Source: Oscillospiraceae bacterium | Lineage (GTDB): Bacteria > Bacillota > Clostridia > Oscillospirales > Ruminococcaceae | Length of the DNA: 64,000 bases | Direction of reading: 5' to 3' | NCBI GenBank assembly: GCA_009778065.1 | Contig: WRKM01000003.1 | Location: forward strand, 1 to 64,000 | Shown here: one piece after another, positions 1 to 64,000 of the stretch | How positions within the stretch are numbered: position 1 is the first letter of the stretch | How the letters are laid out: every line of letters begins with the position of its first letter | Made by a program: the position numbers and the translations under genes | Notes under the pieces: generated by a model | What the model was told of the DNA's origin: nothing | Databases searched by the model: none | Seen by the model: only the letters and a program-made list of their open reading frames with translations

Positions 1-247
1 TTGAGCGGTACGGTTGTTGCTATACTTAATATTATAGCAAAACAAATGGTAAAGCTCAATACCTTTTTAAAATTTCCTGTCATGACGTTTCCTTTCTACC
101 CCTAAGGGTTTACAAAAATGTTTTAAAGTTTATAAGGTGTATTTAGTTCTACATCTTATTTTTTAATAATAACAGAAAATTATCGAAAAAAGTATTGTTT
201 TTTGTCCTTATTTTTTCTTGATTTTTGTTGATTTTTCTTGTTTTTCC

Positions 248-364
248 TTGATTTGTGTTGTTATATTTGCAATTATTCGTTGCATATCCTTAAATATTCT
301 TGATTTAAGGTTATTTTTGTTGATTTGTGTTGTTACATTTGCAATTATTCATTGCATATTCTTA
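248..364. repeat. imperfect 45-nt direct repeat, 72-nt period
   Basis: A segment at 248-292 recurs at 320-364 with a few substitutions. Each copy starts TTGATTTGTGTTGTTA and contains TTGCAATTATTC followed by TTGCATAT, so each can form a short TGCAA/TTGCA hairpin. The sequence is non-coding and its function is unknown. Confidence 0.7.
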
Positions 365-423
365 TTAATTTCATGATATATATAGATTAAATTAGATTAT
401 TGTAGGTGTAGGATAAATTTCAG

Positions 424-445
424 AAAAAAACCGCCTTGATGGCGG
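424..445 (-). terminator. intrinsic terminator, second of a tandem pair
   Basis: On the minus strand, CCGCC ATCAA GGCGG is followed by seven T. The plus strand also has a T run after the stem, so it may act in both directions. It lies downstream of the lipoprotein gene that ends at 509. Confidence 0.75.
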
Positions 446-458
446 GATTTTTTAAAAG

Positions 459-483
459 TAAAACCGCCGTGTCTTTACGGCGG
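459..483 (-). terminator. intrinsic terminator, first of a tandem pair
   Basis: On the minus strand a 7-bp stem CCGCCGT/ACGGCGG with loop AAAGAC is followed by TTTTACTTTT. It lies about 25 nt after the stop of the lipoprotein gene. Confidence 0.75.
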
Positions 484-508
484 CTTAGTTATTATTTATA
501 AATCAATA

Positions 509-1411
509 TTAAAACATTTCCATCAAATCCGAATAATCCGAAGGTACATCAAACATAGACGCAGGGATTGAAGATGTTATATTAGAGATATACATTATGA
601 AATCCTCTTCTAACGACCCAATTGCGACCACACTGCTACCGTCAATATAATAGCGAATTGTACCGCCGTATTCATCTGTATAGTCTTCATAATCATATGT
701 TTTTCCGTTCAAAGAAGCCTGACCCGCATCAACTATATCAAGATTTACACTTTCGTTAAGACCCATGAACATTTCTTCAAACATATCTTCCATACCCATC
801 TCTTCAGCCGACATTTCCATGTAAGCTTCCAAGTCGTCTAAAACGATATAAGCCATTTTTCCCTTTACGATTACTTTTATTTCCGAAATCTCAAGCCCTA
901 ACATACTAAATCCGAATAAATCCTCGTTAAAACTCATTGCAAACTTGTCGCCGTCCATACACATGTTCCCTGATATTCTTTCGCCTTCCGCTTCTAAAAT
1001 GAAGTCAAAGCCCACATTCGCACTTTGCATTGCCTCGATTAAAGAAGAAACAGCCTCACCGGTTGCGGAGTTTCCGGAGGGGACGATAACCGCACCGTTA
1101 TTGTCACCGTCACCGTCATTGTCACCATCGTTATCACCGCCATCGCCGTCATTGCCACCATCGTTATCACCGCCATCGCCGCCTACGGGTTCTTCTCCGA
1201 TGCCGGAAAGACCGTTATCATTATCATTTCCATTATCGATGTCTTTTTCTTCGTCGATGTTATTTTCGTCATTGTCCTCATTGTCTTGCGCTTGGCTGTC
1301 GTTGCTGCTTGAACGGGGGCTTCTTGGCTCAAGCCCGGTTGTATCCTCGCTGCAAGCGGTAAAGGCGAATAGAACCATGAGTGCCATAAGTAATGTAATA
1401 AGCTTTTTCAT
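509..1411 (-). CDS. lipoprotein with acidic Asp/Asn/Gly linker (copy A)
   Basis: A 300-residue surface lipoprotein. The signal peptide ends in a lipobox FTAC with Cys20 as the predicted lipidated residue. Residues about 21-110 form a disordered acidic linker rich in D, N, G and E with GDNDG-type repeats. Residues about 115-300 look like a soluble beta-rich domain of the type seen in small Firmicutes lipoproteins (inference). The gene has its own consensus promoter and a GGGAGGAG ribosome site. Its first ~105 codons and its upstream region are nearly identical to the neighbouring copy B, whereas the C-terminal domain is unrelated. Ligand and function are not known. Confidence 0.8.
   Translation of the reverse strand: MKKLITLLMALMVLFAFTACSEDTTGLEPRSPRSSSNDSQAQDNEDNDENNIDEEKDIDNGNDNDNGLSGIGEEPVGGDGGDNDGGNDGDGGDNDGDNDGDGDNNGAVIVPSGNSATGEAVSSLIEAMQSANVGFDFILEAEGERISGNMCMDGDKFAMSFNEDLFGFSMLGLEISEIKVIVKGKMAYIVLDDLEAYMEMSAEEMGMEDMFEEMFMGLNESVNLDIVDAGQASLNGKTYDYEDYTDEYGGTIRYYIDGSSVVAIGSLEEDFIMYISNITSSIPASMFDVPSDYSDLMEMF
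1099..1186 (-). repeat. Asp/Asn/Gly-coding microsatellite in lipoprotein A
   Basis: Short degenerate repeats such as CCGTCATTGTCACCATCG encode the GDNDGDG linker. The same array occurs in copy B at about 2155-2243. Such arrays can vary in length by slippage and can act as recombination sites between the two genes. Confidence 0.65.
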
Positions 1412-1449
1412 TTTATAAATGCTCCTCCCAAATTATTAATATAAAAATG

Positions 1450-1478
1450 ATTATATCATAGATTCTGCCCTTTGTCAA
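1450..1478 (-). promoter_or_regulatory. promoter of lipoprotein A
   Basis: On the minus strand: TTGACA, a 17-nt spacer, TATAAT, with TGA before the -10 (extended -10). It is duplicated at copy B. Confidence 0.85.
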
Positions 1479-1565
1479 GAACTCGAATCCGTACAAAAGG
1501 TTTTTGTAAAAAACATACTTGAGGATTTAGTTCAGGCGAATATGGTGGTAAAAAGAAACGGTAAT

Positions 1566-2471
1566 TTAAAATACCATATCGACATAAGGGTTTTTTATCC
1601 AGACCGCGAACCACTCTCTGCCGTCAACAATCATATACTGTGAAAAATGGGTAGTCGTTGTGCTTACGGTCGAGTTTTCTTCATCTGTTACTGTCTCAAG
1701 TTCAACAAAGTTCTGGTCTTCCTCATCATACCAAAGGAAAAGCAAATCTTCAAAGCTTGTTTCTCCGAGTTTACTCTTGTCAACGGTAAATGTTAATTTA
1801 GCTTCCGAAAACTCCGTTGAAATCATAAAGTCAAAAGGTTCGCCTATAAGACCTATAACATCTGTCGAAAGCACGTCAATCCCATACATGCTTTTAATTT
1901 TGAGGTTACGTTCAATGTATCCTGTCGTATCCATTTCAACATAAATATTCGTTACCGCGCCGTCATGTGTTTCTACGTTTCTTTGTGAGAATTGCCGGAA
2001 AACTCTATCTCCGTCACAAATCCCGTCTCCAAATGTATCGTATAGGGTGGGATTTAAACCAAGCGGGATTTCGTCACCGTCCCATATTCCGTCGCCGTCA
2101 GTATCGGGATTAAGAGGGTCAGTACCGTAAAGATATTCTTCATAGTTTGTAAGCCCGTCACCGTCATTGTCACCATCGTTATCACCGCCATCGCCGTCAT
2201 TGCCACCATCGTTATCACCGCCATCGCCATCACCTTCGCCGCCTACGGGTTCTTCTCCGATGCCGGAAAGACCTTTATCATTATCGTTTTCATTATCGAT
2301 GCCTTTTTCTTCGTCGGTGTTATTTTCGTCATTGTCCTCATTGTCTTGCGCTTGGCTGTCGCTGCTGCTTGAACGGGGACTTCTTGGCTCAAGCCCGGTT
2401 GTATCCTCGCTGCAAGCGGTAAAGGCGAATAAAACCATGAGAGCCATAAGTAATATAATAAGCTTTTTCAT
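1566..2471 (-). CDS. lipoprotein with thrombospondin type 3 repeats, apparently truncated (copy B)
   Basis: A 301-residue lipoprotein with lipobox Cys20 and the same acidic linker as copy A. Residues about 104-155 carry two or three calcium-binding type 3 repeats ([31 protein letters not shown]). A beta-rich segment follows, with the motif [10 protein letters not shown]. The protein stops at VDMVF, which resembles the first strand of a von Willebrand A domain; larger relatives continue VDxVFxIDxSGSM (family knowledge, from memory). I infer that the vWA module was lost when a second copy of the promoter and signal region came to lie downstream. It is probably a surface or cell-wall protein of unknown partner. 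Confidence 0.75.
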
Positions 2472-2509
2472 TTTATAAATGCTTCTCCCAAATTATTAAT
2501 ATAAAAATG

Positions 2510-2538
2510 ATTATATCATAGATTCTGCCCTTAGTCAA
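2510..2538 (-). promoter_or_regulatory. promoter of lipoprotein B
   Basis: On the minus strand: TTGACT, 17 nt, TATAAT, with an extended TGA. It is a near-identical copy of the promoter at 1450-1478. The homology runs on upstream to about 2580 and then stops abruptly. Confidence 0.85.
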
Positions 2539-2577
2539 GAACTCGAATCCATACAAGAGGTTTTTGTAAAAACATAC

Positions 2578-2606
2578 TTGCAATAAACAGAACTCTGTGT
2601 TATAGT
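2578..2606 (+). promoter_or_regulatory. promoter of mazG
   Basis: TTGCAA, a 17-nt spacer, then TATAGT. It lies about 40 nt upstream of the mazG start, directly beside the edge of the duplicated lipoprotein upstream region. Confidence 0.7.
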
Positions 2607-2644
2607 ATAAAGAGGATAACAAAATAAAGTATTTGAGGGTTTTA

Positions 2645-3430
2645 ATGTTTCTGCAAAAAGACACTTACGACATCGCTGACCTTATTGCCATTATGCGCCT
2701 TTTACGCTCTGAAAAAGGTTGCCCCTGGGATAAGGAGCAAAATCACATCTCAATCCGCATGAACGTCATAGAAGAAGCCTATGAGGTAGCCGAGGCAATC
2801 GACAGCGGAGATTCAGAGGTTTTGAGGGAAGAACTCGGCGATTTATTGCTTCAGGTCACCTTTCACGCGCAAATAGCGGACGATGAGAACGAGGGATATG
2901 ATTTTAACGGCGTTTGTGACGGGATATGTAAAAAGCTGATTTATAGGCATCCACACGTATTCGGGGAGCTAAATGCAGTCAATTCCGACGCCGTTCTGAA
3001 GAATTGGGATATATTAAAGAGTAAATCGAAGGGCGAGGTGAGTTTTTCCGACAGTTTTAAAAATATTCCTAAACTTCTACCTGCCCTCATGCGAGGCGAA
3101 AAAGTAGGAAAAAGGGCATCTACCGCCGGGCTTGACTTCGCGAGTACAGACGAGGTAATAAAAAGGTTAAAGGAAGAGATTCAAGAACTCGAATTTGCTG
3201 TTATAAATAAAAATGATGACGAAATAGAAGATGAATTTGGCGATATTCTATATACGTGTTGTAATTTAGGAAGATTTTTAAAAAAAGATAGTGAAAAAGC
3301 CTTGACAAGAGCGATAAATAAGTTTATAATGCGATTTAGGGCAGTCGAAATATCAGCAGAGGAAAAAGGTTATTCCCTCACAGATTTATCACAGTCTGAA
3401 CTTGATAATTTATGGGAAAAATCTAAATAG
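2645..3430 (+). CDS. mazG: MazG nucleoside triphosphate pyrophosphohydrolase
   Basis: The protein hydrolyses (d)NTPs to NMP and PPi, a house-cleaning role. It has 261 residues with two tandem MazG domains. The first carries EEAYEVAE and REELGDLLLQ, the second EEIQELE and EDEFGDILY, giving the EExxE and ExxD metal ligands. GCPWDKEQ near the N-terminus is typical. ATG at 2645 is chosen over the upstream TTG at 2633 because GAGGG lies 5 nt before it. It opens a plus-strand cluster with hup, rqcP, yabP, yabQ and divIC, an order close to that of Bacillus and Clostridia. Confidence 0.93.
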   Translation: MFLQKDTYDIADLIAIMRLLRSEKGCPWDKEQNHISIRMNVIEEAYEVAEAIDSGDSEVLREELGDLLLQVTFHAQIADDENEGYDFNGVCDGICKKLIYRHPHVFGELNAVNSDAVLKNWDILKSKSKGEVSFSDSFKNIPKLLPALMRGEKVGKRASTAGLDFASTDEVIKRLKEEIQELEFAVINKNDDEIEDEFGDILYTCCNLGRFLKKDSEKALTRAINKFIMRFRAVEISAEEKGYSLTDLSQSELDNLWEKSK

Positions 3431-3456
3431 CGTAAGCTGTGTTTCGTAAAGTCGAA

Positions 3457-3487
3457 GCGGATGAACCGTTTTTTTCGGGAAATCCGC
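3457..3487 (+). other. hairpin with symmetric GAA/GAA internal loop before hup
   Basis: GCGGAT and ATCCGC pair, then GAA faces GAA, then CCG pairs with CGG around a loop of seven T. It ends 21 nt before the RBS of hup. It may be a transcript-processing or stability element. No T-tract follows, so it is not a canonical terminator. Confidence 0.5.
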
Positions 3488-3515
3488 AAAACATAAAAAT
3501 TTTTGGAGGTAAAAC

Positions 3516-3788
3516 ATGACTAAAGCAGATTTAATCACGGCAGTAGCGCAGAAAGCGGACTTAACAAAGAAAGACGCAGAAGCGGCAATCACAGCGTTCA
3601 CCGATTCAATTGCAGGCGCACTCAAAAAAGGTGAAAAGGTTCAACTCGTAGGTTTCGGTTCTTTTGAAGTACGCACACGCGCAGCAAGAGAAGGCGTAAA
3701 TCCCCAGACTCAAAAGAAGATTAAGATTCCCGCAAGCAAAGTTCCCGCTTTTAAAGCAGGAAAAGCCCTCAAAGACGCAGTTAACTAA
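3516..3788 (+). CDS. hup: HU-family DNA-binding protein
   Basis: A 90-residue nucleoid protein of the HU/IHF family that bends DNA non-specifically as a dimer. The N-terminal [16 protein letters not shown] helix, [20 protein letters not shown] arm and the [14 protein letters not shown] end are typical. The RBS is TTGGAGGT. A hairpin precedes it and a terminator follows, so it can be made apart from the rest of the mazG cluster. A second HU gene lies at 28736 and is about as long. Confidence 0.95.
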
Positions 3789-3805
3789 ACCAAAAACAAA
3801 CAATA

Positions 3806-3827
3806 GGGACGGTAAAACGTCCCTTTT
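3806..3827 (+). terminator. terminator after hup
   Basis: The stem GGGACG/CGTCCC with loop GTAAAA is followed by TTTT. It lies between hup and rqcP and probably makes hup expression exceed that of the downstream genes. Confidence 0.75.
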
Positions 3828-3850
3828 AGTTTTAAAGGAGGAAGAAAGAT

Positions 3851-4090
3851 ATGCGGCTCGATAAATACTTAAAGGTTTCTCGCCTGATAAAACGACGTAC
3901 AATCGCAAACGAGGCATGCGACGCCGGAAAAGTCACCGTAAACGACAAACCTGCTCGTGCTTCATATGAAGTCAAAACAGGCGATATAATAGAAATCAGC
4001 ACAGGAAAAACCCCTCTGAAGGTCAGGGTCTTAAAAATCTCTGAAACCGCTTTTAAAGACGAGGCAGGCTTCATGTACGAGGCATTGTAA
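3851..4090 (+). CDS. rqcP: RqcP (YabO) S4-domain RNA-binding protein
   Basis: A 79-residue S4 domain protein of the Hsp15/RqcP family. In Bacillus it binds the 50S subunit and supports Ala-tailing of stalled nascent chains with RqcH. The S4 signature is MRLDKYLKVSRLIKRRTIAN followed by AGKVTVNDKPARASYEVK. The RBS AAAGGAGGA is strong. Its place between mazG/hup and yabP matches yabO in Bacillus. Confidence 0.92.
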   Translation: MRLDKYLKVSRLIKRRTIANEACDAGKVTVNDKPARASYEVKTGDIIEISTGKTPLKVRVLKISETAFKDEAGFMYEAL

Positions 4091-4164
4091 TATTTTACTC
4101 CCGTATCGAATAGAATTAGAAAAAGGACGTGCTTTGCCTTTAAATGATGCGGGAGGTAATTTCT

Positions 4165-4437
4165 ATGCAGGAAAAACCGAAAGCCCATAACTATATACTC
4201 GAAAATCGCTCACGGCTTATACTTAGCGGCGTACATGAAGTAGGCGGCTTCAGTTATACAGAGATTATCGCATATACAACGCAGGGAGAATTACGCATTA
4301 AAGGTAACGAGTTAAACATTGTTAAGATTGACGTAGAGAGCGGAGATATGGAGATAAGCGGAAAGATTTACAGTTCTGTGTACACTGACAATACACATCG
4401 AGTACCTAATAATTTTATAACAAAGCTGTTTAAATAA
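4165..4437 (+). CDS. yabP: sporulation protein YabP
   Basis: A 90-residue YabP-family protein needed for spore cortex formation in Bacillus; its molecular role is unclear. Motifs: NRSRLILSGVHEVGGF and LRIKGNELNIVKIDVESGD. ATG at 4165 is preferred because GGGAGGT sits 8 nt upstream; an in-frame ATG at 4144 lacks such a site. It lies 13 nt before yabQ, with which it is normally co-transcribed. Confidence 0.92.
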   Translation: MQEKPKAHNYILENRSRLILSGVHEVGGFSYTEIIAYTTQGELRIKGNELNIVKIDVESGDMEISGKIYSSVYTDNTHRVPNNFITKLFK

Positions 4438-4450
4438 GAGGTGCGTAAAA

Positions 4451-5113
4451 ATGTTTGAGCCGATTTCCGAAAATCTCTCGCAGTTGTCCGCTTTTGTGGT
4501 GGTGGGCTTTTTCTTTGCCGCTCTTTATGAGATAATAAGAATTATACGCTTGTTTAAAAGGCAGAGCGACTTTGTTGTGTGTCTGACAGACTTTCTGTTT
4601 CTGTCTTTTGCGGGGCTAATTACATTCGCCTATTCCATGGAATTCGGAGAGGGTCGTTTTCGCTGGTTTTATATTGCAGGTGAAATCTTCGGCGCAACGG
4701 TTTATTTCATGACGATAGGACGTGCGGTTTCTATCGCCTCGGATTTCATAGTCAGAAGCGTTAAGCGGACTGCCGCACTCATAATAAAATATACAAAACG
4801 ACTGCTCACGGCTGTAATAAAATATGTTCTTATTCCCCTGTATAAGATTATTCGTATTTTTTCACAATATTCATGGGTTAAAATTAGTAATATCTACGTT
4901 TTTTTAACAAAAATCGTATTAAATTTGATAAACCGCTTGAAAAACAAGGTAAGGATAGTATATAATAAAAGAACAGCGCGGAAAGTCCGCGCAATAAGAG
5001 ACAATCGTTCTGATAATTTAATTGCAGGTGATAATAGAAATGTCATCAAAGGCGAAGTCAGAAATGCGGCGACAACAAAAAAGACCGCATTCGGTCAAGT
5101 ACGCAAAGCGTGA
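4451..5113 (+). CDS. yabQ: spore cortex biosynthesis protein YabQ
   Basis: A 220-residue membrane protein. Four hydrophobic segments lie in the first ~120 residues (near 12-30, 45-60, 72-90 and 103-120), then a basic, probably cytosolic tail. YabQ localises to the forespore outer membrane and is needed for cortex synthesis in Bacillus. The RBS is AGAGGTG. The 3' end overlaps divIC by 74 bp in another frame, so the basic tail of YabQ and the start of DivIC share DNA. Confidence 0.88.
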   Translation: MFEPISENLSQLSAFVVVGFFFAALYEIIRIIRLFKRQSDFVVCLTDFLFLSFAGLITFAYSMEFGEGRFRWFYIAGEIFGATVYFMTIGRAVSIASDFIVRSVKRTAALIIKYTKRLLTAVIKYVLIPLYKIIRIFSQYSWVKISNIYVFLTKIVLNLINRLKNKVRIVYNKRTARKVRAIRDNRSDNLIAGDNRNVIKGEVRNAATTKKTAFGQVRKA

Positions 5114-5381
5114 ATCATTAATGCCGATTTTTATACTTTTTTTAATATCGGGATACGCCGTATTCCTTTTAGTATCGACGCAGCTTGAAATTCAAGAAAA
5201 AAGAGACGAATACGAAGCCCTCAGCGCAATGTTAACTGAGGTTCGTGCCGCAAACGAACAGCTCGAACGCTATTTACAGTCTGATGAGCATATTGCCGAG
5301 TACATGGAAAGTATAGCACGCGGCACACTCTCTTACGCACATCCGCGCGAGAGAATCTATTATATTAAGCCAAGTTCTTAG
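5040..5381 (+). CDS. divIC: septum formation initiator DivIC/FtsB family
   Basis: A 113-residue bitopic division protein: a short basic cytosolic N-terminus, one transmembrane helix (MPIFILFLISGYAVFLLV) and an extracellular coiled coil (EIQEKRDEYEALSAMLTEV). It ends ARGTLSYAHPRERIYYI, the typical DivIC end. It forms part of the FtsL-DivIB divisome complex. ATG at 5040 has AGGTGA 8 nt upstream and is chosen over the TTG at 5022. It overlaps yabQ by 74 bp. Confidence 0.88.
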   Translation: MSSKAKSEMRRQQKRPHSVKYAKRESLMPIFILFLISGYAVFLLVSTQLEIQEKRDEYEALSAMLTEVRAANEQLERYLQSDEHIAEYMESIARGTLSYAHPRERIYYIKPSS

Positions 5382-5428
5382 TATTTTTTCATTTTTACTC
5401 TTACTTCTTTTGTCTTATCTCAGTTGTG

Positions 5429-5453
5429 GTTCGCCGTAAGGCGGACTTTTTTT
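5429..5453 (+). terminator. terminator after divIC
   Basis: The stem GTTCGCC/GGCGGAC (one G-U pair, loop GTAA) is followed by seven T. It separates divIC from the convergent mnmE gene. Confidence 0.85.
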
Positions 5454-5459
5454 GCACTT

Positions 5460-6836
5460 TTACTTCCCCACACAAAACCGTTTAAACACTTCGTCTATCA
5501 CCGTTTCACTCACGCTCTTACCGGAAAGCTCGTAAAGACTTTCGAGTGTACTTTCGAGCGTTACACCGAGTGCATCGAGCGTCATCCCAGAGGTTATACC
5601 CTCTATAGCTTTTTCCAGTGACTTTTCAGCCAAAAAGGCACATTCGCGTTGCCTTTCATTTGCGATAAATCCCGCCGACATATCCACCCTGCCGAGCTGT
5701 AAGGTTTTATTAATAACCGCCGCAAGCGGTTCAAACGATGAGTTTTTTTTCGCAGAGATTTCTATCACGTTACTGAACTGTGTAGCGAGAAAGGTCAAAT
5801 CAAGACGATTTTTTAAATCAGCCTTATTTATTATGCAAATTGCATTTTTGGGAGCTTGTCCGTTCCCTTTGAGCTTTTCAAGAAGGATATAATCCTCTTT
5901 TTCGAGCGGACGGGAATTATCAAAAACAGCAAGCGCGAGTTCGCACTGTTCAAGGCGTTTTAACATTATATTTATGCCGATTTCTTCAACCTCGTCTTTT
6001 GCATCGCGCAGACCCGCACAGTCACAGAGCCGCAGAGTGATTTCTCCTATATTAACGCTCTCTTCTATAACATCGCGCGTGGTTCCCGCTATATCGGTGA
6101 CAATACTGCGGTCGCTCTTAGTGAGTAGATTCATGATTGTAGATTTTCCGGAATTCGGCTTACCTACGATAGCCGTTAAAATGCCCTCTCGAAGCACTTT
6201 TCCGAGTTCAAAACTTTCGAGTAAAAGCTGTAACTTAGCGTGACAATCAGCCAACTGACCTAAAAAGGAGCTTGTTTCAAAACTGTCGAGACTCTCATCA
6301 GGATAGTCAATCCATGCGGCTATTTGCGCTGTTATTTCAAGTATAATCCCTGAAATATCTTCAATCTTTTTGAAAAGCGCGCCATCCCGTTGCGCGAGGC
6401 TACAGGCGAGATATTGTCTGTTGTGAGAATAAATTATGTCTGTTACTGACTCTGCCTGGGTAAGAGAAAGCTTTCCGTTTAAAAGTGCGCGTTTAGTGAA
6501 CTCCCCCGCACCCGCGAGTCTTGCCCCTGCGTTAAGACAGGCACGTAAAACCCGTTCGGTTACATAAATACCGCCGTGACATGTGATTTCGGCGACATCT
6601 TCTCCTGTATAGCTGTGAGGAGAAAGAAATAGCGTGAGTATACCATCATCAAGCTTCTCATTACCGTCAAAGGTATTTCCGTATACGGCAGTATTAGAGC
6701 TGATTTTTCCGATTTTTTCCCCGTTTACCGCCTTGAAAACACGGCGTACTATATTCACGGTATTATCGCCCGAAATACGTATCACGGAAATGCCGCCTAT
6801 TCCGCGAGGGGTGGCGATTGCGGCGATAGTTTTCAT
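5460..6836 (-). CDS. mnmE: tRNA modification GTPase MnmE
   Basis: With MnmG it makes cmnm5/nm5 at U34 of tRNAs. The 458 residues show an N-terminal folate-binding domain, then a helical domain holding the GTPase domain with Walker A GKPNSGKS (225-232), switch I AGTTRD, DCAGL and NKAD. The protein ends CVGK, the catalytic C(x)GK tail. The RBS GGAGG lies 5 nt before ATG. It starts 20 nt after the secA paralogue on the same strand. mnmG is not in the window. Confidence 0.95.
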   Translation of the reverse strand: MKTIAAIATPRGIGGISVIRISGDNTVNIVRRVFKAVNGEKIGKISSNTAVYGNTFDGNEKLDDGILTLFLSPHSYTGEDVAEITCHGGIYVTERVLRACLNAGARLAGAGEFTKRALLNGKLSLTQAESVTDIIYSHNRQYLACSLAQRDGALFKKIEDISGIILEITAQIAAWIDYPDESLDSFETSSFLGQLADCHAKLQLLLESFELGKVLREGILTAIVGKPNSGKSTIMNLLTKSDRSIVTDIAGTTRDVIEESVNIGEITLRLCDCAGLRDAKDEVEEIGINIMLKRLEQCELALAVFDNSRPLEKEDYILLEKLKGNGQAPKNAICIINKADLKNRLDLTFLATQFSNVIEISAKKNSSFEPLAAVINKTLQLGRVDMSAGFIANERQRECAFLAEKSLEKAIEGITSGMTLDALGVTLESTLESLYELSGKSVSETVIDEVFKRFCVGK

Positions 6837-6856
6837 AGAACCTCCTGCCTGAAATG

Positions 6857-9190
6857 TTATGAAAAAAACCTCTTAAAAAAGCCTTTCTTCTGATATTTAT
6901 CGTTTTTTTCTTTATCGTCTTCTCCGCCCGTTTCTTCTTGACCATCTTCTTCATCAAGGAGTCTCGCACCTTCTACGGCTTGAAGCAGAATGGGCTTTTT
7001 CACAAGCTCGTCTGCGCTCTCATTCTGCAAGTAGGTATAGATACTTTCGGGTTTGAAAATGACATATTCCTCAATCTTTTCTAATGTAAGAATATTTTTT
7101 AAATGCCGCTCCATATCTTCTACAACACGTTCTTCCATTCTCTCATAGTATTGTTGACTGGTTATGTTAAATTCCGCAACGGGGCTTTTTCCGCCCACGC
7201 TCGTAAGGTGAATCCCTTCGCGTAATGACGATGTATATTCCAAATAATCGCTCCACGCCTCGTTAATCACATCTAATATCAGCTCGTTTTGTAAATCATT
7301 GATGCACTCTTCTCCAAACTTACGGATGGCATTAACATAATCCTCCGGGCTATCCTGCCAGAAATTCGGCTTATTTTCACCTGTGACGAATTTTTTACGT
7401 GCCTTGAATATAGCGTCTCTGTGTTTTTCGGAAATCATTGAGAATTTAAGTAACCTTTTACGCTCTTCAAGCCTGTCTCCTTCCGAAATACGTTGGATTC
7501 TTTGGACTTCACGAACAATGACTTTATCTGTAATTGCTTCTTCTGTATACCTTGACAGACGACTACCCGAAACTAATTTATTTAATTCGTATTTCTTCAT
7601 TATGTCATCATCAAGCGCAACAAAAGCCTTACTTTCGCCTACATCTCCTTGTCTGCCCGTTCTGCCGCGTAGCTGACGATTAATTCTCGAACTTTCACGC
7701 ATTGAAGTACAGATAACGTAAAGTCCGCCGGACTTTACAGCCTCTTCCCTTCTGCTTTGGTCAAAACCTCCGAGTAAAATATCCACCCCGCGTCCCGCCA
7801 TATTCGTGGATATAGTAACAGCACCCGGAACGCCTGCATTTTTAATAATTTCAGCTTCTGCCTCATCATTTTTAGCATTAAGAACCGTGGCTTCTATTCC
7901 CGATTCCCGAAGAAGGTTTGTTAATAACTCACTTTCCTCAATACTCTCAGCACCGACAAGTATCGGCTGTCCTTTTTTGTTGGCACGGATTATATCTTTC
8001 TTTATTGCTTCGAGTTTTATTCTGCGGTTAAAATATATTTCAATCGGATGGTCGATTCTTTGTGATGGGGTGTGCGGCGGGATTTTTTCGGGTTTTAGGT
8101 CATAAAGCAGTTCAAATTCTTCATCTGACGGATAGACAGTACCGGTCATTCCGGAGATATGCTCGTATTGTCTTATGAAATACTGTAGGGGTACAGTCCC
8201 CATTACGACTCCGCGAAACGCAGCTTTAATTCCGTGTTTGAGTTCTACCGCACTTTGAAGCGCGCCCGGATAACGACGATTTCTCGCTACCCTGCCCGTG
8301 AATTCATCAATAATTAAAATCTCATTATCCTTAAAGATATAATCAGTGTCCTCGCTCATAGTGAAATTAGCGTTTAAACAATCGTTTATATCAGAAAGTA
8401 ATGACTGATTTTCCTCATCGTATAAGCTAACTTTAAAGAACTCTTCAGCTTTCGCTATTCCTTTATCTGTCAGATAAGCGTTATCAGACTCATCAGAAAT
8501 ACCGTAATCCTTTTCGGTCAGAGACTTAACAAAAGTAAACGCATTTTCGAGTTCTGCGTCAATCTTAGTAGACACACTTCCGGCTATTACAAGCGGAATA
8601 CGCGCCTCGTCAATTAAAATGCTGTCTGCCTCGTCTACTATAGCAACATCAAGATTTTCATGTAAAACCTCTTCGGGCTTATACACGACAAAATCACGCA
8701 AAAAATCAAAACCGGCTTCTTTGGCTGTATTATAAACCACATCAGCACGATACGCCGATTTTCGCTCGTCTTTAGGTGTCTGTTCGACTATGTACGCCGT
8801 ATTTACCCTCAGAAGCTCATAAATCGGTTTCATCCATTTATAATCACGTTCTACAAGATAGTCGTTATATGTCATTATGTGTGTTTTCCGACCCTCTGTA
8901 AAATGTAAAAACGCAGCAAAAACAGCCGAAATAGTCTTTCCCTCTCCGGTTTTCATCTCTATGACTTTTCCGCGGAAAAGCGCCCAGGCGGCGTCTATCT
9001 GCTCGTCATACGGTACTAAACCTATTCCTCTTAAACATGCACCGCAACATGCCGCAAAAGCATAGTTGAGTCTGTCATGAGCTTCAATTTCTTTTTCATA
9101 TTCCGGTTCAAGAATAAAGTCAAGAAGCATCCGTAGCGGAAGCTTTGAAAGCTCCCTGATTTTTTTAATAGAGTAGTTTAAATCTTTCAT
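6857..9190 (-). CDS. SecA-family preprotein translocase ATPase, probably SecA2-like
   Basis: The 777 residues cover the SecA motor. Walker A MKTGEGKT is at 79-86, and DEADSILIDEARIP, STNMAGRGVDILLGG, INRQLRGRTGRQGD and LTSVGGKSPVAEF-like scaffold sequence follow. The C-terminal zinc-binding SEC-C tail of housekeeping SecA is absent; the protein ends in a basic KEKNDKYQKKGFFKRFFS tail. Usual SecA has about 840-910 residues, so the short form, DEADS in place of DEVDS and the diverged motor motifs suggest an accessory SecA2-type paralogue (inference). No SecY2 or accessory glycoprotein is nearby. Confidence 0.85.
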   Translation of the reverse strand: MKDLNYSIKKIRELSKLPLRMLLDFILEPEYEKEIEAHDRLNYAFAACCGACLRGIGLVPYDEQIDAAWALFRGKVIEMKTGEGKTISAVFAAFLHFTEGRKTHIMTYNDYLVERDYKWMKPIYELLRVNTAYIVEQTPKDERKSAYRADVVYNTAKEAGFDFLRDFVVYKPEEVLHENLDVAIVDEADSILIDEARIPLVIAGSVSTKIDAELENAFTFVKSLTEKDYGISDESDNAYLTDKGIAKAEEFFKVSLYDEENQSLLSDINDCLNANFTMSEDTDYIFKDNEILIIDEFTGRVARNRRYPGALQSAVELKHGIKAAFRGVVMGTVPLQYFIRQYEHISGMTGTVYPSDEEFELLYDLKPEKIPPHTPSQRIDHPIEIYFNRRIKLEAIKKDIIRANKKGQPILVGAESIEESELLTNLLRESGIEATVLNAKNDEAEAEIIKNAGVPGAVTISTNMAGRGVDILLGGFDQSRREEAVKSGGLYVICTSMRESSRINRQLRGRTGRQGDVGESKAFVALDDDIMKKYELNKLVSGSRLSRYTEEAITDKVIVREVQRIQRISEGDRLEERKRLLKFSMISEKHRDAIFKARKKFVTGENKPNFWQDSPEDYVNAIRKFGEECINDLQNELILDVINEAWSDYLEYTSSLREGIHLTSVGGKSPVAEFNITSQQYYERMEERVVEDMERHLKNILTLEKIEEYVIFKPESIYTYLQNESADELVKKPILLQAVEGARLLDEEDGQEETGGEDDKEKNDKYQKKGFFKRFFS

Positions 9191-9197
9191 AAATACA

Positions 9198-9240
9198 GTA
9201 TAGCATGAATTTATCGTTTCGTCAATAAATTCATGCTATT
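9198..9240 (-). promoter_or_regulatory. secA paralogue promoter embedded in a 15-bp perfect inverted repeat
   Basis: On the minus strand: TTGACG (9221-9226), a 17-nt spacer, TATACT (9198-9203), with extended TGC. A perfect inverted repeat (9201-9215 with 9226-9240) spans the site: the -35 sits in the loop and the 3' arm forms the spacer. The hairpin also lies 3' of the response regulator gene and may end its transcript. Confidence 0.8.
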
Positions 9241-9268
9241 TTATGAATGTAATATATTAAAACATACA

Positions 9269-10051
9269 CTATTCCGCCATTCCCGGTTTTATGTACTTCC
9301 CTATCCGTTCAAGAACCTGCGTTTTAGATGCTGTTTTTACAATAAAGTCTGATACCCCGACCTGCAATGCCTTGACTACGGTGTTTTTCTTTGCGTTACC
9401 GGTAAAGAATATAATAGGTGCAGTGTGTCCGTATTCTCTTATTTTAGCGGCAAGCTCATAACCGTCCATCTCCGGCATTTCTATATCAAGTATAAATAAG
9501 TCAGGACGATTACCCCTGAGATACTCTAAAGCTTTGGCGCCGGAGCTTATACAAGTGATTTCGTAACCTGTATTTTCAAGCATTGACTTAATATACTCGA
9601 GGAAAAAGAACCTGTCATCTACGGCGAGTATTTTATTATTCAGTTCGGGTTTAGGCTCCTCTTCTTCAGTCGGAAGTTCCTCAATCTCAACGCTTTCCGC
9701 CATTTGTAAATCAATAGACAAAACATAAGCGGCTTTAATAAACTCAATCACATACGGCTGAAGCTCCTCAAAATCAGCGTCTTTCATGGAATCTATTTTA
9801 TTTAAGCACTCCTCCGCTAATTTTGTTGCAAAAACTTCCTGTAAAAAATCGCAAATACCGATTAGCGTTTCAAACAATACACCCCTGTTTTTCGTCTTGA
9901 GTGCATTTTTTATATCCCTTTCCTGCGCGGGAAGCCCATCAATAAAACAACTCACAGCGATAGCGAAGACCTCTAAATCTTTATCGTCTGTCTCCCTTAT
10001 CTTATCGCTGTCTAATCCCGAAATTTCTAAAAGCCGTTCCCTTTTGAGCAT
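9269..10051 (-). CDS. response regulator with C-terminal REC domain and unknown helical N-terminus
   Basis: A 260-residue protein. Residues 1-125 are helical with no recognised motif, a Glu-rich linker (EELPTEEEEPKPE) follows, and a receiver domain fills 140-258. The receiver has the acidic pair D145-D146, phospho-acceptor D189 (FILDIEMPEMDG), a TG switch near 217 and Lys239. There is no DNA-binding output, so it probably works by protein contact through the N-terminal part. The RBS is GAGGAG. It is transcribed away from the two-component pair at 10293-12875, but a link to that kinase is unproven. Confidence 0.8.
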   Translation of the reverse strand: MLKRERLLEISGLDSDKIRETDDKDLEVFAIAVSCFIDGLPAQERDIKNALKTKNRGVLFETLIGICDFLQEVFATKLAEECLNKIDSMKDADFEELQPYVIEFIKAAYVLSIDLQMAESVEIEELPTEEEEPKPELNNKILAVDDRFFFLEYIKSMLENTGYEITCISSGAKALEYLRGNRPDLFILDIEMPEMDGYELAAKIREYGHTAPIIFFTGNAKKNTVVKALQVGVSDFIVKTASKTQVLERIGKYIKPGMAE

Positions 10052-10093
10052 ATTTAAAACTCCTCTTTTTCAGCAGTTTTTATAACTAAATAA

Positions 10094-10122
10094 ATTATAT
10101 CACACACACTATAATATGTCAA
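10094..10122 (-). promoter_or_regulatory. promoter of the REC-domain gene
   Basis: Perfect consensus on the minus strand: TTGACA, 17 nt, TATAAT with extended TGA. It lies about 45 nt before the start codon. Confidence 0.85.
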
Positions 10123-10232
10123 TGATTATTTCATAGAAATGACAATTTAATATATAATTTACTAAATTTATCCATATGTAATAAAACTTTAAATTATGCT
10201 GTAAAAATATAACGATAATATTCTAAAATCCC

Positions 10233-10261
10233 TTGATTATTTCTATTTTATGTATTATAAT
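10233..10261 (+). promoter_or_regulatory. promoter of the sensor kinase gene
   Basis: TTGATT, 17 nt, TATAAT. The TTG at 10233 that could open a longer reading frame is the -35 box itself, which supports the downstream start at 10293. Confidence 0.8.
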
Positions 10262-10292
10262 GAGTAAAGAACATCCGAACAGGAGTTTATTG

Positions 10293-12203
10293 ATGAATCG
10301 TATAAAAAAATCCCGTCTGCTTGCGGCGGCTCTGTTTTTCGCTATGCTGTTCTCTACTATAGTAATAATTTTGTATGCCTTAAATAACGCAGTACCTCAT
10401 ATAAAAGTAGAGGTTTCGGACGGTGTCGCAGATTTAACAGGTTTTAATTTTGATTCTTCGGTTGCTTATATCACGAATATGGAGTATTATAACGGCAGAC
10501 TCATAGTACCGAATGAGTTGTACGAAAATGTTCCCGATGGCTTTTTTGACAGCACAGCGCAATATAATACGGCGAGGGTTCGTTTCGTTTTACCGAATGA
10601 CTATAACAGTTTTATGATTTTCGGAATCAGTCCCGCCTATGCGTCAAGGATATACGTTAACGGGAGTTTATCCGAGACTTTCGGTATAATTGACCAAGAA
10701 GAACCCGAAAACAATGTCTATCGTGTTGCTCCGTTTAGCGCAGTCGCCGAGCCTGTAGACGGGGTTATTGAATTAGTGGTGCAGAGTGCGGGTATCATAC
10801 GTGACGAGATTTTTCATTATGGGTTTTACATAGGCTCGTTTAATGTTGCTAAATACAGTATTCTTTGCGAGACAGCGTATAATTTCATCCCCGTCGTCAT
10901 CGCATGTATGTGTACTTTGTTTTATCTCGGATATTTCATATTCGCGCCTGAGGTAAGAGTAAACCTGTGGTTCGCACTCATTTCACTGACAACAGGATGC
11001 CTGCTTATCGGAAACGGCGGTTTTATTCACAGTCTGCTCCCGGGGTTGGATTACTCTGCCGAGTTCTACGGATTGTATATCTCACTGCTTATGATATGTG
11101 CGTTGTACTCGCTGTTTGTACGCTCGCTTTATGGTATACCCCGGGTCGTTCCGCTCATTGTATGTATTTTAAGCGTGGTTTTTTCGATTTTTATTTTCAT
11201 CTTTCCGATAAATATTGTTGAGCGGTATCTGATGATACATATGATTTTCGTATTTACGGTTATGATTGTATGCACTGTTTGTATTCTAAAAAGAATAAAA
11301 CAATTCGGCTCGGAGCATATCATATCATTTAGCGGACAGGTTATTTTCATGATGGGCGGTGTGCTTGATATGCTCGGCTCGGCAGGGGTTACAAGCTTTT
11401 TCGGGCTAACTACTTTTGGTATATTATTTTTTATTTTCGCTCAGATGCTCGCACTGTACTTAGTTAATAACAGAGCGATTGAAAATGAGCGGCGTTTAGC
11501 CCTCGAAAATGCCTCCTTAGAAAACCTCAATCGTATGAAAACCGAGCTTTTGGGGAATATTTCTCATGAACTGAAAACGCCGCTGACAGTTGTATCGAAT
11601 GTGTCACAACTCGCCGCCCGGCATACGACGGATGAATATATTAAAGAAAAAATGGAAACCGCCGTTTCAGAAATCGAACGTATGAAAATCAAAGTAAAAC
11701 AACTTATGGAACTCGCCAAAGCAGAAGACGCTGAGATGGGCAGGGATTTTCAAATAATCGACATCAACAGTCTCATCTCCAAGACTGTCTCAACCTGTTT
11801 TCAAGCTCTTGACGAACATAATAATACGCTAAAGGTCGAACTATCCGACAAGCCTTTATTAGTAAGCGCCGACCCCGCACACCTTCCCGGCGTATTGGTT
11901 AACCTGATTGACAATGCGGTACGCTTCACACGAAACGGAAAAATAATTGTAAGTGTGGATTATGATAATGATTTTGTTACTGTGTCGGTTGAAGACACGG
12001 GAATCGGACTTTCGCCGGAGCAGAAAATACATATATTTGAGCGTTTTTACACAGGTGAAAAATCCACAGGCACGGGTCTCGGACTCCATATCTGTAAAAA
12101 AGTCACCGAGGCTCACGGCGGAGAAATTCAGGTCAAAAGCGAAGAAGGACGCGGAACGAAAATAAGTTTTACCCTACCATTATTTAAAGATGAGGAGAAA
12201 TAG
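10293..12203 (+). CDS. membrane sensor histidine kinase
   Basis: The 636 residues begin with one N-terminal transmembrane helix and an extracellular region of about 160 residues, followed by seven or so transmembrane helices. A coiled linker, a HisKA domain (phospho-acceptor His425 in NISHELKTPL) and a HATPase domain (LVNLIDNAVRFT, EDTGIGLSPE, GTGLGLHICKK) complete it. The layout resembles the 7TMR-DISM kinases, whose extracellular domain is often a carbohydrate-binding type; the ligand here is unknown. AGGAG lies 7 nt before ATG 10293. The cognate regulator starts 3 nt after the stop. Confidence 0.9.
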   Translation: MNRIKKSRLLAAALFFAMLFSTIVIILYALNNAVPHIKVEVSDGVADLTGFNFDSSVAYITNMEYYNGRLIVPNELYENVPDGFFDSTAQYNTARVRFVLPNDYNSFMIFGISPAYASRIYVNGSLSETFGIIDQEEPENNVYRVAPFSAVAEPVDGVIELVVQSAGIIRDEIFHYGFYIGSFNVAKYSILCETAYNFIPVVIACMCTLFYLGYFIFAPEVRVNLWFALISLTTGCLLIGNGGFIHSLLPGLDYSAEFYGLYISLLMICALYSLFVRSLYGIPRVVPLIVCILSVVFSIFIFIFPINIVERYLMIHMIFVFTVMIVCTVCILKRIKQFGSEHIISFSGQVIFMMGGVLDMLGSAGVTSFFGLTTFGILFFIFAQMLALYLVNNRAIENERRLALENASLENLNRMKTELLGNISHELKTPLTVVSNVSQLAARHTTDEYIKEKMETAVSEIERMKIKVKQLMELAKAEDAEMGRDFQIIDINSLISKTVSTCFQALDEHNNTLKVELSDKPLLVSADPAHLPGVLVNLIDNAVRFTRNGKIIVSVDYDNDFVTVSVEDTGIGLSPEQKIHIFERFYTGEKSTGTGLGLHICKKVTEAHGGEIQVKSEEGRGTKISFTLPLFKDEEK

Positions 12204-12206
12204 TAT

Positions 12207-12875
12207 ATGAGAACCATCCTGTTGATTGAAGATAATATTAAAATTCTCGCCACTAATAAAGAGTTCTTTGAAAAAGAGGGCTATATAGTATTTACAGCTT
12301 CTACCTTGGCAGAAGGCAGCGATATTTTAAAAAGAGAGTTAATCCAGCTGATAATTTTAGATATTATGCTCCCCGATGGTTCGGGTATTGACTTTTGCGC
12401 GGAAATACGCAAAACCCATAATATCCCCGTTTTGTATCTTACCTGTGTCGATGAGGACGATTCTTTAGTATCCGCATTAAAAGCAGGCGGTGATGAGTAT
12501 ATGACAAAGCCCTACAGCCTTAATGTCTTATCGGCACGGGTCATGGCTCTGCTCCGCAGGGTTAGCCTTGAAAGGTCTGCACCCGAAAGATTTACAGTAG
12601 GCGCGCTTGAAATCGACTGTGAAAAACGTATAATGTTTATGAACGGCCGTGATTTACAATTGAAACCAAAAGAGTTCGATTTACTGCTCGTATTGGTACG
12701 CGGGATGGGGCGAAAGTTTACTGCCGAAGAACTGTACTCCCGAATTTGGTCAGGTATACCTGTTGATATGCGAACGGTTACGGTGCATATTTCAACATTG
12801 CGGAGAAAATTAGAAAGCTCGAAATTCTTTATTGTGACGGAAAACCGACGGTATTACAGTCTTATCATGGAATAA
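12207..12875 (+). CDS. OmpR-family response regulator
   Basis: A 222-residue regulator with a receiver domain (phospho-acceptor D52 in LIILDIMLPDGSG, Lys in MTKPYS) and a C-terminal winged helix (KPKEFDLLLVL, DMRTVTVHISTLRRKLE). It should be phosphorylated by the kinase just upstream, with which it forms a two-gene operon. The target genes are not evident from the window. The RBS is GAGGAG. Confidence 0.92.
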   Translation: MRTILLIEDNIKILATNKEFFEKEGYIVFTASTLAEGSDILKRELIQLIILDIMLPDGSGIDFCAEIRKTHNIPVLYLTCVDEDDSLVSALKAGGDEYMTKPYSLNVLSARVMALLRRVSLERSAPERFTVGALEIDCEKRIMFMNGRDLQLKPKEFDLLLVLVRGMGRKFTAEELYSRIWSGIPVDMRTVTVHISTLRRKLESSKFFIVTENRRYYSLIME

Positions 12876-12910
12876 TTTTTACGGGAGTTCGATTCTCACG
12901 TTCAGAGGTA

Positions 12911-12940
12911 TTGACAAACATAGCTAAAATGTGTTAAACT
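12911..12940 (+). promoter_or_regulatory. promoter of tmk
   Basis: TTGACA followed, after 17-18 nt, by TTAAACT (TTAAAC at 12934 or TAAACT at 12935). It lies about 45 nt before the tmk start. Confidence 0.7.
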
Positions 12941-12983
12941 CTATTAGTATTACAGCTTTAAATATAAGGAATGGTCATAAACA

Positions 12984-13652
12984 ATGAAAAAAGGCACGTT
13001 TATTGTATTTGAGGGCTTGGATGGTTCAGGTAAAACTACCCAGCTTAAATCATTACACACATACATTACAAAGGAAAAAGGTATAAAGTGCAAGGAGGAG
13101 CGTGAGCCGAGCGAAGGTCTGCCCGGTGCGCTTGCTCGAGGTGCAATAAAGAGGAAAATGCAGTTTGAGCCGCACACTATGGCTTTACTATTTGCGGCTG
13201 ACAGATACGAGCATATAAAACATGATATACAGCCCTATCTCGATAAAGGTATTCATGTGATTTGCGACCGATATGTGCTTTCAAATTTTGCGTATCAGGG
13301 GCTTGCATGTGATTTTGATTCTGTATATGAATATAATAAAGCGGCTATGAGTCTGCTCATGCCGAATCTGACCGTATTTATAGACACCGAGCCTGAAGAA
13401 AGCGCGCAAAGAATGGAAAAATCGCGAATCGGAGACGAACTTTTCGACAAAGACGGCGTTTTAATAAGACAAAGCTTTTACAATGCTATAGATTTTCTCA
13501 CCCAAAAAGGTTTTTTAGAGGTTTTTGACAAGAATAACTTAGACTCATCGGATAACTGTAATAAATCAAAATTAGTAATAATAAAAGGAAATCAGTCCGA
13601 AATTGAGCTTACTGCCGAAATTATAAAACTTACAGAGCCTTTTTTGAGGTAA
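12984..13652 (+). CDS. tmk: dTMP kinase
   Basis: Phosphorylates dTMP to dTDP. The 222 residues carry the P-loop GLDGSGKT (11-18), the DRY motif CDRYVLSNFAYQG and a lid segment with ESAQRMEKSR. Its start follows a dedicated promoter. The stop codon lies one base from the stop of convergent rarA, with no terminator between them. Confidence 0.92.
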   Translation: MKKGTFIVFEGLDGSGKTTQLKSLHTYITKEKGIKCKEEREPSEGLPGALARGAIKRKMQFEPHTMALLFAADRYEHIKHDIQPYLDKGIHVICDRYVLSNFAYQGLACDFDSVYEYNKAAMSLLMPNLTVFIDTEPEESAQRMEKSRIGDELFDKDGVLIRQSFYNAIDFLTQKGFLEVFDKNNLDSSDNCNKSKLVIIKGNQSEIELTAEIIKLTEPFLR

Positions 13653-13653
13653 A

Positions 13654-14889
13654 CTATTCACCTTTTAGAATTTTCTCACGGTACTCCATAGCCGCACGCT
13701 CTAATTTATTGTCTCCGAACTCGTAGTAAATATTGTCCTTTATTTCATCGGGCAGGTACTGTTGCTTTACATAATGATTCGGATAATCATGCGGGTAGAG
13801 ATAGTTTTGACCCTTGACCGCCGCACCTTCTCCGTCAAAGTGCTTGTTTTGTAAATGCCGCGGAAAATCTCCGCTCAAGCCTTTGTTAACATCGGAGATT
13901 GCGCGGTCGATTGCTATATACGCGCTGTTTGACTTAGGGCTTGTACATAACAGCACGACCGCTTCGGCGAGCGGTATCCGCGCTTCAGGCAGACCAAGCT
14001 GTAAAGCCGCATCTACGCACGCCTTTACAATAACGACAGCGTTCGGAAACGCAAGCCCTATATCCTCCGAAGCAGTGACCAAGAGCCGTCTGCACGCCGA
14101 CGCCAAATCACCCGCCGCAAGCAACCGTGCAAGATAATGTAAAGCCGCATTTTCGTCAGAACCGCGAATTGATTTTTGAAATGCTGAGAGTATATCGTAG
14201 TGTGCGTCGCCTTCGCGGTCATATTTAACAGCGGCTTTTTGCGACAGTTCAGTTGCAGTTTCGGGTGTAATCAAGCCGTTTTCACAAGTAAGCGTGCATA
14301 ATTCTACAGCGTTAAGTGCTTTTCTGACGTCGCCGCCTGTGCCTGTCGCTATTATTTGTACTACTTCATCACTTACGCCGCTCATCCCCGATAATTCAAA
14401 TCCCCGTTTTACTGCGGGGATTATTTCGTTCGGGGTAAGCGGCTTAAACTCAAAGACCGTACTTCGGGAAAGAATCGCGCCGTAGATGTAAAAATAGGGA
14501 TTTTCGGTGGTTGCGGCGATGAGCGTTATATCACCATTTTCTATGAACTCAAGAAGGCTTTGCTGCTGTTTTTTATTAAAATATTGGATTTCATCTAAAT
14601 AGAGCAGTATACCGCCGCGTCCGAATAGCGTATCGGTTTCGGCGATAATACTTTTAATATCGGCGGTAGAAGCTGATGTCCCGTTGAGTTTTCGCAGAGG
14701 CAACTCCGCACTTTCGGCTATGATGTTTGCAAGTGTGGTTTTACCCGTCCCCGATGCTCCGTAAAAAATCAGGTTCGGAATTTTACCGCTCTCGATTATT
14801 TTTCGTAACACTCTCCCCTCGCCGACTAAGTGAGATTGCCCCACAAATTCGGCGAGAGATTTAGGACGGATTCTTTCAGCGAGCGGCAT
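13654..14889 (-). CDS. rarA: replication-associated recombination protein RarA (MgsA)
   Basis: A 411-residue AAA+ clamp-loader-like ATPase that acts at stalled replication forks. Walker A GASGTGKT is near 44-51, Walker B LYLDEIQYF follows, and the C-terminal tetramerisation part has KNKHFDGEGAAVKGQNYLYPHDYPNH-type sequence. ATG at 14889 is chosen because AGGAGTG lies 6 nt upstream; the frame stays open to 14928 and overlaps the end of prs only weakly. It is the third gene of a glyA-prs-rarA run. Confidence 0.92.
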   Translation of the reverse strand: MPLAERIRPKSLAEFVGQSHLVGEGRVLRKIIESGKIPNLIFYGASGTGKTTLANIIAESAELPLRKLNGTSASTADIKSIIAETDTLFGRGGILLYLDEIQYFNKKQQQSLLEFIENGDITLIAATTENPYFYIYGAILSRSTVFEFKPLTPNEIIPAVKRGFELSGMSGVSDEVVQIIATGTGGDVRKALNAVELCTLTCENGLITPETATELSQKAAVKYDREGDAHYDILSAFQKSIRGSDENAALHYLARLLAAGDLASACRRLLVTASEDIGLAFPNAVVIVKACVDAALQLGLPEARIPLAEAVVLLCTSPKSNSAYIAIDRAISDVNKGLSGDFPRHLQNKHFDGEGAAVKGQNYLYPHDYPNHYVKQQYLPDEIKDNIYYEFGDNKLERAAMEYREKILKGE

Positions 14890-14917
14890 AGAGGTCACTC
14901 CTTTCGTGTCGCTCATA

Positions 14918-16096
14918 CTACAGAGCAAACTCCTTATCTTTTATTACGCCGTCTCTGCTGTACTGCTTTAAAAGCGAACGTATCTTAACATGAGGGTCTA
15001 TTACCTTGCCGGTTGATATATCGTGATTCAGTGCGGCTATTAAATACGCTATATACTTGGATATATCGACGTCATGATACCACCCGCTGTTTAAAAGCTC
15101 CGGTGTGCGATAGGTCAGATTAGTGCCGAAAACGCAGTCAATCACGCCTTCTTTACAGGCTTTATCAAATTCTTTTATACCGTTCGTAAATACAGGATAA
15201 GTCGCATATACCAATATACTCGCCGCTTTTCGTTTTTTAAGTTCATAAGCGACTTCTAACATCGACTCGCCTGAGGAAATTATGTCATCGCAAATAAACA
15301 CAACCTTACCCTTTACGGAGTTTCCGAGATATTCATGTGCTACAATCGGATTACGACCGTTTATTACTTTTGAATAATCCCTGCGCTTATAAAACATTCC
15401 GAGCTCTACTCCGAGTACAGACGCATAATACATATTTCTGTTCAATGCGCCTTCGTCGGGGCTAACCATCATAAAGCTGTCTTTATCTATTCTCAGATTG
15501 ACTATCCGTTTGATTAAAGCCTTTAAAACCTGATAAGACGGCATAATATTATCGAAGCCCATTAAGGGTACGGCGTTACACACCCTCGAATCGTGTGCAT
15601 CGAAGGTAATGACATTTTTCACGCCCATATCCTCAAGCTCCTGCAAAGCCACAGCACAATCCAAAGATTCACGGTAACTTCTTTTATGCTGTCTGCCGCC
15701 GTAGAGCATGGGCATAATCACATTTATTCTGTGTGCCTTTCCGCCTGCGGCTTGTATTATACGTTTTAGGTCTTGAAAATGGTCGTCGGGCGACATACGG
15801 TTTTCCTCGCCGAAAAAGTTGTAGGTACAGGAATAATTCCCTACGTCTATTAAAATAAAAACATCGTCTCCCCTAATGGATTTTCGGATGATTCCTTTCG
15901 CATCGCCCGAAGAAAAGCGAGGACATTCATTTTTTATTAGAAAACCATCAGATTTATAACCGCTCCCGCCCCACCACTCACGCAGATGCTCATTAATTCT
16001 GAGTCCAAGTTCTGTCGCACTTTCGAGTGCTATAACAGAAAGCGGCGCAACTTGTCTTTTTCTGTTAAATACTATCTCATTCTCTCGCGCAGTCAT
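14918..16096 (-). CDS. prs: ribose-phosphate pyrophosphokinase, long clostridial form
   Basis: Makes PRPP from ribose-5-phosphate and ATP, feeding purine, pyrimidine, His and Trp synthesis. At 392 residues it is longer than the usual ~315. Motifs: a KRRDYSKVINGR flexible loop, the PRPP loop VFICDDIISSGES in place of the usual DDMIDTAGT, and TFDAHDSRV for the metal site. The extra length lies at the N-terminus and in the C-terminal helices. It lies 35 nt after glyA and upstream of rarA. The pentose operon next door supplies its substrate. Confidence 0.88.
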   Translation of the reverse strand: MTARENEIVFNRKRQVAPLSVIALESATELGLRINEHLREWWGGSGYKSDGFLIKNECPRFSSGDAKGIIRKSIRGDDVFILIDVGNYSCTYNFFGEENRMSPDDHFQDLKRIIQAAGGKAHRINVIMPMLYGGRQHKRSYRESLDCAVALQELEDMGVKNVITFDAHDSRVCNAVPLMGFDNIMPSYQVLKALIKRIVNLRIDKDSFMMVSPDEGALNRNMYYASVLGVELGMFYKRRDYSKVINGRNPIVAHEYLGNSVKGKVVFICDDIISSGESMLEVAYELKKRKAASILVYATYPVFTNGIKEFDKACKEGVIDCVFGTNLTYRTPELLNSGWYHDVDISKYIAYLIAALNHDISTGKVIDPHVKIRSLLKQYSRDGVIKDKEFAL

Positions 16097-16131
16097 ATAA
16101 AAACCCTCCGTCTTTCTATAACATACAAAAA

Positions 16132-17388
16132 TTACTCATATAACGGATACTTCGCGCAAACAGCACCCACTTTTTCTTTAATAATATCCCGATTACCTTC
16201 AAAATCTACTGCCGCTAAGTAAACGCACTCGGCGATTACAGCCATATCGGCTTCTTTCAAGCCTCTTGTGGTAATTGCGGGTGTACCGATTCTGATTCCG
16301 CTCGTGACAAACGGACTCTGCGGGTCGTTCGGAACTGCGTTTTTATTAACGGTTATGTAAACCTCATCGAGCTTGTTCTGCATTTCCTTTCCCGTGACGC
16401 CGAAGGACTGTAAATCAACTAACATCAGATGATTATCTGTCCCGCCGGAAACGAGATTAAATCCCCGCTTCATAAGCTCGTCCGCAAGAACGGCGGCGTT
16501 CTTTTTCACCTGTCTGCCGTATTCCTTAAACTCAGGTCGCATCGCCTCTGCAAAACAAACGGCTTTTGATGCGATTACGTGCATGAGCGGACCTCCCTGT
16601 GTTCCGGGAAATACCGCTTTATCTATTTTTTTCGCGATTTCTTCATTATTGGTGAGAATTAAGCCCCCGCGCGGACCACGCAGAGTTTTATGTGTCGTAC
16701 TGGTCGTTACATCGGCATAGGGTACGGGCGACATATGTTCGTTCGCCGCTACAAGCCCTGCAATATGCGCCATATCGACTAAAAGTAACGCTCCCGTGCC
16801 TTTCGCAATAACTGACAGACGCTCAAAATCTATTTCCCTCGGGTACGCACTCGCCCCTGCTACAATCATCTTCGGCTTATGCTCTTTAGCAGATTTCTCT
16901 ATTTCGTCATAATTAAGCTTTTGGGTCTCAGGGTCTAACCCGTAAGGCACAAACTTAAAATATTTTCCCGATATATTGACGGGAGAACCATGCGTGAGAT
17001 GCCCCCCGTGTGCCAAATTCATGCCTAAAACAATATCGCCGGGCTCTAAAAGCGCGAAATAAGCCGCCATGTTCGCTTGCGCTCCTGAGTGGGTTTGAAC
17101 ATTGGCATATCCCGCTCCGAAAAGCTCCTTTGCGCGTTCTATTGCGATGTTTTCAGCCACGTCAACATACTCGCATCCGCCGTAATAACGCTTACCGGGG
17201 TAGCCTTCTGCATATTTATTAGTTAAAACGCTGCCCATTGCCGCCATAACAGCCGGAGAAACAATATTTTCACTGGCAATAAGCTCAAGATTCCTCTGCT
17301 GACGTAAAAGCTCATTTTTCATAGCCTCCGCAAGCACGGGGTCGCCCGCCGCGACAAAACCGATTGTGTCAATTAAATCTTTATACAT
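16132..17388 (-). CDS. glyA: serine hydroxymethyltransferase
   Basis: A PLP enzyme that interconverts serine and glycine and charges tetrahydrofolate. The 418 residues include the PLP-lysine motif [15 protein letters not shown], the folate-site region HGGHLTHG and [14 protein letters not shown] near the C-terminus. The RBS is AAGGAGGG. Its promoter overlaps a hairpin just upstream. I looked for a THF riboswitch in the ~55-nt leader and saw none. Confidence 0.96.
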
Positions 17389-17438
17389 TTTTCCCTCCTT
17401 CTTAGGTTCGCTGTAAAGACAACGTACCCTCGACTTTA

Positions 17439-17473
17439 ATTATAGCATAAAACGGCTGAAAATTCAACCGTTT
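17439..17473 (-). promoter_or_regulatory. glyA promoter overlapping an upstream terminator hairpin
   Basis: On the minus strand: TTGAAT (17462-17467), 17 nt, TATAAT (17439-17444) with extended TGC. A hairpin AAACGGTTGAA/TTCAGCCGTTT (17450-17473, one G-U pair) contains the -35, and its 3' arm plus TTTT makes the spacer. The hairpin is also the likely terminator of the preceding operon. Confidence 0.75.
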
Positions 17474-17522
17474 TTGTTTATTACTATGTTTTTTTTGATA
17501 TTTTGATATTCTCACAAAAATT

Positions 17523-17882
17523 TTACACTTTTTTCGATTTTTCCTGTAATTTGTAATAATACCCATACAAACTCTGTACGCCGTTTTCTAACTTAAAATA
17601 ATGCGAAAGATACGCCGCTGTCAGAATCAGAATCATGACGAACAACAGCATAAAGGGAACCAAAGCCGCCTCGCCAATCGTGAACAAGGCGCAAGCAACG
17701 ATTATGGTGAGCAAACACATAGTCATAGTCACTATAAGATGAATAAGCCGCTCATGCTGAAATATTTTAATTCTAATCATAAGGTTTTCCGCCAACGCGT
17801 TCCACTCTGCGGAAGACCTGATTTCTTCATCTGAAAGAACTTTTTCATGCTCTTTCAAACATTCTTTAAGTTGTTTACCCAT
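17523..17882 (-). CDS. small two-helix membrane protein, unknown function
   Basis: A 119-residue protein with a charged N-terminal ~45 residues, two adjacent hydrophobic helices (near 48-70 and 74-95) joined by a short turn, and a basic C-terminus. I recognise no family. It starts 7 nt after the beta-propeller-like gene and is the last gene of the xylA operon before the hairpin at 17450, so the two unknown genes may work together at the membrane. Confidence 0.65.
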   Translation of the reverse strand: MGKQLKECLKEHEKVLSDEEIRSSAEWNALAENLMIRIKIFQHERLIHLIVTMTMCLLTIIVACALFTIGEAALVPFMLLFVMILILTAAYLSHYFKLENGVQSLYGYYYKLQEKSKKV

Positions 17883-17889
17883 GATACCT

Positions 17890-19035
17890 CTATATAATAA
17901 TCATACTGTTTGCAAGCCTGCATTTTTCAACAAGCTCTTCTTTTGTGCCTGTAATCTTTACGATTGCGTGTCCGTTTGAATAGAGAATACTGCCGTCTTC
18001 GCAAATCGTGTAATCAAGCACGCCTTTTTTAATACAAACTTTTTCACCGCTCACGGCATCAATTTTAATAAGCTCCCAGCTATGCGGAATAAGCCCGGGG
18101 TATTTTTCACCTTTTTGTTTATTGGCATTATACACTCGCTCTGCATTTATTACATTCCCGTCAATAAACAGCTCTCGTTCGGATTTTTGTTTCATCTTCA
18201 TGTTAGCCGAGACCCGGGGGTCTTTATTATTACGCAAAGACTGTCCCCCGAAAATCACGGAAAAGTAATTGAAAAATCCGAAAATCGCCTTAATCATTCG
18301 CCAAGGGAATAGAATAATGTCAAGCAAAATGTTTTCATTTTTCTCATTGCCGTATGGACGTTTTATATAGTATATGTTGCCGTGTGCATCTTCTTTAACT
18401 CGTATAAAGTCGAAATTTTCGTCGTAAAACAATTCGTTCATTTCGCCGCTATCAAGTTCAAAAACCATAGCCGCATACGGACCCACTACCGCCGCGCCGT
18501 TCGGATAACGGGCAAGTCCCGCCGAGGAGAATAAAATCCTGTTATTTTTCATGGAAAAACTCGGAAAATCCTCACGGGTGTCGCCCTCTGTAAGCTCCTC
18601 ATAACCGCCCGAAGGCAACGCAAACACAGCAAGATTACGGGTATCACTTGAACCCACGCTTGCTGTGCATTTATTACCTTTAATATTAATATCTCTGATT
18701 TGCAATTTGTCTTTAGCGGTTACGTGACCTTCAATATAATCATCATGGGTGGTTTTTTTGTAAATACCGCCAACGCCGTCAAGGTTGATTGAATAAAGAA
18801 AGCCGTCCTCGTATTTTGAAAGCCCGGAAATGTATGCGGCGGCGGCGTAAATTTCACCGCTCGGCGCATATGAACCCGTAAACTGCGCGCCTTTTCCCGA
18901 AGTTTTCCATTCGCTGCGCTTATTTATGCTTTCGAGGGCTTTTTTATACTTCTCAACCCTCTGAGACGATAACTCTGTGGGCTGTCCGCTGTTTTTGAAG
19001 AAAATTTTATTCTCGGATATATAAACTATCTCCAT
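17890..19035 (-). CDS. unknown protein, beta-propeller-like, with central hydrophobic segment
   Basis: A 381-residue protein with no signal peptide. Short repeats such as ISENKIFFKNSG, APSGEIYAAAAY, DAHGNIYYIKRPYG and CEDGSILYSNGHAIVKI suggest a WD40/TolB-like propeller (inference). A hydrophobic stretch around 235-262 (ILFPWRMIKAIFGFFNYF) breaks the pattern and may touch the membrane. Its ATG overlaps the fsa stop codon as TAATG, so it is translationally coupled to transaldolase. Function unknown. Confidence 0.6.
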   Translation of the reverse strand: MEIVYISENKIFFKNSGQPTELSSQRVEKYKKALESINKRSEWKTSGKGAQFTGSYAPSGEIYAAAAYISGLSKYEDGFLYSINLDGVGGIYKKTTHDDYIEGHVTAKDKLQIRDINIKGNKCTASVGSSDTRNLAVFALPSGGYEELTEGDTREDFPSFSMKNNRILFSSAGLARYPNGAAVVGPYAAMVFELDSGEMNELFYDENFDFIRVKEDAHGNIYYIKRPYGNEKNENILLDIILFPWRMIKAIFGFFNYFSVIFGGQSLRNNKDPRVSANMKMKQKSERELFIDGNVINAERVYNANKQKGEKYPGLIPHSWELIKIDAVSGEKVCIKKGVLDYTICEDGSILYSNGHAIVKITGTKEELVEKCRLANSMIII

Positions 19036-19682
19036 TATTTTTTCTCAAATTCAGCCCAGTCTTTGAGGAACTGCTCAATCCCAATACTCGTCAGCGGGTG
19101 ATTAAGCATCTTCATTATTACGCTAAAAGGCACGGTCGCAATGTCACAGCCTATACGAGCCGCCTGTGTCACATGAATGGGGTTTCTTATAGACGCCGCT
19201 ATAATCTCGGTCGGTATACCCTGTGCATCGTAAATATCTACGATTTCTTCAATCAGAGCCAAACCATCCATACCCACATCGTCAAGCCGCCCAAGGAAAG
19301 GGCTAACATAAGTCGCACCTGCATTCGCCGCCAACAGAGCTTGCGGAGCGGAGAAAACGAGTGTCACATTTGTGTCTATTCCTTTTTCGCTCAATACCTT
19401 ACAGGCTTGTAGCCCTTCTTCACAAAAAGGCAGTTTAATTACGACGTTTTCATGAATCTCTGTAAGCGGGATGGCTTCTTCCACCATCTTATCCGCTTCG
19501 AGTGCGATAACCTCTGCTGAAATCGGACCGTTAACTATACCGCTTATTTCCTTGATGACCTCTACATAATCACGTCCCTCTCTTGCGATTAAGGTGGGAT
19601 TAGTTGTCACACCGCAAATCACGCCCATATTGGCGGCTCTGCGGATTTCATCGGTATTTGCGGTATCAATAAATAGTTTCAT
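19035..19682 (-). CDS. fsa: transaldolase, Fsa/TalC-type
   Basis: A 215-residue short transaldolase of the fructose-6-phosphate aldolase-like family, transferring dihydroxyacetone units in the non-oxidative pentose pathway. The Schiff-base lysine lies in VVIKLPF, and [19 protein letters not shown] and SPFLGRLDD are typical. The family splits into true transaldolases and Fsa aldolases; with xylA, xylB and transketolase present, transaldolase is the likelier role. The start lies 14 nt after fba. Confidence 0.9.
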
Positions 19683-19696
19683 TTGTATGACCTCCT

Positions 19697-20629
19697 TTAA
19701 GCTTTTCCATTACAACCGAGTACGTTATTAATTTTATGTGCTACCATATCCTTCACGGCTTGGCGAGCGGGAAGAAGATACTGACGAGGGTCAAAGTGTG
19801 ACGGGTTTTGGGCGAGATATTTGCGGATTGCGGCAGTCATACCCATGCGTATGTCACTGTCTATATTAATTTTACATACCGCACTTTTTGCCGCCGTGCG
19901 GAGCATTTCTTCGGGTATACCGATAGCGCCCGGCATATCGCCGCCGTATTTATTTATTTCTTCAAGGAAATTCTGCGGGACACTGGACGCCCCATGTAAA
20001 ACGATTGGGAATCCGGGCAAACGCTCAGTAATTCTTTCAAGAATATCGAAACGAAGCTGAGGTTTTTGTCCGGGTTTAAACTTAAATGCACCGTGACTGG
20101 TTCCGATAGCTATCGCTAACGAGTCAACGCCGGTTTTACTCACGAATTCTTCTACCTCTTCGGGACGAGTATACGAAGCGTCTTCGGCTGAAACATTAAC
20201 ATCGTCTTCAACCCCCGCAAGTCTGCCAAGCTCACCCTCTACGGTAACTCCTTTTGCGTGGGCATATTCAACTACCTTTTTCGTGAGTTCAATGTTGTCA
20301 TTAAAGCTGTGATGACTTCCGTCTATCATAACCGATGTAAACCCGCCGTCGATACAACTCTTACAAATATCAAAGTCCGCTCCGTGGTCAAGGTGCAGAG
20401 CAATCGGAATATCAGTCTCAACGACAGCCGCTTCGATAAGCTTCATGAGATATGTATGATTGGCATACTTACGCGCCCCCGCGCTGACTTGTAAAATGAC
20501 AGGCGCTTTCAGCTCCTGTGCCGCTTCGGTGATTCCCTGAACGATTTCCATATTGTTGACATTAAATGCACCGACTGCATAATTCCCCTCATAGGCTTTT
20601 TTGAACATTTCTTTCGTTGTAACAAGCAT
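19697..20629 (-). CDS. fba: class II fructose-bisphosphate aldolase
   Basis: A 310-residue zinc aldolase cleaving fructose-1,6-bisphosphate, with possible side activity on sedoheptulose-1,7-bisphosphate. Zinc and substrate motifs: [35 protein letters not shown] and LHGASSVP. It lies between pfp and fsa in the pentose operon. Confidence 0.95.
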
Positions 20630-20697
20630 AAGTATAAATTTCCTTTCATTTTTTGGGTTATTAATATTTTAACATATTATTCCGCGGATTACAAGTT

Positions 20698-21924
20698 TTA
20701 TTTCGGGATTACAAAATGTACAGGCATACCTTTTTCATATACCACCTTTGTTTCACCTTGAATCAGAGGAGCTATATGCTTTAAACACTCATCGGTGACA
20801 TTGTTTCCGCGTTCGTTTATAAATTTACGCGGTACTTCGTATACCTTGTTAGCGACATTCGCAACATCTTCACAGCCGATTTCGATTTTATAAGGCTCTG
20901 TGGATATGCGTTTATACGCCATTGTTATCCCTGTTTTTCCGGAAACGGCGAATCCTACCGCCGATTTTCCGAGAGCGACAGACTCCTCTATATCAGTGAG
21001 CGAACCGATATGTGCGGCGCAACGCTGAGGCAGGTTTAGGTCAACCGCCCTGACCTTACAGCCGAACTTTTCTTTTACAAGCTCTGTTAAATATTTCGCC
21101 GTCCCTGAAAGGTATTTATGCCCGAAAGTGTCACGAACGCCGCTTTGCGCCCCCTCTCCAACATATGTACCATCAGCAAAGCGTATGCCCTCACAGACAG
21201 CAATAGTAAGGTTAGGTTTTATTGCAAACTCTTTCTCGACATCCTCATAAAATTCTTCAAGGTTAAAGTCAACTTCCGGCATATAGACTAAATCGGGTGC
21301 GCCTGTGCCGATTAAACGCGGTAAAGCGGCAGACGCCGTGAGCCATCCCGCATCGCGTCCCATGACCTCGACTATTGTGACGGCTTTGGTTGTATAAACT
21401 GCGCAGTCACGTACAATTTCCTGTAAAGTCGTCGCAACATATTTGGCGGCAGAGCCGTAACCGGGTGTATGGTCTGTTCCCATTAAGTCATTATCGACAG
21501 TCTTAGGCACGCCGACAAAGCGAATATCGCTGTTTACTTTTGCGGCATAGCTTGACAGTTTATGCACCATATCCATAGAATCATTTCCGCCGATGTAAAA
21601 GAAATACTTTACGTTCATTTCGGCGAGAGTGGCGAATATATCAGTATAGGTTTCGGGCTTTTCCTCATACTTAGGGAGTTTAAGCCTGCACGAGCCGAGA
21701 GCCGCCGCGGGGGTAAGCTCTAACAGTGTTAAGTCTTCATCGGTTTTGAATACATCATTAAGAAGCGTGAACTTCTTATTTATAAGTCCCTCCGCGCCAT
21801 GCTGAAGCCCGTAAATCTTGTCTATTTCGTCATTTGCGAACGCTCCGCGTATGACGCCCGCCAAGGTTGCGTTAATGGCGGCTGTGGGACCGCCTGATTG
21901 CCCGACCATTGCGTTATACTTCAT
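20698..21924 (-). CDS. pfp: 6-phosphofructokinase, PPi-dependent type
   Basis: A 408-residue PFK. GGNDS at 112-116 puts Asp at the phosphoryl-donor position and PKTVDND at 140-146 has Lys; this Asp/Lys pair marks the PPi-using class, whereas ATP enzymes have Gly/Gly (family knowledge). It may phosphorylate fructose-6-phosphate and also sedoheptulose-7-phosphate. It sits between xylB and fba. A second PFK with Gly at the donor position lies at 26528, so the cell seems to keep both donor types. Confidence 0.88.
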   Translation of the reverse strand: MKYNAMVGQSGGPTAAINATLAGVIRGAFANDEIDKIYGLQHGAEGLINKKFTLLNDVFKTDEDLTLLELTPAAALGSCRLKLPKYEEKPETYTDIFATLAEMNVKYFFYIGGNDSMDMVHKLSSYAAKVNSDIRFVGVPKTVDNDLMGTDHTPGYGSAAKYVATTLQEIVRDCAVYTTKAVTIVEVMGRDAGWLTASAALPRLIGTGAPDLVYMPEVDFNLEEFYEDVEKEFAIKPNLTIAVCEGIRFADGTYVGEGAQSGVRDTFGHKYLSGTAKYLTELVKEKFGCKVRAVDLNLPQRCAAHIGSLTDIEESVALGKSAVGFAVSGKTGITMAYKRISTEPYKIEIGCEDVANVANKVYEVPRKFINERGNNVTDECLKHIAPLIQGETKVVYEKGMPVHFVIPK

Positions 21925-21956
21925 TTCTTAATCCGTTCCTTTTTTATTATTTATAA

Positions 21957-23480
21957 TTATAACTCCGCAAGCTCTGCAAACATACCCTTCATTGCAGGAT
22001 AAAGCCTCTTATATAAAGAGTATACTTTATTATATTTGGGAACATTTTCCGCAATAGGCTCTTGAATCCGCTCAGGCTTGATTACCGCGTTACAAGCTTC
22101 GGGTACGCTCTTGTAAATGCCCGTTCCGACAGCGGCAAGAAGTGCAACACCAAGCGCGGGACCTTCTTTATTTAAGGTCGTTTTTACGGGACACGCATAC
22201 AAGTCCGCGAGCATCTGCCGCCACAGCGGTGAAGTTCCGCCGCCGCCGCACGCCATCATATCGTTCACGCTTATACCCATTTCGCGCATTACCTCCGCAC
22301 AGTCGCGCATTGAATAGGCTACACCTTCCATTACGGCGCGGATAAGCTCTTTCTTTTTGTGCATTGCCGAAAGCCCGAAGAAAACGCCTCTCGCGTTTGG
22401 GTCAAGGTGAGGTGTACGTTCTCCGTTCAGATACGGCAGGTACAACAGCCCATTCGCACCGATAGGTACCTTATCAGCCGCTTTATCGGTCAAATAATAA
22501 GGGTCAACGCCCATAAGAAGCGCGGTTTCCATTTCGCCCCAACACATATTGTCACGGAACCACTTTAAAGACAAACCCGCACTCTGCGTAACACCCATAA
22601 CATGCCACGCACCCGGAACGGCGCAACAGAAAGTATGAACACGCCCGCCCTTGTCGATTGAGATTTTGCTTGTATGTGCGAAGACAACGCCCGATGAACC
22701 GATTGTCGTGAATGCCTTGCCATCCTCTACAACGCCCGTGCCTATTGCGGCGGCGGCGTTATCGCCCGCACCGCCTACTACAGGTGTTCCTGCTTTAAGC
22801 CCCGTCAGAGCCGCCGCCTTTGCGGTGACTTCACCGGTTATGTCGGGTGATTCGTACACTTTTGCAAGCAGAGCTTTGTCTATGCTCAGTTTTTGTAACA
22901 CTTCATCAGACCAGTCACGTTTCGGAATATCAAGTAACTGCATCCCCGAAGCATCGCTGACTTCTGTTGCGTACTCGCCCGTAAGCATAAAACGGATATA
23001 ATCCTTAGGGAGTAGGATATGACGGCACTTTTCGTAGTTTTCGGGTTCGTTGTTCTTGACCCAAAGGATTTTAGCCGCGGTAAAGCCCGTTATTGCGGGG
23101 TTCGCGGTTATCTCAATTAACTTATCATGTCCTACCTTTTCATTAAGTTCGTCTACCTCGTTTGCCGTGCGTTGGTCACACCAGATAATACTTTTACGAA
23201 TTACCTTGTTATCAGCATCAAGCATGACAAGTCCGTGCATCTGCCCCGACAAGCCAATCCCTTTAATATCAGCGGGATTTACCGAACTTTCAGCAAGTAC
23301 GTCTCTTATACTTTCCGTTACCGCATGCCACCAGTCTTCGGCGTTTTGCTCGGCGTAGCCGTTTTGAGGGGTATAAAGCGGATATTCGTGCGTGGAACTC
23401 GCTTGCGCCTTACCGTCTTCACTAAACAGGACGGTCTTTGTACCGGATGTTCCTATATCAACTCCGAGAATATATGCCAT
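21957..23480 (-). CDS. xylB: xylulokinase
   Basis: A 507-residue FGGY-family kinase phosphorylating xylulose to xylulose-5-phosphate. The N-terminal YILGVDIGTSGTK phosphate loop, GLSGQMHGLV and GGAGDNAAAAIGTG are all present. ATG at 23480 is chosen because of the AAAGGAA site and the family N-terminus. The frame upstream of it, to 23597, only runs through the tandem hairpins between xylA and xylB. Confidence 0.95.
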   Translation of the reverse strand: MAYILGVDIGTSGTKTVLFSEDGKAQASSTHEYPLYTPQNGYAEQNAEDWWHAVTESIRDVLAESSVNPADIKGIGLSGQMHGLVMLDADNKVIRKSIIWCDQRTANEVDELNEKVGHDKLIEITANPAITGFTAAKILWVKNNEPENYEKCRHILLPKDYIRFMLTGEYATEVSDASGMQLLDIPKRDWSDEVLQKLSIDKALLAKVYESPDITGEVTAKAAALTGLKAGTPVVGGAGDNAAAAIGTGVVEDGKAFTTIGSSGVVFAHTSKISIDKGGRVHTFCCAVPGAWHVMGVTQSAGLSLKWFRDNMCWGEMETALLMGVDPYYLTDKAADKVPIGANGLLYLPYLNGERTPHLDPNARGVFFGLSAMHKKKELIRAVMEGVAYSMRDCAEVMREMGISVNDMMACGGGGTSPLWRQMLADLYACPVKTTLNKEGPALGVALLAAVGTGIYKSVPEACNAVIKPERIQEPIAENVPKYNKVYSLYKRLYPAMKGMFAELAEL

Positions 23481-23510
23481 AATTTTGTTTCCTTTCATTG
23501 GGTATTTGTA

Positions 23511-23573
23511 GGGACGCTTCACACAAGCGTCCCGAAAGTTTCGCATAACCGAGGGACGCTGCGGACAGCGCCC
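23511..23573. repeat. tandem GTAGGGACGC hairpins between xylA and xylB
   Basis: The first hairpin is a perfect 9-bp stem GGGACGCTT/AAGCGTCCC (511-519/525-533, numbered within 23 kb). The second is GGGACGCTG/CAGCGCCCC with one mismatch (553-573). The unit opens TTGTAGGGAC, like the elements at 38364 and 53962, and appears to be a dispersed palindromic element. Inside this operon it could stabilise or split the transcript. Confidence 0.7.
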
Positions 23574-23589
23574 CCCAAAGCAAAACCTA

Positions 23590-24909
23590 TTATCCAAACA
23601 TAATATCGTTTAAAATATCTTCGAGCATTTCTTGTCTCGCACTCGTGACAGAGCCGATGACCTCGCCCTTTTCGAGTGCGTACTTTTCGAGAGCCGCCAT
23701 ATCTGCTTTACCCGCGATAATGTCTGCTCCGATGCCTGTACTCCAGCTTGCATAACGCTTCGCCGTGAAATCTTCAATTCTGCCGTCGGTAACAATTTTA
23801 TCGGCAATACGAAGTCCGAGAGCAAACGCATCCATACCGGCTATGTAAGAATAGAAAATATCCTCAGGTGTAAACGAACCCCTGCGTGCCTTAGAGTCGA
23901 AGTTCAAACCGCCGTTTGTAAAGCCGCCGGCTTTTAACACTTCATACATACAAAGCGTGGTGTCGTATACGTTAGTCGGGAACTGGTCAGTATCCCAACC
24001 GAGGAGTGTATCGCCCTGGTTAGCGTCTATTGAGCCGAACATTCCGTTATCACGCGCTACGCGAAGCTCGTGCTGGAATGTGTGCATAGCGAGAGTGGCA
24101 TGGTTAGCTTCTATGTTTAGTCTAAAGTCTTTATCAAGTCCGTACTTACGAAGGAAACCTATAACGGTTGCACTGTCGAAGTCGTACTGATGCTTTGTGG
24201 GTTCTTTCGGCTTGGGTTCTACGTAGAAATCGCCTTTAAAGCCGATTGAACGCCCGTAATTAACGGCAAGACGCATGAGACGAGCCAAATTATCAAGCTC
24301 TAAGCCCATATTTGTATTAAGGAGCGTTTCATAACCCTCGCGTCCGCCCCAGAAAACATAACCGTTTCCGCCGAGCTTGACTGTGACTTCGAGAGCCTTT
24401 TTAATCTGTGCCGCCGCAAAAGCGAATATGTCCGCCGAGGGGGACGTCCCCGCACCGCTCATATAACGCGGATGTGAGAAACAGTTTGCGGTTCCCCAAA
24501 GGCATTTCTTACCGGTTTTCCCCTGCATTTCAAGAATAACGTCAACGGCTTTGTCTAACATTGCGTTGGATTCTTCAAGAGTGGCATAATCGGGAGATAC
24601 ATCGCGGTCATGGAAGCAGAAATATTCAATGCCGAGCTTATCCATGATTTCAAAAGCCGCAAGAACCTTGTTTTTTGAGCGTTCTTCGTCGGAAGAAGCA
24701 GACCAGCTTTTATCAGCTGTGCCTCTGCCGAACATATCAGCTCCGTCGCCGCACATAGTATGCCACCAGGATAGCGCGAATTTAAGTTGGTTTTTCATAG
24801 TTTTTCCCGCTATAACCTCATCGGGGTTATAAAACTTAAACGAAAGCGGGTTTTTCGAGGCTTTCCCCTCGTACTGGATTTTTGGAATGGAGCTGAAAAA
24901 TTCACTCAT
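23590..24909 (-). CDS. xylA: xylose isomerase
   Basis: Converts xylose to xylulose using divalent metals. The 439 residues contain [31 protein letters not shown], and the metal-site segment IDANQGD. ATG at 24909 has GGAGGG 8 nt upstream; the longer frame to 24975 runs through the promoter. It is the first gene of the operon xylA-xylB-pfp-fba-fsa. No xylR or xylose transporter is seen in the window. Confidence 0.97.
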
Positions 24910-24946
24910 GCTGTAGACCCTCCGTGTTTTTAAATATAATAATATT

Positions 24947-24975
24947 ATTGTATAATATTTCCGCAAAAAAGTCAA
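24947..24975 (-). promoter_or_regulatory. xylA promoter
   Basis: On the minus strand: TTGACT, 17 nt, TACAAT. Its -35 lies about 40 bp from the -35 of the divergent promoter at 25015. The AT-rich space between the two could hold a shared operator, but I see no convincing XylR palindrome. Confidence 0.8.
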
Positions 24976-25014
24976 GCTAAAAAGTGACTAAAATTTAAAA
25001 AAGTTTGAAATCAT

Positions 25015-25043
25015 TTGACTTTTTTTATCTTTTATGGTATAGT
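25015..25043 (+). promoter_or_regulatory. promoter of the BspA-like lipoprotein gene
   Basis: TTGACT, 17 nt, TATAGT, about 40 nt before the start codon and back to back with the xylA promoter. Confidence 0.8.
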
Positions 25044-25085
25044 GATTTAGATAAATATTAACACGGGAAAGGATTATAAGACATT

Positions 25086-26501
25086 ATGAGCAGGTTCATA
25101 GCGGTTTTTATTATACTCGCAATGGCTCTTACCGCCTGCGGCACTACACCCGTGCCTGACCCCGAACCCGGAGAAGAAGTTATAAACGGCTCTCTTAATG
25201 ACCCTGAACTCTCGATTTCAGCCGTAACGTCCGAACCTGAGACCGAATTCACCCCGTCCGAAGACAGCCTTTCAAAGGAAGAGGAAAAAGAGGAAGAAAT
25301 TTTTAAATACCGCATAGATGACGAGACAGCGACCATAACAAAATATAACGGAGAAGAAAGCGTAGTCTCTATACCTTCTACTATTGACGGCTATCCCGTG
25401 ACCGCGATAGGCAGTTTTGCCTTTTATAATAGTAAAGTAATCGAAAGCGTGACTATACCCGAAGGAGTGACAATAATAGACAATGATGCTTTCGGAGATT
25501 GCAAATTATTAAAGAGTATTATCCTTCCGAGTACGTTGGAAGTAATAGGAGATAATGCTTTTAGTGGCTGTACTTTGCTTGTTGATATAGTTTTACCGGA
25601 TAGTTTAGCCGAAATGGGGCGTGGTTCATTCTTTGGCTGTACTTCTCTTGTTGATATAGTTTTACCGGATAGCTTGACCGATGTAGGGTCTTATGCGTTT
25701 TTGGGTTGTACGTCACTAAAAAGTATCAACATACCTAAAGCCGCTAAAATGGAACTTGAGAGAAGACGTGAACGCGATGGATTCTCAGGTTATGAAAGCC
25801 TTGAAAGAATTGACGTTGCTCCGGAAAACCCTTATTACACCTCTATAGACGGCGTACTTTTCAATAAGGATTTAACGATTTTATTATTTTATCCGGACAG
25901 ACGGGTCGAGAGTACATTCATCATTCCGGACAGCGTAATAGAAATTCATAGATATGCTTTTAATAATTATGAAGAACTCGAAATTGTCTATAAAGATATA
26001 GTTTTCACCGGAGAGGACATAAAACAACTTAATACCCTCTACCCGATTAATAACCCTACACCCGAAATAACGCAGTACTGGGAAGAACACGGCGAATGGG
26101 ACGTTTCGGAGTTATTGCTGATGTATGTTTACAACTCTATGTCAGGCGGAGGCTCAACTGTCGTAAACCTTGACGGAACAGTAAAAAAAGATGATATTCC
26201 CGCCTTTGAAAAAATAAGCAAAGTACCGAATGAAATAATTGAAACTGCGAGAACCCTCAACCCTTTGGTTGTTGCTTTTAGTACGGCTGATGAGTGGATT
26301 GGCGGTTCAGTAGTGGACATTTATGTTGTGGTAGGTTACGGAGAAAGCCGCAACTCGATAAGAATAGGAACATATCAAGGTTTTGATTGGTCGACAAGTA
26401 CATCTTTCGGAGAAGCAGAGGAGTTAAATTCACTCGTGCGTGAATACTTCAGTGCAGAGGATTTAGATAATTGGAGAAATCGAACATTGGGAAATTGGTA
26501 A
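25086..26501 (+). CDS. lipoprotein with BspA-type leucine-rich repeats
   Basis: A 471-residue surface protein. The lipobox is LTAC (Cys18), followed by an acidic linker to about 75. Then come four to six BspA-like repeats of the form SVTIPEGVTIIDNDAFGDC, KSIILPSTLEVIGDNAFSGC, VDIVLPDSL, with two almost identical copies (nt 25580-25720). The C-terminal ~150 residues are unrelated to the repeats and of unknown fold. Such repeats mediate adhesion or carbohydrate contact in gut bacteria; the role here is inferred. It is divergent from xylA. Confidence 0.88.
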   Translation: MSRFIAVFIILAMALTACGTTPVPDPEPGEEVINGSLNDPELSISAVTSEPETEFTPSEDSLSKEEEKEEEIFKYRIDDETATITKYNGEESVVSIPSTIDGYPVTAIGSFAFYNSKVIESVTIPEGVTIIDNDAFGDCKLLKSIILPSTLEVIGDNAFSGCTLLVDIVLPDSLAEMGRGSFFGCTSLVDIVLPDSLTDVGSYAFLGCTSLKSINIPKAAKMELERRRERDGFSGYESLERIDVAPENPYYTSIDGVLFNKDLTILLFYPDRRVESTFIIPDSVIEIHRYAFNNYEELEIVYKDIVFTGEDIKQLNTLYPINNPTPEITQYWEEHGEWDVSELLLMYVYNSMSGGGSTVVNLDGTVKKDDIPAFEKISKVPNEIIETARTLNPLVVAFSTADEWIGGSVVDIYVVVGYGESRNSIRIGTYQGFDWSTSTSFGEAEELNSLVREYFSAEDLDNWRNRTLGNW

Positions 26502-26527
26502 AAATAATTTAGGAAGCGAGAAAATTT

Positions 26528-27625
26528 ATGTCACATTCATCTAAAAAAAGAATCGGAATACTCACGGGCGGGGGTGACTGCCCGGGGCTTAACGCCACTA
26601 TTCGCGGCGTCGTAAAAGCCTGTTATCAGCTCATGGGTGAGGAAAATGTAGAAATCGTGGGGGTTTCGGACGGATTTTACGGTTTAATCAGAAATCACTG
26701 CCGTCTGATGAAGCCGTCTGATTTTTACGGAATTTTGACCCGCGGCGGCACTATATTGGGTTCGCGCAGAACGCCCTATAAGAAAATGCAGCTTGTCGAG
26801 GAGGATAATGTAGATAAAGTCAAGCAAATGAAAGACACTTATAAAGAGTGGGGGCTTGACTGTCTGCTGACGCTCGGCGGTAACGGCACACATAAAACAG
26901 CAAATCTTCTTTCGGAAGAGGGCTTAAACATCATAGGCTTACCCAAAACGATTGACAATGACATCTGGGGAACGTCTGTGACCTTCGGTTTTCACACCGC
27001 CGTAGATATTGGCACTGACGCAATCGACAGACTGCACACCACCGCCAATTCTCACAGCAGAATAATGGTTATCGAAATAATGGGTAATAAAGCAGGATGG
27101 CTTACCCTTTATACGGGAATAGCCGGAGGTGCGGATATTATACTGATTCCCGAAATACCCTTTAATATGAACCATGTAATAGCCGCCGTGCAAAAAAGAG
27201 CCGACTCAGGTAAGTATTTTTCAATCGTTGCTGTCGCTGAGGGTGCGTTGGATATAAATGAGGCGGCTATGAAAAAGAAAGAACGCGTACAAAAACGCGC
27301 CGAAGCCGGCGAAAACACCGTTACAGCGCGTGTTGCTAATAAAATCCAAGAAGCCACAGGCTACGAAGCCCGTACCGTTATGCCCGGACATATACTGAGA
27401 GGCGGCAGTCCTTCGGCATATGACAGAGTACTTGCCACGAAATTCGGGGCGAGAGCCGCAAACCTAATCGGTAAGGGAAAATTCGGGTATACCGTGGCAA
27501 TGGTTAACGATGAAATTACCGAAAATCCGCTTTCCGATGTGGCTATGAAGCAGAAATTTGTCGACCCTGCCGGAAAAGAAGTCATAACGGCAAAAAATAT
27601 CGGGGTGTCTTTCGGAGACGAGTAA
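26528..27625 (+). CDS. pfkA: 6-phosphofructokinase, ATP-type motif at donor site
   Basis: A 365-residue PFK. GGNGT at 117-121 has Gly at the donor position, which favours ATP, while PKTIDND (139-145) keeps Lys as in the mixed-type clade. FHTAVDIGTDAIDRLH and a MGNKAGWLT metal loop are typical. It starts 26 nt after the BspA-like gene. The stop lies 3 nt from convergent pduL. The donor should be tested, because motif rules are less firm in the mixed clade. Confidence 0.87.
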   Translation: MSHSSKKRIGILTGGGDCPGLNATIRGVVKACYQLMGEENVEIVGVSDGFYGLIRNHCRLMKPSDFYGILTRGGTILGSRRTPYKKMQLVEEDNVDKVKQMKDTYKEWGLDCLLTLGGNGTHKTANLLSEEGLNIIGLPKTIDNDIWGTSVTFGFHTAVDIGTDAIDRLHTTANSHSRIMVIEIMGNKAGWLTLYTGIAGGADIILIPEIPFNMNHVIAAVQKRADSGKYFSIVAVAEGALDINEAAMKKKERVQKRAEAGENTVTARVANKIQEATGYEARTVMPGHILRGGSPSAYDRVLATKFGARAANLIGKGKFGYTVAMVNDEITENPLSDVAMKQKFVDPAGKEVITAKNIGVSFGDE

Positions 27626-27628
27626 TTT

Positions 27629-28204
27629 TTATATCTTAACAAGCTCACCCATCATATCGAAGCTCGCATTTACCGCATTTGATTCATCGGTATCAATGTG
27701 TGCCGCTTCTGAAAAGGTTTCCTTTACGCGGCAGACCACATCGCCGAGTACAGCGTCTCTGCCCGTTCCTTCAATTTTGATATTAATTATCTCTCCGTTA
27801 GAAAATCCGTGTTCATCTGCGAATTTCGGCGTCATGTGTACGTGTCTTTTGGCTATAATTACGCCCTCCGCGATTTCGTATTCTCCGGCAGGACCTACGA
27901 GCTTACAACCGGGCGTCCCCGCTACGTCTCCGGATTCTCTTATTACCGGTTTAATACCGAGCGAGCGAGCGTCTGTGGCTGATATTTCAACCTGAACCGC
28001 CGACCTGTTGGGACCTAATACCATTACGTTCGCGAGTTCTTTTTTCGGACCTATGACGTTTACCCTTTCCTCTGTGGAAAACTCAGTGGGCTGAGAAAGA
28101 CGCTTTTTCTCGTGCAACACTGCACCCTTACCGAAAAGAGCTTCTAACGCCTCATCTGTCAGATGTACATGTCTCGCCGATGTTTCTACTATAACTTTTG
28201 CCAT
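27629..28204 (-). CDS. pduL: phosphate propanoyltransferase PduL-type
   Basis: A 191-residue phosphotransacylase converting acyl-CoA and phosphate to acyl phosphate. Two half-domains carry the zinc-binding motifs SARHVHLTDEAL and KRHVHMTPKFADEHGF. No microcompartment shell gene is nearby and no encapsulation peptide is visible at the N-terminus, so it is probably the free cytosolic phosphotransacetylase for acetate formation (inference). ATG at 28204 is chosen by family alignment; AAGGAC lies a rather long 13 nt upstream. A structured leader precedes it. Confidence 0.87.
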   Translation of the reverse strand: MAKVIVETSARHVHLTDEALEALFGKGAVLHEKKRLSQPTEFSTEERVNVIGPKKELANVMVLGPNRSAVQVEISATDARSLGIKPVIRESGDVAGTPGCKLVGPAGEYEIAEGVIIAKRHVHMTPKFADEHGFSNGEIINIKIEGTGRDAVLGDVVCRVKETFSEAAHIDTDESNAVNASFDMMGELVKI

Positions 28205-28236
28205 ATTTATGACCCATGTCCTTTCTGCACAAACGT

Positions 28237-28303
28237 GCTTTGAAAATATATTCTCCCTGATTACCGAGGAGTTACTTTCAAACTTTTTATACCCTCTCAA
28301 AGC
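28237..28303 (-). other. structured 5' leader of pduL
   Basis: Within the ~105-nt leader, GCTTTGA (28297-28303 on the minus strand) pairs with TCAAAGC (28237-28243). This encloses a second stem of CTCC and GGAG. It matches no riboswitch class I know. It could be an RNA regulatory element or a simple stabilising fold. Confidence 0.45.
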
Positions 28304-28312
28304 TTTTATTTT

Positions 28313-28341
28313 AATTTAACATAAACTATGCGATTTGTCAA
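28313..28341 (-). promoter_or_regulatory. pduL promoter
   Basis: On the minus strand: TTGACA, 17 nt, TAAATT with extended TGT. It lies just downstream of the stop of the 34-residue gene. Confidence 0.75.
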
Positions 28342-28363
28342 CCTAAACGTAAAAAATACTCAA

Positions 28364-28468
28364 TTAAAACATCCCTACTGAATCGAGGATTATACCCAGA
28401 ATAAAAATAACGGCAAGAATGAGCGCGCCTATCCTGAGAATTTTAGTAAACTTTTCTCGTCTGTACAT
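28364..28468 (-). CDS. 34-residue single-pass membrane protein
   Basis: The frame runs MYRREKFTKILRIGALIL... to DSVGMF, with a basic N-terminus and one hydrophobic helix. A perfect AAAAGGAGGA site lies 6 nt before ATG 28468, which strongly supports translation; the longer frame to 28567 lacks such a site. Size and shape recall small membrane proteins such as Prli42 or DUF4044 members, but I cannot assign a family. Confidence 0.65.
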   Translation of the reverse strand: MYRREKFTKILRIGALILAVIFILGIILDSVGMF

Positions 28469-28645
28469 TTCTTTTCCTCCTTTTAAAAAGTGCTGAAATC
28501 TGTATGATTCCTGTTTTTTAAAGATAACTGTAACCAATATATTTTTTTTAAATGTAAAAGTATACAATATAAGTACTATAGTTCGGGCTAATTTTTATAA
28601 AGTTTTACAAAAAAGCAGATTTTTTAGAAAAATACTTTTAATTAA

Positions 28646-28673
28646 TTGACAAAATTCAGTTTTATGATATAAT
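28646..28673 (+). promoter_or_regulatory. promoter of the second HU gene
   Basis: TTGACA, 16 nt, TATAAT with extended TGA. It is a strong promoter, as expected for a nucleoid protein. Confidence 0.85.
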
Positions 28674-28735
28674 ATGACATATACTGATTCACTTTGGGAT
28701 AAGTGTATACAAATGTTTTTTGGAGGAAGTTTATA

Positions 28736-29026
28736 ATGACTAAAATCGAATTAGTTGCCGCCGTAGCCGCAAAAACAGGTTTCAGCAAGAAAAATTCCGA
28801 AGCCGCTCTCATCGCTGTAATTGAGAGTATTACCGAATCTCTTAAAAAAGGCGAAAAGGTTTCCCTTGTTGGATTCGGAACCTTTGAAGTTCGTACACGC
28901 GCCGCAAGAGAAGGTATTAACCCCCGTACACAGAAAAAGATTAAGATTCCGGCAAAAAAGGTTCCCGCTTTTAAGGCAGGCAAGCTCTTAAAAGAAACCG
29001 TCGCAAAAGCTAAAGTAAAAAAGTAG
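28736..29026 (+). CDS. hup: HU-family DNA-binding protein, second copy
   Basis: A 96-residue [47 protein letters not shown] and PAFKAGKLLKETVAKAKVKK show the full HU fold plus a short lysine-rich tail that the copy at 3516 lacks. ATG at 28736 has TTGGAGGAAG upstream; the frame to 28703 has no RBS. It is a single gene with its own promoter and terminator. Confidence 0.95.
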   Translation: MTKIELVAAVAAKTGFSKKNSEAALIAVIESITESLKKGEKVSLVGFGTFEVRTRAAREGINPRTQKKIKIPAKKVPAFKAGKLLKETVAKAKVKK

Positions 29027-29039
29027 AACCCTTTTTGAA

Positions 29040-29066
29040 CGTCTCCGGTTTTCCGGAGGCGTTTTT
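29040..29066 (+). terminator. terminator after the second HU gene
   Basis: A 9-bp stem CGTCTCCGG/CCGGAGGCG with loop TTTT is followed by TTTTTA. It lies between this gene and convergent pyrD and may also block pyr transcripts. Confidence 0.9.
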
Positions 29067-29068
29067 AT

Positions 29069-29986
29069 TTAATGCGGTCTGACCGTTCCGCTGATTTCGG
29101 CTATTCTTTTCATTCCGTTTATGTCCATATAATGTTCTAAACCGCCTATTATTTTTAGCGGCGCCAACGGGTCGGAGATTATAGCTGTACCGATTTGAAC
29201 CGCTTTTGCTCCCGCGAGCATCATTTCCACGGCATCCTCAGCGGAATTTATACCGCCCATACCCACTACATCTATATTGACCGCATTCGCAACCTGCCAG
29301 ACCATCCTTACAGCTATGGGAAATACCGCGGGTCCCGAGAGTCCACCTACGTTTCTATGCAGAATCGGACGTCTTGTTTTAATATCTATTCTCATACCGA
29401 GAAGCGTATTAATTAATGAAACAGCATCAGCGCCCTCGTTCTCAACGGCTTTGGCGATTTCGGTTATGTCTGTGACATTCGGGGTCAGCTTTACCATGAG
29501 CGGCTTTTTCGTAACCGCACGAACAGTTTTAGTCACCAATGACGCTCCTTCGGTTGAAATCCCCCATGCCGCGCCGCCTTTTTTCACGTTGGGACACGAT
29601 ATGTTCAATTCAAGCATATCTACGTCTGTTTCGTCCAATCTGCACGCAATCTCGGCGTAATCCTGCGGTGTGTCGCCGGCTATATTGGCTATTATTACGT
29701 TAGCTTCTTTTTTTAAACGCGGTAGATGAGTTTTTATGAAAACGTCTATACCGGGGTTTTGAAGCCCTACAGAATTAAGCATACCCGCAGGAGTTTCAGC
29801 CACACGGGGGGGAGGGTTTCCTACTCTTTTATTGATTGTCAGCCCCTTGCACGAAATACCGCCCATCAGTGAGGGCGGATATAAATCGGTGTAATACTCA
29901 CCGAATCCGTAAACACCCGAAGCCGCTATTACCGGATTGGGAAATTTCACTCCTGCAACATTAACGGTTAAATCCCACTTCTTCAA
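29069..29986 (-). CDS. pyrD: dihydroorotate dehydrogenase B, catalytic subunit
   Basis: A 305-residue class 1B flavoprotein that oxidises dihydroorotate and passes electrons to PyrK. The active-site cysteine lies in ELNISCPNVKKGG; the FMN phosphate site GMGGINSAEDAVEMMLAGA is intact. It overlaps pyrK by 4 bp, so the two subunits are coupled. It is the last gene of the pyr operon. Confidence 0.95.
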   Translation of the reverse strand: MKKWDLTVNVAGVKFPNPVIAASGVYGFGEYYTDLYPPSLMGGISCKGLTINKRVGNPPPRVAETPAGMLNSVGLQNPGIDVFIKTHLPRLKKEANVIIANIAGDTPQDYAEIACRLDETDVDMLELNISCPNVKKGGAAWGISTEGASLVTKTVRAVTKKPLMVKLTPNVTDITEIAKAVENEGADAVSLINTLLGMRIDIKTRRPILHRNVGGLSGPAVFPIAVRMVWQVANAVNIDVVGMGGINSAEDAVEMMLAGAKAVQIGTAIISDPLAPLKIIGGLEHYMDINGMKRIAEISGTVRPH

Positions 29987-30783
29987 AGTACAACCTCCTC
30001 GCCCTTGAACACCGGACCGTCTTTACAGACCATCAGCATATTATTACAGCTACCCGAAGCGTCTGTTCCGTTTTGCCGCGCAATTTCACAGGCACACACG
30101 GCACACGCCCCCACCCCGCATCCCATACGTTGTTCAAGCGATACTTCACAGTTTATTCTCGCTTTTTTACATATTTCTATAATCGCCGCGAGCATCGGTT
30201 CAGGACCGCAGGCGTAAACCATGTCAACATCATTTTGGGCAAGCTCTGACTCAAAGGGAAGGATAACAGAACCCTTAAACCCGACGCTTCCATCGTCTGT
30301 ACAGGTAATCACACGGGCGTCATTTTGCTTAAAGTCATTAGCGAGTATAACCTTGTCATAGCTTCTGAAACCGAGAATTGCCGTTGATTTCTCTCTGAAA
30401 ACCTTTGCCACGCCGAGCAGGGGCGGTATCCCAATACCGCCGCCGACAGTTACTATTCTTCTGCTCGGCGTAATATCCTCCGGAATAGTAAAACCGTTAC
30501 CGAGCGGTGCAATCATGTCTATACTGTCCCCGACATTGGCGTCGGTTAATTTTGCCGTACCATGTCCGCGAATCTCAAAGACGATTCTGACCCAACCGTT
30601 TTTACGGTCTATATCGCATATTGAAATCGGACGGCGTAGGGTAAAGCCCTCGACTTTAATATGCACGAACTGTCCGGGGCGGGCTTCTGCGGCTACCTCG
30701 GGACATAAAATCATATACGAATATACCCCCGCCGAAATGGCGGTTTTTTCAATAATGTGATAAGAGCCGCATCTGTAAGGCAT
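29983..30783 (-). CDS. pyrK: dihydroorotate dehydrogenase B, electron transfer subunit
   Basis: A 266-residue FAD/2Fe-2S protein linking PyrD to NAD. An FAD domain has LRRPISICDID, an NAD-binding domain has GGGIGIPPLLGVAK, and the iron-sulfur cluster motif is CGVGACAVC followed by a further Cys (near 219-241). It overlaps pyrD by 4 bp. Confidence 0.95.
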   Translation of the reverse strand: MPYRCGSYHIIEKTAISAGVYSYMILCPEVAAEARPGQFVHIKVEGFTLRRPISICDIDRKNGWVRIVFEIRGHGTAKLTDANVGDSIDMIAPLGNGFTIPEDITPSRRIVTVGGGIGIPPLLGVAKVFREKSTAILGFRSYDKVILANDFKQNDARVITCTDDGSVGFKGSVILPFESELAQNDVDMVYACGPEPMLAAIIEICKKARINCEVSLEQRMGCGVGACAVCACEIARQNGTDASGSCNNMLMVCKDGPVFKGEEVVL

Positions 30784-30882
30784 TATGTCCCCCTGTTTTA
30801 GTGATTTTTATTATTATTAGCAGAAATCTATTTATTATTATAAATTTTCCACATCTTAACAATTGCGAAGAAATTTTTGCCT

Positions 30883-30897
30883 GCGGCGGCTCGCCGC
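30883..30897 (-). other. short GC hairpin at the carB stop codon
   Basis: GCGGCG and CGCCGC flank a 3-nt loop beginning at the carB stop. No T-tract follows. The 113-nt carB-pyrK gap is otherwise AT-rich with no clear promoter. The hairpin could mark an mRNA 3' end formed by processing. Confidence 0.4.
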
Positions 30898-33800
30898 TAA
30901 ATCTTTGTTATATCAACAAGCTCCACGTCATCTACGCTCATTCCCATTTCGAGGCAGTGAGCGAGTGCGTTCGCCGTGTCTATAGAAGTCAGACAGGCAA
31001 TCCCGCGTTCCACCGATTTACGGCGAATCTTTACACTGTCAAGTGCGGGGTTCCGCCCTGCCTCTGATGTGGAAATAACATAATCAATTTTTCCGCTCTC
31101 TATCAGTGAGATGACATTCGGCTCTTTCCCGTCATTTATACGGTAGACAAAATTTGCGGGTATCATGTTACGGTTTAAGAGTGTGGCTGTGCCGCTCGTG
31201 GCATATATATCAAAGCCGAGCCGTTCAAAACGTCCCGCAAGCTCTATAACCTCAGGCTTATCCGAATCACGCACCGAAAACAGAACGCCTGTATTCCCGT
31301 TAGGTTTTTTCATTTTAAATCCTGCGGCAACAAGCCCTTTATAGAGCGCTTCTTTAAAGGTTTTCGCGATTCCGAGGGTTTCGCCTGTTGACTTCATTTC
31401 CGGTCCTAACTGCGTGTCTACATCGTGTAGTTTTTCAAAGCTGAATACAGGTACTTTCACGGCAATATACTCACCCTCCGGGAATAAACCTGTAGGAAGC
31501 CCCTGCTCTTTCAAGCTCTCGCCAAGCATGGTTCTTGTCGCAACGTCAACCATCTGCACGCCTGTAACCTTGCTGATATACGGTACGGTTCGGGACGAAC
31601 GCGGATTTACCTCTATAACATAGACCTGATGATTATGAACCACGTACTGGATATTGACCAACCCGATTACTTTCAACTCCTTCGCAAGAGTTTCGGTGTA
31701 TGCGATAATGACCTTTTTAACTCGCTCGGTTAAGGTTTGAGCAGGGTAAACCGAAATACTGTCGCCTGAGTGTACGCCGGCGCGTTCTATATGCTCCATT
31801 ATGCCCGGGATTAAAATATCCGTACCGTCGCAAATAGCGTCAACTTCAACCTCTGTTCCCGTCAAGTATTTATCAATTAATACAGGGTTATCAATCTTTG
31901 CGGTTGTTATGATGTTCATGTACTCAATAACATCGCTGTCTGCATGAGCTATTATCATGTTTTGTCCGCCCAAAACATAAGAAGGGCGAAGCAAAACGGG
32001 ATAACCGAGCTTTTCTGCGGCTTTCACTGCTTCCTCGGTTGTAAATACCGTTGTTCCCTCAGGACGCGGAATATTACATTTTTCAAGAAGCGCGTCAAAC
32101 CGCTCCCTGTCCTCTGCCGCATCTATGCTGTCGGGCGGTGTGCCTAAGATATTCGCCCCTATTTGGGTTAAATGCTTTGTAAGTTTTATAGCGGTCTGTC
32201 CGCCGAACTGTACCACAACACCCCACGGTTTTTCGGTGTTTATCAGATTATCTGCATCTTCGGGAGTCAGCGGGTCAAAATAAAGCCTGTCACCGGTATC
32301 AAAGTCGGTCGATACCGTTTCGGGGTTGTTGTTTACAATAATCGCTTCATAGCCCATTTCTTTAAGCGTCCAGACGCAATGCACAGAGCAGTAATCAAAT
32401 TCAATCCCCTGCCCTATTCTTATCGGTCCCGAACCGAAAACAATTACCTTCTTTTTACCTTTGTTATGCTCCTCAATAAATTCGAGAGCTTCATTTTCTT
32501 CATCGTATGTTCCGTAGAAATACGGAGTCATCGCCGCAAATTCAGCCGCACAGGTGTCAACAGGCTTGTAAACTGCGTATTTTTTCTCGATTTCTTTGTC
32601 GGCGAGTTTCTGCCCTGAAATACGTTCAATCGTGCTGTCTAAAAATCCACATTTCTTAGCACGGATGTATATTTCTTCATTTAGGTCTTCTTTTATAGAT
32701 TGCTCGATTTTATGCAGATTACGGAATTTTTCAATAAACCATTTATCTATTGCGGTTATGCGGTTTATTTCGTCTGTCGAAACTCCGCGTTTTATTGCCT
32801 CGAACACACAGAATGCACGGTCACAGTCAACGTCATTGAGCTTTTCGAGAACCTCGGCGTCCGTCAGCTTTTCAAAAGCGGGCTTTGTCATGGTATCCAT
32901 ACCGAGTTCTATACCGCGTACCGCCTTCATGATGGCTTCCTCAAAACTCACGGCAATTGACATTACCTCACCGGTAGCCTTCATTTGCGTGCCGAGGGTC
33001 TTTTTCGCATATACGAACTTATCAAAAGCAAATCGCGGAAATTTTACAACCACATAATCAAGCGCGGGTTCAAAGCAGGCATAGGTCTTTCCCGTCACTT
33101 GATTTATAATCTCATCGAGAGAATAACCCACGGCGATTCTTGTTGCGACCTTCGCAATGGGGTAGCCCGTAGCCTTTGAAGCGAGTGCGGAGGAACGGCT
33201 TACTCTGGGATTTACCTCTATTACCGCATATTCAAAGCTTGTGGGATGAAGAGCTAATTGAACATTACAACCGCCCTCAATTTTTAGTGCGCTTACTATA
33301 TTAAGAGATGCGGTACGAAGCATTTGATATTCCTTATCGGCGAGCGTTACCGCAGGGGCTATTACTATACTGTCGCCTGTATGAACGCCGACAGGGTCTA
33401 CGTTTTCCATTGAACAGATGGTTATAACATTCCCTTTACCGTCGCGTATACATTCAAACTCGATTTCTTTCCAACCGGATATACCTTTTTCAATCAAAAC
33501 CTGCGTTATGGGTGACAGACGCAGTCCGTTTTCCGATATTTCTCTCAGCTGTTTTTCATCTGCCGCTATGCCGCCGCCCGTACCGCCTAATGTGAAGGCA
33601 GGGCGTACAACCACGGGATAACCTATTGTTTCGGCGTATTCTACAGCGCTCTCCACGTCTTCAACGACTTTTGAGGGTACGCACGGTTCGCCTATTTCTT
33701 TCATGGTGTCTTTAAAAATCTGCCTGTCTTCGGCTTTGTCGATTGTTTCTACATTCGCACCGAGTAGCTTTACACCCTGCTCTTCGAGAAAACCTTCTTT

Positions 33801-34109
33801 CGCCAACTGCATCGACAACGTGAGTCCTGTCTGTCCGCCGAGAGTAGAGAGCAGGCTGTCGGGTTTTTCTATTTTTATTATCCTTTTTATTACGTCAAGG
33901 TTTAGCGGTTCTATGTAAATTATATCCGCCATATTCTTATCTGTCATTATTGTCGCAGGGTTTGAGTTTACTAAAACGACCTCAAGACCTTCCTGCTTTA
34001 AAGCACGGCAGGCTTGCGTTCCTGCGTAGTCAAATTCGGCGGCTTGTCCGATTACAATAGGTCCTGAGCCTATTACGAGAACTTTTTTAATATCCTTTCT
34101 TAGTGCCAT
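30897..34109 (-). CDS. carB: carbamoyl-phosphate synthase large subunit
   Basis: The 1070 residues have two homologous ATP-grasp halves. The first phosphorylates bicarbonate (GSGPIVIGQAAEFDYAG, RPAFTLGGTGGG, EVNPRVSRSSALASKATG) and the second carbamate (GSGPIRIGQGIEFDYC, RPSYVLGGQNMI, EVNPRSSRTVPYISKVTG). A C-terminal MGS-like allosteric domain follows. All motifs I can judge are intact, so it should be active. Its partner CarA, 41 nt upstream, lacks the glutaminase triad, so ammonia is the expected nitrogen source. Confidence 0.96.
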   Translation of the reverse strand: MALRKDIKKVLVIGSGPIVIGQAAEFDYAGTQACRALKQEGLEVVLVNSNPATIMTDKNMADIIYIEPLNLDVIKRIIKIEKPDSLLSTLGGQTGLTLSMQLAKEGFLEEQGVKLLGANVETIDKAEDRQIFKDTMKEIGEPCVPSKVVEDVESAVEYAETIGYPVVVRPAFTLGGTGGGIAADEKQLREISENGLRLSPITQVLIEKGISGWKEIEFECIRDGKGNVITICSMENVDPVGVHTGDSIVIAPAVTLADKEYQMLRTASLNIVSALKIEGGCNVQLALHPTSFEYAVIEVNPRVSRSSALASKATGYPIAKVATRIAVGYSLDEIINQVTGKTYACFEPALDYVVVKFPRFAFDKFVYAKKTLGTQMKATGEVMSIAVSFEEAIMKAVRGIELGMDTMTKPAFEKLTDAEVLEKLNDVDCDRAFCVFEAIKRGVSTDEINRITAIDKWFIEKFRNLHKIEQSIKEDLNEEIYIRAKKCGFLDSTIERISGQKLADKEIEKKYAVYKPVDTCAAEFAAMTPYFYGTYDEENEALEFIEEHNKGKKKVIVFGSGPIRIGQGIEFDYCSVHCVWTLKEMGYEAIIVNNNPETVSTDFDTGDRLYFDPLTPEDADNLINTEKPWGVVVQFGGQTAIKLTKHLTQIGANILGTPPDSIDAAEDRERFDALLEKCNIPRPEGTTVFTTEEAVKAAEKLGYPVLLRPSYVLGGQNMIIAHADSDVIEYMNIITTAKIDNPVLIDKYLTGTEVEVDAICDGTDILIPGIMEHIERAGVHSGDSISVYPAQTLTERVKKVIIAYTETLAKELKVIGLVNIQYVVHNHQVYVIEVNPRSSRTVPYISKVTGVQMVDVATRTMLGESLKEQGLPTGLFPEGEYIAVKVPVFSFEKLHDVDTQLGPEMKSTGETLGIAKTFKEALYKGLVAAGFKMKKPNGNTGVLFSVRDSDKPEVIELAGRFERLGFDIYATSGTATLLNRNMIPANFVYRINDGKEPNVISLIESGKIDYVISTSEAGRNPALDSVKIRRKSVERGIACLTSIDTANALAHCLEMGMSVDDVELVDITKI

Positions 34110-34150
34110 ACAGAGTTTCCTTTCTTTTGGTATACTTTTTCTATTTTTTC

Positions 34151-35209
34151 TTATTTTATAAGCTCAATAAATTTCTCAATAAAACATATAGTTGCGTTAA
34201 CTCCGCCGCTGTCGGAAGGTATAAACTGCGCCGATAAAGAGGGATTCTCTTTATATTCTATTGCTTCACAGGTTCTGTCGTTGGCGTTTACGTGGGTGAT
34301 TTTACCTGTCTCATCGGGTATACTTCGGACGATGAAACCGTGATTCTGCGAAGTTATGAAAGTCCTGCCCGTTTCGAGTTCAATTACAGGCTGATTCGCA
34401 CCCCTGTGTCCGTATTTTAATTTAGCCGTTGTACCTCCGTTCGCGAGAGCCAACAACTGATGCCCAAGCCCCAGACCGAGAAGCGGGATTCTTTTGTCTT
34501 TCAGCGTTTTTATTGTTTCGATTTCTTCATTTAATTCGGACGGGTTTCCCGCACCATTGGATAGCACCACGCCATCGTAACCGCCGTCTATAATACTTTC
34601 GGCAGACTCGGTAAAGGGGATTAAATCCACATCACATCCGAGCATGTTCAGCAATCTTATGATTTCGCGCTTGTGTCCGTAGTCGATTAGAGCGACTTTG
34701 TATTTTGGTTCTGCCGCCTTAAACTCTGCCGGTTCTGCTACGCTGATTAAATCTGTTCCGGGAGAAAACCCCGCTATTTCTTTTAAGTCAGGATTTACAG
34801 GCTCCGTGGTTGTGATTTTTCCGTTCATTGTGCCTTTGTCGCGGAGTATCCGTGTCAAACGCCTTGTATCTATTCCGCACAGTCCTATGATTTTACGTTC
34901 TTTTAAAAACTCGTCAATTGTCGTCTCGGCACGGAAATTCGATGGCTTACTGCAATGCTCACGGACGATATATCCGACCGCGCCGCCATAATCCGAGGTG
35001 TTGTCCTCATTATTCACGCCCGAATTACCCGAAAGCGTAAAGGTTTGTACTATAATCTGATTGTTGTAATTCGGGTCGGTCAGGGTTTCCTGAAAGCCCG
35101 TCATAGACGTTGTGAAAACTATTTCACCTATCACTTCTCCCTCTGCACCGAAAGACTGCCCCTCAAAAACCGTCCCATCGGCTAATACTAACCATGCCTT
35201 TTTGTTCAT
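34151..35209 (-). CDS. carA: carbamoyl-phosphate synthase small subunit with inactivated glutaminase
   Basis: The 352 residues carry the CarA N-terminal domain (ADGTVFEGQSFG, GIDTRRLTRILRDKGTM) and a class I amidotransferase domain. The nucleophile motif normally reads GICLGHQ; here it is GLGLGHQ, with Gly247 (codon GGG at 34469-34471) for Cys. The usual QYHPEASPGP reads QFIPSDSGG, giving Ile330 for His and Ser332 for Glu. SNGPGDP is SNGAGNP. All three triad residues are thus lost while the frame and fold motifs (ITSQNHGF, GHRGANQPV) persist. I infer a structural partner that cannot hydrolyse glutamine, so CPSase would use free ammonia. RBS AGGAGGAA supports ATG 35209. Confidence 0.93.
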   Translation of the reverse strand: MNKKAWLVLADGTVFEGQSFGAEGEVIGEIVFTTSMTGFQETLTDPNYNNQIIVQTFTLSGNSGVNNEDNTSDYGGAVGYIVREHCSKPSNFRAETTIDEFLKERKIIGLCGIDTRRLTRILRDKGTMNGKITTTEPVNPDLKEIAGFSPGTDLISVAEPAEFKAAEPKYKVALIDYGHKREIIRLLNMLGCDVDLIPFTESAESIIDGGYDGVVLSNGAGNPSELNEEIETIKTLKDKRIPLLGLGLGHQLLALANGGTTAKLKYGHRGANQPVIELETGRTFITSQNHGFIVRSIPDETGKITHVNANDRTCEAIEYKENPSLSAQFIPSDSGGVNATICFIEKFIELIK

Positions 35210-35243
35210 TCGTTCCTCCTTTTGCGGGCAACACATTTCGCCC

Positions 35244-36182
35244 TTATTTTATTCTGATTTCTCCGATTTCTTTAATCAATTCATTACGCATACGGATGGC
35301 TTCTCTATGAGCTGCCCCTGCGTAGTCTTTTTCACTGCACTTTTCTTTCTTATACGCACACATAACGGCACGCGAACTGTTCACGATACCGCCGAGACCA
35401 TTTTTATTAAACGCCGCTTTTAAATCCCCTGCCGTTCCGCCTTGCGCGCCGTAACCGGGGATTAAAAAAAACGTGTTAGGCAGCATTTCACGCAGGGATT
35501 TAATCTGAGCGGGATATGTCGCGCCGACTACCGCGCCGACGCCTGACCAGCCGTATTTTTTTTCGCTTTGCGCGCCCCATTTTTCACACATACTGCCCAT
35601 AAGTTCGTATACAGCGCAGATTTCATCGCTTATTATCTGGTCTTGTAACTCGCCTGAAGAGGGGTTTGAGGTTTTTACAAGTACGAATATACCCTTGTCG
35701 TATTTTTTACAAACGTCAACAAAAGGCGTGATTCCATCAGTGCCTAAGTAGCCGTTTACCGTCATTGCGTCCGCAGGAAAAGGGGTGTATTCGTTCGCGC
35801 CTACCTGCACCTTTCCGAGGTATGCGGTCGCGTAGCCCTCCGCACTACTACCTATGTCGTTACGCTTACAGTCCGCCACTACATACAAGCCGCGTTCTTT
35901 CGCGTATTTTACGGTTTTGTAAAAGGCTTTTATTCCCTCTGTGCCGAGCATTTCATAAAAAGCGATTTGCGGCTTTACAGCGGGGACTATGTCGTAAACA
36001 GCGTCAATCAATCCCTTATTAAACTTCCAAACAGCGTTTGCCGCGCCTTTAAGCGTTTCGCCGTGTTTGGCAAACGCTTTGGCTTTTATGAATTCCGGAA
36101 TATATTCAAGCTTCGGGTCTAAGCCTATCACGGATGGATTTTGGGTTTGTACGATTTTTTCAATAAGTCTGTCAAAGGACAT
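35244..36182 (-). CDS. pyrF: orotidine 5'-phosphate decarboxylase, long form
   Basis: A 312-residue PyrF of the longer type 2 group. It decarboxylates OMP to UMP. The catalytic Lys/Asp motif is DCKRNDIGSSAEGYA; GLDPKLEYIP opens the barrel and LIPGYGAQGG binds phosphate. It starts 34 nt after the PilZ gene and ends 34 nt before carA in the pyr operon. Confidence 0.94.
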   Translation of the reverse strand: MSFDRLIEKIVQTQNPSVIGLDPKLEYIPEFIKAKAFAKHGETLKGAANAVWKFNKGLIDAVYDIVPAVKPQIAFYEMLGTEGIKAFYKTVKYAKERGLYVVADCKRNDIGSSAEGYATAYLGKVQVGANEYTPFPADAMTVNGYLGTDGITPFVDVCKKYDKGIFVLVKTSNPSSGELQDQIISDEICAVYELMGSMCEKWGAQSEKKYGWSGVGAVVGATYPAQIKSLREMLPNTFFLIPGYGAQGGTAGDLKAAFNKNGLGGIVNSSRAVMCAYKKEKCSEKDYAGAAHREAIRMRNELIKEIGEIRIK

Positions 36183-36216
36183 AACTAAACCTCCTGTTTT
36201 TAAAGTTTTTTAGAAA

Positions 36217-36558
36217 TTAAGACATCAAAAACTTGATAATCTGCGATAAGCTCGACATATCCTTTTCGATAAATTCAACACCGTATTCAAATCGCTCATC
36301 TTCGCCGGGTACAATGCGTACAATTCTACCCTTAGCGATAGTTGTATACGCTATGTTTTCATTTTTGTAGTAGGCAGAAACCTCAAGTTTGAAATTTAAC
36401 TCGTTTCCGATTTCAAAATTTATAGTTCTCATAAAGAAATTAAGACCACCGGCTGATATGTTTTCAACCGCAATTTCCTTCCACTCCTCGCCATCGGTTC
36501 TCATTGCCGCATCGTAACAATAAGAGCATCTGATAAACCTCCGCTTGTTAAACATCAT
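36217..36558 (-). CDS. PilZ domain protein, predicted c-di-GMP binder
   Basis: A 113-residue stand-alone PilZ domain. The RxxxR motif (Arg6-Arg10 in KRRFIR) and the NxSxxG motif (Asn33-Gly38, NISAGG) are both complete, so it should bind cyclic di-GMP. It lies between pyrC and pyrF with gaps of 68 and 34 nt and shares their strand. No convincing separate promoter is seen, though the 68-nt gap leaves room for one. Its partner is unknown. Confidence 0.85.
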   Translation of the reverse strand: MMFNKRRFIRCSYCYDAAMRTDGEEWKEIAVENISAGGLNFFMRTINFEIGNELNFKLEVSAYYKNENIAYTTIAKGRIVRIVPGEDERFEYGVEFIEKDMSSLSQIIKFLMS

Positions 36559-36626
36559 AGCTGTGACCTCCGTTTAAATTAAAAATATTTTGTCGCGATA
36601 GTAAAATTTAATGAGTTAATTTATTT

Positions 36627-37928
36627 TCAAGGTGCAAAAGAATACACCACGTTGCCATTTACTATTGTATGTTTGACCCTGCCTTTAAGCTTCATGCCTT
36701 TAAAACAAGAATTTCTTGATTTAGATTTAAACTGAGCAGTATCTACCGTCCATTCCTCATAGGGGTCAAACAAAGTTATATCTGCTGTATGCCCTATTGC
36801 GATACTGCCCCCGTTTTCTCCTTTTATACCAAAAATTCCCAATATTTTACGAGGATTTACGCACATTAGTCTGACTATATCGAACATACTCAGCTTTCCC
36901 GTATGAACAAGAAACGTCAGAGTTACAGCAAGCGAGGTCTCTAAGCCTATTACGCCGTTTGGCGCGGTGTGAAAATAATACTTTTCATCGGGGGTGTGCG
37001 GTGCGTGGTCTGTGGCGATGCAGTCAATCGTACCGTCACGGAGACCTTCAATAATTGCGTCAATATCTGCCCTCAGTCTTAGCGGAGGGTTCATTCTATA
37101 ATCTGCATCTTTTTCGTAGAGCTTGTCCTCGGTAAGTGTATAGTGATGCGGTGCGGCTTCGCAGGTAACTCCCACTCCCTGCGCTTTCGCGGAACGGATT
37201 TCAGCGACCGCCTCTTTAGTGGAAACGTGAGCGATATGCACTTTTTCACGTAAATCGCGAGCCAAGCTTATCTCGCGGGAGGTAATTATGTTCTCGCTTG
37301 AACGGTGAAGCCCCCAGAGTCCAAGCTTTATACTCACTATTCCTGCGTTTATAAGTCCGCCGCCTGCTATATCCATATCCTCGCAGTGAGAAATCATTAA
37401 AACCTTTTCGTCCCCTGCTTTAATCATCGCTTCACCCATGACCCGTGCGCTTTTAACAGGTCTGCCATCGTCTGTCATTGCTATACAAAAGTTTCCGTTC
37501 GCTGCTTTTTTTAACCTGCCTATGTCGCATATCTCTTTACCCTCTTGTCCCTTTGTTATGGCACAGGACGAGTATATTTTTACTTTACAGGTTTTTGCTT
37601 TTTCGGCTAAGTAATTTAAGGTTTCCTCGTTATCAATAACGGGTACTGTATTAGGCATACACAAAAACCCCGTTACACCGCCCGCCGCCGCCGCTTCGGA
37701 GCAGGTCAGCAGGTCTTCTTTATGCAGACCGCCGGGGTCGCGTGCGTGGACGTGCATATCGAACAATCCCGGAATCGCTGTCAGCCCTTTACAGTCGATA
37801 ATTCTTTCTGCGTTTTCGGTAATATTTTCAGATATGGAAATAATTTCACCTGCATTAATTAAAATATCCTTTTCCCCGTCAAGCCCCGATATATAATCCA
37901 CAACACGGGCGTTTTTCAACAGCAGCAT
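36627..37928 (-). CDS. pyrC: dihydroorotase
   Basis: A 433-residue amidohydrolase closing carbamoyl-aspartate to dihydroorotate. Metal ligands are visible in DMHVHARDPG, MTDDGRPV, MISHCED, AHVSTKEA and the catalytic DHAPHT. ATG 37928 follows GGAGG by 11 nt; the alternative TTG 37946 overlaps that site. It is the first gene of the operon pyrC-pilZ-pyrF-carA-carB-pyrK-pyrD. pyrB and pyrE are not in the window. Confidence 0.94.
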   Translation of the reverse strand: MLLLKNARVVDYISGLDGEKDILINAGEIISISENITENAERIIDCKGLTAIPGLFDMHVHARDPGGLHKEDLLTCSEAAAAGGVTGFLCMPNTVPVIDNEETLNYLAEKAKTCKVKIYSSCAITKGQEGKEICDIGRLKKAANGNFCIAMTDDGRPVKSARVMGEAMIKAGDEKVLMISHCEDMDIAGGGLINAGIVSIKLGLWGLHRSSENIITSREISLARDLREKVHIAHVSTKEAVAEIRSAKAQGVGVTCEAAPHHYTLTEDKLYEKDADYRMNPPLRLRADIDAIIEGLRDGTIDCIATDHAPHTPDEKYYFHTAPNGVIGLETSLAVTLTFLVHTGKLSMFDIVRLMCVNPRKILGIFGIKGENGGSIAIGHTADITLFDPYEEWTVDTAQFKSKSRNSCFKGMKLKGRVKHTIVNGNVVYSFAP

Positions 37929-37997
37929 AACTTCATCTTCCTCCAAGTAATTAATAAAAAGACTTCGGATTAGTTTACTTTTTGCTCAAATTAATTA

Positions 37998-38026
37998 ATT
38001 ATAGCATAATTACCCAAAAAATGCAA
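37998..38026 (-). promoter_or_regulatory. pyr operon promoter
   Basis: On the minus strand: TTGCAT, 17 nt, TATAAT with extended TGC. The leader to pyrC is about 65 nt with no terminator or PyrR-type anti-anti-terminator, so attenuation by PyrR is not evident. Confidence 0.78.
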
Positions 38027-38075
38027 GAATTATTTTTAATTTCAACCTTTTTTTATGGTTTTTTATTTCGGTTTT

Positions 38076-38306
38076 CTATTTCTGTTTTTCTTTCACAATT
38101 ATAAGACTTGTATCGTCCGAGCGTATGGCAATCACCGCACCTCTTATCAAAAATGCCGAAGGGTCGCCGAGCGGACTTTTTTGCAAACATTTTACATGTG
38201 TACCTTCTATTAATCCCAAATCCTGTAAGCGGCGGCGTATACCGCCTCTTACCCCGAGTTGTAAAATAGTAGCCTCTCCCCCGATTTTCATTTGATTCAT
38301 TGTCAT
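38076..38306 (-). CDS. FeoA-family protein
   Basis: A 76-residue SH3-like FeoA protein (GGIRRRLQDLGLIEGTHVKCLQKSPLGDPSAFLIRGAVIAIR). FeoA helps the FeoB ferrous iron transporter, but no feoB lies next to it in this window, so its partner must be elsewhere or the protein works alone. GGAGGG lies 10 nt before the ATG. It lies 95 nt after the transketolase genes, beyond a palindromic element. Confidence 0.87.
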   Translation of the reverse strand: MTMNQMKIGGEATILQLGVRGGIRRRLQDLGLIEGTHVKCLQKSPLGDPSAFLIRGAVIAIRSDDTSLIIVKEKQK

Positions 38307-38363
38307 AATGCTTCAGCCCTCCTCAAAAATTATATGCAGGAGGAGCAAATAATGATTAAAATG

Positions 38364-38396
38364 TAGGGACTACCGCGAATCACGCGATAGTCCCGA
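38364..38396. repeat. GTAGGG palindromic element after transketolase
   Basis: A 12-bp stem (38366-38377 with 38383-38394, one G-U pair) opens TGTAGGGAC and ends GTCCCG. It resembles the elements at 23511 and 53962. It lies in the gap between the transketolase and feoA genes and could end or protect the upstream transcript. Confidence 0.7.
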
Positions 38397-38401
38397 AAAA
38401 A

Positions 38402-39337
38402 CTATTTACCGATAACCTTTTTTACTTTCTCGATTATACCGGCGGTAGTCAGCCCAAACTCTTCCAAAAGCTGTACAGCCGGTCCGGAATGACCGAATTC
38501 ATCGTTGACGCCAAGCTTAACCACAGGTACGGGTGCTTTCTCAGACACAACATCCGCAACAGCCGAACCCAAGCCCCCTATGACCGAATGTTCTTCAGCA
38601 ACGACGATTTTACCCGTTTCGCGAGCGGCTTTCAGTATAAGTTCTTCGTCAAGCGGCTTTATTGTATGGATATTTATAACGCGGGCTGAAATTCCTTCTC
38701 TTGCTAACTCTTCAGCGGCTTCAACCGCCGGATATACAAGAAGACCCGTTGCTATTATTGTAACATCATCGCCATCCCTTAACGTCACGCCCTTACCAAG
38801 TTCAAATTTATAAGTATCGGGATTATTGAATACCGGGACGGGAAGTCTTCCGAAGCGTAAATATGTCGGACCCTCGTAATCCGCCATCGCCAAAACCGCC
38901 GCTCTTGCCTCTACGTCATCGGCAGGGTTAATAATAGTCATACCGGGAATTGTCCTCATTAGTGCTATATCCTCACAGCACTGGTGAGATGCACCGTCTT
39001 CACCTACGGAAATGCCTGCGTGCGTTGCCCCTATTTTAACATTCAATTTTGGATAGCCTATGCTGTTACGGACAATTTCAAAAGCTCTGCCCGCCGCAAA
39101 CATCGCAAATGCACTGGCGAAAACAAGCCGCCCTGTTGATGCTATTCCCGCGGCAACGCCGAGCATGTTACATTCTTGAATCCCGCAGTTGAAGAATCTT
39201 TCGGGGTTCTCTTTGGCGAAAGTGAGGGTCATTGTGGCGTGAGATACGTCTGCGTCAAGCACAAACAAGTCGGGACGGATTTTTACAAGCTCATTGAGTG
39301 CGTTTCCGTAGCTTATTCTTGTAGCAATTTTTTCCAT
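38402..39337 (-). CDS. transketolase, C-terminal subunit
   Basis: A 311-residue protein with the pyrimidine-binding and C-terminal domains of transketolase. GIQECNMLGVAAGIA holds the Glu that activates thiamine diphosphate, and ATHAGISVGEDGASHQ is typical. It is half of a split transketolase; the N-terminal half starts next door and the stop and start are adjacent. It serves the pentose route with xylA, xylB and fsa. Confidence 0.93.
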   Translation of the reverse strand: MEKIATRISYGNALNELVKIRPDLFVLDADVSHATMTLTFAKENPERFFNCGIQECNMLGVAAGIASTGRLVFASAFAMFAAGRAFEIVRNSIGYPKLNVKIGATHAGISVGEDGASHQCCEDIALMRTIPGMTIINPADDVEARAAVLAMADYEGPTYLRFGRLPVPVFNNPDTYKFELGKGVTLRDGDDVTIIATGLLVYPAVEAAEELAREGISARVINIHTIKPLDEELILKAARETGKIVVAEEHSVIGGLGSAVADVVSEKAPVPVVKLGVNDEFGHSGPAVQLLEEFGLTTAGIIEKVKKVIGK

Positions 39338-40183
39338 TTATTTACCCTCCATTTCTGCGAGAATCGCCTTTAATTCATCCATTGCCTGTGCGTACTGCTC
39401 GTCATTGGGTGCTTTTCCGTGCCAGTCAGCTTTACCCTCCATGTAACTCACGCACTTTCCTTTTATGCTTTTTTGAATAATCACAGTCGGACGTCCTTTT
39501 TCACTCTGTGCTTCACTGAATGCCTTTTCAATCTGCTCAAAATCATGCGCGCAAATACAAATCACGTTCCAACCGAAGGCTTTCCACTTTTCTTCAATCG
39601 GATAAGGCGACATAACGTCGTCTATTTTACCATCGATTTGCAAGCCGTTATTATCGACCACGGCGCAAAGATTGTCGAGCTTGTAATGTGATGCGAACAT
39701 TGCCGCTTCCCAAACCATACCTTCCTGAAGCTCGCCGTCACCTAATACTGCATAGACCCTGTAACTGTCGCCGCTGACCTTTCCTGACAACGCCATTCCG
39801 CAAGCCGCCGATATACCCTGCCCTAACGAGCCGGTACTCATATCAATGCCCGGAATCTTATCAATTACGGGATGTCCCTGTAACCTCGAGCCGAGCTTAC
39901 GCAGAGTTTTTAACTCGTCAACGGGAATGAAACCGCGGTTTGCCAGTACCGAATACAGGCAGGGCGCGGTATGCCCCTTAGACAGTACAAATCTGTCGCG
40001 TTCTGCCATTTTCGGTTTTGCGGGGTCAATGTTCATCAGATTAAAATAGAGATAAGTCATTAAGTCCGCTATCGAAAGCGAACCCCCGGGGTGTCCCGCT
40101 TTTGCGTTGTAAACGCCCTCGATTATTCCCATTCGTACCTTTACGGCGGTCATTTCGAGACGTTTTTTGAGTTCTTTGTCCAT
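39338..40183 (-). CDS. transketolase, N-terminal subunit
   Basis: A 281-residue thiamine diphosphate-binding half: GHPGGSLSIADL, SKGHTAPCLYSVLA, GSLGQGISAACGMA and the GDGELQEGMVWEAAMFA metal/diphosphate motif. It abuts the C-terminal half without a gap, as in other Clostridia with split transketolase. Confidence 0.93.
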   Translation of the reverse strand: MDKELKKRLEMTAVKVRMGIIEGVYNAKAGHPGGSLSIADLMTYLYFNLMNIDPAKPKMAERDRFVLSKGHTAPCLYSVLANRGFIPVDELKTLRKLGSRLQGHPVIDKIPGIDMSTGSLGQGISAACGMALSGKVSGDSYRVYAVLGDGELQEGMVWEAAMFASHYKLDNLCAVVDNNGLQIDGKIDDVMSPYPIEEKWKAFGWNVICICAHDFEQIEKAFSEAQSEKGRPTVIIQKSIKGKCVSYMEGKADWHGKAPNDEQYAQAMDELKAILAEMEGK

Positions 40184-40247
40184 AAAAATTCCTCCTGTTA
40201 ATTTTTAATTTATAGTTGATTTCATTTAAACCATCTTTTTAAACTGC

Positions 40248-41072
40248 CTACATGAGTGATAATTTTTGTAATAATCCTTTTTTCAAAAACTCCACTATTT
40301 CAGAGATTGCTCCGCTGTTATTGTCGCAGACGATTAAATCTGCACTACTCTTAACAATTTCTTCGGCATTCATGACTGCAACGCCTAAATCCGCCTGCTT
40401 GAGCATTTCGAGGTCGTTCATAAAATCACCCGCCGCAACGACATAACGGTTGCTTAAGCCCATGATTTCAAGCAGTTTCTTATATCCCGTACCCTTATTC
40501 GCGCCATAAGGAAGCATTTCATAAAAAATCGGTGCGGAGCGTACTAAATGTACGTTGTTAAAATTATTCTCTTTTGAGAATTTTATTAACTCGTCAATTT
40601 CTTCCGGCTCGCCTACGAATAGCGTTTTTATCCAGCTGTCAGGCGGGACATCGTCATAACTGCATCTAACGGGCTTCTTCGTCGCAAAGGCGAGATGCTC
40701 TTCCTCGCGCCTATTCGTACTTATTACATAAATCTCATCGTCCCTCAAAATCTCCAATCCGAGCCACGGGAACTCTTTATGAACAAGCTTTATGTACTCT
40801 TTCGCTTCATCGGGCAGATTACACCTCCACAAAAAGCGTTCTCGCTTAAAATCATATACTGCGGCACCATTAAATATGACAGCAGGAAAATTCAACTCAA
40901 GCTCTTCTGCGACCGCCCTTGCAAGGGAAACGCCTCGCCCCGTAGCGATAGTAAATATACCGCCGTTTTCTATAAGTTCACGAATTGCCGCTCTGTCTAT
41001 ATCAAGTACACGCTTATCATCGGTGAGCAATGTACCGTCGGCGTCACTTATAAGGAAGATGTTTTTTAACAT
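40248..41072 (-). CDS. Cof-type HAD phosphatase
   Basis: A 274-residue cytosolic HAD hydrolase with a C2B cap. Motif I is DADGTLLTDD, motif II TIATGRG, and motif III/IV NKGTGYKKLLEI with GDFMNDLEML. Sugar phosphates or FMN are usual substrates, but none can be chosen here. Its ATG begins directly after the stop of the upstream lipoprotein gene, and transketolase follows 64 nt downstream. Confidence 0.88.
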   Translation of the reverse strand: MLKNIFLISDADGTLLTDDKRVLDIDRAAIRELIENGGIFTIATGRGVSLARAVAEELELNFPAVIFNGAAVYDFKRERFLWRCNLPDEAKEYIKLVHKEFPWLGLEILRDDEIYVISTNRREEEHLAFATKKPVRCSYDDVPPDSWIKTLFVGEPEEIDELIKFSKENNFNNVHLVRSAPIFYEMLPYGANKGTGYKKLLEIMGLSNRYVVAAGDFMNDLEMLKQADLGVAVMNAEEIVKSSADLIVCDNNSGAISEIVEFLKKGLLQKLSLM

Positions 41073-41705
41073 TTAATCCCCTGTTCCCTCAACTGTTATA
41101 TTACTTTCTGAAGGTAATCCCGAATCGCCTACAACAACCTCTTCAAATCGAAGGTTGTCAATAAAGCTCAAAATATCTTCCTCCTCCCCATGGGGAGTGC
41201 GAATATTTATATGGTATACATCTTCATAAATTGTCATTATTATCGCAGAAGAATATGGCTTACCGAGTACGTTTAAACCGCTCCAAAAATGATATTCAAA
41301 CCGCGTACCGTCTTTTTCTGCTGAGCCGAAAGTATCACCGATGAAATGCTCGCGTGCCTCTTTTACATAATCGTCTAAACTAAGTTCGTTTTCATTATAA
41401 ACCGTGCTTTTTGAAATAGAAATCTGTACATAACCTTCTTCGCCATACCGCTTTTTGAGTTCTGCACTTTTTATATAATAGAAATAAGCGCTCGTCTCTT
41501 TTTCACGGGTAATAACATACTCTCCGTATTCCTCAGTAAGTACGGGAATAATGAATATCTTATCATGCGGAGATTCGACAAACATAGAACCAAGGTCTTT
41601 TATCTCTTTTTTTTCCGTTGTCCCGAAGAAATTAATTGAACAAGATGATAAAAACAGAATTGTTACTATTACCGGAAAAAGTTTTGAATACCTACACCTA
41701 CACAT
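41073..41705 (-). CDS. lipoprotein of unknown function
   Basis: A 210-residue lipoprotein. The start is MCRCRYSKLFPVIV, followed by the lipobox LSSC, and a soluble domain with KIFIIPVLTEEYGEYVITRE and a later YHFWSGLNVLGKPYSSAIIM segment. I recognise no family. AAGGAG before ATG 41705 supports the start. It follows the secreted metallopeptidase by 11 nt, so the two may act together outside the membrane. Confidence 0.75.
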   Translation of the reverse strand: MCRCRYSKLFPVIVTILFLSSCSINFFGTTEKKEIKDLGSMFVESPHDKIFIIPVLTEEYGEYVITREKETSAYFYYIKSAELKKRYGEEGYVQISISKSTVYNENELSLDDYVKEAREHFIGDTFGSAEKDGTRFEYHFWSGLNVLGKPYSSAIIMTIYEDVYHINIRTPHGEEEDILSFIDNLRFEEVVVGDSGLPSESNITVEGTGD

Positions 41706-41716
41706 TGGCACTCTCC

Positions 41717-42517
41717 TTAGTAATTGGCGAGTAAATATTCTTTAATCTCATTCTCGCATTTATCGCAATAAATATTTGTGTTCCCTCTCATTATCATTTC
41801 ATATATTTTCCCGTCTCCGATGTTATAGCCGCTGATACATAAGCCGTGTACCGTATCTCCGACTGCCCCGAATGTGTGGCTCATTTCGTGAAGTGCTATT
41901 TCAAAACGCAAAGCCGGCGTTATAGGCATTATAGACCAATTCACATAAGCCATTGTATATCTGTTACCGCCTACAAACTCAGCGATTCCGCCTCTGTTAA
42001 AGGTATTATGGTTTTGTCCCTCACAAACAACACCAACGAAGCACAGACATGTTACATGTCCCGTCCATGTCGCAACCTTTGTTTTTTCATTCACGGGAAC
42101 TCCCTGCGGATATTCCATAGTTATATGTAGAGCGTTTTTACAATGATACGTGGTACTTGAAACTGCGTCACAAACCTCTTCGGGTAACAAATGCGAGCAT
42201 TGAACATTTATCGGTTCCCCGCATGTGTCAGCAGGTGATGTGTATCTCACAGGGGTATTGCTATTTATTATCAGATTAAATTTTTTTGCCATGACACAAT
42301 TCATGATGCTCTGAACTTCTTGTATCCGATTACGCGCCTGAGCGTAACCACCGCTTCTTTGGACATACCCTTGGTCAAAATAATTATCTACCTCTGCGTA
42401 ATACATTCTGTCCGAAGCTTTTTCAAGAGCTGTTTCGCCTGTTGCCGAACCTTTTGATGAAGCCGGTAATACAACTACACTCATTACTATTATAAATGAA
42501 ATGATTCTCTTTCTCAT
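41717..42517 (-). CDS. secreted zinc metallopeptidase, metzincin-like
   Basis: A 266-residue protein with a cleavable-type signal peptide of about 24 residues. The zinc motif HEMSHTFGAVGD places His210, Glu211, His214 and Gly217, with Asp221 one residue later than the third ligand of classical metzincins (HExxHxxGxxH/D). A possible Met-turn follows at YEMIMRG (241-244), close to a CDKC pair. About ten Cys suggest disulfides or a second metal site. The substrate is unknown. It starts 15 nt after rluD. Confidence 0.75.
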   Translation of the reverse strand: MRKRIISFIIVMSVVVLPASSKGSATGETALEKASDRMYYAEVDNYFDQGYVQRSGGYAQARNRIQEVQSIMNCVMAKKFNLIINSNTPVRYTSPADTCGEPINVQCSHLLPEEVCDAVSSTTYHCKNALHITMEYPQGVPVNEKTKVATWTGHVTCLCFVGVVCEGQNHNTFNRGGIAEFVGGNRYTMAYVNWSIMPITPALRFEIALHEMSHTFGAVGDTVHGLCISGYNIGDGKIYEMIMRGNTNIYCDKCENEIKEYLLANY

Positions 42518-42532
42518 AATACCCCCGCCTTT

Positions 42533-43462
42533 TCATTGCTCTGCCGGTGTTATTGATGAATAACTGAGTTGTTTTAGCAGCTTTAAAAAATACTCCGGTA
42601 AATCACTTTCAAGTTCTATGTACTCACCGCTTCTCGGATGAACAAAACCCAATTTTGACGCATGGAGACATTGTCCGCAAAGCCATGAGGGAGTTCCGTT
42701 ACCGTATACGTCGTCACCTAAAACAGGATGTCCTATATATGCCATATGTGTGCGGATTTGGTGGGTTCTTCCTGTTTCGAGCCGAATACGAAGATGCGTC
42801 GCTTTTCGGTAGTGCTTAACAACCTCATAATGTGTAACAGCGTTTCTCGGATTTGACCCGTTTACAGACATTTGTTTACGTTTTATTTTATGCCGACCGA
42901 TAGGCGCATCAATCGTGCCGCACTCTGTTTTAATATTCCCGCTTACGACCGCCCTGTATTCTCTTTTGACGCTGTGTTCTTTAAGCTGTGCGGCAATTCG
43001 TGTATGTGTAAAATCGTTTTTAACGGCAAGCAATAAACCACTCGTGTTTTTATCGATTCTGTGAACAATTCCGGGGCGTATTTCACCGTTTATACCCGAA
43101 AGTGAATCCCCGCAGTGGTGCATAAGAAAGTTTACTAATGTACCGGAAGTGTTTCCGTGAGCAGGGTGAACAACGATTCCGCGCGGTTTGTTTACCACTA
43201 ACAAATCATTGTCCTCGTAGACTATATCTATGGGGAGGTTTTCCGGAATTATATCCGTTTTGACCGCTTCGGGGATTTTTAGGGTTATTCTGTCCCCCGA
43301 TTTTATTTTATAATTTTTAGAAATAAGCGAGTCGTTAACCTTACAATTTCCTGCTTCTATGAGATTGGCGGCGGCAGTACGAGTCAGGATTTCAACACTT
43401 TCGGATAAAAACTTATCAAGCCTGATTTCACTTTCTCGGGCGATTAGGTTTATTTCATTCAT
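42533..43462 (-). CDS. pseudouridine synthase RluD family
   Basis: A 309-residue enzyme with an N-terminal S4 domain (RLDKFLSESVEILTRTAAANLI) and the catalytic RluA/D core. The catalytic Asp lies in HRIDKNTSGLLL, and LETGRTHQIRTHMAYIGHP is typical. It probably modifies 23S rRNA. ATG 43462 overlaps the lspA stop by 8 nt, as in the common lspA-rluD pair; the GTG at 43480 is possible but less likely. Confidence 0.93.
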   Translation of the reverse strand: MNEINLIARESEIRLDKFLSESVEILTRTAAANLIEAGNCKVNDSLISKNYKIKSGDRITLKIPEAVKTDIIPENLPIDIVYEDNDLLVVNKPRGIVVHPAHGNTSGTLVNFLMHHCGDSLSGINGEIRPGIVHRIDKNTSGLLLAVKNDFTHTRIAAQLKEHSVKREYRAVVSGNIKTECGTIDAPIGRHKIKRKQMSVNGSNPRNAVTHYEVVKHYRKATHLRIRLETGRTHQIRTHMAYIGHPVLGDDVYGNGTPSWLCGQCLHASKLGFVHPRSGEYIELESDLPEYFLKLLKQLSYSSITPAEQ

Positions 43463-44018
43463 CCGCTTCCGACGCCTCACTTGAAGCTTTTAAAGGTTGC
43501 TTCTCATTTTCGTTTTCTCTTTTATTTTTCAGTTCTTCTCTAAACAAAGCAAAAACCGCTATAAAAGAACCCGTCACCGCACATATATCAGCAAAATTAA
43601 AAATAGCGAAATTTATAAACTCAATATAAATAAAGTCTATAACATAACCGTAAAAAGCGCGGTCAGCTAAATTACCCATGCCGCCTGAAGCAAGCAATAT
43701 AAGCGCGGCATAAAGCAACTTGTTTTTAGTCTTGTCCGACATAAGAAATATCAGTACCCCGATTACAAGTAACCCCGATACAATAATCAGGAAAAGCCGT
43801 TGCCCTTGTAATATACTGAATGCCGCGCCTGTGTTTTGGACATATTTAAAACTCAGAATATTATTTCCGCCTATTTTTATAAGCGTAATCGAATCACCGA
43901 GTTCTAAAAAAGCTGTTATCAATTGCTTCGTAAACCTGTCGATACCGACAAGCAATATGATTGTAAGAAAGGTTAACAGCCGAGTCTTAATCTTTTCTTT
44001 TCGTGCAAAAGATTTCAT
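43455..44018 (-). CDS. lspA: lipoprotein signal peptidase II
   Basis: An aspartic membrane peptidase that removes lipoprotein signal peptides. It has four transmembrane helices. The catalytic aspartates are in GGMGNLADRAFYGYVIDF and FNFADICAVTG, and NTGAAFSILQG is conserved. ATG 44018 overlaps the ileS stop as ATGA, pointing to coupled translation. A 25-residue charged C-terminal tail extends past the usual length. The several lipoproteins in this window are its likely clients. Confidence 0.93.
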   Translation of the reverse strand: MKSFARKEKIKTRLLTFLTIILLVGIDRFTKQLITAFLELGDSITLIKIGGNNILSFKYVQNTGAAFSILQGQRLFLIIVSGLLVIGVLIFLMSDKTKNKLLYAALILLASGGMGNLADRAFYGYVIDFIYIEFINFAIFNFADICAVTGSFIAVFALFREELKNKRENENEKQPLKASSEASEADE

Positions 44019-46795
44019 TCTTTTATTACCCGCGAACATCTCTCGCAAAGCTCGCTTTCCGAGTCAACACTTTCCGAATAAATCCAACAACGAACGCATT
44101 TTTCTCCATCGGCTTTTTGGACAATTACTTCAAGCTCTCCATCGCCTTTTTCGTACTCGACCTTTGAAACTATAAACGCCGCCGCAAGCTCAGGGAGCAG
44201 TTCGGATAAATCTTCTCCCCCTTTTAATGTGACCTTTGCTTCGAGCGATTTTCCAATCACCTTTTCAGCACGCTTTTGTTCAAGTGCCGTCAGGACTAAG
44301 TCACGGATTTTTTGGATTTTAGCCCATTTCTCCACGAATTTTTCATCTGTAGCGACGCCTGTCTTTGCGGGCATTTGATTAAAAATCACGCTGCTTACAT
44401 CATCTGACGAGAATTTCGGTAGTTCTGCCCAAATCTCATCTGCCGTGTAGCATAGAATGGGTGCTATTAACTTAGACAGCCCATGAAGTATGATAAACAT
44501 TGAGGTCTGCGCACTTTTGCGTTCAATACCGTTTGTTTTTTCACAGTACAGTCGGTCTTTAATAATATCAAGGTAGAAATTCGACATATCGACCACACAG
44601 AAATTATTTATTGCGTGATATGCGAGGTAGAAATCAAGGTTTTCATAAGCGGTAAGAACTTTTTCAACCAAAGCATCGAAACAGGTTAACGCCCATTTAT
44701 CAAGCTCGAACAAACCGTCTTTTTGAGCCATGTCAGCATCGGGGTTAAAGCCTCCTAAGTTACCTAATATAAACCTTGCCGTATTGCGGATTTTTCTGTA
44801 TGTCTCCGAAACCTGTTTCAGTAAATCATCCGATACGCGGACATCCGAGTGAAAATCAAGAGAAGAAACCCAAAGCCTGAGTACGTCCGCGCCATATTTA
44901 TTAACAATATATTCGGGAGGGATTACATTACCCTTAGATTTGTGCATCTCCTTCCCTTCGCCGTCTAAAATCCAGCCATTCACTGTTACGGCTTTATACG
45001 GTGCGCATCCGTACACGGCGACCGAGGTTAATAATGAAGATTGAAACCAACCTCTGAATTGGTCACTCCCTTCGAGATATAAATCTACAGGCCAACCTAA
45101 TTCCGGACGCTGTCTGCAAACTGCGGCGTGCGAAACACCCGAATCAAACCAAACATCGAAAATATCCTGCTCTTTCTCGAAGCTCCCGCATCCGCACTCG
45201 CATTTTACTTCCGACGGAATAAACTCATCGGGACTCATAATGTACCATATATCGGAAGTGTTTTTTCTGAAAAGTTCTGAAACAGCTTTTATTGTACGCT
45301 CGTCGCATAACTCCTTACCGCAGTCTTTACAATAAAGTACGGGAATCGGTACTCCCCATCTTCTCTGACGCGAAATACACCAATCGCTTCTGTCGCGTAC
45401 CATGTTCAGAATACGCTCCTGACCCCACGCGGGAATCCATTTCGTTTCATTGATTGCTTTTATAGTCTCTTCTCTGAACATACTCACGGCACAGAACCAC
45501 TGGTCGGTTGCGCGGTATATAATAGGCTCGCGGCAACGCCAACAGTGCGGATAAGAGTGTGTAAACCTCGTAGTCATAAGGAGCAAATTCTTTTCCTTTA
45601 AATCAAGTGCGATGATTTTATTGGCTTCTTCCGTTGTTTTGCCTTCGATGTTCGCTCCTGCAATGGCGGTCATTCTGCCGTTTTCGTCAACGGGTACGAT
45701 TATTTCAAACATACCTTTATAGGAATTACAAACCTCGTAGTCCTCAACGCCGAATCCGGGTGCAGTGTGAACACAACCCGTCCCGCTTTCGAGCGTGACA
45801 TGTTCACCCGTAATCACAAAGCTCTTTCTCGGAAGAAACGGATGGGCTGTTTCAATAAGCTCAAGCTCACTGCCCTTAAACTCGCCGACAAGCGAGTATT
45901 TTTCGATTTTACACTCCTTTGCTACCTGCTCCGCAAGTTCTTTTGCGACAAGAACACAGTCGCCGAAAGAGGGATTTTCCTCGTCCTCTATTTTAAGAAA
46001 AGTATAGTCATAATTAGGACCGAGAGAAATTGCGAGGTTTCCCGGAAGCGTCCATGTCGTTGTCGTCCAAATCAATACATATGTCTTGTCTTTGTCAATG
46101 CCCGTTATCTCAGAGAATTTCCCTTTACCGTCGGTTATGGGGAATTTTACATATATTGAGAAGCACTCGTCTTCTTCGTATTCAATTTCAGCTTCTGCGA
46201 GAGCGGTTTTACAATCGGCACACCAATGAACGGGCTTTAATCCTTTATAGATATATCCCTTTTTATACATTTCGCCGAAAATCTCAACCTGCTTTGCCTC
46301 AAAGTCGGACGCAATCGTGAGGTATGGTTCATCAAAGTCGCCCCACGCGCCGAGCCTTTTTTGCTGCTCCTTTTGTCTGTCAAGGAATGAAAGCGCGTAA
46401 TCGCGGCAATACTTGCGAATCTCGGAAACTTCGACCTTTTTATTGTCGATGCCGAGTTCTTTAAGAGCGCGTAACTCTATAGGCAGACCATGACAGTCCC
46501 AACCCGGAACAAAGGGGGTATAAAACCCTGTCATAGCCTTAAATTTAACGATTATATCTTTTAATACCTTATTCAGAGCATGACCCATATGAATATCACC
46601 GTTCGCATATGGAGGTCCGTCGTGAAGAATGTATTTTGGTTTTTCTTTATTTTTATCCGCGAGTTTATAATAGAGTCTTTCATCTTCCCATTTTTTTAAC
46701 ATTAGGGGTTCACGTTCCGGTAGGTTCGCCCTCATGGGAAAATCTGTTTTAGGCAGATTAAGGGTGTTGTTATAGTCTTTTTGATTCTGTGCCAT
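44015..46795 (-). CDS. ileS: isoleucyl-tRNA synthetase
   Basis: The 926 residues carry a class I catalytic core with HMGH (GDIHMGHALNKVLKDII), a KMSKS-equivalent written EMHKSKGN, the editing domain and a C-terminal zinc finger CVRCWIYSESVDSESELC. No T-box leader fits in the 85-nt gap upstream, so regulation by uncharged tRNA is not evident. It is followed by lspA with a 4-bp overlap. Confidence 0.97.
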   Translation of the reverse strand: MAQNQKDYNNTLNLPKTDFPMRANLPEREPLMLKKWEDERLYYKLADKNKEKPKYILHDGPPYANGDIHMGHALNKVLKDIIVKFKAMTGFYTPFVPGWDCHGLPIELRALKELGIDNKKVEVSEIRKYCRDYALSFLDRQKEQQKRLGAWGDFDEPYLTIASDFEAKQVEIFGEMYKKGYIYKGLKPVHWCADCKTALAEAEIEYEEDECFSIYVKFPITDGKGKFSEITGIDKDKTYVLIWTTTTWTLPGNLAISLGPNYDYTFLKIEDEENPSFGDCVLVAKELAEQVAKECKIEKYSLVGEFKGSELELIETAHPFLPRKSFVITGEHVTLESGTGCVHTAPGFGVEDYEVCNSYKGMFEIIVPVDENGRMTAIAGANIEGKTTEEANKIIALDLKEKNLLLMTTRFTHSYPHCWRCREPIIYRATDQWFCAVSMFREETIKAINETKWIPAWGQERILNMVRDRSDWCISRQRRWGVPIPVLYCKDCGKELCDERTIKAVSELFRKNTSDIWYIMSPDEFIPSEVKCECGCGSFEKEQDIFDVWFDSGVSHAAVCRQRPELGWPVDLYLEGSDQFRGWFQSSLLTSVAVYGCAPYKAVTVNGWILDGEGKEMHKSKGNVIPPEYIVNKYGADVLRLWVSSLDFHSDVRVSDDLLKQVSETYRKIRNTARFILGNLGGFNPDADMAQKDGLFELDKWALTCFDALVEKVLTAYENLDFYLAYHAINNFCVVDMSNFYLDIIKDRLYCEKTNGIERKSAQTSMFIILHGLSKLIAPILCYTADEIWAELPKFSSDDVSSVIFNQMPAKTGVATDEKFVEKWAKIQKIRDLVLTALEQKRAEKVIGKSLEAKVTLKGGEDLSELLPELAAAFIVSKVEYEKGDGELEVIVQKADGEKCVRCWIYSESVDSESELCERCSRVIKE

Positions 46796-46841
46796 TTGTC
46801 ATTCCTCTTTTTGTTTCTCTTTGTTTTAGCCGCAGGGCGTT

Positions 46842-46864
46842 GGGGCGGATATTTAATCCACCCC
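46842..46864 (-). other. inverted repeat between zinc-ribbon gene and ileS
   Basis: GGGGTGGAT and ATCCGCCCC (minus strand) form a 9-bp stem with loop TAAAT. There is no T-tract. It lies in the leader of ileS or the tail of the zinc-ribbon gene. Confidence 0.55.
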
Positions 46865-46880
46865 TAAGCTGTACGGGGTT

Positions 46881-47108
46881 TTATTTCGCGTATGCTGTCA
46901 TGCTTCCGCAGACGTCACAATAACGGGCATCGTCGGGGTAAATGAACCCGCTTTTGTTAAAGCCGCAATCGCTGTTTGTGCAAATGTTTTTGCCGTAATT
47001 CGGGTCATTGAAGGATTCCGGTAATTCTGTTCCGCATCCGAGACAGAATTTCGATTCTACCCTGTAGGATTCCTTCCCGCAGTTGTTGCAGGTTTTTAAT
47101 GCTTGCAT
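46881..47108 (-). CDS. small double zinc-ribbon protein
   Basis: A 75-residue protein with two Cys4 sites: CNNCGKES with CLGCGTELPE, and CTNSDCGFNKSGF with CDVCGSMTAYAK. It is probably a zinc-binding protein of unknown role, perhaps a nucleic-acid or protein adaptor. It lies between divIVA and ileS and is flanked by inverted repeats. Confidence 0.78.
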   Translation of the reverse strand: MQALKTCNNCGKESYRVESKFCLGCGTELPESFNDPNYGKNICTNSDCGFNKSGFIYPDDARYCDVCGSMTAYAK

Positions 47109-47124
47109 AGTCGTCTCCTTTCAG

Positions 47125-47143
47125 CGTTGATTTGTTTTCAACG
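47125..47143 (-). other. small hairpin before the zinc-ribbon gene
   Basis: CGTTGA and TCAACG pair around a 7-nt loop, about 10 nt upstream of the ribosome site. It could limit access to the RBS. Confidence 0.4.
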
Positions 47144-47169
47144 CAAGACAGATGTTTGTTTCTTTTTAT

Positions 47170-47201
47170 TTTAACGCGGAGGTTTTGCTCTCCGCGTTAA
47201 A
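47170..47201 (-). other. 12-bp inverted repeat after divIVA
   Basis: A perfect stem TTTAACGCGGAG/CTCCGCGTTAAA with an 8-nt loop. On the minus strand it is followed by A-rich, not T-rich, DNA, so classic intrinsic termination is doubtful. Confidence 0.55.
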
Positions 47202-47207
47202 CATAAT

Positions 47208-48236
47208 TTATTTGTTTTTACGGTTTTTTCCGAACTCTAAAACCTCACGCTCTTTAGCCGCACTTTGTGACTTTTTAAAGAACGGGGCGTTCGCGCTTTC
47301 TGAGCTTTCGTTTCCCTTTTCGGAAGCGTCATCTGAAGCGGAAAACTCTTCAACATCGGTTTCAGCACCATCGTCTGCTTCTTCTTCGTCGAACACGGGC
47401 TCGAAGTTTATTTCGGTAGTAAGGTCGGTTAAAAAGCCTTCCTCCATACTCACCTCAAAAGAGGTCGCCTGCTGTTCGTCCTTTACCTGATTTTCAAACT
47501 CCTCATAAAGCGCATCGCCTGTGTCGTCAGAAGATTTACCGTTTGACGATTTTTTATTCGATGAAGATGCTTTTTGTGAAGGTTCATCATTATTTTTGAC
47601 TGCGGGTTTTTTTAGTGTAACATTTTTTTCTTTTTGATACTCTATGAGCGTTTTAGCAATAAATTCATTCTCGCAAGCCTCGGGTAATGCTTCAATAATA
47701 CCCGTAACACGCCCGAAATCTTCTAAAATCTTTTGTCTGAAACGCACAACCTCGTTTTTTGTTTTTGTAAGAACTTCCTTGTTCATATCGAGCCTGTTTT
47801 TATACTCTTCTTCCATCTTTTCAAGTTTGGCAGAAGCCTCGTTCTCGACTCTTTTTGCCTCATCGTTTGCATTCTTTAAATTCTCATCTGCTTCTTCTTT
47901 CAGCTTTGTACTCTCGCTCCTCGCATCGGCAAGCATTGTATCGGATTTATCCCGTGCTTCTTCAACTATTTTCTTCGCTTTTTCTTTTGCCTCTGCTATG
48001 GTTGCGTTACCCTGCTTCTGAGCACCGAGCATAGCTTCTTTTATTGCGTCTTCGTCATCACGATACTCACGAACCTTATCTGCGAGTACCTCTAACTTTT
48101 TCTCCAAATCGCGGTTGTCCATTTGAAGCTGTGAAAACTCGGCGGCTATTTCCTTTAAAAACTCGTCAACCTCGTCCGGTTTATATCCGTTAAACCCTCT
48201 GTCGAATTTTCTTGAAGAAATTTCCTTAGCGTTCAT
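47208..48236 (-). CDS. divIVA: DivIVA-family cell division/polarity protein
   Basis: A 342-residue coiled-coil protein. The N-terminal membrane-binding part NAKEISSRKFDRGFNGYKPDEVDEFLKEI is typical, and long coiled coils fill about 30-165. A Ser/Asp/Glu-rich C-terminus of ~150 residues is much longer than in Bacillus DivIVA (164 residues) and ends in a basic KNRKNK. DivIVA marks poles and septa; here it follows sepF, as in many Firmicutes. Confidence 0.92.
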   Translation of the reverse strand: MNAKEISSRKFDRGFNGYKPDEVDEFLKEIAAEFSQLQMDNRDLEKKLEVLADKVREYRDDEDAIKEAMLGAQKQGNATIAEAKEKAKKIVEEARDKSDTMLADARSESTKLKEEADENLKNANDEAKRVENEASAKLEKMEEEYKNRLDMNKEVLTKTKNEVVRFRQKILEDFGRVTGIIEALPEACENEFIAKTLIEYQKEKNVTLKKPAVKNNDEPSQKASSSNKKSSNGKSSDDTGDALYEEFENQVKDEQQATSFEVSMEEGFLTDLTTEINFEPVFDEEEADDGAETDVEEFSASDDASEKGNESSESANAPFFKKSQSAAKEREVLEFGKNRKNK

Positions 48237-48295
48237 TTTTTCTTTTTCCTTTCATGCCCTTCTATGGACATACCATAATTTTACCCCTACGGCAA

Positions 48296-48742
48296 TCAGA
48301 ACAAATCGGAAGAGCTTTCGAGCTCTTCTATCGTGTCGCCTGAAATCTCAACATTGAATGGAACTATCATGTATGTAGTGTTTGAGATTCTTTTTAAATC
48401 TCCGTCACCGGCATACGCCACGCCGCCCAGAAAATCAATAAGGCGGTTCGCTACGTCTTTATTGGTGTTTTCAAGATTTAACACGATTGTCTTCTTGTTT
48501 TTAAAATGGTCGGCAATTTCCGCCGCCTCGCTGTACTTTTGCGGTTTGAACACAATTACCTGTAAATGCGTCGTCGCGGCTATCGAAAGAACCTTGCTGC
48601 TGCTCGCTTTCGAGTTATAGCCATATTCCTCGTTATAACGCGAGTTCGACACTGTGGGAGTATCATCGACGAAACCTGTATTGTCTTCGTCTTCGTAGGG
48701 AGTTACTCCCGTGACTTTTCTTAAAACGTCTCCAAAACCCAT
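48296..48742 (-). CDS. sepF: cell division protein SepF
   Basis: A 148-residue protein that tethers FtsZ to the membrane. The N-terminal amphipathic helix MGFGDVLRKVTG, a variable linker and the SepF core QVIVFKPQKYSEAAEIADHFKNKKTI with NRLIDFLGGVAYAGDG are present. It lies in the yggS-sepF-divIVA order common in Gram-positive bacteria. Confidence 0.93.
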   Translation of the reverse strand: MGFGDVLRKVTGVTPYEDEDNTGFVDDTPTVSNSRYNEEYGYNSKASSSKVLSIAATTHLQVIVFKPQKYSEAAEIADHFKNKKTIVLNLENTNKDVANRLIDFLGGVAYAGDGDLKRISNTTYMIVPFNVEISGDTIEELESSSDLF

Positions 48743-48796
48743 TTTTCATGATTCCTTTCTGTTTTCATTTTTACTCTTTGTTTTTGTTTGTGCCTT

Positions 48797-49468
48797 TTAT
48801 CTGCTTCCAAACAAGGCGCTACCTATTCTAATCACATTCGCGCCGTGTTTTATTGCCGTAATGTAATCTCCGGACATTCCCATCGAGAGCGTATCGAACT
48901 CGTTTGAGTTTCTTACTTTTGCTCTCGTATCAAGATATAGCCTTTGCATCTTGTGATATACTTCCTCTTTAGCGTCAAACGGCGGAATCGCCATAAGACC
49001 GCGCAACCGTATATTCCCGAACTCCTGCGCCTGCTCTGCCAAATCGAATAGCATATCTGCCCGAACCCCGTGCTTTGACGATTCATCTCCGATATTAACT
49101 TCTATAAGCACATCTGCCGTAAGGTTAAAACTTGCCGCTCTCTTATCAATTTCTGACAGTAGTTTTACGGAGTCAGCCGATTGAATGACGCTTACCTTAT
49201 CAATTATATACTTAACTTTGTTATTTTGCAAGCCCCCAATGAAATGAATTTCACATTTTTTTGCGTAAAAAGGGTATTTTTGCAAAAATTCCTGCACTCT
49301 GTTTTCGCCAATTAGGTCAATTCCAAGCGAGATTGCATAGTTGACGCTCTCGTGCGAAACACTTTTTGTCACAGCCATTAGGCGAACTTTGTCTTTTCTC
49401 CCGTAGGTTAAACAAGCGTTTTTAATATTCTCGGTTATTACGGTATAGTTTTCAGATATATGATTCAT
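48797..49468 (-). CDS. PLP homeostasis protein YggS family
   Basis: A 223-residue TIM-barrel PLP-binding protein without known catalysis; it buffers vitamin B6 levels. The PLP lysine lies in RLMAVTKSVS, and GENRVQEFLQ, HFIGGLQNNK and GMSGDYITAIKHGANVIRIGSALFG are conserved. Its ATG overlaps the stop of the HlyD-like gene by 4 bp. Confidence 0.93.
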   Translation of the reverse strand: MNHISENYTVITENIKNACLTYGRKDKVRLMAVTKSVSHESVNYAISLGIDLIGENRVQEFLQKYPFYAKKCEIHFIGGLQNNKVKYIIDKVSVIQSADSVKLLSEIDKRAASFNLTADVLIEVNIGDESSKHGVRADMLFDLAEQAQEFGNIRLRGLMAIPPFDAKEEVYHKMQRLYLDTRAKVRNSNEFDTLSMGMSGDYITAIKHGANVIRIGSALFGSR

Positions 49469-50706
49469 TGCACAATTTTCCCGTCATATAAATCTCTGCC
49501 TCTAACAACAACATTGTCGTAAAGTGAAATATAACCAACCACATTCGTGGTATCTTCAACAAGAAAATAATCGCTCTCTGTTATAATCACCCTTATCCGC
49601 TTAAAAGTGAGTTCTGCACCGTTCTGCACATAGACGCCTTGTTCATCTTTATCGTTTATATGAACCGCAGAGGTTGGTATTCGTATACCCCTGAAACTGT
49701 CAAGCACTATGCTAAATTGTGAAACTCTGCGAGATGCAAATTCCGGTGTTAATATATCGCACTCGAAAACAAATATGCTCGTCCCATCGTCAAGCTTAGT
49801 ACGTCTTATTATTGTAGCGGGAAAGGTTTGAGAATTTCCGCCTGTTCTAAAATCTATAGTCAGATTCTCATATAGCGAATCTGCCCGCGAGTCATCGAGA
49901 ATACCTACAAAACGCCACTTATATCCGTCTATCATCTTACCGACAATACCATCGCCTATTTCAAGTCTCGGCTCTTTTATTATATCTTCTATATCGGTTT
50001 TTCCGAGCAGTGTGGCTGAATCAATTTTTAACTGTCCTTCATAACCGTCAACCACGCTCACAAAATATCCCGCTTCGTCTATGACGAGTTCGCGAACATC
50101 TGTATTCATTTGTGTACGAAGAGCCGAAATCTCAGCCTCTAATCTGCTTATCTGAGCTATATAATTGATTTCATCTCCGCGAAGTATCAGTTTTTTGCAA
50201 TTTAGGGATATGTAGTTATTCTTATGAGATGATACGTTGCTGTAGTCACCCGCATTGACTTGTGCGAGAAAGCTCGTGTGCTGGTTGGATATTTGACTTA
50301 TATACGATTCAAGCCTTGATGTGTCTGCGGTAGACAACTCTTGAGCCTCTTCAAGCAAAAACACACGCTGAGTAAGCTCGTCTATTCGCCGCCCGAGCAG
50401 TATGTCGTTTACGCTCTTGTATCTTAATGCCACCACTGAATTTCTGCCTATCTTTGCGCCGTCGGCATGTATATAAGAGATAACATCCGTTCCGCTGTAC
50501 CTCACTAACTTTTCGTTACGAACATGCACGCCTTTAAATGTTACGGTTTCAGAGGTGTTATAAATCATGGCGGTTTCAGTTCGCAGAGGGCTGTAAAAAT
50601 AGATGTAAAACTGACTGACGACCGTTATAACAAAGAACAAGCCGAGCAATGCCCAGATTATTCTGAGTGTGATTGTGGTTTTTTTGACTGTGTTTCTCTC
50701 ACTCAT
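49465..50706 (-). CDS. HlyD-like membrane fusion family protein
   Basis: A 413-residue protein with one N-terminal transmembrane helix, an acylated-lipoyl-like beta region (GKTIGRNSV-type), a coiled coil near 120-190 and C-terminal beta domains. It resembles HlyD/YknX-type adaptors that occur beside yggS-sepF in Clostridia. No transporter lies next to it, so export is not shown and an envelope role linked to division is possible (inference). Confidence 0.75.
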   Translation of the reverse strand: MSERNTVKKTTITLRIIWALLGLFFVITVVSQFYIYFYSPLRTETAMIYNTSETVTFKGVHVRNEKLVRYSGTDVISYIHADGAKIGRNSVVALRYKSVNDILLGRRIDELTQRVFLLEEAQELSTADTSRLESYISQISNQHTSFLAQVNAGDYSNVSSHKNNYISLNCKKLILRGDEINYIAQISRLEAEISALRTQMNTDVRELVIDEAGYFVSVVDGYEGQLKIDSATLLGKTDIEDIIKEPRLEIGDGIVGKMIDGYKWRFVGILDDSRADSLYENLTIDFRTGGNSQTFPATIIRRTKLDDGTSIFVFECDILTPEFASRRVSQFSIVLDSFRGIRIPTSAVHINDKDEQGVYVQNGAELTFKRIRVIITESDYFLVEDTTNVVGYISLYDNVVVRGRDLYDGKIVQ

Positions 50707-50713
50707 TCTTCAT

Positions 50714-50965
50714 TTACTGCGCTTCGGTTTCTTCTTTATCAAAAACATCGAAAACCGATATGGACTTAAGCGGAGTTATTGTCGAAATAGCGTGTTTATA
50801 AATCATGTTCTGCTTTCCGTCAGTATCAAGAATGACGATATAACTGTCAAAACCCCTGACAGTCCCTTTGAATTGAAAGCCGTTTGTGATGTAAATGGTT
50901 ACGGGTATGCGTTCTTTCCTTGCTTGATTCAAGAAAACATCTTGCAAATTAATGTCCTTAGCCAT
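50714..50965 (-). CDS. hfq: RNA chaperone Hfq
   Basis: An 83-residue Sm-like hexamer subunit that helps small RNAs pair with mRNA. Sm1 is [20 protein letters not shown] and Sm2 contains [12 protein letters not shown] short acidic C-tail follows. ATG 50965 has a strong purine-rich RBS, and the upstream in-frame sequence to 51037 is non-coding. The miaA-hfq order is widely conserved. Confidence 0.96.
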
Positions 50966-51046
50966 TTCCTTTTTCCTTTCTTTTGGGCGAACTGACAACA
51001 TTTTGATAATTATAACATAAATAAGCCGCCGTGTCAACTAAAAATA

Positions 51047-52033
51047 TTAAGTTCTTTTGCAGTTCTTTTGTATTGATTCTTCAATAAGGCTTTGAGCCTT
51101 TCTTAACGCCTCCTCAAAAAACGCCGATTCGTCATTATACTCTGTACCGAGCATGTGCATCCTCGGCTCCTTTTTAAACCATGTTAACTGCCTTTTAGCA
51201 TAGTTTCTGGTGCTTTTCTTTAACTCATCGACACAATCAAAAAGCTCTGCCTCGCCTTTCAAATACGGTAGAAGCTCCTTATAACCAATCGCCTGTATTG
51301 AAGTCGCGGACGCCGAAAAGGCGTTCGGGAGAGCATCAAAATATTTTCTTGCTTCCTCAACAAGCCCCGCTTCAAGCATTAAATCCACTCTTTTGTTAAT
51401 CCTTTCATAAAGCCGTTCACGCGGAAGGTCGATTTGAAGCATTAGAGGCTCGTAGGGTGACGGCGTAAGGCGGCTTTCGTGTTTTAATCGGCTCATCGTT
51501 TTTCCCGTGACATGAAAAACCTCTAAAGCGCGGATTATGCGCTTTATATTGTTCGGGTGAAGCTCTGCCGCTGTTTCAGGGTCATTTTCACGTAGCTTTT
51601 CGAGCAAAAACTCCGCTCCCTCTTGCTTTTTTAATTCCTGCATTTTAAAACGGAAGTCGGCATCGGCTTTAATTTCAGGGAAACAAATATTATCTACGAG
51701 TGAACTGATATACAGCCCTGTACCGCCGACGATAACAGGAAGATTCCCCCGCTCTGCCGTTTCTGCGATTTTTATTCTCGCCGCTTCTACATATTCGGCT
51801 ACTGAAAAAGATTCATGCGGTTCTAAAAAATTAATCAGATGATGCTTTATCCCGCGAAGCTCTTCTTTTGTCGGCTTTGCGGTCGCTATATCCATTTCCT
51901 TATAAATTTGCATAGAGTCAGCACCTATTATTTCGCCGCCGAATATTTCGGATATTCTTACGGCGAGTGCGGTTTTTCCCGATGCTGTCGGTCCGCAGAC
52001 GACTACTGTGAATATTTTTCCTGTGTCTTTCAC
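51047..52033 (-). CDS. miaA: tRNA dimethylallyltransferase
   Basis: Transfers a dimethylallyl group to A37 of tRNAs. The 328 residues carry the P-loop GPTASGKT, GADSMQIYKEMDIATAKPT and the motif RNYAKRQLTWFKKEP. MiaB, which completes ms2i6A37, is encoded five genes upstream in the same run. It starts 6 nt after mutL. Confidence 0.95.
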   Translation of the reverse strand: MKDTGKIFTVVVCGPTASGKTALAVRISEIFGGEIIGADSMQIYKEMDIATAKPTKEELRGIKHHLINFLEPHESFSVAEYVEAARIKIAETAERGNLPVIVGGTGLYISSLVDNICFPEIKADADFRFKMQELKKQEGAEFLLEKLRENDPETAAELHPNNIKRIIRALEVFHVTGKTMSRLKHESRLTPSPYEPLMLQIDLPRERLYERINKRVDLMLEAGLVEEARKYFDALPNAFSASATSIQAIGYKELLPYLKGEAELFDCVDELKKSTRNYAKRQLTWFKKEPRMHMLGTEYNDESAFFEEALRKAQSLIEESIQKNCKRT

Positions 52034-52039
52034 TATTTT

Positions 52040-53893
52040 TCAAGCTCTCCCAAAATTTTTCTCAATCTCTCTGCGGTTTATGGTTGTAATTATTGGTCTG
52101 CCGTGAGGGCAAAATCTTATACTTTTATCATTCCATACAGTGTTTGCGAGTGTTTCCAAATCGGAAATTAAACTCTTGTCTCCTGCTTTCATAGATGATT
52201 TACAGGCAATTCTGTGCAAAACCTCATTAAAAATGCCTTCTGTACCGATTTCTGAGCCATTGCTCTCGGCGAAAATCTCCGCCACCTCGTGTAAAACCGC
52301 TTCAACATCGCTTCCCGTCAACACCGCAGGAAGCGCGATTATCTCTATAACATAATTATCAAGCGGAATTATCTCAATTCCTGAATCTAACAGAACCTCG
52401 CGTCCTTGCCTCAGGGCGTCATAACACCGCATATCAAACGTCATAAAAATACTTTCGGCAAGAAGCTGTGACGAAGAAGTAAGTTCTTTCTTCAAAACCT
52501 CAAATCGTATACGTTCATGTGCGGCGTGTTTGTCAATCATGACGAGATTCTCGTCTTCCTCGCATATAATATAGGTTTTCCAGAGTTCGCCTATTATACG
52601 AAGACGGTACGGGTTTGGGGTTTGCGATATTTCGGGGGGTGGTCTTTCAATATGTACGCTTGACGAGACGCGTTCTGTAATAGGTATACTCACGGCGGTG
52701 TGTTCCGAAATCGGCGTTTCGGAAATGGTCGGTAGTTCTTCACTCTCTGCCGTGAGCGGTTTGTTTACTATAAATTCTGCGACACTCGCGTTTAGCGTGG
52801 GCGTCAATACTTGTTGATGAGCCGATTTTTCTGTAGAACTTGAAGATTCCGAGAACAAAGCGGGGCGGTATTCGGGCATTTTTATTTGGGCTTCTTTAAC
52901 ATTTTGTGCATTTAAAAGCGCGTTCTTAACAGCAAAATAAACCATGTCGAAAACTGCGTTTTCATCTGAGAATCGGACTTCAGTCTTGGCGGGGTGTACA
53001 TTGACGTCTACCTCGCGCGGGTCAATCTCAGCCACAAGGACACATGCGGGGTATTTTCCCGTCGGTATACAGCTTTTATAGGCTTCTTCCAACGCCGCCA
53101 TTATTTTTAGTGATTTTATAGGACGAGAGTTAACAAAGAAATACTGCATTGTCCGATTTCCTCTGCAAAAAAGAGGCGAGGACACAAATCCGCCGATTTT
53201 AACGCCCTGCCCCGAAAACTCTACGGGAACAAGACTTGCCGCGAACTGCTTCCCGAAAACCGAGTAAATTGCGGAATAAAGTTTCCCGTCTCCCGCCGTA
53301 ATTCGTACAATTTTATTGTCCCTGATAAACCTGAATGATATGTGAGGATGCGCCAAAACTAATTTATCCACAACAGCCGCAACCGCATTTGCCTCAGATA
53401 TATCTTTTTTAAGAAATTTAAGTCGGGCGGGGGTGTTATAAAAAAGCTCACGTATTATGATAGTAGTACCATCAGGGCAGCCTGTTTCAATATGGCTTAT
53501 CTCTTCACCGCCGCCTATCCTGTAAAGCGTCCCTGTTTTTTCTTCGGGACGTTTTGTCAGCATTTCTATTTTTGAAACCGCCGCCACGCTTGCGAGCGCT
53601 TCTCCTCGAAATCCCATTGTTACTATACTTTCAAGGTCTTCTTTATTTAATGTCTTACTTGTGGCGTTGCGCAGAAACGCTTTTGGGGCTTCGGAAAAAG
53701 CTAAGCCTGTTCCGTCGTCGCTCACGCGCATAAAGCTCACGCCGCCGCCCATAATCTCAACAGTCACAGACTTCGCACCCGCATCAACGCTGTTTTCAAC
53801 AAGCTCTTTTATTACGCTTGCCGGGCGTTCAACTACCTCTCCCGCGGCAATGAGTTCAGCGACGTGTTTGTCTAAGATGTTTATTTTGGGCAT
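52040..53893 (-). CDS. mutL: DNA mismatch repair protein MutL
   Basis: A 617-residue mismatch repair ATPase and endonuclease. The N-terminal GHKL domain has ELVENSVDAGA, DDGTGL and GFRGEALASVAAVS. The C-terminal metal-dependent endonuclease motif is DKHAAHERIRFE, with FCPHGRP at the end; the fold is intact. A palindromic element of 183 bp separates it from mutS. Confidence 0.95.
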   Translation of the reverse strand: MPKINILDKHVAELIAAGEVVERPASVIKELVENSVDAGAKSVTVEIMGGGVSFMRVSDDGTGLAFSEAPKAFLRNATSKTLNKEDLESIVTMGFRGEALASVAAVSKIEMLTKRPEEKTGTLYRIGGGEEISHIETGCPDGTTIIIRELFYNTPARLKFLKKDISEANAVAAVVDKLVLAHPHISFRFIRDNKIVRITAGDGKLYSAIYSVFGKQFAASLVPVEFSGQGVKIGGFVSSPLFCRGNRTMQYFFVNSRPIKSLKIMAALEEAYKSCIPTGKYPACVLVAEIDPREVDVNVHPAKTEVRFSDENAVFDMVYFAVKNALLNAQNVKEAQIKMPEYRPALFSESSSSTEKSAHQQVLTPTLNASVAEFIVNKPLTAESEELPTISETPISEHTAVSIPITERVSSSVHIERPPPEISQTPNPYRLRIIGELWKTYIICEEDENLVMIDKHAAHERIRFEVLKKELTSSSQLLAESIFMTFDMRCYDALRQGREVLLDSGIEIIPLDNYVIEIIALPAVLTGSDVEAVLHEVAEIFAESNGSEIGTEGIFNEVLHRIACKSSMKAGDKSLISDLETLANTVWNDKSIRFCPHGRPIITTINRREIEKNFGRA

Positions 53894-53961
53894 TTTTTAC
53901 CTCTTATTTGAAATTTGTTGATTTAGCAGTATTTATATTATCTGAACTCCTCGTTGTTTTC

Positions 53962-54144
53962 GTAGGGCGCGATGTCCTCATCGCGCCGCAATCAGCAGAT
54001 GTTTCGTGTTTTTCACGGCGTGATGTCCTCATCGCGCCGCAATCAGCAGATGTTTCGTGTTTTTCTCGGCGTGATGTCCTCATCGCGCCGCAATCAGCAG
54101 ATGTTTCGTGTTCTTCACGGTGTGATGTGGACATCACGCCCTAC
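53962..54144. repeat. 183-bp composite palindromic element with three 51-nt repeats
   Basis: The ends are 16-bp inverted repeats with one mismatch (GTAGGGCGCGATGTCC at 53962 and its inverse at 54129-54144). Between them lie three 51-nt units (53971-54021, 54022-54072, 54073-54123) that differ at few positions. Each holds a GGCGxGATG/CATCGCGCC palindrome. Units are a multiple of three, so both strands stay open; a 77-residue minus-strand frame and a 173-residue plus-strand frame are by-products. Confidence 0.85.
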
Positions 54145-54167
54145 AACATAAATATTAAACATTTATT

Positions 54168-56753
54168 TTACAACTCCTTTTTAAGCTCCGAAAGAACCTG
54201 TAACGCCCCAATTGGTGTAAGCGCGTTTATGTCAAGGGCGCGGAGCTTATTGATAACCCCCTCACGCGCAAGAGAAGTAAAATCAATCTGTGTTTCAATC
54301 TCTTCCTTCTCGCGCAACTCTGTTTCAAGCTCTATTTTAGAATTTCTCTCCATAATTTTTAATGAGTTTTTCGCGCTGTTAATAACCTTTTCGGGTACGC
54401 CCGCAAGCTTTGCCACTTCTATTCCGTAACTGTCATCAACGCCGCCCTCGACGATTTTATGCAAAAAGTGCAGTTCGTCACCGTGCTTTGACGCCGCCGC
54501 GCTGAAATTTCTTATTCCGCTGTTTGCACGTTCAAGTGAAATTAGCTCGTGATAATGGGTGGCGAAAAGACTCTTACAACCTGTTTTATTATTAATGTAT
54601 TCGGCAACGGCTTTAGCGATTGAAATGCCATCAAATGTAGACGTACCGCGTCCGATTTCATCAAGGATAACGAGGCTTTTCTTTGTCGCATTTTTAAGAA
54701 TCTCAGCCACTTCGGTCATCTCTACCATAAAGGTAGATTGCCCCGCCGTAAGGTCGTCGCTCGCACCCACCCGCGTGAAAACCTTATCTACCACGCCGAT
54801 TCGCGCAGACTTTGCAGGAACAAAGCTACCCATCTGCGCCATAATCGTAATTAGTGCGACCTGACGCATAAAGGTCGATTTCCCCGCCATATTCGGACCT
54901 GTTATAATTAGCATACGATTTTTCTCTGAGTCAAGGTAAACGTCGTTAGGTGTAAATACGCCGCCTTTCAATACTTTTTCAACAACCGGATGCCTACCGT
55001 CTTTTATTTCTATAATATTCAGGGCGGATATTTCGGGACGAACATAATTGTTTTCGGCGGCAGAGACCGCAAATCCGCACAGCACATCAAGCACAGAAAC
55101 AGCCTCGGCGGTTTTTTGTGCTATTTCGAGCTTTGTTTTTATAAACTCTGTTACTTCGGTAAAAATTTCCGCTTCGAGTGCTATAATTTTATCATTTGCA
55201 CCGAGGATTTCGTTTTCGATTTTTTTGAGTTCTTCGGTTATGTAGCGTTCTCCGTTGGTCAGTGTTTGCTTCCTTATATAGTGCGGCGGTGCGGAATCTG
55301 TATTGCTCTTTGAGATTTCGATATAATAACCGAATACACGGTTATAGCCGACTTTCAGATTCTTTATTCCCGTGGCTTTTCTCTCGCGTTCTTCGAGTGC
55401 GGCGAGAATGTCTTTATTATTCTTTGTTATAAGCCGCAGACCGTCAAGCTCCTTGTTGTAACCGTCATTTATATATCCCCCGTCTTTAGTGAGTGCGGGT
55501 GGTTCGTGTTTTATTGCATTTTCGACAAGTGCCGCAACATCGGACATAGAGAAAATTCTCTCGTTTAACTTTAAAAGAAGCGGAGCCTTAAACTGCGCTA
55601 AAGCCTGCTTCAATTCGGGAATTTTTCTGCATGTATTCCCAAAAGAATATACATCACGAGGGGTCGCCTTGTTATACACAATGCGGGTCATAAGCCTTTC
55701 AATATCGTAAACGCTGTCTAAAGAAGTACGTATATCGCCGCGCCCTACCACATTTTTAAAAAGCTCATCAACCGCTTCAAGACGGCGCAGAATCCGTGTA
55801 TGGTCAGTCAAAGGACGCTCAATGAACTGCTTTAAACGTCTTCTGCCCATAGAAGTACGGGTACGGTCAAGTACCCACATAAGAGTACCGCCTTTCTCTT
55901 TACCGCGCATGTTTTCGACAAGCTCAAGATTTCTCCGCGCCGTCAGACCCAAATCCATGAAATTTCCGCCGCCGTGCATATTGAGCGTGGTGAAACGAGG
56001 TACGTCATTCAGGTGGGTTTTCTTTATGTAGTTTAATAATGCGGCAATTGCACCCGCCGCAAGCGGGTTTTCCGAAATAATTTCCAAAGGAATAAACTCA
56101 TGGTTTTTTAAAATATCTATATTAAACTCTTCCTCTGTCAGCGTTTCACCCACGCACTCCGGTATTTTAGTCTTTATAAAATTCCCCACGCTGAGAAGCG
56201 ACATAAGCTCATAATTAAAAAGCACTTCGACAGGCATAAATCGCGATATTTCTGTTATAAGCTCCTCTTCGATATTCTTTCCGCTTTTCTCAAAAGCGTT
56301 AAGCTCACCCGTGGATAAATCGGCGAAAACCGCGCCGCAGGCGGCGTTTGCTCCGCGAGGTTCCCCTTTCATATAAAAACAGGCGATAAAATTATTCGTC
56401 CCTGCATCGAGCATAGCGTCTTCTATTAATGTTCCCGCTGTCACGATTCTTGTTATCTCGCGTTTCACGAGTCCTTTACCTGTCACATCACCGATTTGCT
56501 CGCATATCGCCACCTTGTGACCTTTTTCAATCAGCCTTTTTATATAGTTTTCAGCGGCGTGATAAGGTACGCCGCACATAGGGGTTTCAGCGCGGCTTGT
56601 AAGGGTAAGCTCAAGCTTTTTTGATATTTCTACCGCGTCATCAAAAAACATCTCATAAAAGTCGCCTAATCTGAAAAAGACGACATAATCCTTGTATTTT
56701 TCTTTGATTTCGCAGTATTGCCTTAGCATAGGGGTTAAATTTTCTTTGTTCAT
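54168..56753 (-). CDS. mutS: DNA mismatch repair protein MutS
   Basis: An 861-residue mismatch sensor. The N-terminal mismatch-binding motif is FFRLGDFYEMFFDDA; the ATPase has Walker A GPNMAGKST, DEIGRGTSTFDG and THYHEL. It lies upstream of mutL but is separated from it by a 274-bp gap holding the palindromic element. Confidence 0.97.
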   Translation of the reverse strand: MNKENLTPMLRQYCEIKEKYKDYVVFFRLGDFYEMFFDDAVEISKKLELTLTSRAETPMCGVPYHAAENYIKRLIEKGHKVAICEQIGDVTGKGLVKREITRIVTAGTLIEDAMLDAGTNNFIACFYMKGEPRGANAACGAVFADLSTGELNAFEKSGKNIEEELITEISRFMPVEVLFNYELMSLLSVGNFIKTKIPECVGETLTEEEFNIDILKNHEFIPLEIISENPLAAGAIAALLNYIKKTHLNDVPRFTTLNMHGGGNFMDLGLTARRNLELVENMRGKEKGGTLMWVLDRTRTSMGRRRLKQFIERPLTDHTRILRRLEAVDELFKNVVGRGDIRTSLDSVYDIERLMTRIVYNKATPRDVYSFGNTCRKIPELKQALAQFKAPLLLKLNERIFSMSDVAALVENAIKHEPPALTKDGGYINDGYNKELDGLRLITKNNKDILAALEERERKATGIKNLKVGYNRVFGYYIEISKSNTDSAPPHYIRKQTLTNGERYITEELKKIENEILGANDKIIALEAEIFTEVTEFIKTKLEIAQKTAEAVSVLDVLCGFAVSAAENNYVRPEISALNIIEIKDGRHPVVEKVLKGGVFTPNDVYLDSEKNRMLIITGPNMAGKSTFMRQVALITIMAQMGSFVPAKSARIGVVDKVFTRVGASDDLTAGQSTFMVEMTEVAEILKNATKKSLVILDEIGRGTSTFDGISIAKAVAEYINNKTGCKSLFATHYHELISLERANSGIRNFSAAASKHGDELHFLHKIVEGGVDDSYGIEVAKLAGVPEKVINSAKNSLKIMERNSKIELETELREKEEIETQIDFTSLAREGVINKLRALDINALTPIGALQVLSELKKEL

Positions 56754-56801
56754 TATTTTATACCGAGCCTTAATCTGTATGAAAAATTATATTAATATCA
56801 A

Positions 56802-57215
56802 CTACCCGCATCCCCCGCAGCTTCCGCATCCGCTCCCGCAACCTCCGCTTTGCGGTTGACAGGTGTCAGGGTCGTCGCCTTCGCAACACATGGCGATAAT
56901 CTGATTAATTTTATTTATCATTAAATCAAATCCGCCTTTAGCCTCTGTATAGGCTCTCATGTTCTCGTTTGTCATTATTTGCTCGTAGGTTTCACGCATT
57001 TTTGAATTAAGCTCTTCTATTTTGCTTTGATTCTTGTCGCTCTCGCTTTTTGAAACCTCCATAGTCAGATTCTCGCGTTGCAGATTAAACTCGCCGATAA
57101 GATTTTGAAGCCCCTCATCCGCATCGTTTTTCTCTTTTGCCGCAAAATACGCCTTAAAGCGTTCGTCCGCTTGAATAACCTTTCCGAGTTCTCGCGCTGA
57201 TTTAATTGCGTCCAT
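56802..57215 (-). CDS. YlbF/YmcA family protein with Cys-Gly-rich tail
   Basis: A 137-residue helical protein of the YlbF/YmcA family. In Bacillus, YmcA (RicA), YlbF and YaaT form an iron-sulfur complex that controls RNase Y processing and sporulation. Residues 1-108 form the helical bundle. Seven Cys fill 110-136, with the end GCGSGCGSCGGCG. The miaB-ymcA-mutS order matches Bacillus, so RicA is likely. The Gly-Cys tail may bind a cluster or metal. Confidence 0.82.
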   Translation of the reverse strand: MDAIKSARELGKVIQADERFKAYFAAKEKNDADEGLQNLIGEFNLQRENLTMEVSKSESDKNQSKIEELNSKMRETYEQIMTNENMRAYTEAKGGFDLMINKINQIIAMCCEGDDPDTCQPQSGGCGSGCGSCGGCG

Positions 57216-57245
57216 TTGTTTTTTCTCCTTAGTTTTTATTATTTT

Positions 57246-58586
57246 TTATAAATTACCAATCAATGCCCACGGGAGCGATTTCGTTATTTTTACATCTGCG
57301 AATTTTCCCTGCATTTCAGATGTACCTCCCAAAAAATCGACGATTATACCCTGCTTGCTTTTACCTGTGAGAAGCGCGGGGTCGCTTCTTCCCTGCCCTG
57401 TACAAAACACGCGCAGAGTCTTTCCGATAAACCTCTCATATGAACGCTCGCCTATTTTATTTTGCACTTCGAGCAGTTCTTTAAACCATTCCGATTTTTC
57501 CTCGGCTGTAACGGGGTCATCCATGTTCGCCGCCGCCGTTCCCTCCCGCTTACTATATATAAAGGTATAGGCAGAATCAAATCCGATTTTTTCCGTTAAG
57601 TCGAGCGTCTGCCGAAAGTCTTCGTAGTTTTCGCCCGGAAAACCCACAAGTATATCTGTGGTTAGCGATATATCGGGAATTTTCTCTTTTGCATAAAGAG
57701 CGAGTTCCATATAACTCTCGCGGGTATAGCCCCTGTTCATCAGCGATAAAATACGATTGCTCCCCGACTGTACGGGTAAATGCAAATGCCGCGATATTTT
57801 ACGGCTTTGTGCAATAAAGTCAATCAGCTCCCTTTTACAATCCTTGGGGTGGCTCGTCATATAACTGATTACGAATTCGCCGTCGAGTTCATCAAGCTTT
57901 TGTAAAAGTCCCGTGAAATCAATCTTTTCATCTGTGTTTTTCCCGAAGCTGTTCACATTTTGACCGAGCAGCAGTATATCTCTTCGACCTTCGTTTATTA
58001 AGGCTTTTACCTCTCGGACTATATTATGGGCGGTACGTGATACCTCGCGTCCCCTCACAAGCGGAACAACACAATAGGTACAAAAATTGTCACAACCGTT
58101 CATTATCGGAACATTGGCTGAAAATTTACCTTCGCGCAGAGGTTTTATTTCTTCTATAAACTCGCCTGCCGCCTCGCCTATATGGATGTTCGCACCCTTT
58201 TTTACCGTAACTGCCGCCTTTTTTATTATCTCCGGAATAGAGCTAATTATGTTGGTACCCGCTATTGCGTCAATGAAAGGAAATTTTGCTTTAAATTTCT
58301 CGGCTGTATGCAGTTGTTGGGTCATGCAACCGCAGAGAATTATTATTAAATCGGGTTTTTCCTCTTTCAGTTTTTTGAGTTCCCCCACATTGCCGAAAAC
58401 TCTCTGTTCAGCGTTTTCGCGTACAGCGCAGGTATTAAATATAATTAGGTCGGCGTCTCCCGTATGGAAGGTCAAGGTATAGCCCATAGACGAAAGAAGT
58501 CCCGTGATTTTCTCGCTGTCGGCAAAATTCTGTTTACAACCGTATGTCCTTACATACGCTTTTTTTGTGTTTTTTAAATTTTCCAT
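57246..58586 (-). CDS. miaB: tRNA-2-methylthio-adenosine synthase MiaB
   Basis: A 446-residue radical SAM methylthiotransferase. The first cluster cysteines lie in TYGCKQNFADSE, NTCAVRENAE and CGCMTQ; the SAM cluster is CDNFCTYCVVP; a C-terminal TRAM domain follows. The ATG lies exactly where transcription should start from the promoter at 58593, so the mRNA seems leaderless; no Shine-Dalgarno is visible. Confidence 0.95.
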   Translation of the reverse strand: MENLKNTKKAYVRTYGCKQNFADSEKITGLLSSMGYTLTFHTGDADLIIFNTCAVRENAEQRVFGNVGELKKLKEEKPDLIIILCGCMTQQLHTAEKFKAKFPFIDAIAGTNIISSIPEIIKKAAVTVKKGANIHIGEAAGEFIEEIKPLREGKFSANVPIMNGCDNFCTYCVVPLVRGREVSRTAHNIVREVKALINEGRRDILLLGQNVNSFGKNTDEKIDFTGLLQKLDELDGEFVISYMTSHPKDCKRELIDFIAQSRKISRHLHLPVQSGSNRILSLMNRGYTRESYMELALYAKEKIPDISLTTDILVGFPGENYEDFRQTLDLTEKIGFDSAYTFIYSKREGTAAANMDDPVTAEEKSEWFKELLEVQNKIGERSYERFIGKTLRVFCTGQGRSDPALLTGKSKQGIIVDFLGGTSEMQGKFADVKITKSLPWALIGNL

Positions 58587-58592
58587 TCTCTA

Positions 58593-58621
58593 ATTGTATA
58601 ATCTTTTGAGAGAAAAGTCAA
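58593..58621 (-). promoter_or_regulatory. miaB promoter, predicted leaderless transcript
   Basis: On the minus strand: TTGACT, 17 nt, TACAAT, then TAGAGA and ATG. Counting seven bases from the -10 end puts +1 on the A of ATG 58586. Confidence 0.75.
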
Positions 58622-58675
58622 TAAAAAAATGTATTCTGTCCGCAAAAAACGGCAATTTTTTCATTCTTCATGTTT

Positions 58676-58681
58676 TATAAT
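58676..58681 (+). promoter_or_regulatory. -10 box of spoIIGA, weak or missing -35
   Basis: TATAAT is followed by six bases and ATG 58688, the same geometry as miaB. No TTGACA-like -35 lies 16-22 nt upstream, which fits a promoter needing an activator. The Bacillus spoIIG promoter uses Spo0A with an unusual spacer. No perfect 0A box was found. Confidence 0.5.
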
Positions 58682-58687
58682 GAATGT

Positions 58688-59515
58688 ATGGTCTACACAA
58701 ATGTTATTTACATAGATACACTTATCATCATCAACCTATACATCAACTTCTTTATTATAAGGGCGTGCGGGGTCTTTCTTCACCGTAAAACAAGTACTAT
58801 ACGCTGTCTTTTCGGAACCGTTATCGGCGGACTCTCATCGCTTGTGATTCTGCTTCCGCCTCTGCCTGCACTTGCCGAAACGGGAATTAAACTTCTCATC
58901 GGTTCAGTTCTCATATTAATTATTTTTGAGCTTCACGGTTTTAAAGAGTTAATTAAAAACGTACTTGTCTTTTTTGTGATTAACGTCCTGTTCGCAGGGG
59001 TTATGCTGTTTCTCAGCCTGTTCGCGTCGCCCCGGGGGATGATTTATAATAACAGTACGGTTTATTTCGACATATCGTTTATGGCTCTGCTGATTTTTAC
59101 GGCGGCGGCGTATTTTGTAATCCGCGCTTTACGTTATTTTCTCGATGTAAAATTCAATGCGGAAAAAATATATCGGATTACATTTTATTACGGCGGAGAA
59201 ATCCGCGACCTGAAGGGGTTTGCCGATTCGGGTAACACTTTGACGGATTTTTTTACCGGCTTACCTGTCATCGTCTGCGATAAGATTGTATGCACTGACC
59301 TGTTCCCCGATTTAACATTCGACAGCTTTGAGAACGTAAAAGGGCTGCGCTTGCTCCCGTATTCTACAATAAACGGAAGCGGAATTATCCCTGTTTTTAA
59401 GCCCGACAGTGTTACAATAAATAAAAAAGAGGTCGCCGCACTTATCGGGATTTCAAAAGAGTCCTTCAACAAAAGCGAAATAAACGCTATATTCAATCCT
59501 AAATTATTATTTTAA
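58688..59515 (+). CDS. spoIIGA: sigma-E processing peptidase SpoIIGA
   Basis: An aspartic protease of about 275 residues that activates pro-sigma-E in the mother cell. Five hydrophobic helices fill the first ~145 residues. The cytosolic protease domain carries DSGNTLTD with catalytic Asp180. The start M7 ([10 protein letters not shown]) is chosen by the -10 distance; ATG 58670 would lie within the promoter. It is followed 32 nt later by its substrate gene. Confidence 0.9.
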
Positions 59516-59547
59516 AGACTAAAATTAAAGAAAGGCTGTGGGGTAAA

Positions 59548-60270
59548 ATGAACGATTTACAGACGGTTTTGCAACACCTTTTATGCAAAATCAGAAAAGC
59601 AAAGGAGAAGGAAGGCGCAGGTATTTATTACATAAACGGGGCGGAATCTCTGCCGCCGCCGCTCTCTAAAGAAGAGGAGGAGGTTGCGTTTCGTCAGCTT
59701 GAAACTGATTTTAACACCGCACGCGAAACACTGATTGTTCATAATTTAAGGCTCGTGGTTTATATCGCAAAAAAATTCGAGTCCACCGGAATCGGAATTG
59801 AAGACTTAATCTCAATAGGTACAATAGGGCTTATTAAGGCAGTCAACACCTTTAGCCCCGTAAAGAATATAAAGCTCGCCACATACGCATCCCGCTGTAT
59901 CGAAAACGAGATTCTCATGTTTCTCAGAAAAACAGGCTCGCAGAAATACGAGATTTCAATAGACGAGCCGTTAAATATTGACTGGGACGGGAATGAGCTG
60001 CTATTGTCTGATGTACTCGGAACCGAAAACGATATAGTCAATGTGAATATAGAAAACGAGGTTGAACGCGACCTGCTTCTCTCGGCAATCGCACGTCTCG
60101 GAAACCGCGAAAAGCAAATCATGGAAATGCGTTTCGGGCTTATTGACGGTCTTGAACGCACCCAAAAAGAGGTCGCGGATTCAATAGGCATTTCACAAAG
60201 CTATATCTCGCGCCTTGAAAAGCGGATTATTAAACGCCTTCGCAAGGAATTAGAGCGGCTTTGCAGCTAA
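59548..60270 (+). CDS. sigE: sporulation sigma factor sigma-E (pro-form)
   Basis: A 240-residue sigma-70 family factor for early mother-cell genes. A pro-sequence of about 27 residues ([21 protein letters not shown]) ends near [13 protein letters not shown], the cleavage region. Region 2 includes [17 protein letters not shown] and region 4 [28 protein letters not shown]. The operon with spoIIGA is standard. Its 3' end overlaps convergent spoVS by 21 bp, and no terminator was seen. Confidence 0.96.
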
Positions 60271-60525
60271 CGCCTCAACCACGAATTTCATTGCGGTCTT
60301 TTCTGTGCCGTCGATTTCGATATTAACGAATGCGGGTCTGCATACTAAATCGAGGCTGTTTTCTTCGGTGTAAACCCTCGCAATAGCAATTGACTTAACC
60401 GCCTGGTTAATTGCACCCGCGCCGACCGCTTGAATTTCCACTATTTTCTTTTCCCGTGCGACCGCCGCAATAGCACCCGCTACGAGCTTAGGCACAGAAC
60501 GTGCCGATACCTTAATTAATTCCAT
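60250..60525 (-). CDS. spoVS: stage V sporulation protein S
   Basis: A 91-residue AlbA-like protein needed for later sporulation stages; it may bind nucleic acid. [41 protein letters not shown] and the [21 protein letters not shown] end match SpoVS, with five extra residues. It follows ymdB by 23 nt, as in Bacillus, and overlaps the end of sigE. Confidence 0.94.
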
Positions 60526-60548
60526 TTTTACGTCCTCCTTAAATCATG

Positions 60549-61325
60549 TCACATCGTTTTGCTTATCCGTACTATTGACTTTGCTTTTCCGCTTTTTTCG
60601 TCAATTTCTATAAGAACCGCATTTATATCATGTGTTCCCTCTGCCAGAATATATTTTTGGGGATAGTAACATAAAAATCTCTTGATTATTATATCTTTTT
60701 CAACCCCCAGGACAGAATCATGCGGACCTGTCATACCCACATCGGTTATATACGCTGTGTGAGTGTCCATTATTTGCTCATCGGCTGTCTGGATATGCGT
60801 ATGAGAGCCGAGTACCGCGCTGACCCTGCCCGAAAGATAATAGCCCATCGCTTTTTTCTCGGCAGTCGCCTCGGCATGGAAATCTACGATAATATTCCGA
60901 GTCTCGATATCTTTAAGAATCGTATCAACGCAATTAAAGGGATTGTCCGCCGGGGTCATGAACATGATTCCGGCGAGATTTATTACCGCCGCAGAAAAAT
61001 TTCCCCTGTCTATTATACATACTCCGCGACCCGGCGCATCACTGCCATAATTCGCAGGACGCAGTACAAAAGAATTTTCTCTGTACATATCATCCATATC
61101 CCGCCGTTTAAAGCAATGATTTCCCGTAGTTATCACGTCCGCTCCCGCATCAAAAAGCAGATTTGCGGAATTTGGTGATATGCCGTTACCGTCAGCGGAA
61201 TTCTCGCCATTTACTATTACTAAGCCTTTACCTAACTCAAGCTCTCGTTTAAAACTCGGCAAAAAGCCGCAGAGAGCCTCCGACGCACCTCGCCCCACAA
61301 CATCCCCGATAAAAAGAATCTTCAT
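60549..61325 (-). CDS. ymdB: YmdB-type metallophosphoesterase
   Basis: A 258-residue enzyme of the TIGR00282 family; Bacillus YmdB hydrolyses 2',3'-cyclic nucleotides and links to biofilm and spoVS. Metal ligands: FIGDVVGR, VNGENSADGNG, TTGNHCF, DFHAEATAEK and GSHTHIQTAD. The RBS AGAGGAAAG lies about 14 nt before the ATG. The promoter is at 61361. Confidence 0.92.
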   Translation of the reverse strand: MKILFIGDVVGRGASEALCGFLPSFKRELELGKGLVIVNGENSADGNGISPNSANLLFDAGADVITTGNHCFKRRDMDDMYRENSFVLRPANYGSDAPGRGVCIIDRGNFSAAVINLAGIMFMTPADNPFNCVDTILKDIETRNIIVDFHAEATAEKKAMGYYLSGRVSAVLGSHTHIQTADEQIMDTHTAYITDVGMTGPHDSVLGVEKDIIIKRFLCYYPQKYILAEGTHDINAVLIEIDEKSGKAKSIVRISKTM

Positions 61326-61360
61326 GTCTTAAATATTTGCTTTCCTCTTGATTTACTTTG

Positions 61361-61389
61361 ATTATAACATAGTTTTTAAGGTTTGTCAA
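61361..61389 (-). promoter_or_regulatory. ymdB-spoVS promoter
   Basis: On the minus strand: TTGACA, 17 nt, TATAAT with extended TGT. Confidence 0.83.
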
Positions 61390-61445
61390 ATAATGTTAAT
61401 AAATAAACACTTTTTCTGATAAAACCCGTCCGAGATAAGGCATAC

Positions 61446-61486
61446 CCGACACATTAACAAAAAACCGTTGACGTGTCGGCTTTTTT
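61446..61486 (+). terminator. plus-strand terminator hairpin, no plus gene directly before it
   Basis: CCGACAC and GTGTCGG, continued by TTAAC and GTTGA across an A-C mismatch, form a strong stem followed by six T. The nearest plus gene upstream is sigE, so sigE read-through antisense to spoVS-ymdB could end here (inference). Confidence 0.75.
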
Positions 61487-61496
61487 ATGCTATACT
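61468..61496 (+). promoter_or_regulatory. promoter of the acyltransferase-like gene, overlapping the terminator
   Basis: TTGACG, 17 nt, TATACT with extended TGC. The -35 lies in the 3' arm of the hairpin at 61446-61486 and its T-tract forms the spacer. Confidence 0.78.
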
Positions 61497-61534
61497 TATT
61501 TTATAGTATGGGGTAGAAGGGCTTAAAAAAAATA

Positions 61535-62311
61535 ATGAGAGAGACAAAAAGAATCGGCTTGTTAGATGAAATACGGGGCTTTGCTATTATTTGCATGGTC
61601 GTGTATCATTTTATGTTCAGCCTTAACAATTTTTATAATGTTGACGTCCCTATTTTTTTTGAAGACTGGTTTGGTGTGATACGTAACATCTTTGCGGGAG
61701 CTTTTATTTTTATATCGGGTTGTGTCTGCCGCTTTTCTCGTAATAACCTAAAGCGCGGGGTACAGTGCTTTTTCCTCGGAATGTTGATTACTTTCGTAGT
61801 CGCCTTTGCTCAACCTGATTTTCCTATTTATTTCGGGGTTCTGCACCTCTTGGGGATAAGCATGATTATTTTCGCACTTTCTGAACCGTTCTTTGATTTC
61901 GTTCCTCCTCTTGCAGGTATTATTATTTTCGGCTTTTTATTCTTCTTCCTTTTTAATGTACCTCATATTACTTATGCCGACAGAATGGTTCAAAATTATG
62001 GTTATATAGGTTTTAAGGGTTTTTTCGAGGTATACTTACCCGATACCTTATATAAAACGGCTGTGCTTTTTCCTTTGGGTTTTCCGAAAGCATGGTCAAA
62101 TTTCAGCGACTATTTCCCGCTTATACCGTGGTTCTTCCTTTTCGGGGCGGGTAGCTTCTTTGGCGTTTATGTGCGTGAAAACGCTCTGCCCCGCTGGTTT
62201 TATAAAACGCGGGTAGGTTTCTTAGCGGCGACGGGACGGCATACGATTTGGATTTATTTACTTCATCAGCCGATTATTATTGCAATTTTGAATTTTGTAT
62301 TTAAGGATTAA
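61535..62311 (+). CDS. DUF1624/HGSNAT-like membrane protein
   Basis: A 258-residue integral membrane protein with about seven helices. GLLDEIRGFAIICMVVYHFMF at the N-terminus and LAATGRHTIWIYLLHQPIII at the C-terminus are the marks of the heparan-alpha-glucosaminide N-acetyltransferase-like family, related to acyltransferase 3 proteins. It may acylate an envelope glycan, but no substrate is known. The RBS is weak (AGAAGGGC). alaS follows 24 nt after it and is probably co-transcribed. Confidence 0.85.
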   Translation: MRETKRIGLLDEIRGFAIICMVVYHFMFSLNNFYNVDVPIFFEDWFGVIRNIFAGAFIFISGCVCRFSRNNLKRGVQCFFLGMLITFVVAFAQPDFPIYFGVLHLLGISMIIFALSEPFFDFVPPLAGIIIFGFLFFFLFNVPHITYADRMVQNYGYIGFKGFFEVYLPDTLYKTAVLFPLGFPKAWSNFSDYFPLIPWFFLFGAGSFFGVYVRENALPRWFYKTRVGFLAATGRHTIWIYLLHQPIIIAILNFVFKD

Positions 62312-62335
62312 ACAGAGAAAGGATATTCAAGACAA

Positions 62336-64000
62336 ATGAAAAAAACAGGTTTAAACGAACTACGTGAAAGTTATCTTTCTTTTTTTGAGAGTAAAGACCA
62401 TCTGCGCCTTCAAAGCGCGCCTTTAGTACCAAAAGATGATAACTCTATACTGTTAATCAATGCGGGAATGACGCCGTTGAAAAAATATTTTACGGGACTC
62501 GAAGAGCCGCCGCGAAGACGTGCCGCATCCTGTCAGAAGTGCATACGCACACCCGATATTGAAAATGTCGGGCTGACGTCTCGTCACGGCACTTATTTTG
62601 AAATGCTCGGAAACTTTTCTTTCGGGGATTATTTCAAAAAAGAAGCCTGCTCCTGGGCATGGGAATACTTTACGAAAATACTCGAAATACCCGAAGACTT
62701 ATTATGGATAAGCGTTTTTGAAGAGGACGATGAGGCGGCACAAATCTGGACTGAAGAAGTAGGCGTAAAACCTGAACGTATAGTACGTTTCGGCAGAGCC
62801 GATAATTTCTGGGAGCATGGAAGCGGACCCTGCGGTCCTTGTTCGGAGATTTACTTTGACCGCGGAATAGAACATGGTTGTAAACCGGAAAATACCGCAT
62901 GTAAAGTCGGCTGTGACTGTGACCGTTATATCGAAGTCTGGAACCTCGTTTTCACCCAGTTCGACAGTGATGGTAAAGGGAATTACACACCTCTCGCTTC
63001 AAAAAATATTGACACGGGTATGGGGCTTGAAAGACTCGCCTGCGTAATGCAGGGCGTAGATAACCTTTTTGAGGTCGACACTGTGCGTAATATAATGCAG
63101 AGGGTCTGCGAAATCACAGGTAAAAAATACAAAGAAAACCCAAAAGACGATATATCAATAAGAATAATAACCGACCACATTCGTTCAACCACGTTCATGA
63201 TTTGTGACGGGGTTTTACCGTCAAATGAAGGCAGAGGGTACGTTTTAAGGCGGTTACTCAGGCGTGCTTCCCATCACGGGCGTTTGCTCGGATTTAAAGA
63301 GCCTTTTCTTTATGACGTTTGCGACATGGTGGTTAATGAAAATAAATCAGCTTATCCCGAACTCTCCGAAAAGCACGATTATATTAAAAAAGCAATCAAA
63401 ACAGAAGAGGAAAGCTTCGGCAAGACCGTTGAAAAAGGTTTAACTATTTTAACCGCATTAATAGATAATCTCTCTAAAGATGCCGTTGTTAAGGGCGAGG
63501 ATGCGTTTAGGTTGCATGACACCTACGGCTTCCCTCTTGGTTTGACTAAGGAAATACTCGCGGAAAAAGGGTTTGGCTTAGATGAGGAAAAATTCCGTGA
63601 GCTTATGCAGATTCAAAAAGATACAGCCCGTGCGAATCAGTCGTTTAAAGGCGGTTGGGGAGACGAGCAGTTGACAATCGACAGCGGACAGTTGACAGTT
63701 ACATTTGAGGATATAGGCGAGATTGAGACGAAAATCCTTGAAGTTGTTCAAAAGGACGATTATACATTGGTTGTTCTCGAAAAAACGCCTTTTTATGCCG
63801 AAAGCGGCGGTCAAGTCGGAGACGCCGGACAGTTGACAATGAACAGCGGACAGTTGATAGTTAAAGTTATTGATACTAAAAAGACATCTACGGGGGTTGC
63901 GTTTTGTGTATGTGAGGGTTCACCCGCCCTTAAAAAAGGTGATGTTGTAACCGCAAAGACGGACGCAACGCGCCGCCGCGCAATTCAACGTAATCATACG
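62336..64000 (+). CDS. alaS: alanyl-tRNA synthetase, 3' end outside window
   Basis: The first 555 codons are present and open to the window edge. The class II core reads YFEMLGNFSFGDYF, RTPDIENVGLTSRHGTYFE and RVLEHIR-like WGFGxEGP equivalents; ESGGQVGD begins the editing domain, and RNHT starts the HxxxH metal site at the edge. Two segments at about residues 445-455 and 498-509 (QLTIDSGQLTV, GQLTMNSGQLIV) are encoded by an intergenic-type DNA repeat. Protein length near them stays close to normal. Confidence 0.96.
   Translation, partial: MKKTGLNELRESYLSFFESKDHLRLQSAPLVPKDDNSILLINAGMTPLKKYFTGLEEPPRRRAASCQKCIRTPDIENVGLTSRHGTYFEMLGNFSFGDYFKKEACSWAWEYFTKILEIPEDLLWISVFEEDDEAAQIWTEEVGVKPERIVRFGRADNFWEHGSGPCGPCSEIYFDRGIEHGCKPENTACKVGCDCDRYIEVWNLVFTQFDSDGKGNYTPLASKNIDTGMGLERLACVMQGVDNLFEVDTVRNIMQRVCEITGKKYKENPKDDISIRIITDHIRSTTFMICDGVLPSNEGRGYVLRRLLRRASHHGRLLGFKEPFLYDVCDMVVNENKSAYPELSEKHDYIKKAIKTEEESFGKTVEKGLTILTALIDNLSKDAVVKGEDAFRLHDTYGFPLGLTKEILAEKGFGLDEEKFRELMQIQKDTARANQSFKGGWGDEQLTIDSGQLTVTFEDIGEIETKILEVVQKDDYTLVVLEKTPFYAESGGQVGDAGQLTMNSGQLIVKVIDTKKTSTGVAFCVCEGSPALKKGDVVTAKTDATRRRAIQRNHT
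63668..63700 (+). repeat. in-frame GGACAGTTGACA repeat in alaS, copy 1
   Basis: Two units CAGTTGACA(A/G)T separated by CGACAGCGGA. The same pattern recurs at 63826. It encodes QLTIDSGQLTV. Confidence 0.7.
63826..63862 (+). repeat. in-frame GGACAGTTGACA repeat in alaS, copy 2
   Basis: Units CGGACAGTTGACAATGAA and CAGCGGACAGTTGATAGTT, encoding GQLTMNSGQLIV just after the ESGGQVGD motif. It is nearly the same DNA as copy 1, read in the same frame relative to the repeat. Confidence 0.7.

Follow-up and report, generated by a model that had tools for sequence, protein, structure and literature searches.

Carbamoyl-phosphate synthetases (CPS) that are specific for ammonia are known in animals. In the two-subunit enzymes, glutamine hydrolysis is not expected from a small subunit (CarA) without its nucleophile, and the large subunit (CarB) can use ammonia; Escherichia coli small subunits mutated at Cys269 reportedly keep ammonia-dependent activity. 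A 2018 review names glutamine as the physiologically relevant donor for E. coli, and the E. coli enzyme is described as needing very high ammonia (PMC6245113), so that an efficient use of free ammonia would need some further feature. As far as the available sections of one paper go, Ser294 replaces the Cys in human CPS1, for which an alternative ammonia path has been proposed, and frog CPS1 keeps its triad yet is unable to use glutamine (PMC4655335). For bacteria, no description of a CarA without the catalytic Cys was found among the open-licence papers listed, a scope outside which CPS papers on Bacillus subtilis (1979) and Geobacillus stearothermophilus (1997) lie. Five papers about Blochmannia and Blattabacterium deal in part with ammonia or CPS (PMC3017870, PMC2768785, PMC3287516, PMC3819652, PMC9603385), and their accessible portions make no mention of a loss of this Cys.

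The pyr Operon and Its CarA

The window, that is, the whole stretch of 64,000 nucleotides that was analysed, carries on its minus strand a pyr operon consisting of a pyrC-like gene, pyrF, carA1, carB and a pyrK-like gene, in which carA1 and carB adjoin as separate genes, with pyrF and pyrC beside them, and do not form a fused chain. The genes, and the replaced residues of CarA1, are the following:

36627..37946, minus strand: pyrC-like dihydroorotase/amidohydrolase (ORF, Pfam)
35244..36182, minus strand: pyrF, orotidine-5'-phosphate decarboxylase, upstream neighbour of carA1 (ORF, Pfam)
34151..35209, minus strand: carA1, CPS small subunit of the pyr operon, 352 aa, glutaminase triad lost (ORF, PF00988 and PF00117)
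30897..34109, minus strand: carB, complete CPS large subunit, the sole CarB found in the genome (ORF, TIGR01369, Pfam)
29983..30783, minus strand: pyrK-like electron-transfer subunit with DHODB Fe-S domain (ORF, Pfam)
35069..35071, minus strand: Asn47 in the N-terminal domain, replacing E. coli Ser47 (HMMER alignment to E. coli CarA chains)
34541..34561, minus strand: SNGAGNP replacing SNGPGDP, residues 217-223 (sequence)
34469..34471, minus strand: Gly247, codon GGG, at the site of the nucleophile Cys269 (HMMER alignment to E. coli CarA chains)
34220..34222, minus strand: Ile330 at the site of His353, motif QFIPSDSGG (HMMER alignment to E. coli CarA chains)
34214..34216, minus strand: Ser332 at the site of Glu355, same motif (HMMER alignment to E. 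coli CarA chains)

A small ORF of 113 residues also lies between pyrF and the pyrC-like gene (36217-36558, minus strand).

With AAAGGAGG ahead of its ATG at 35209, the frame of carA1 is open over 352 codons and ends with the stop at 34151. The N-terminal PF00988 domain (CPSase_sm_chain, 167 bits) is followed by the class I glutamine amidotransferase (GATase) domain PF00117 (121 bits), and the protein reaches 364 bits with TIGR01368, the cut-off being 307; CarB scores 1419 bits with TIGR01369 against a cut-off of 1027. Both the otherwise intact reading frame and the intact carB next to it, on which the original prediction had built, are thereby borne out. The Cys-His-Glu triad, hallmark of the small subunit in CPS II, is absent from CarA1, with Gly247, Ile330 and Ser332 standing in its place, as had been claimed from the sequence; the replaced residues and their coordinates (GLGLGHQ at the nucleophile motif, GGG at 34469-34471, SNGAGNP) were all correct, and an additional lesion was found in Asn47, which stands for a Ser that we take to have a role in glutamine binding. 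An AlphaFold model based on an alignment of 35 CarAs with Gly at the nucleophile (Gly-CarAs) has a mean pLDDT of 93.3 and a pTM of 0.92; in the PDB it matches E. coli CarA best (TM 0.90 for the first entry, 1cs0_B), followed by human CPS1. The best reading is that carA1 encodes a pseudo-glutaminase, whose predicted fold is kept and whose triad is gone. A blocked tunnel was also considered for CarA1 and dropped, since, in E. coli numbering, residue 359 is still Gly, at a position less conserved among Cys-less CarAs generally, and the Ala found at residue 293 also occurs in 22 of 92 rows with Cys.

Loss of the Nucleophile within the Genus

Among 71 genomes of the genus searched with the CarA1 protein, 64 gave a match, and their CarAs were read up to the limits of the contigs. 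Of these 64, 17 have a pyr-type CarA that lacks the nucleophile and is full or nearly full length in 12, deleted in the nucleophile region in one and restricted to the N-terminal domain in four; contig ends truncate the CarAs of G016, G079 and G091, which are excluded from this loss count. Most of these copies fall into two clades:

Clade A, pyr CarA without nucleophile: G000 (the window's genome), G012, G017 (ends early, 338 aa), G023, G027, G062, G084
Clade B, pyr CarA without nucleophile: G028, G071, G073, G077

Cys and His are lost in all seven species-level genomes of clade A, and the residue losses of CarA1 therefore exceed chance; the contention that they do not stem from a single sequencing error holds on the same count. 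In clade B, three of the four genomes have Arg for Cys with His and Glu kept, the other one (G073) having Gly for Cys and Arg for His, the combination also seen in G022, which completes the twelve full or nearly full-length copies, and in G021 the nucleophile region is missing. G004 (L021), which the CarB tree places as sister of G022 and its Gly-CarA, has a CarA that keeps its Cys, with Asp for Glu and SQNYGY for SQNHGY. Only the N-terminal domain (131-143 aa; 131 in G065 and 139 in G083) is encoded in G065, G064, G083 and G006, where the stop lies 11, 7, 132 and 198 nt, respectively, before carB, and tblastn with the GATase domain found no GATase remnant near these genes (best E-values 0.49-1.7). 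They fit older E. coli work, in which the N-terminal domain is said to be the main CarB-binding part of CarA. G003 and G066, additional to the 17, have Gly in a CarA nearer to the type of a second copy, CarA2, described below. Thirteen congeners whose CarA is truncated or nucleophile-less and that have no CarA2 were checked, and in each of them this CarA is the only PF00988 match (drafts, 83-99% complete). The genus is a natural series, running from intact through point-mutated, internally deleted and N-domain-only forms to loss of the gene, which lets one ask what CarA does for CarB besides acting as a glutaminase.

Coupled Losses and Remaining Constraint

The residue comparison comprised 174 non-redundant CarA rows, of which 163 can be read at each of the three catalytic positions. 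None of the 68 rows with Cys has lost His, against 79 of the 95 Cys-less rows, and a changed Glu occurs in 2 of 68 against 38 of 95. All three residues are gone in 35 of the 95 Cys-less rows (both His and Glu are kept in 13), and Ser47 is kept in 65 of 68 rows with Cys against 44 of 106 rows that lost the Cys, with Asn in all seven members of clade A; as the rows with Cys come mostly from one order and those with Gly mostly from a pattern search, these figures are contrasts and not unbiased rates. Nine independent pairs on supported branches tie the loss of His to that of Cys (median p 0.016, range 0.004-0.125), and no significant tie to Cys loss was found for Glu355 in independent pairs (median p 0.45). 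Gln273, Asn311, Gly313 and Gly241/243, presumably glutamine-binding positions, are kept in most Cys-less CarAs, the Gln having been demanded by the search pattern itself.

On a CarB tree of the 174 rows, a minimum of 15 changes between Cys and no Cys is needed, at least four of them within the pyr type (50 rows, among which G361 comes from another genus of the family); the tree is unrooted, and the direction of change rests on the presence of Cys in intact CarAs elsewhere. SH-aLRT values of 98-99 in a quick tree support clade A, clade B, the truncated clade and the pair G022-G004, with G083 unplaced. The dN/dS of the GATase domain is 0.03-0.16 in Cys-less pairs (the 12 of 14 with a value) versus 0.018-0.076 in five intact pairs and 0.19 in the mixed pair G022-G004, and that of the N-terminal domain in Cys-less pairs is 0.016-0.11, all rough values, as several pairs have dS above 1, and the window's own pair (G000-G084) as well as S124-S156 are saturated and without dN/dS. 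Relative domain rates within clades did not separate Cys-less from intact clades. Comparison of the two GATase ranges means that constraint on this domain in the Cys-less CarAs of related lineages is relaxed but far from gone, and, given the faster evolution in these copies, part of the domain may be on its way out.

Gly-CarAs beyond the Genus

A contig search with the window's CarA1 protein alone found no relative, for which reason a degenerate DNA pattern for Gly-x-Gly-Leu-Gly-His-Gln was used instead; forms with Arg or Ser, deleted copies and lone N-terminal domains escape it, which makes its counts lower bounds and the choice of rows biased. Over a collection of 84,980 species, at least 118 stretches matched, and among the matches listed 80 of 118 were Gly-CarAs (73 of these with carB in the same piece). 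A slightly wider pattern, applied to even samples that include the window's genome, matched in 24 of 394 genomes of the order, 22 being CarA, where PF00988 is present in 296 of the 394, and in 16 of 398 genomes of the phylum, all CarA. The reversed pattern gave 0 among the matches listed. The 80 Gly-CarAs come from Sporosarcina, Lederbergia, Oceanobacillus, Kroppenstedtia, Streptococcus agalactiae, Alistipes, Treponema, Mailhella, Thiopseudomonas, a Syntrophomonadaceae MAG and many Clostridia MAGs, and a good share of the records carry ruminant gut sites in their titles.

Fifty of the 80 genomes were searched with PF00988. A single match, assumed to be the Gly copy, was obtained in 34, and among the other 16, whose further CarA copies were read, seven hold a copy with Cys (G451, G470, G475, G477, G482, G486 and G489) and nine do not; within the limits of drafts, no CarA with Cys was thus seen in 43 of 50. 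In all seven two-copy Bacillaceae (Lederbergia and relatives; L378-L384), both CarAs have Gly. Streptococcus agalactiae ATCC 13813 has two CarAs (L100/L386 and L239), of which the pyr-linked one keeps Cys and the second carries Gly at the Cys and Tyr at the His position, and a CarA of G489 (L389) has Ser for Cys, as in human CPS1. In five Sporosarcina isolates the Gly-CarA is the single PF00988 match. Sporosarcina pasteurii, a species outside this analysis, is described in the available part of one paper as being without glutamine synthetase and glutamate synthase activity, its reported needs including ammonia and, for some strains, glutamine, with DSM33 having grown without the latter (PMC7775470). 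The Sporosarcina Gly-CarAs offer a testable idea for ammonia-loving bacteria.

A further concentration was found in one family (f47), which groups with the Syntrophomonadaceae record on the tree. Some match to a Gly-type query is present in 50 of its 54 genomes, near full length and at 65% identity or more in 34, and the best 30 loci all have Gly, with Asp (29) or Ala (1) at the His position. At least 16 of these 34 genomes list a second CarA, 41-52% identical, a point against the ammonia-fed reading given below. Eleven f47 genomes, picked for showing no second CarA, yield a single PF00988 match each, two of them being single-contig genomes; nine of these 11 CarAs, all but those of G906 and G923, were read and have Gly.

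A Second CarA and the Possible Sharing of CarB

That the genome might hold a second CarA with the triad had been raised along with the original prediction, and one is indeed present, with the motifs GICMGHQ and FHPEARGG:

L001 1477-2541 and L003 8506-12514, window's genome: orphan carA2, triad intact, flanked by purF and guaA
L003 16183-17871, window's genome: ammonium transporter fused to a P-II domain, downstream of guaA (Pfam)

The carA2 cluster comprises glutamate-synthase parts, purC, purB, purA, purF, carA2 and guaA, named by eye from the sequence, and the transporter, named by Pfam, lies 3.7 kb beyond guaA. GuaA keeps its motifs (by eye), and glutamine is therefore not shunned in general by this genome. 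Despite the two CarAs, only one CarB was found. In G062, G064, G020 and G036, the last from another family, carA2, carB2 and guaA stand in a row with purF upstream, and carB2 is absent between carA2 and guaA in the window's genome and in G010. In the drafts G010 (98% complete) and G080 (85%), pyrF is immediately followed by the pyr carB with no carA1 between them (L317, L316); each has one CarB in all and CarA2 as the sole CarA, so that, judging from gene content, CarA2 and the pyr CarB seem to be the working pair there. The window's genome may represent an intermediate state, with a single CarB shared by CarA1 and CarA2. A further, divergent CarB with about 45% identity to that of the window occurs in G006, G014, G020 and G065 (L312, L313, L314 and L315), for which the CarA searches found no separate CarA.

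Weighing the Explanations

The explanation that we favour, at a probability of roughly three in four, is an ammonia-fed CPS that keeps CarA as a structural subunit, with one CarB that may serve a dead and a live partner in the window's genome. CarA1 would bind CarB and hold it in an active, regulated shape, and CarB would make carbamoyl phosphate from free ammonia, bicarbonate and two ATP for pyrimidine synthesis. Where no second CarA was found in congeners, ammonia would be the only route and the CPS ammonia-specific, and in the four N-domain-only genomes nothing but the N-terminal domain is left of the small subunit. In the window's genome, the orphan CarA2 of the gltB/purF/guaA/amtB-PII cluster probably pairs with the same CarB, and the least certain step, for which we see roughly even odds, is that the CPS can be fed by ammonia via CarA1 or by glutamine via CarA2. 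It speaks against the favoured explanation that the intact CarA2 of this genome might supply CarB continuously. That CarA1 has stably lost the hydrolysis of glutamine, as originally predicted, is strongly supported at the level of residues, since the loss is clade-wide, affects open frames and recurs elsewhere. The prediction of an ammonia-driven CPS with a structural CarA survives as the best reading, a nucleophile-less CarA being the sole PF00988 match in all 13 checked congeners that have no CarA2; exclusive dependence of the window's cell on ammonia is less certain, since an intact CarA2 lacking a cognate CarB is encoded there too. The accompanying suggestion of an ammonia-rich habitat, such as gut or rumen, stays conjectural.

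The intact triad of CarA2 and the failure to find a CarB of its own, together with the arrangement in G010 and G080, would equally suit a CarA1 that is idle here, CarA2 having taken over CarB, the CPS being glutamine-dependent and carA1 heading for deletion as in those two genomes. We consider this unlikely, if deserving of real weight, as carA1 is still an open, confidently modelled frame within its operon, and such a CarA1 persists in five genomes of clade A in which no CarA2 was found, so that the subunit does something there. Less likely still is a role of the dead CarA as a sensor or allosteric regulator, one that has kept its glutamine binding and adjusts CarB: most of the presumed binding positions are kept, with the reservation about the Gln noted above, and dN/dS remains low, but the frequent loss of Ser47, complete in clade A, and the forms without any GATase domain make this improbable.

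Cys192 and Cys314, conserved in all seven clade-A CarAs, could be thought to let the glutaminase persist via another nucleophile, but His and Glu are gone too, neither Cys lies in the GxGLGHQ motif and the genus has CarA copies without the whole GATase domain, so that we give this idea hardly any credence. Even less credible is a sequencing or assembly error or a decaying pseudogene, which the draft state of the genome (43 contigs) might invite, considering that the same losses recur in seven species-level genomes and similar ones in other lineages, that two single-contig genomes have a Gly-CarA as their sole copy and that the dN/dS values obtained lie well below 1.

Returning to the ammonia-fed CPS with a structural CarA, the distribution of residues suggests that bacteria with Cys-less or N-domain-only CarAs use free ammonia, not glutamine, for carbamoyl phosphate, from which pyrimidines and arginine are built, and the residue data speak against glutamine as the donor in several bacterial lineages. 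A more far-reaching proposal, which we regard as tentative and rather less probable than its opposite, is that of a common, repeatedly evolved bacterial ammonia-specific CPS, whose stages begin with a lone Cys-to-Gly replacement and end with a small subunit reduced to its N-terminal domain, combined in some species with a CarB shared by dead and live CarAs, whereby subunit exchange would act as a nitrogen-status switch between an ammonia mode (dead partner) and a glutamine mode (live partner, encoded near AmtB-PII). Automatic annotation hides the loss of the triad: CarA1 passes the NCBI 'glutamine-hydrolyzing' equivalog model despite lacking it, and metabolic models will therefore assign a glutamine-fed reaction to an enzyme that lacks the catalytic residues.

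Comparison with Known Systems

With the glutamine-dependent E. coli CarAB, of the CPS II type, the window's enzyme shares its two subunits, the two-domain CarA fold (TM 0.90) and a complete CarB, but Cys269, His353, Glu355 and Ser47 are all replaced. E. coli Cys269 mutants, one of which is represented by the C269S structure 1c30, are likewise bacterial CarAs without the nucleophile, although made in the laboratory. The carbamate-kinase-like CPS of Pyrococcus offers, according to the accessible part of its description (PMC6022934), another case of prokaryotic carbamoyl-phosphate synthesis without a glutaminase subunit; it has another fold, whereas the window has an ATP-grasp CarB. The closest parallel is animal CPS I, and human CPS1 in particular, which also retains a glutaminase-like domain, that of CarA1 being presumably inactive given the absent triad. 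The parallel drawn at the outset therefore holds, as does the deeper erosion claimed for CarA1, where His, Glu and Ser47 are lost as well. CPS1 differs in being one fused chain that is switched on by N-acetylglutamate, in contrast to the separate subunits found here, and the bacterial loss goes further, extending to His, Glu, Ser47 and in some cases the whole domain, and has happened repeatedly.
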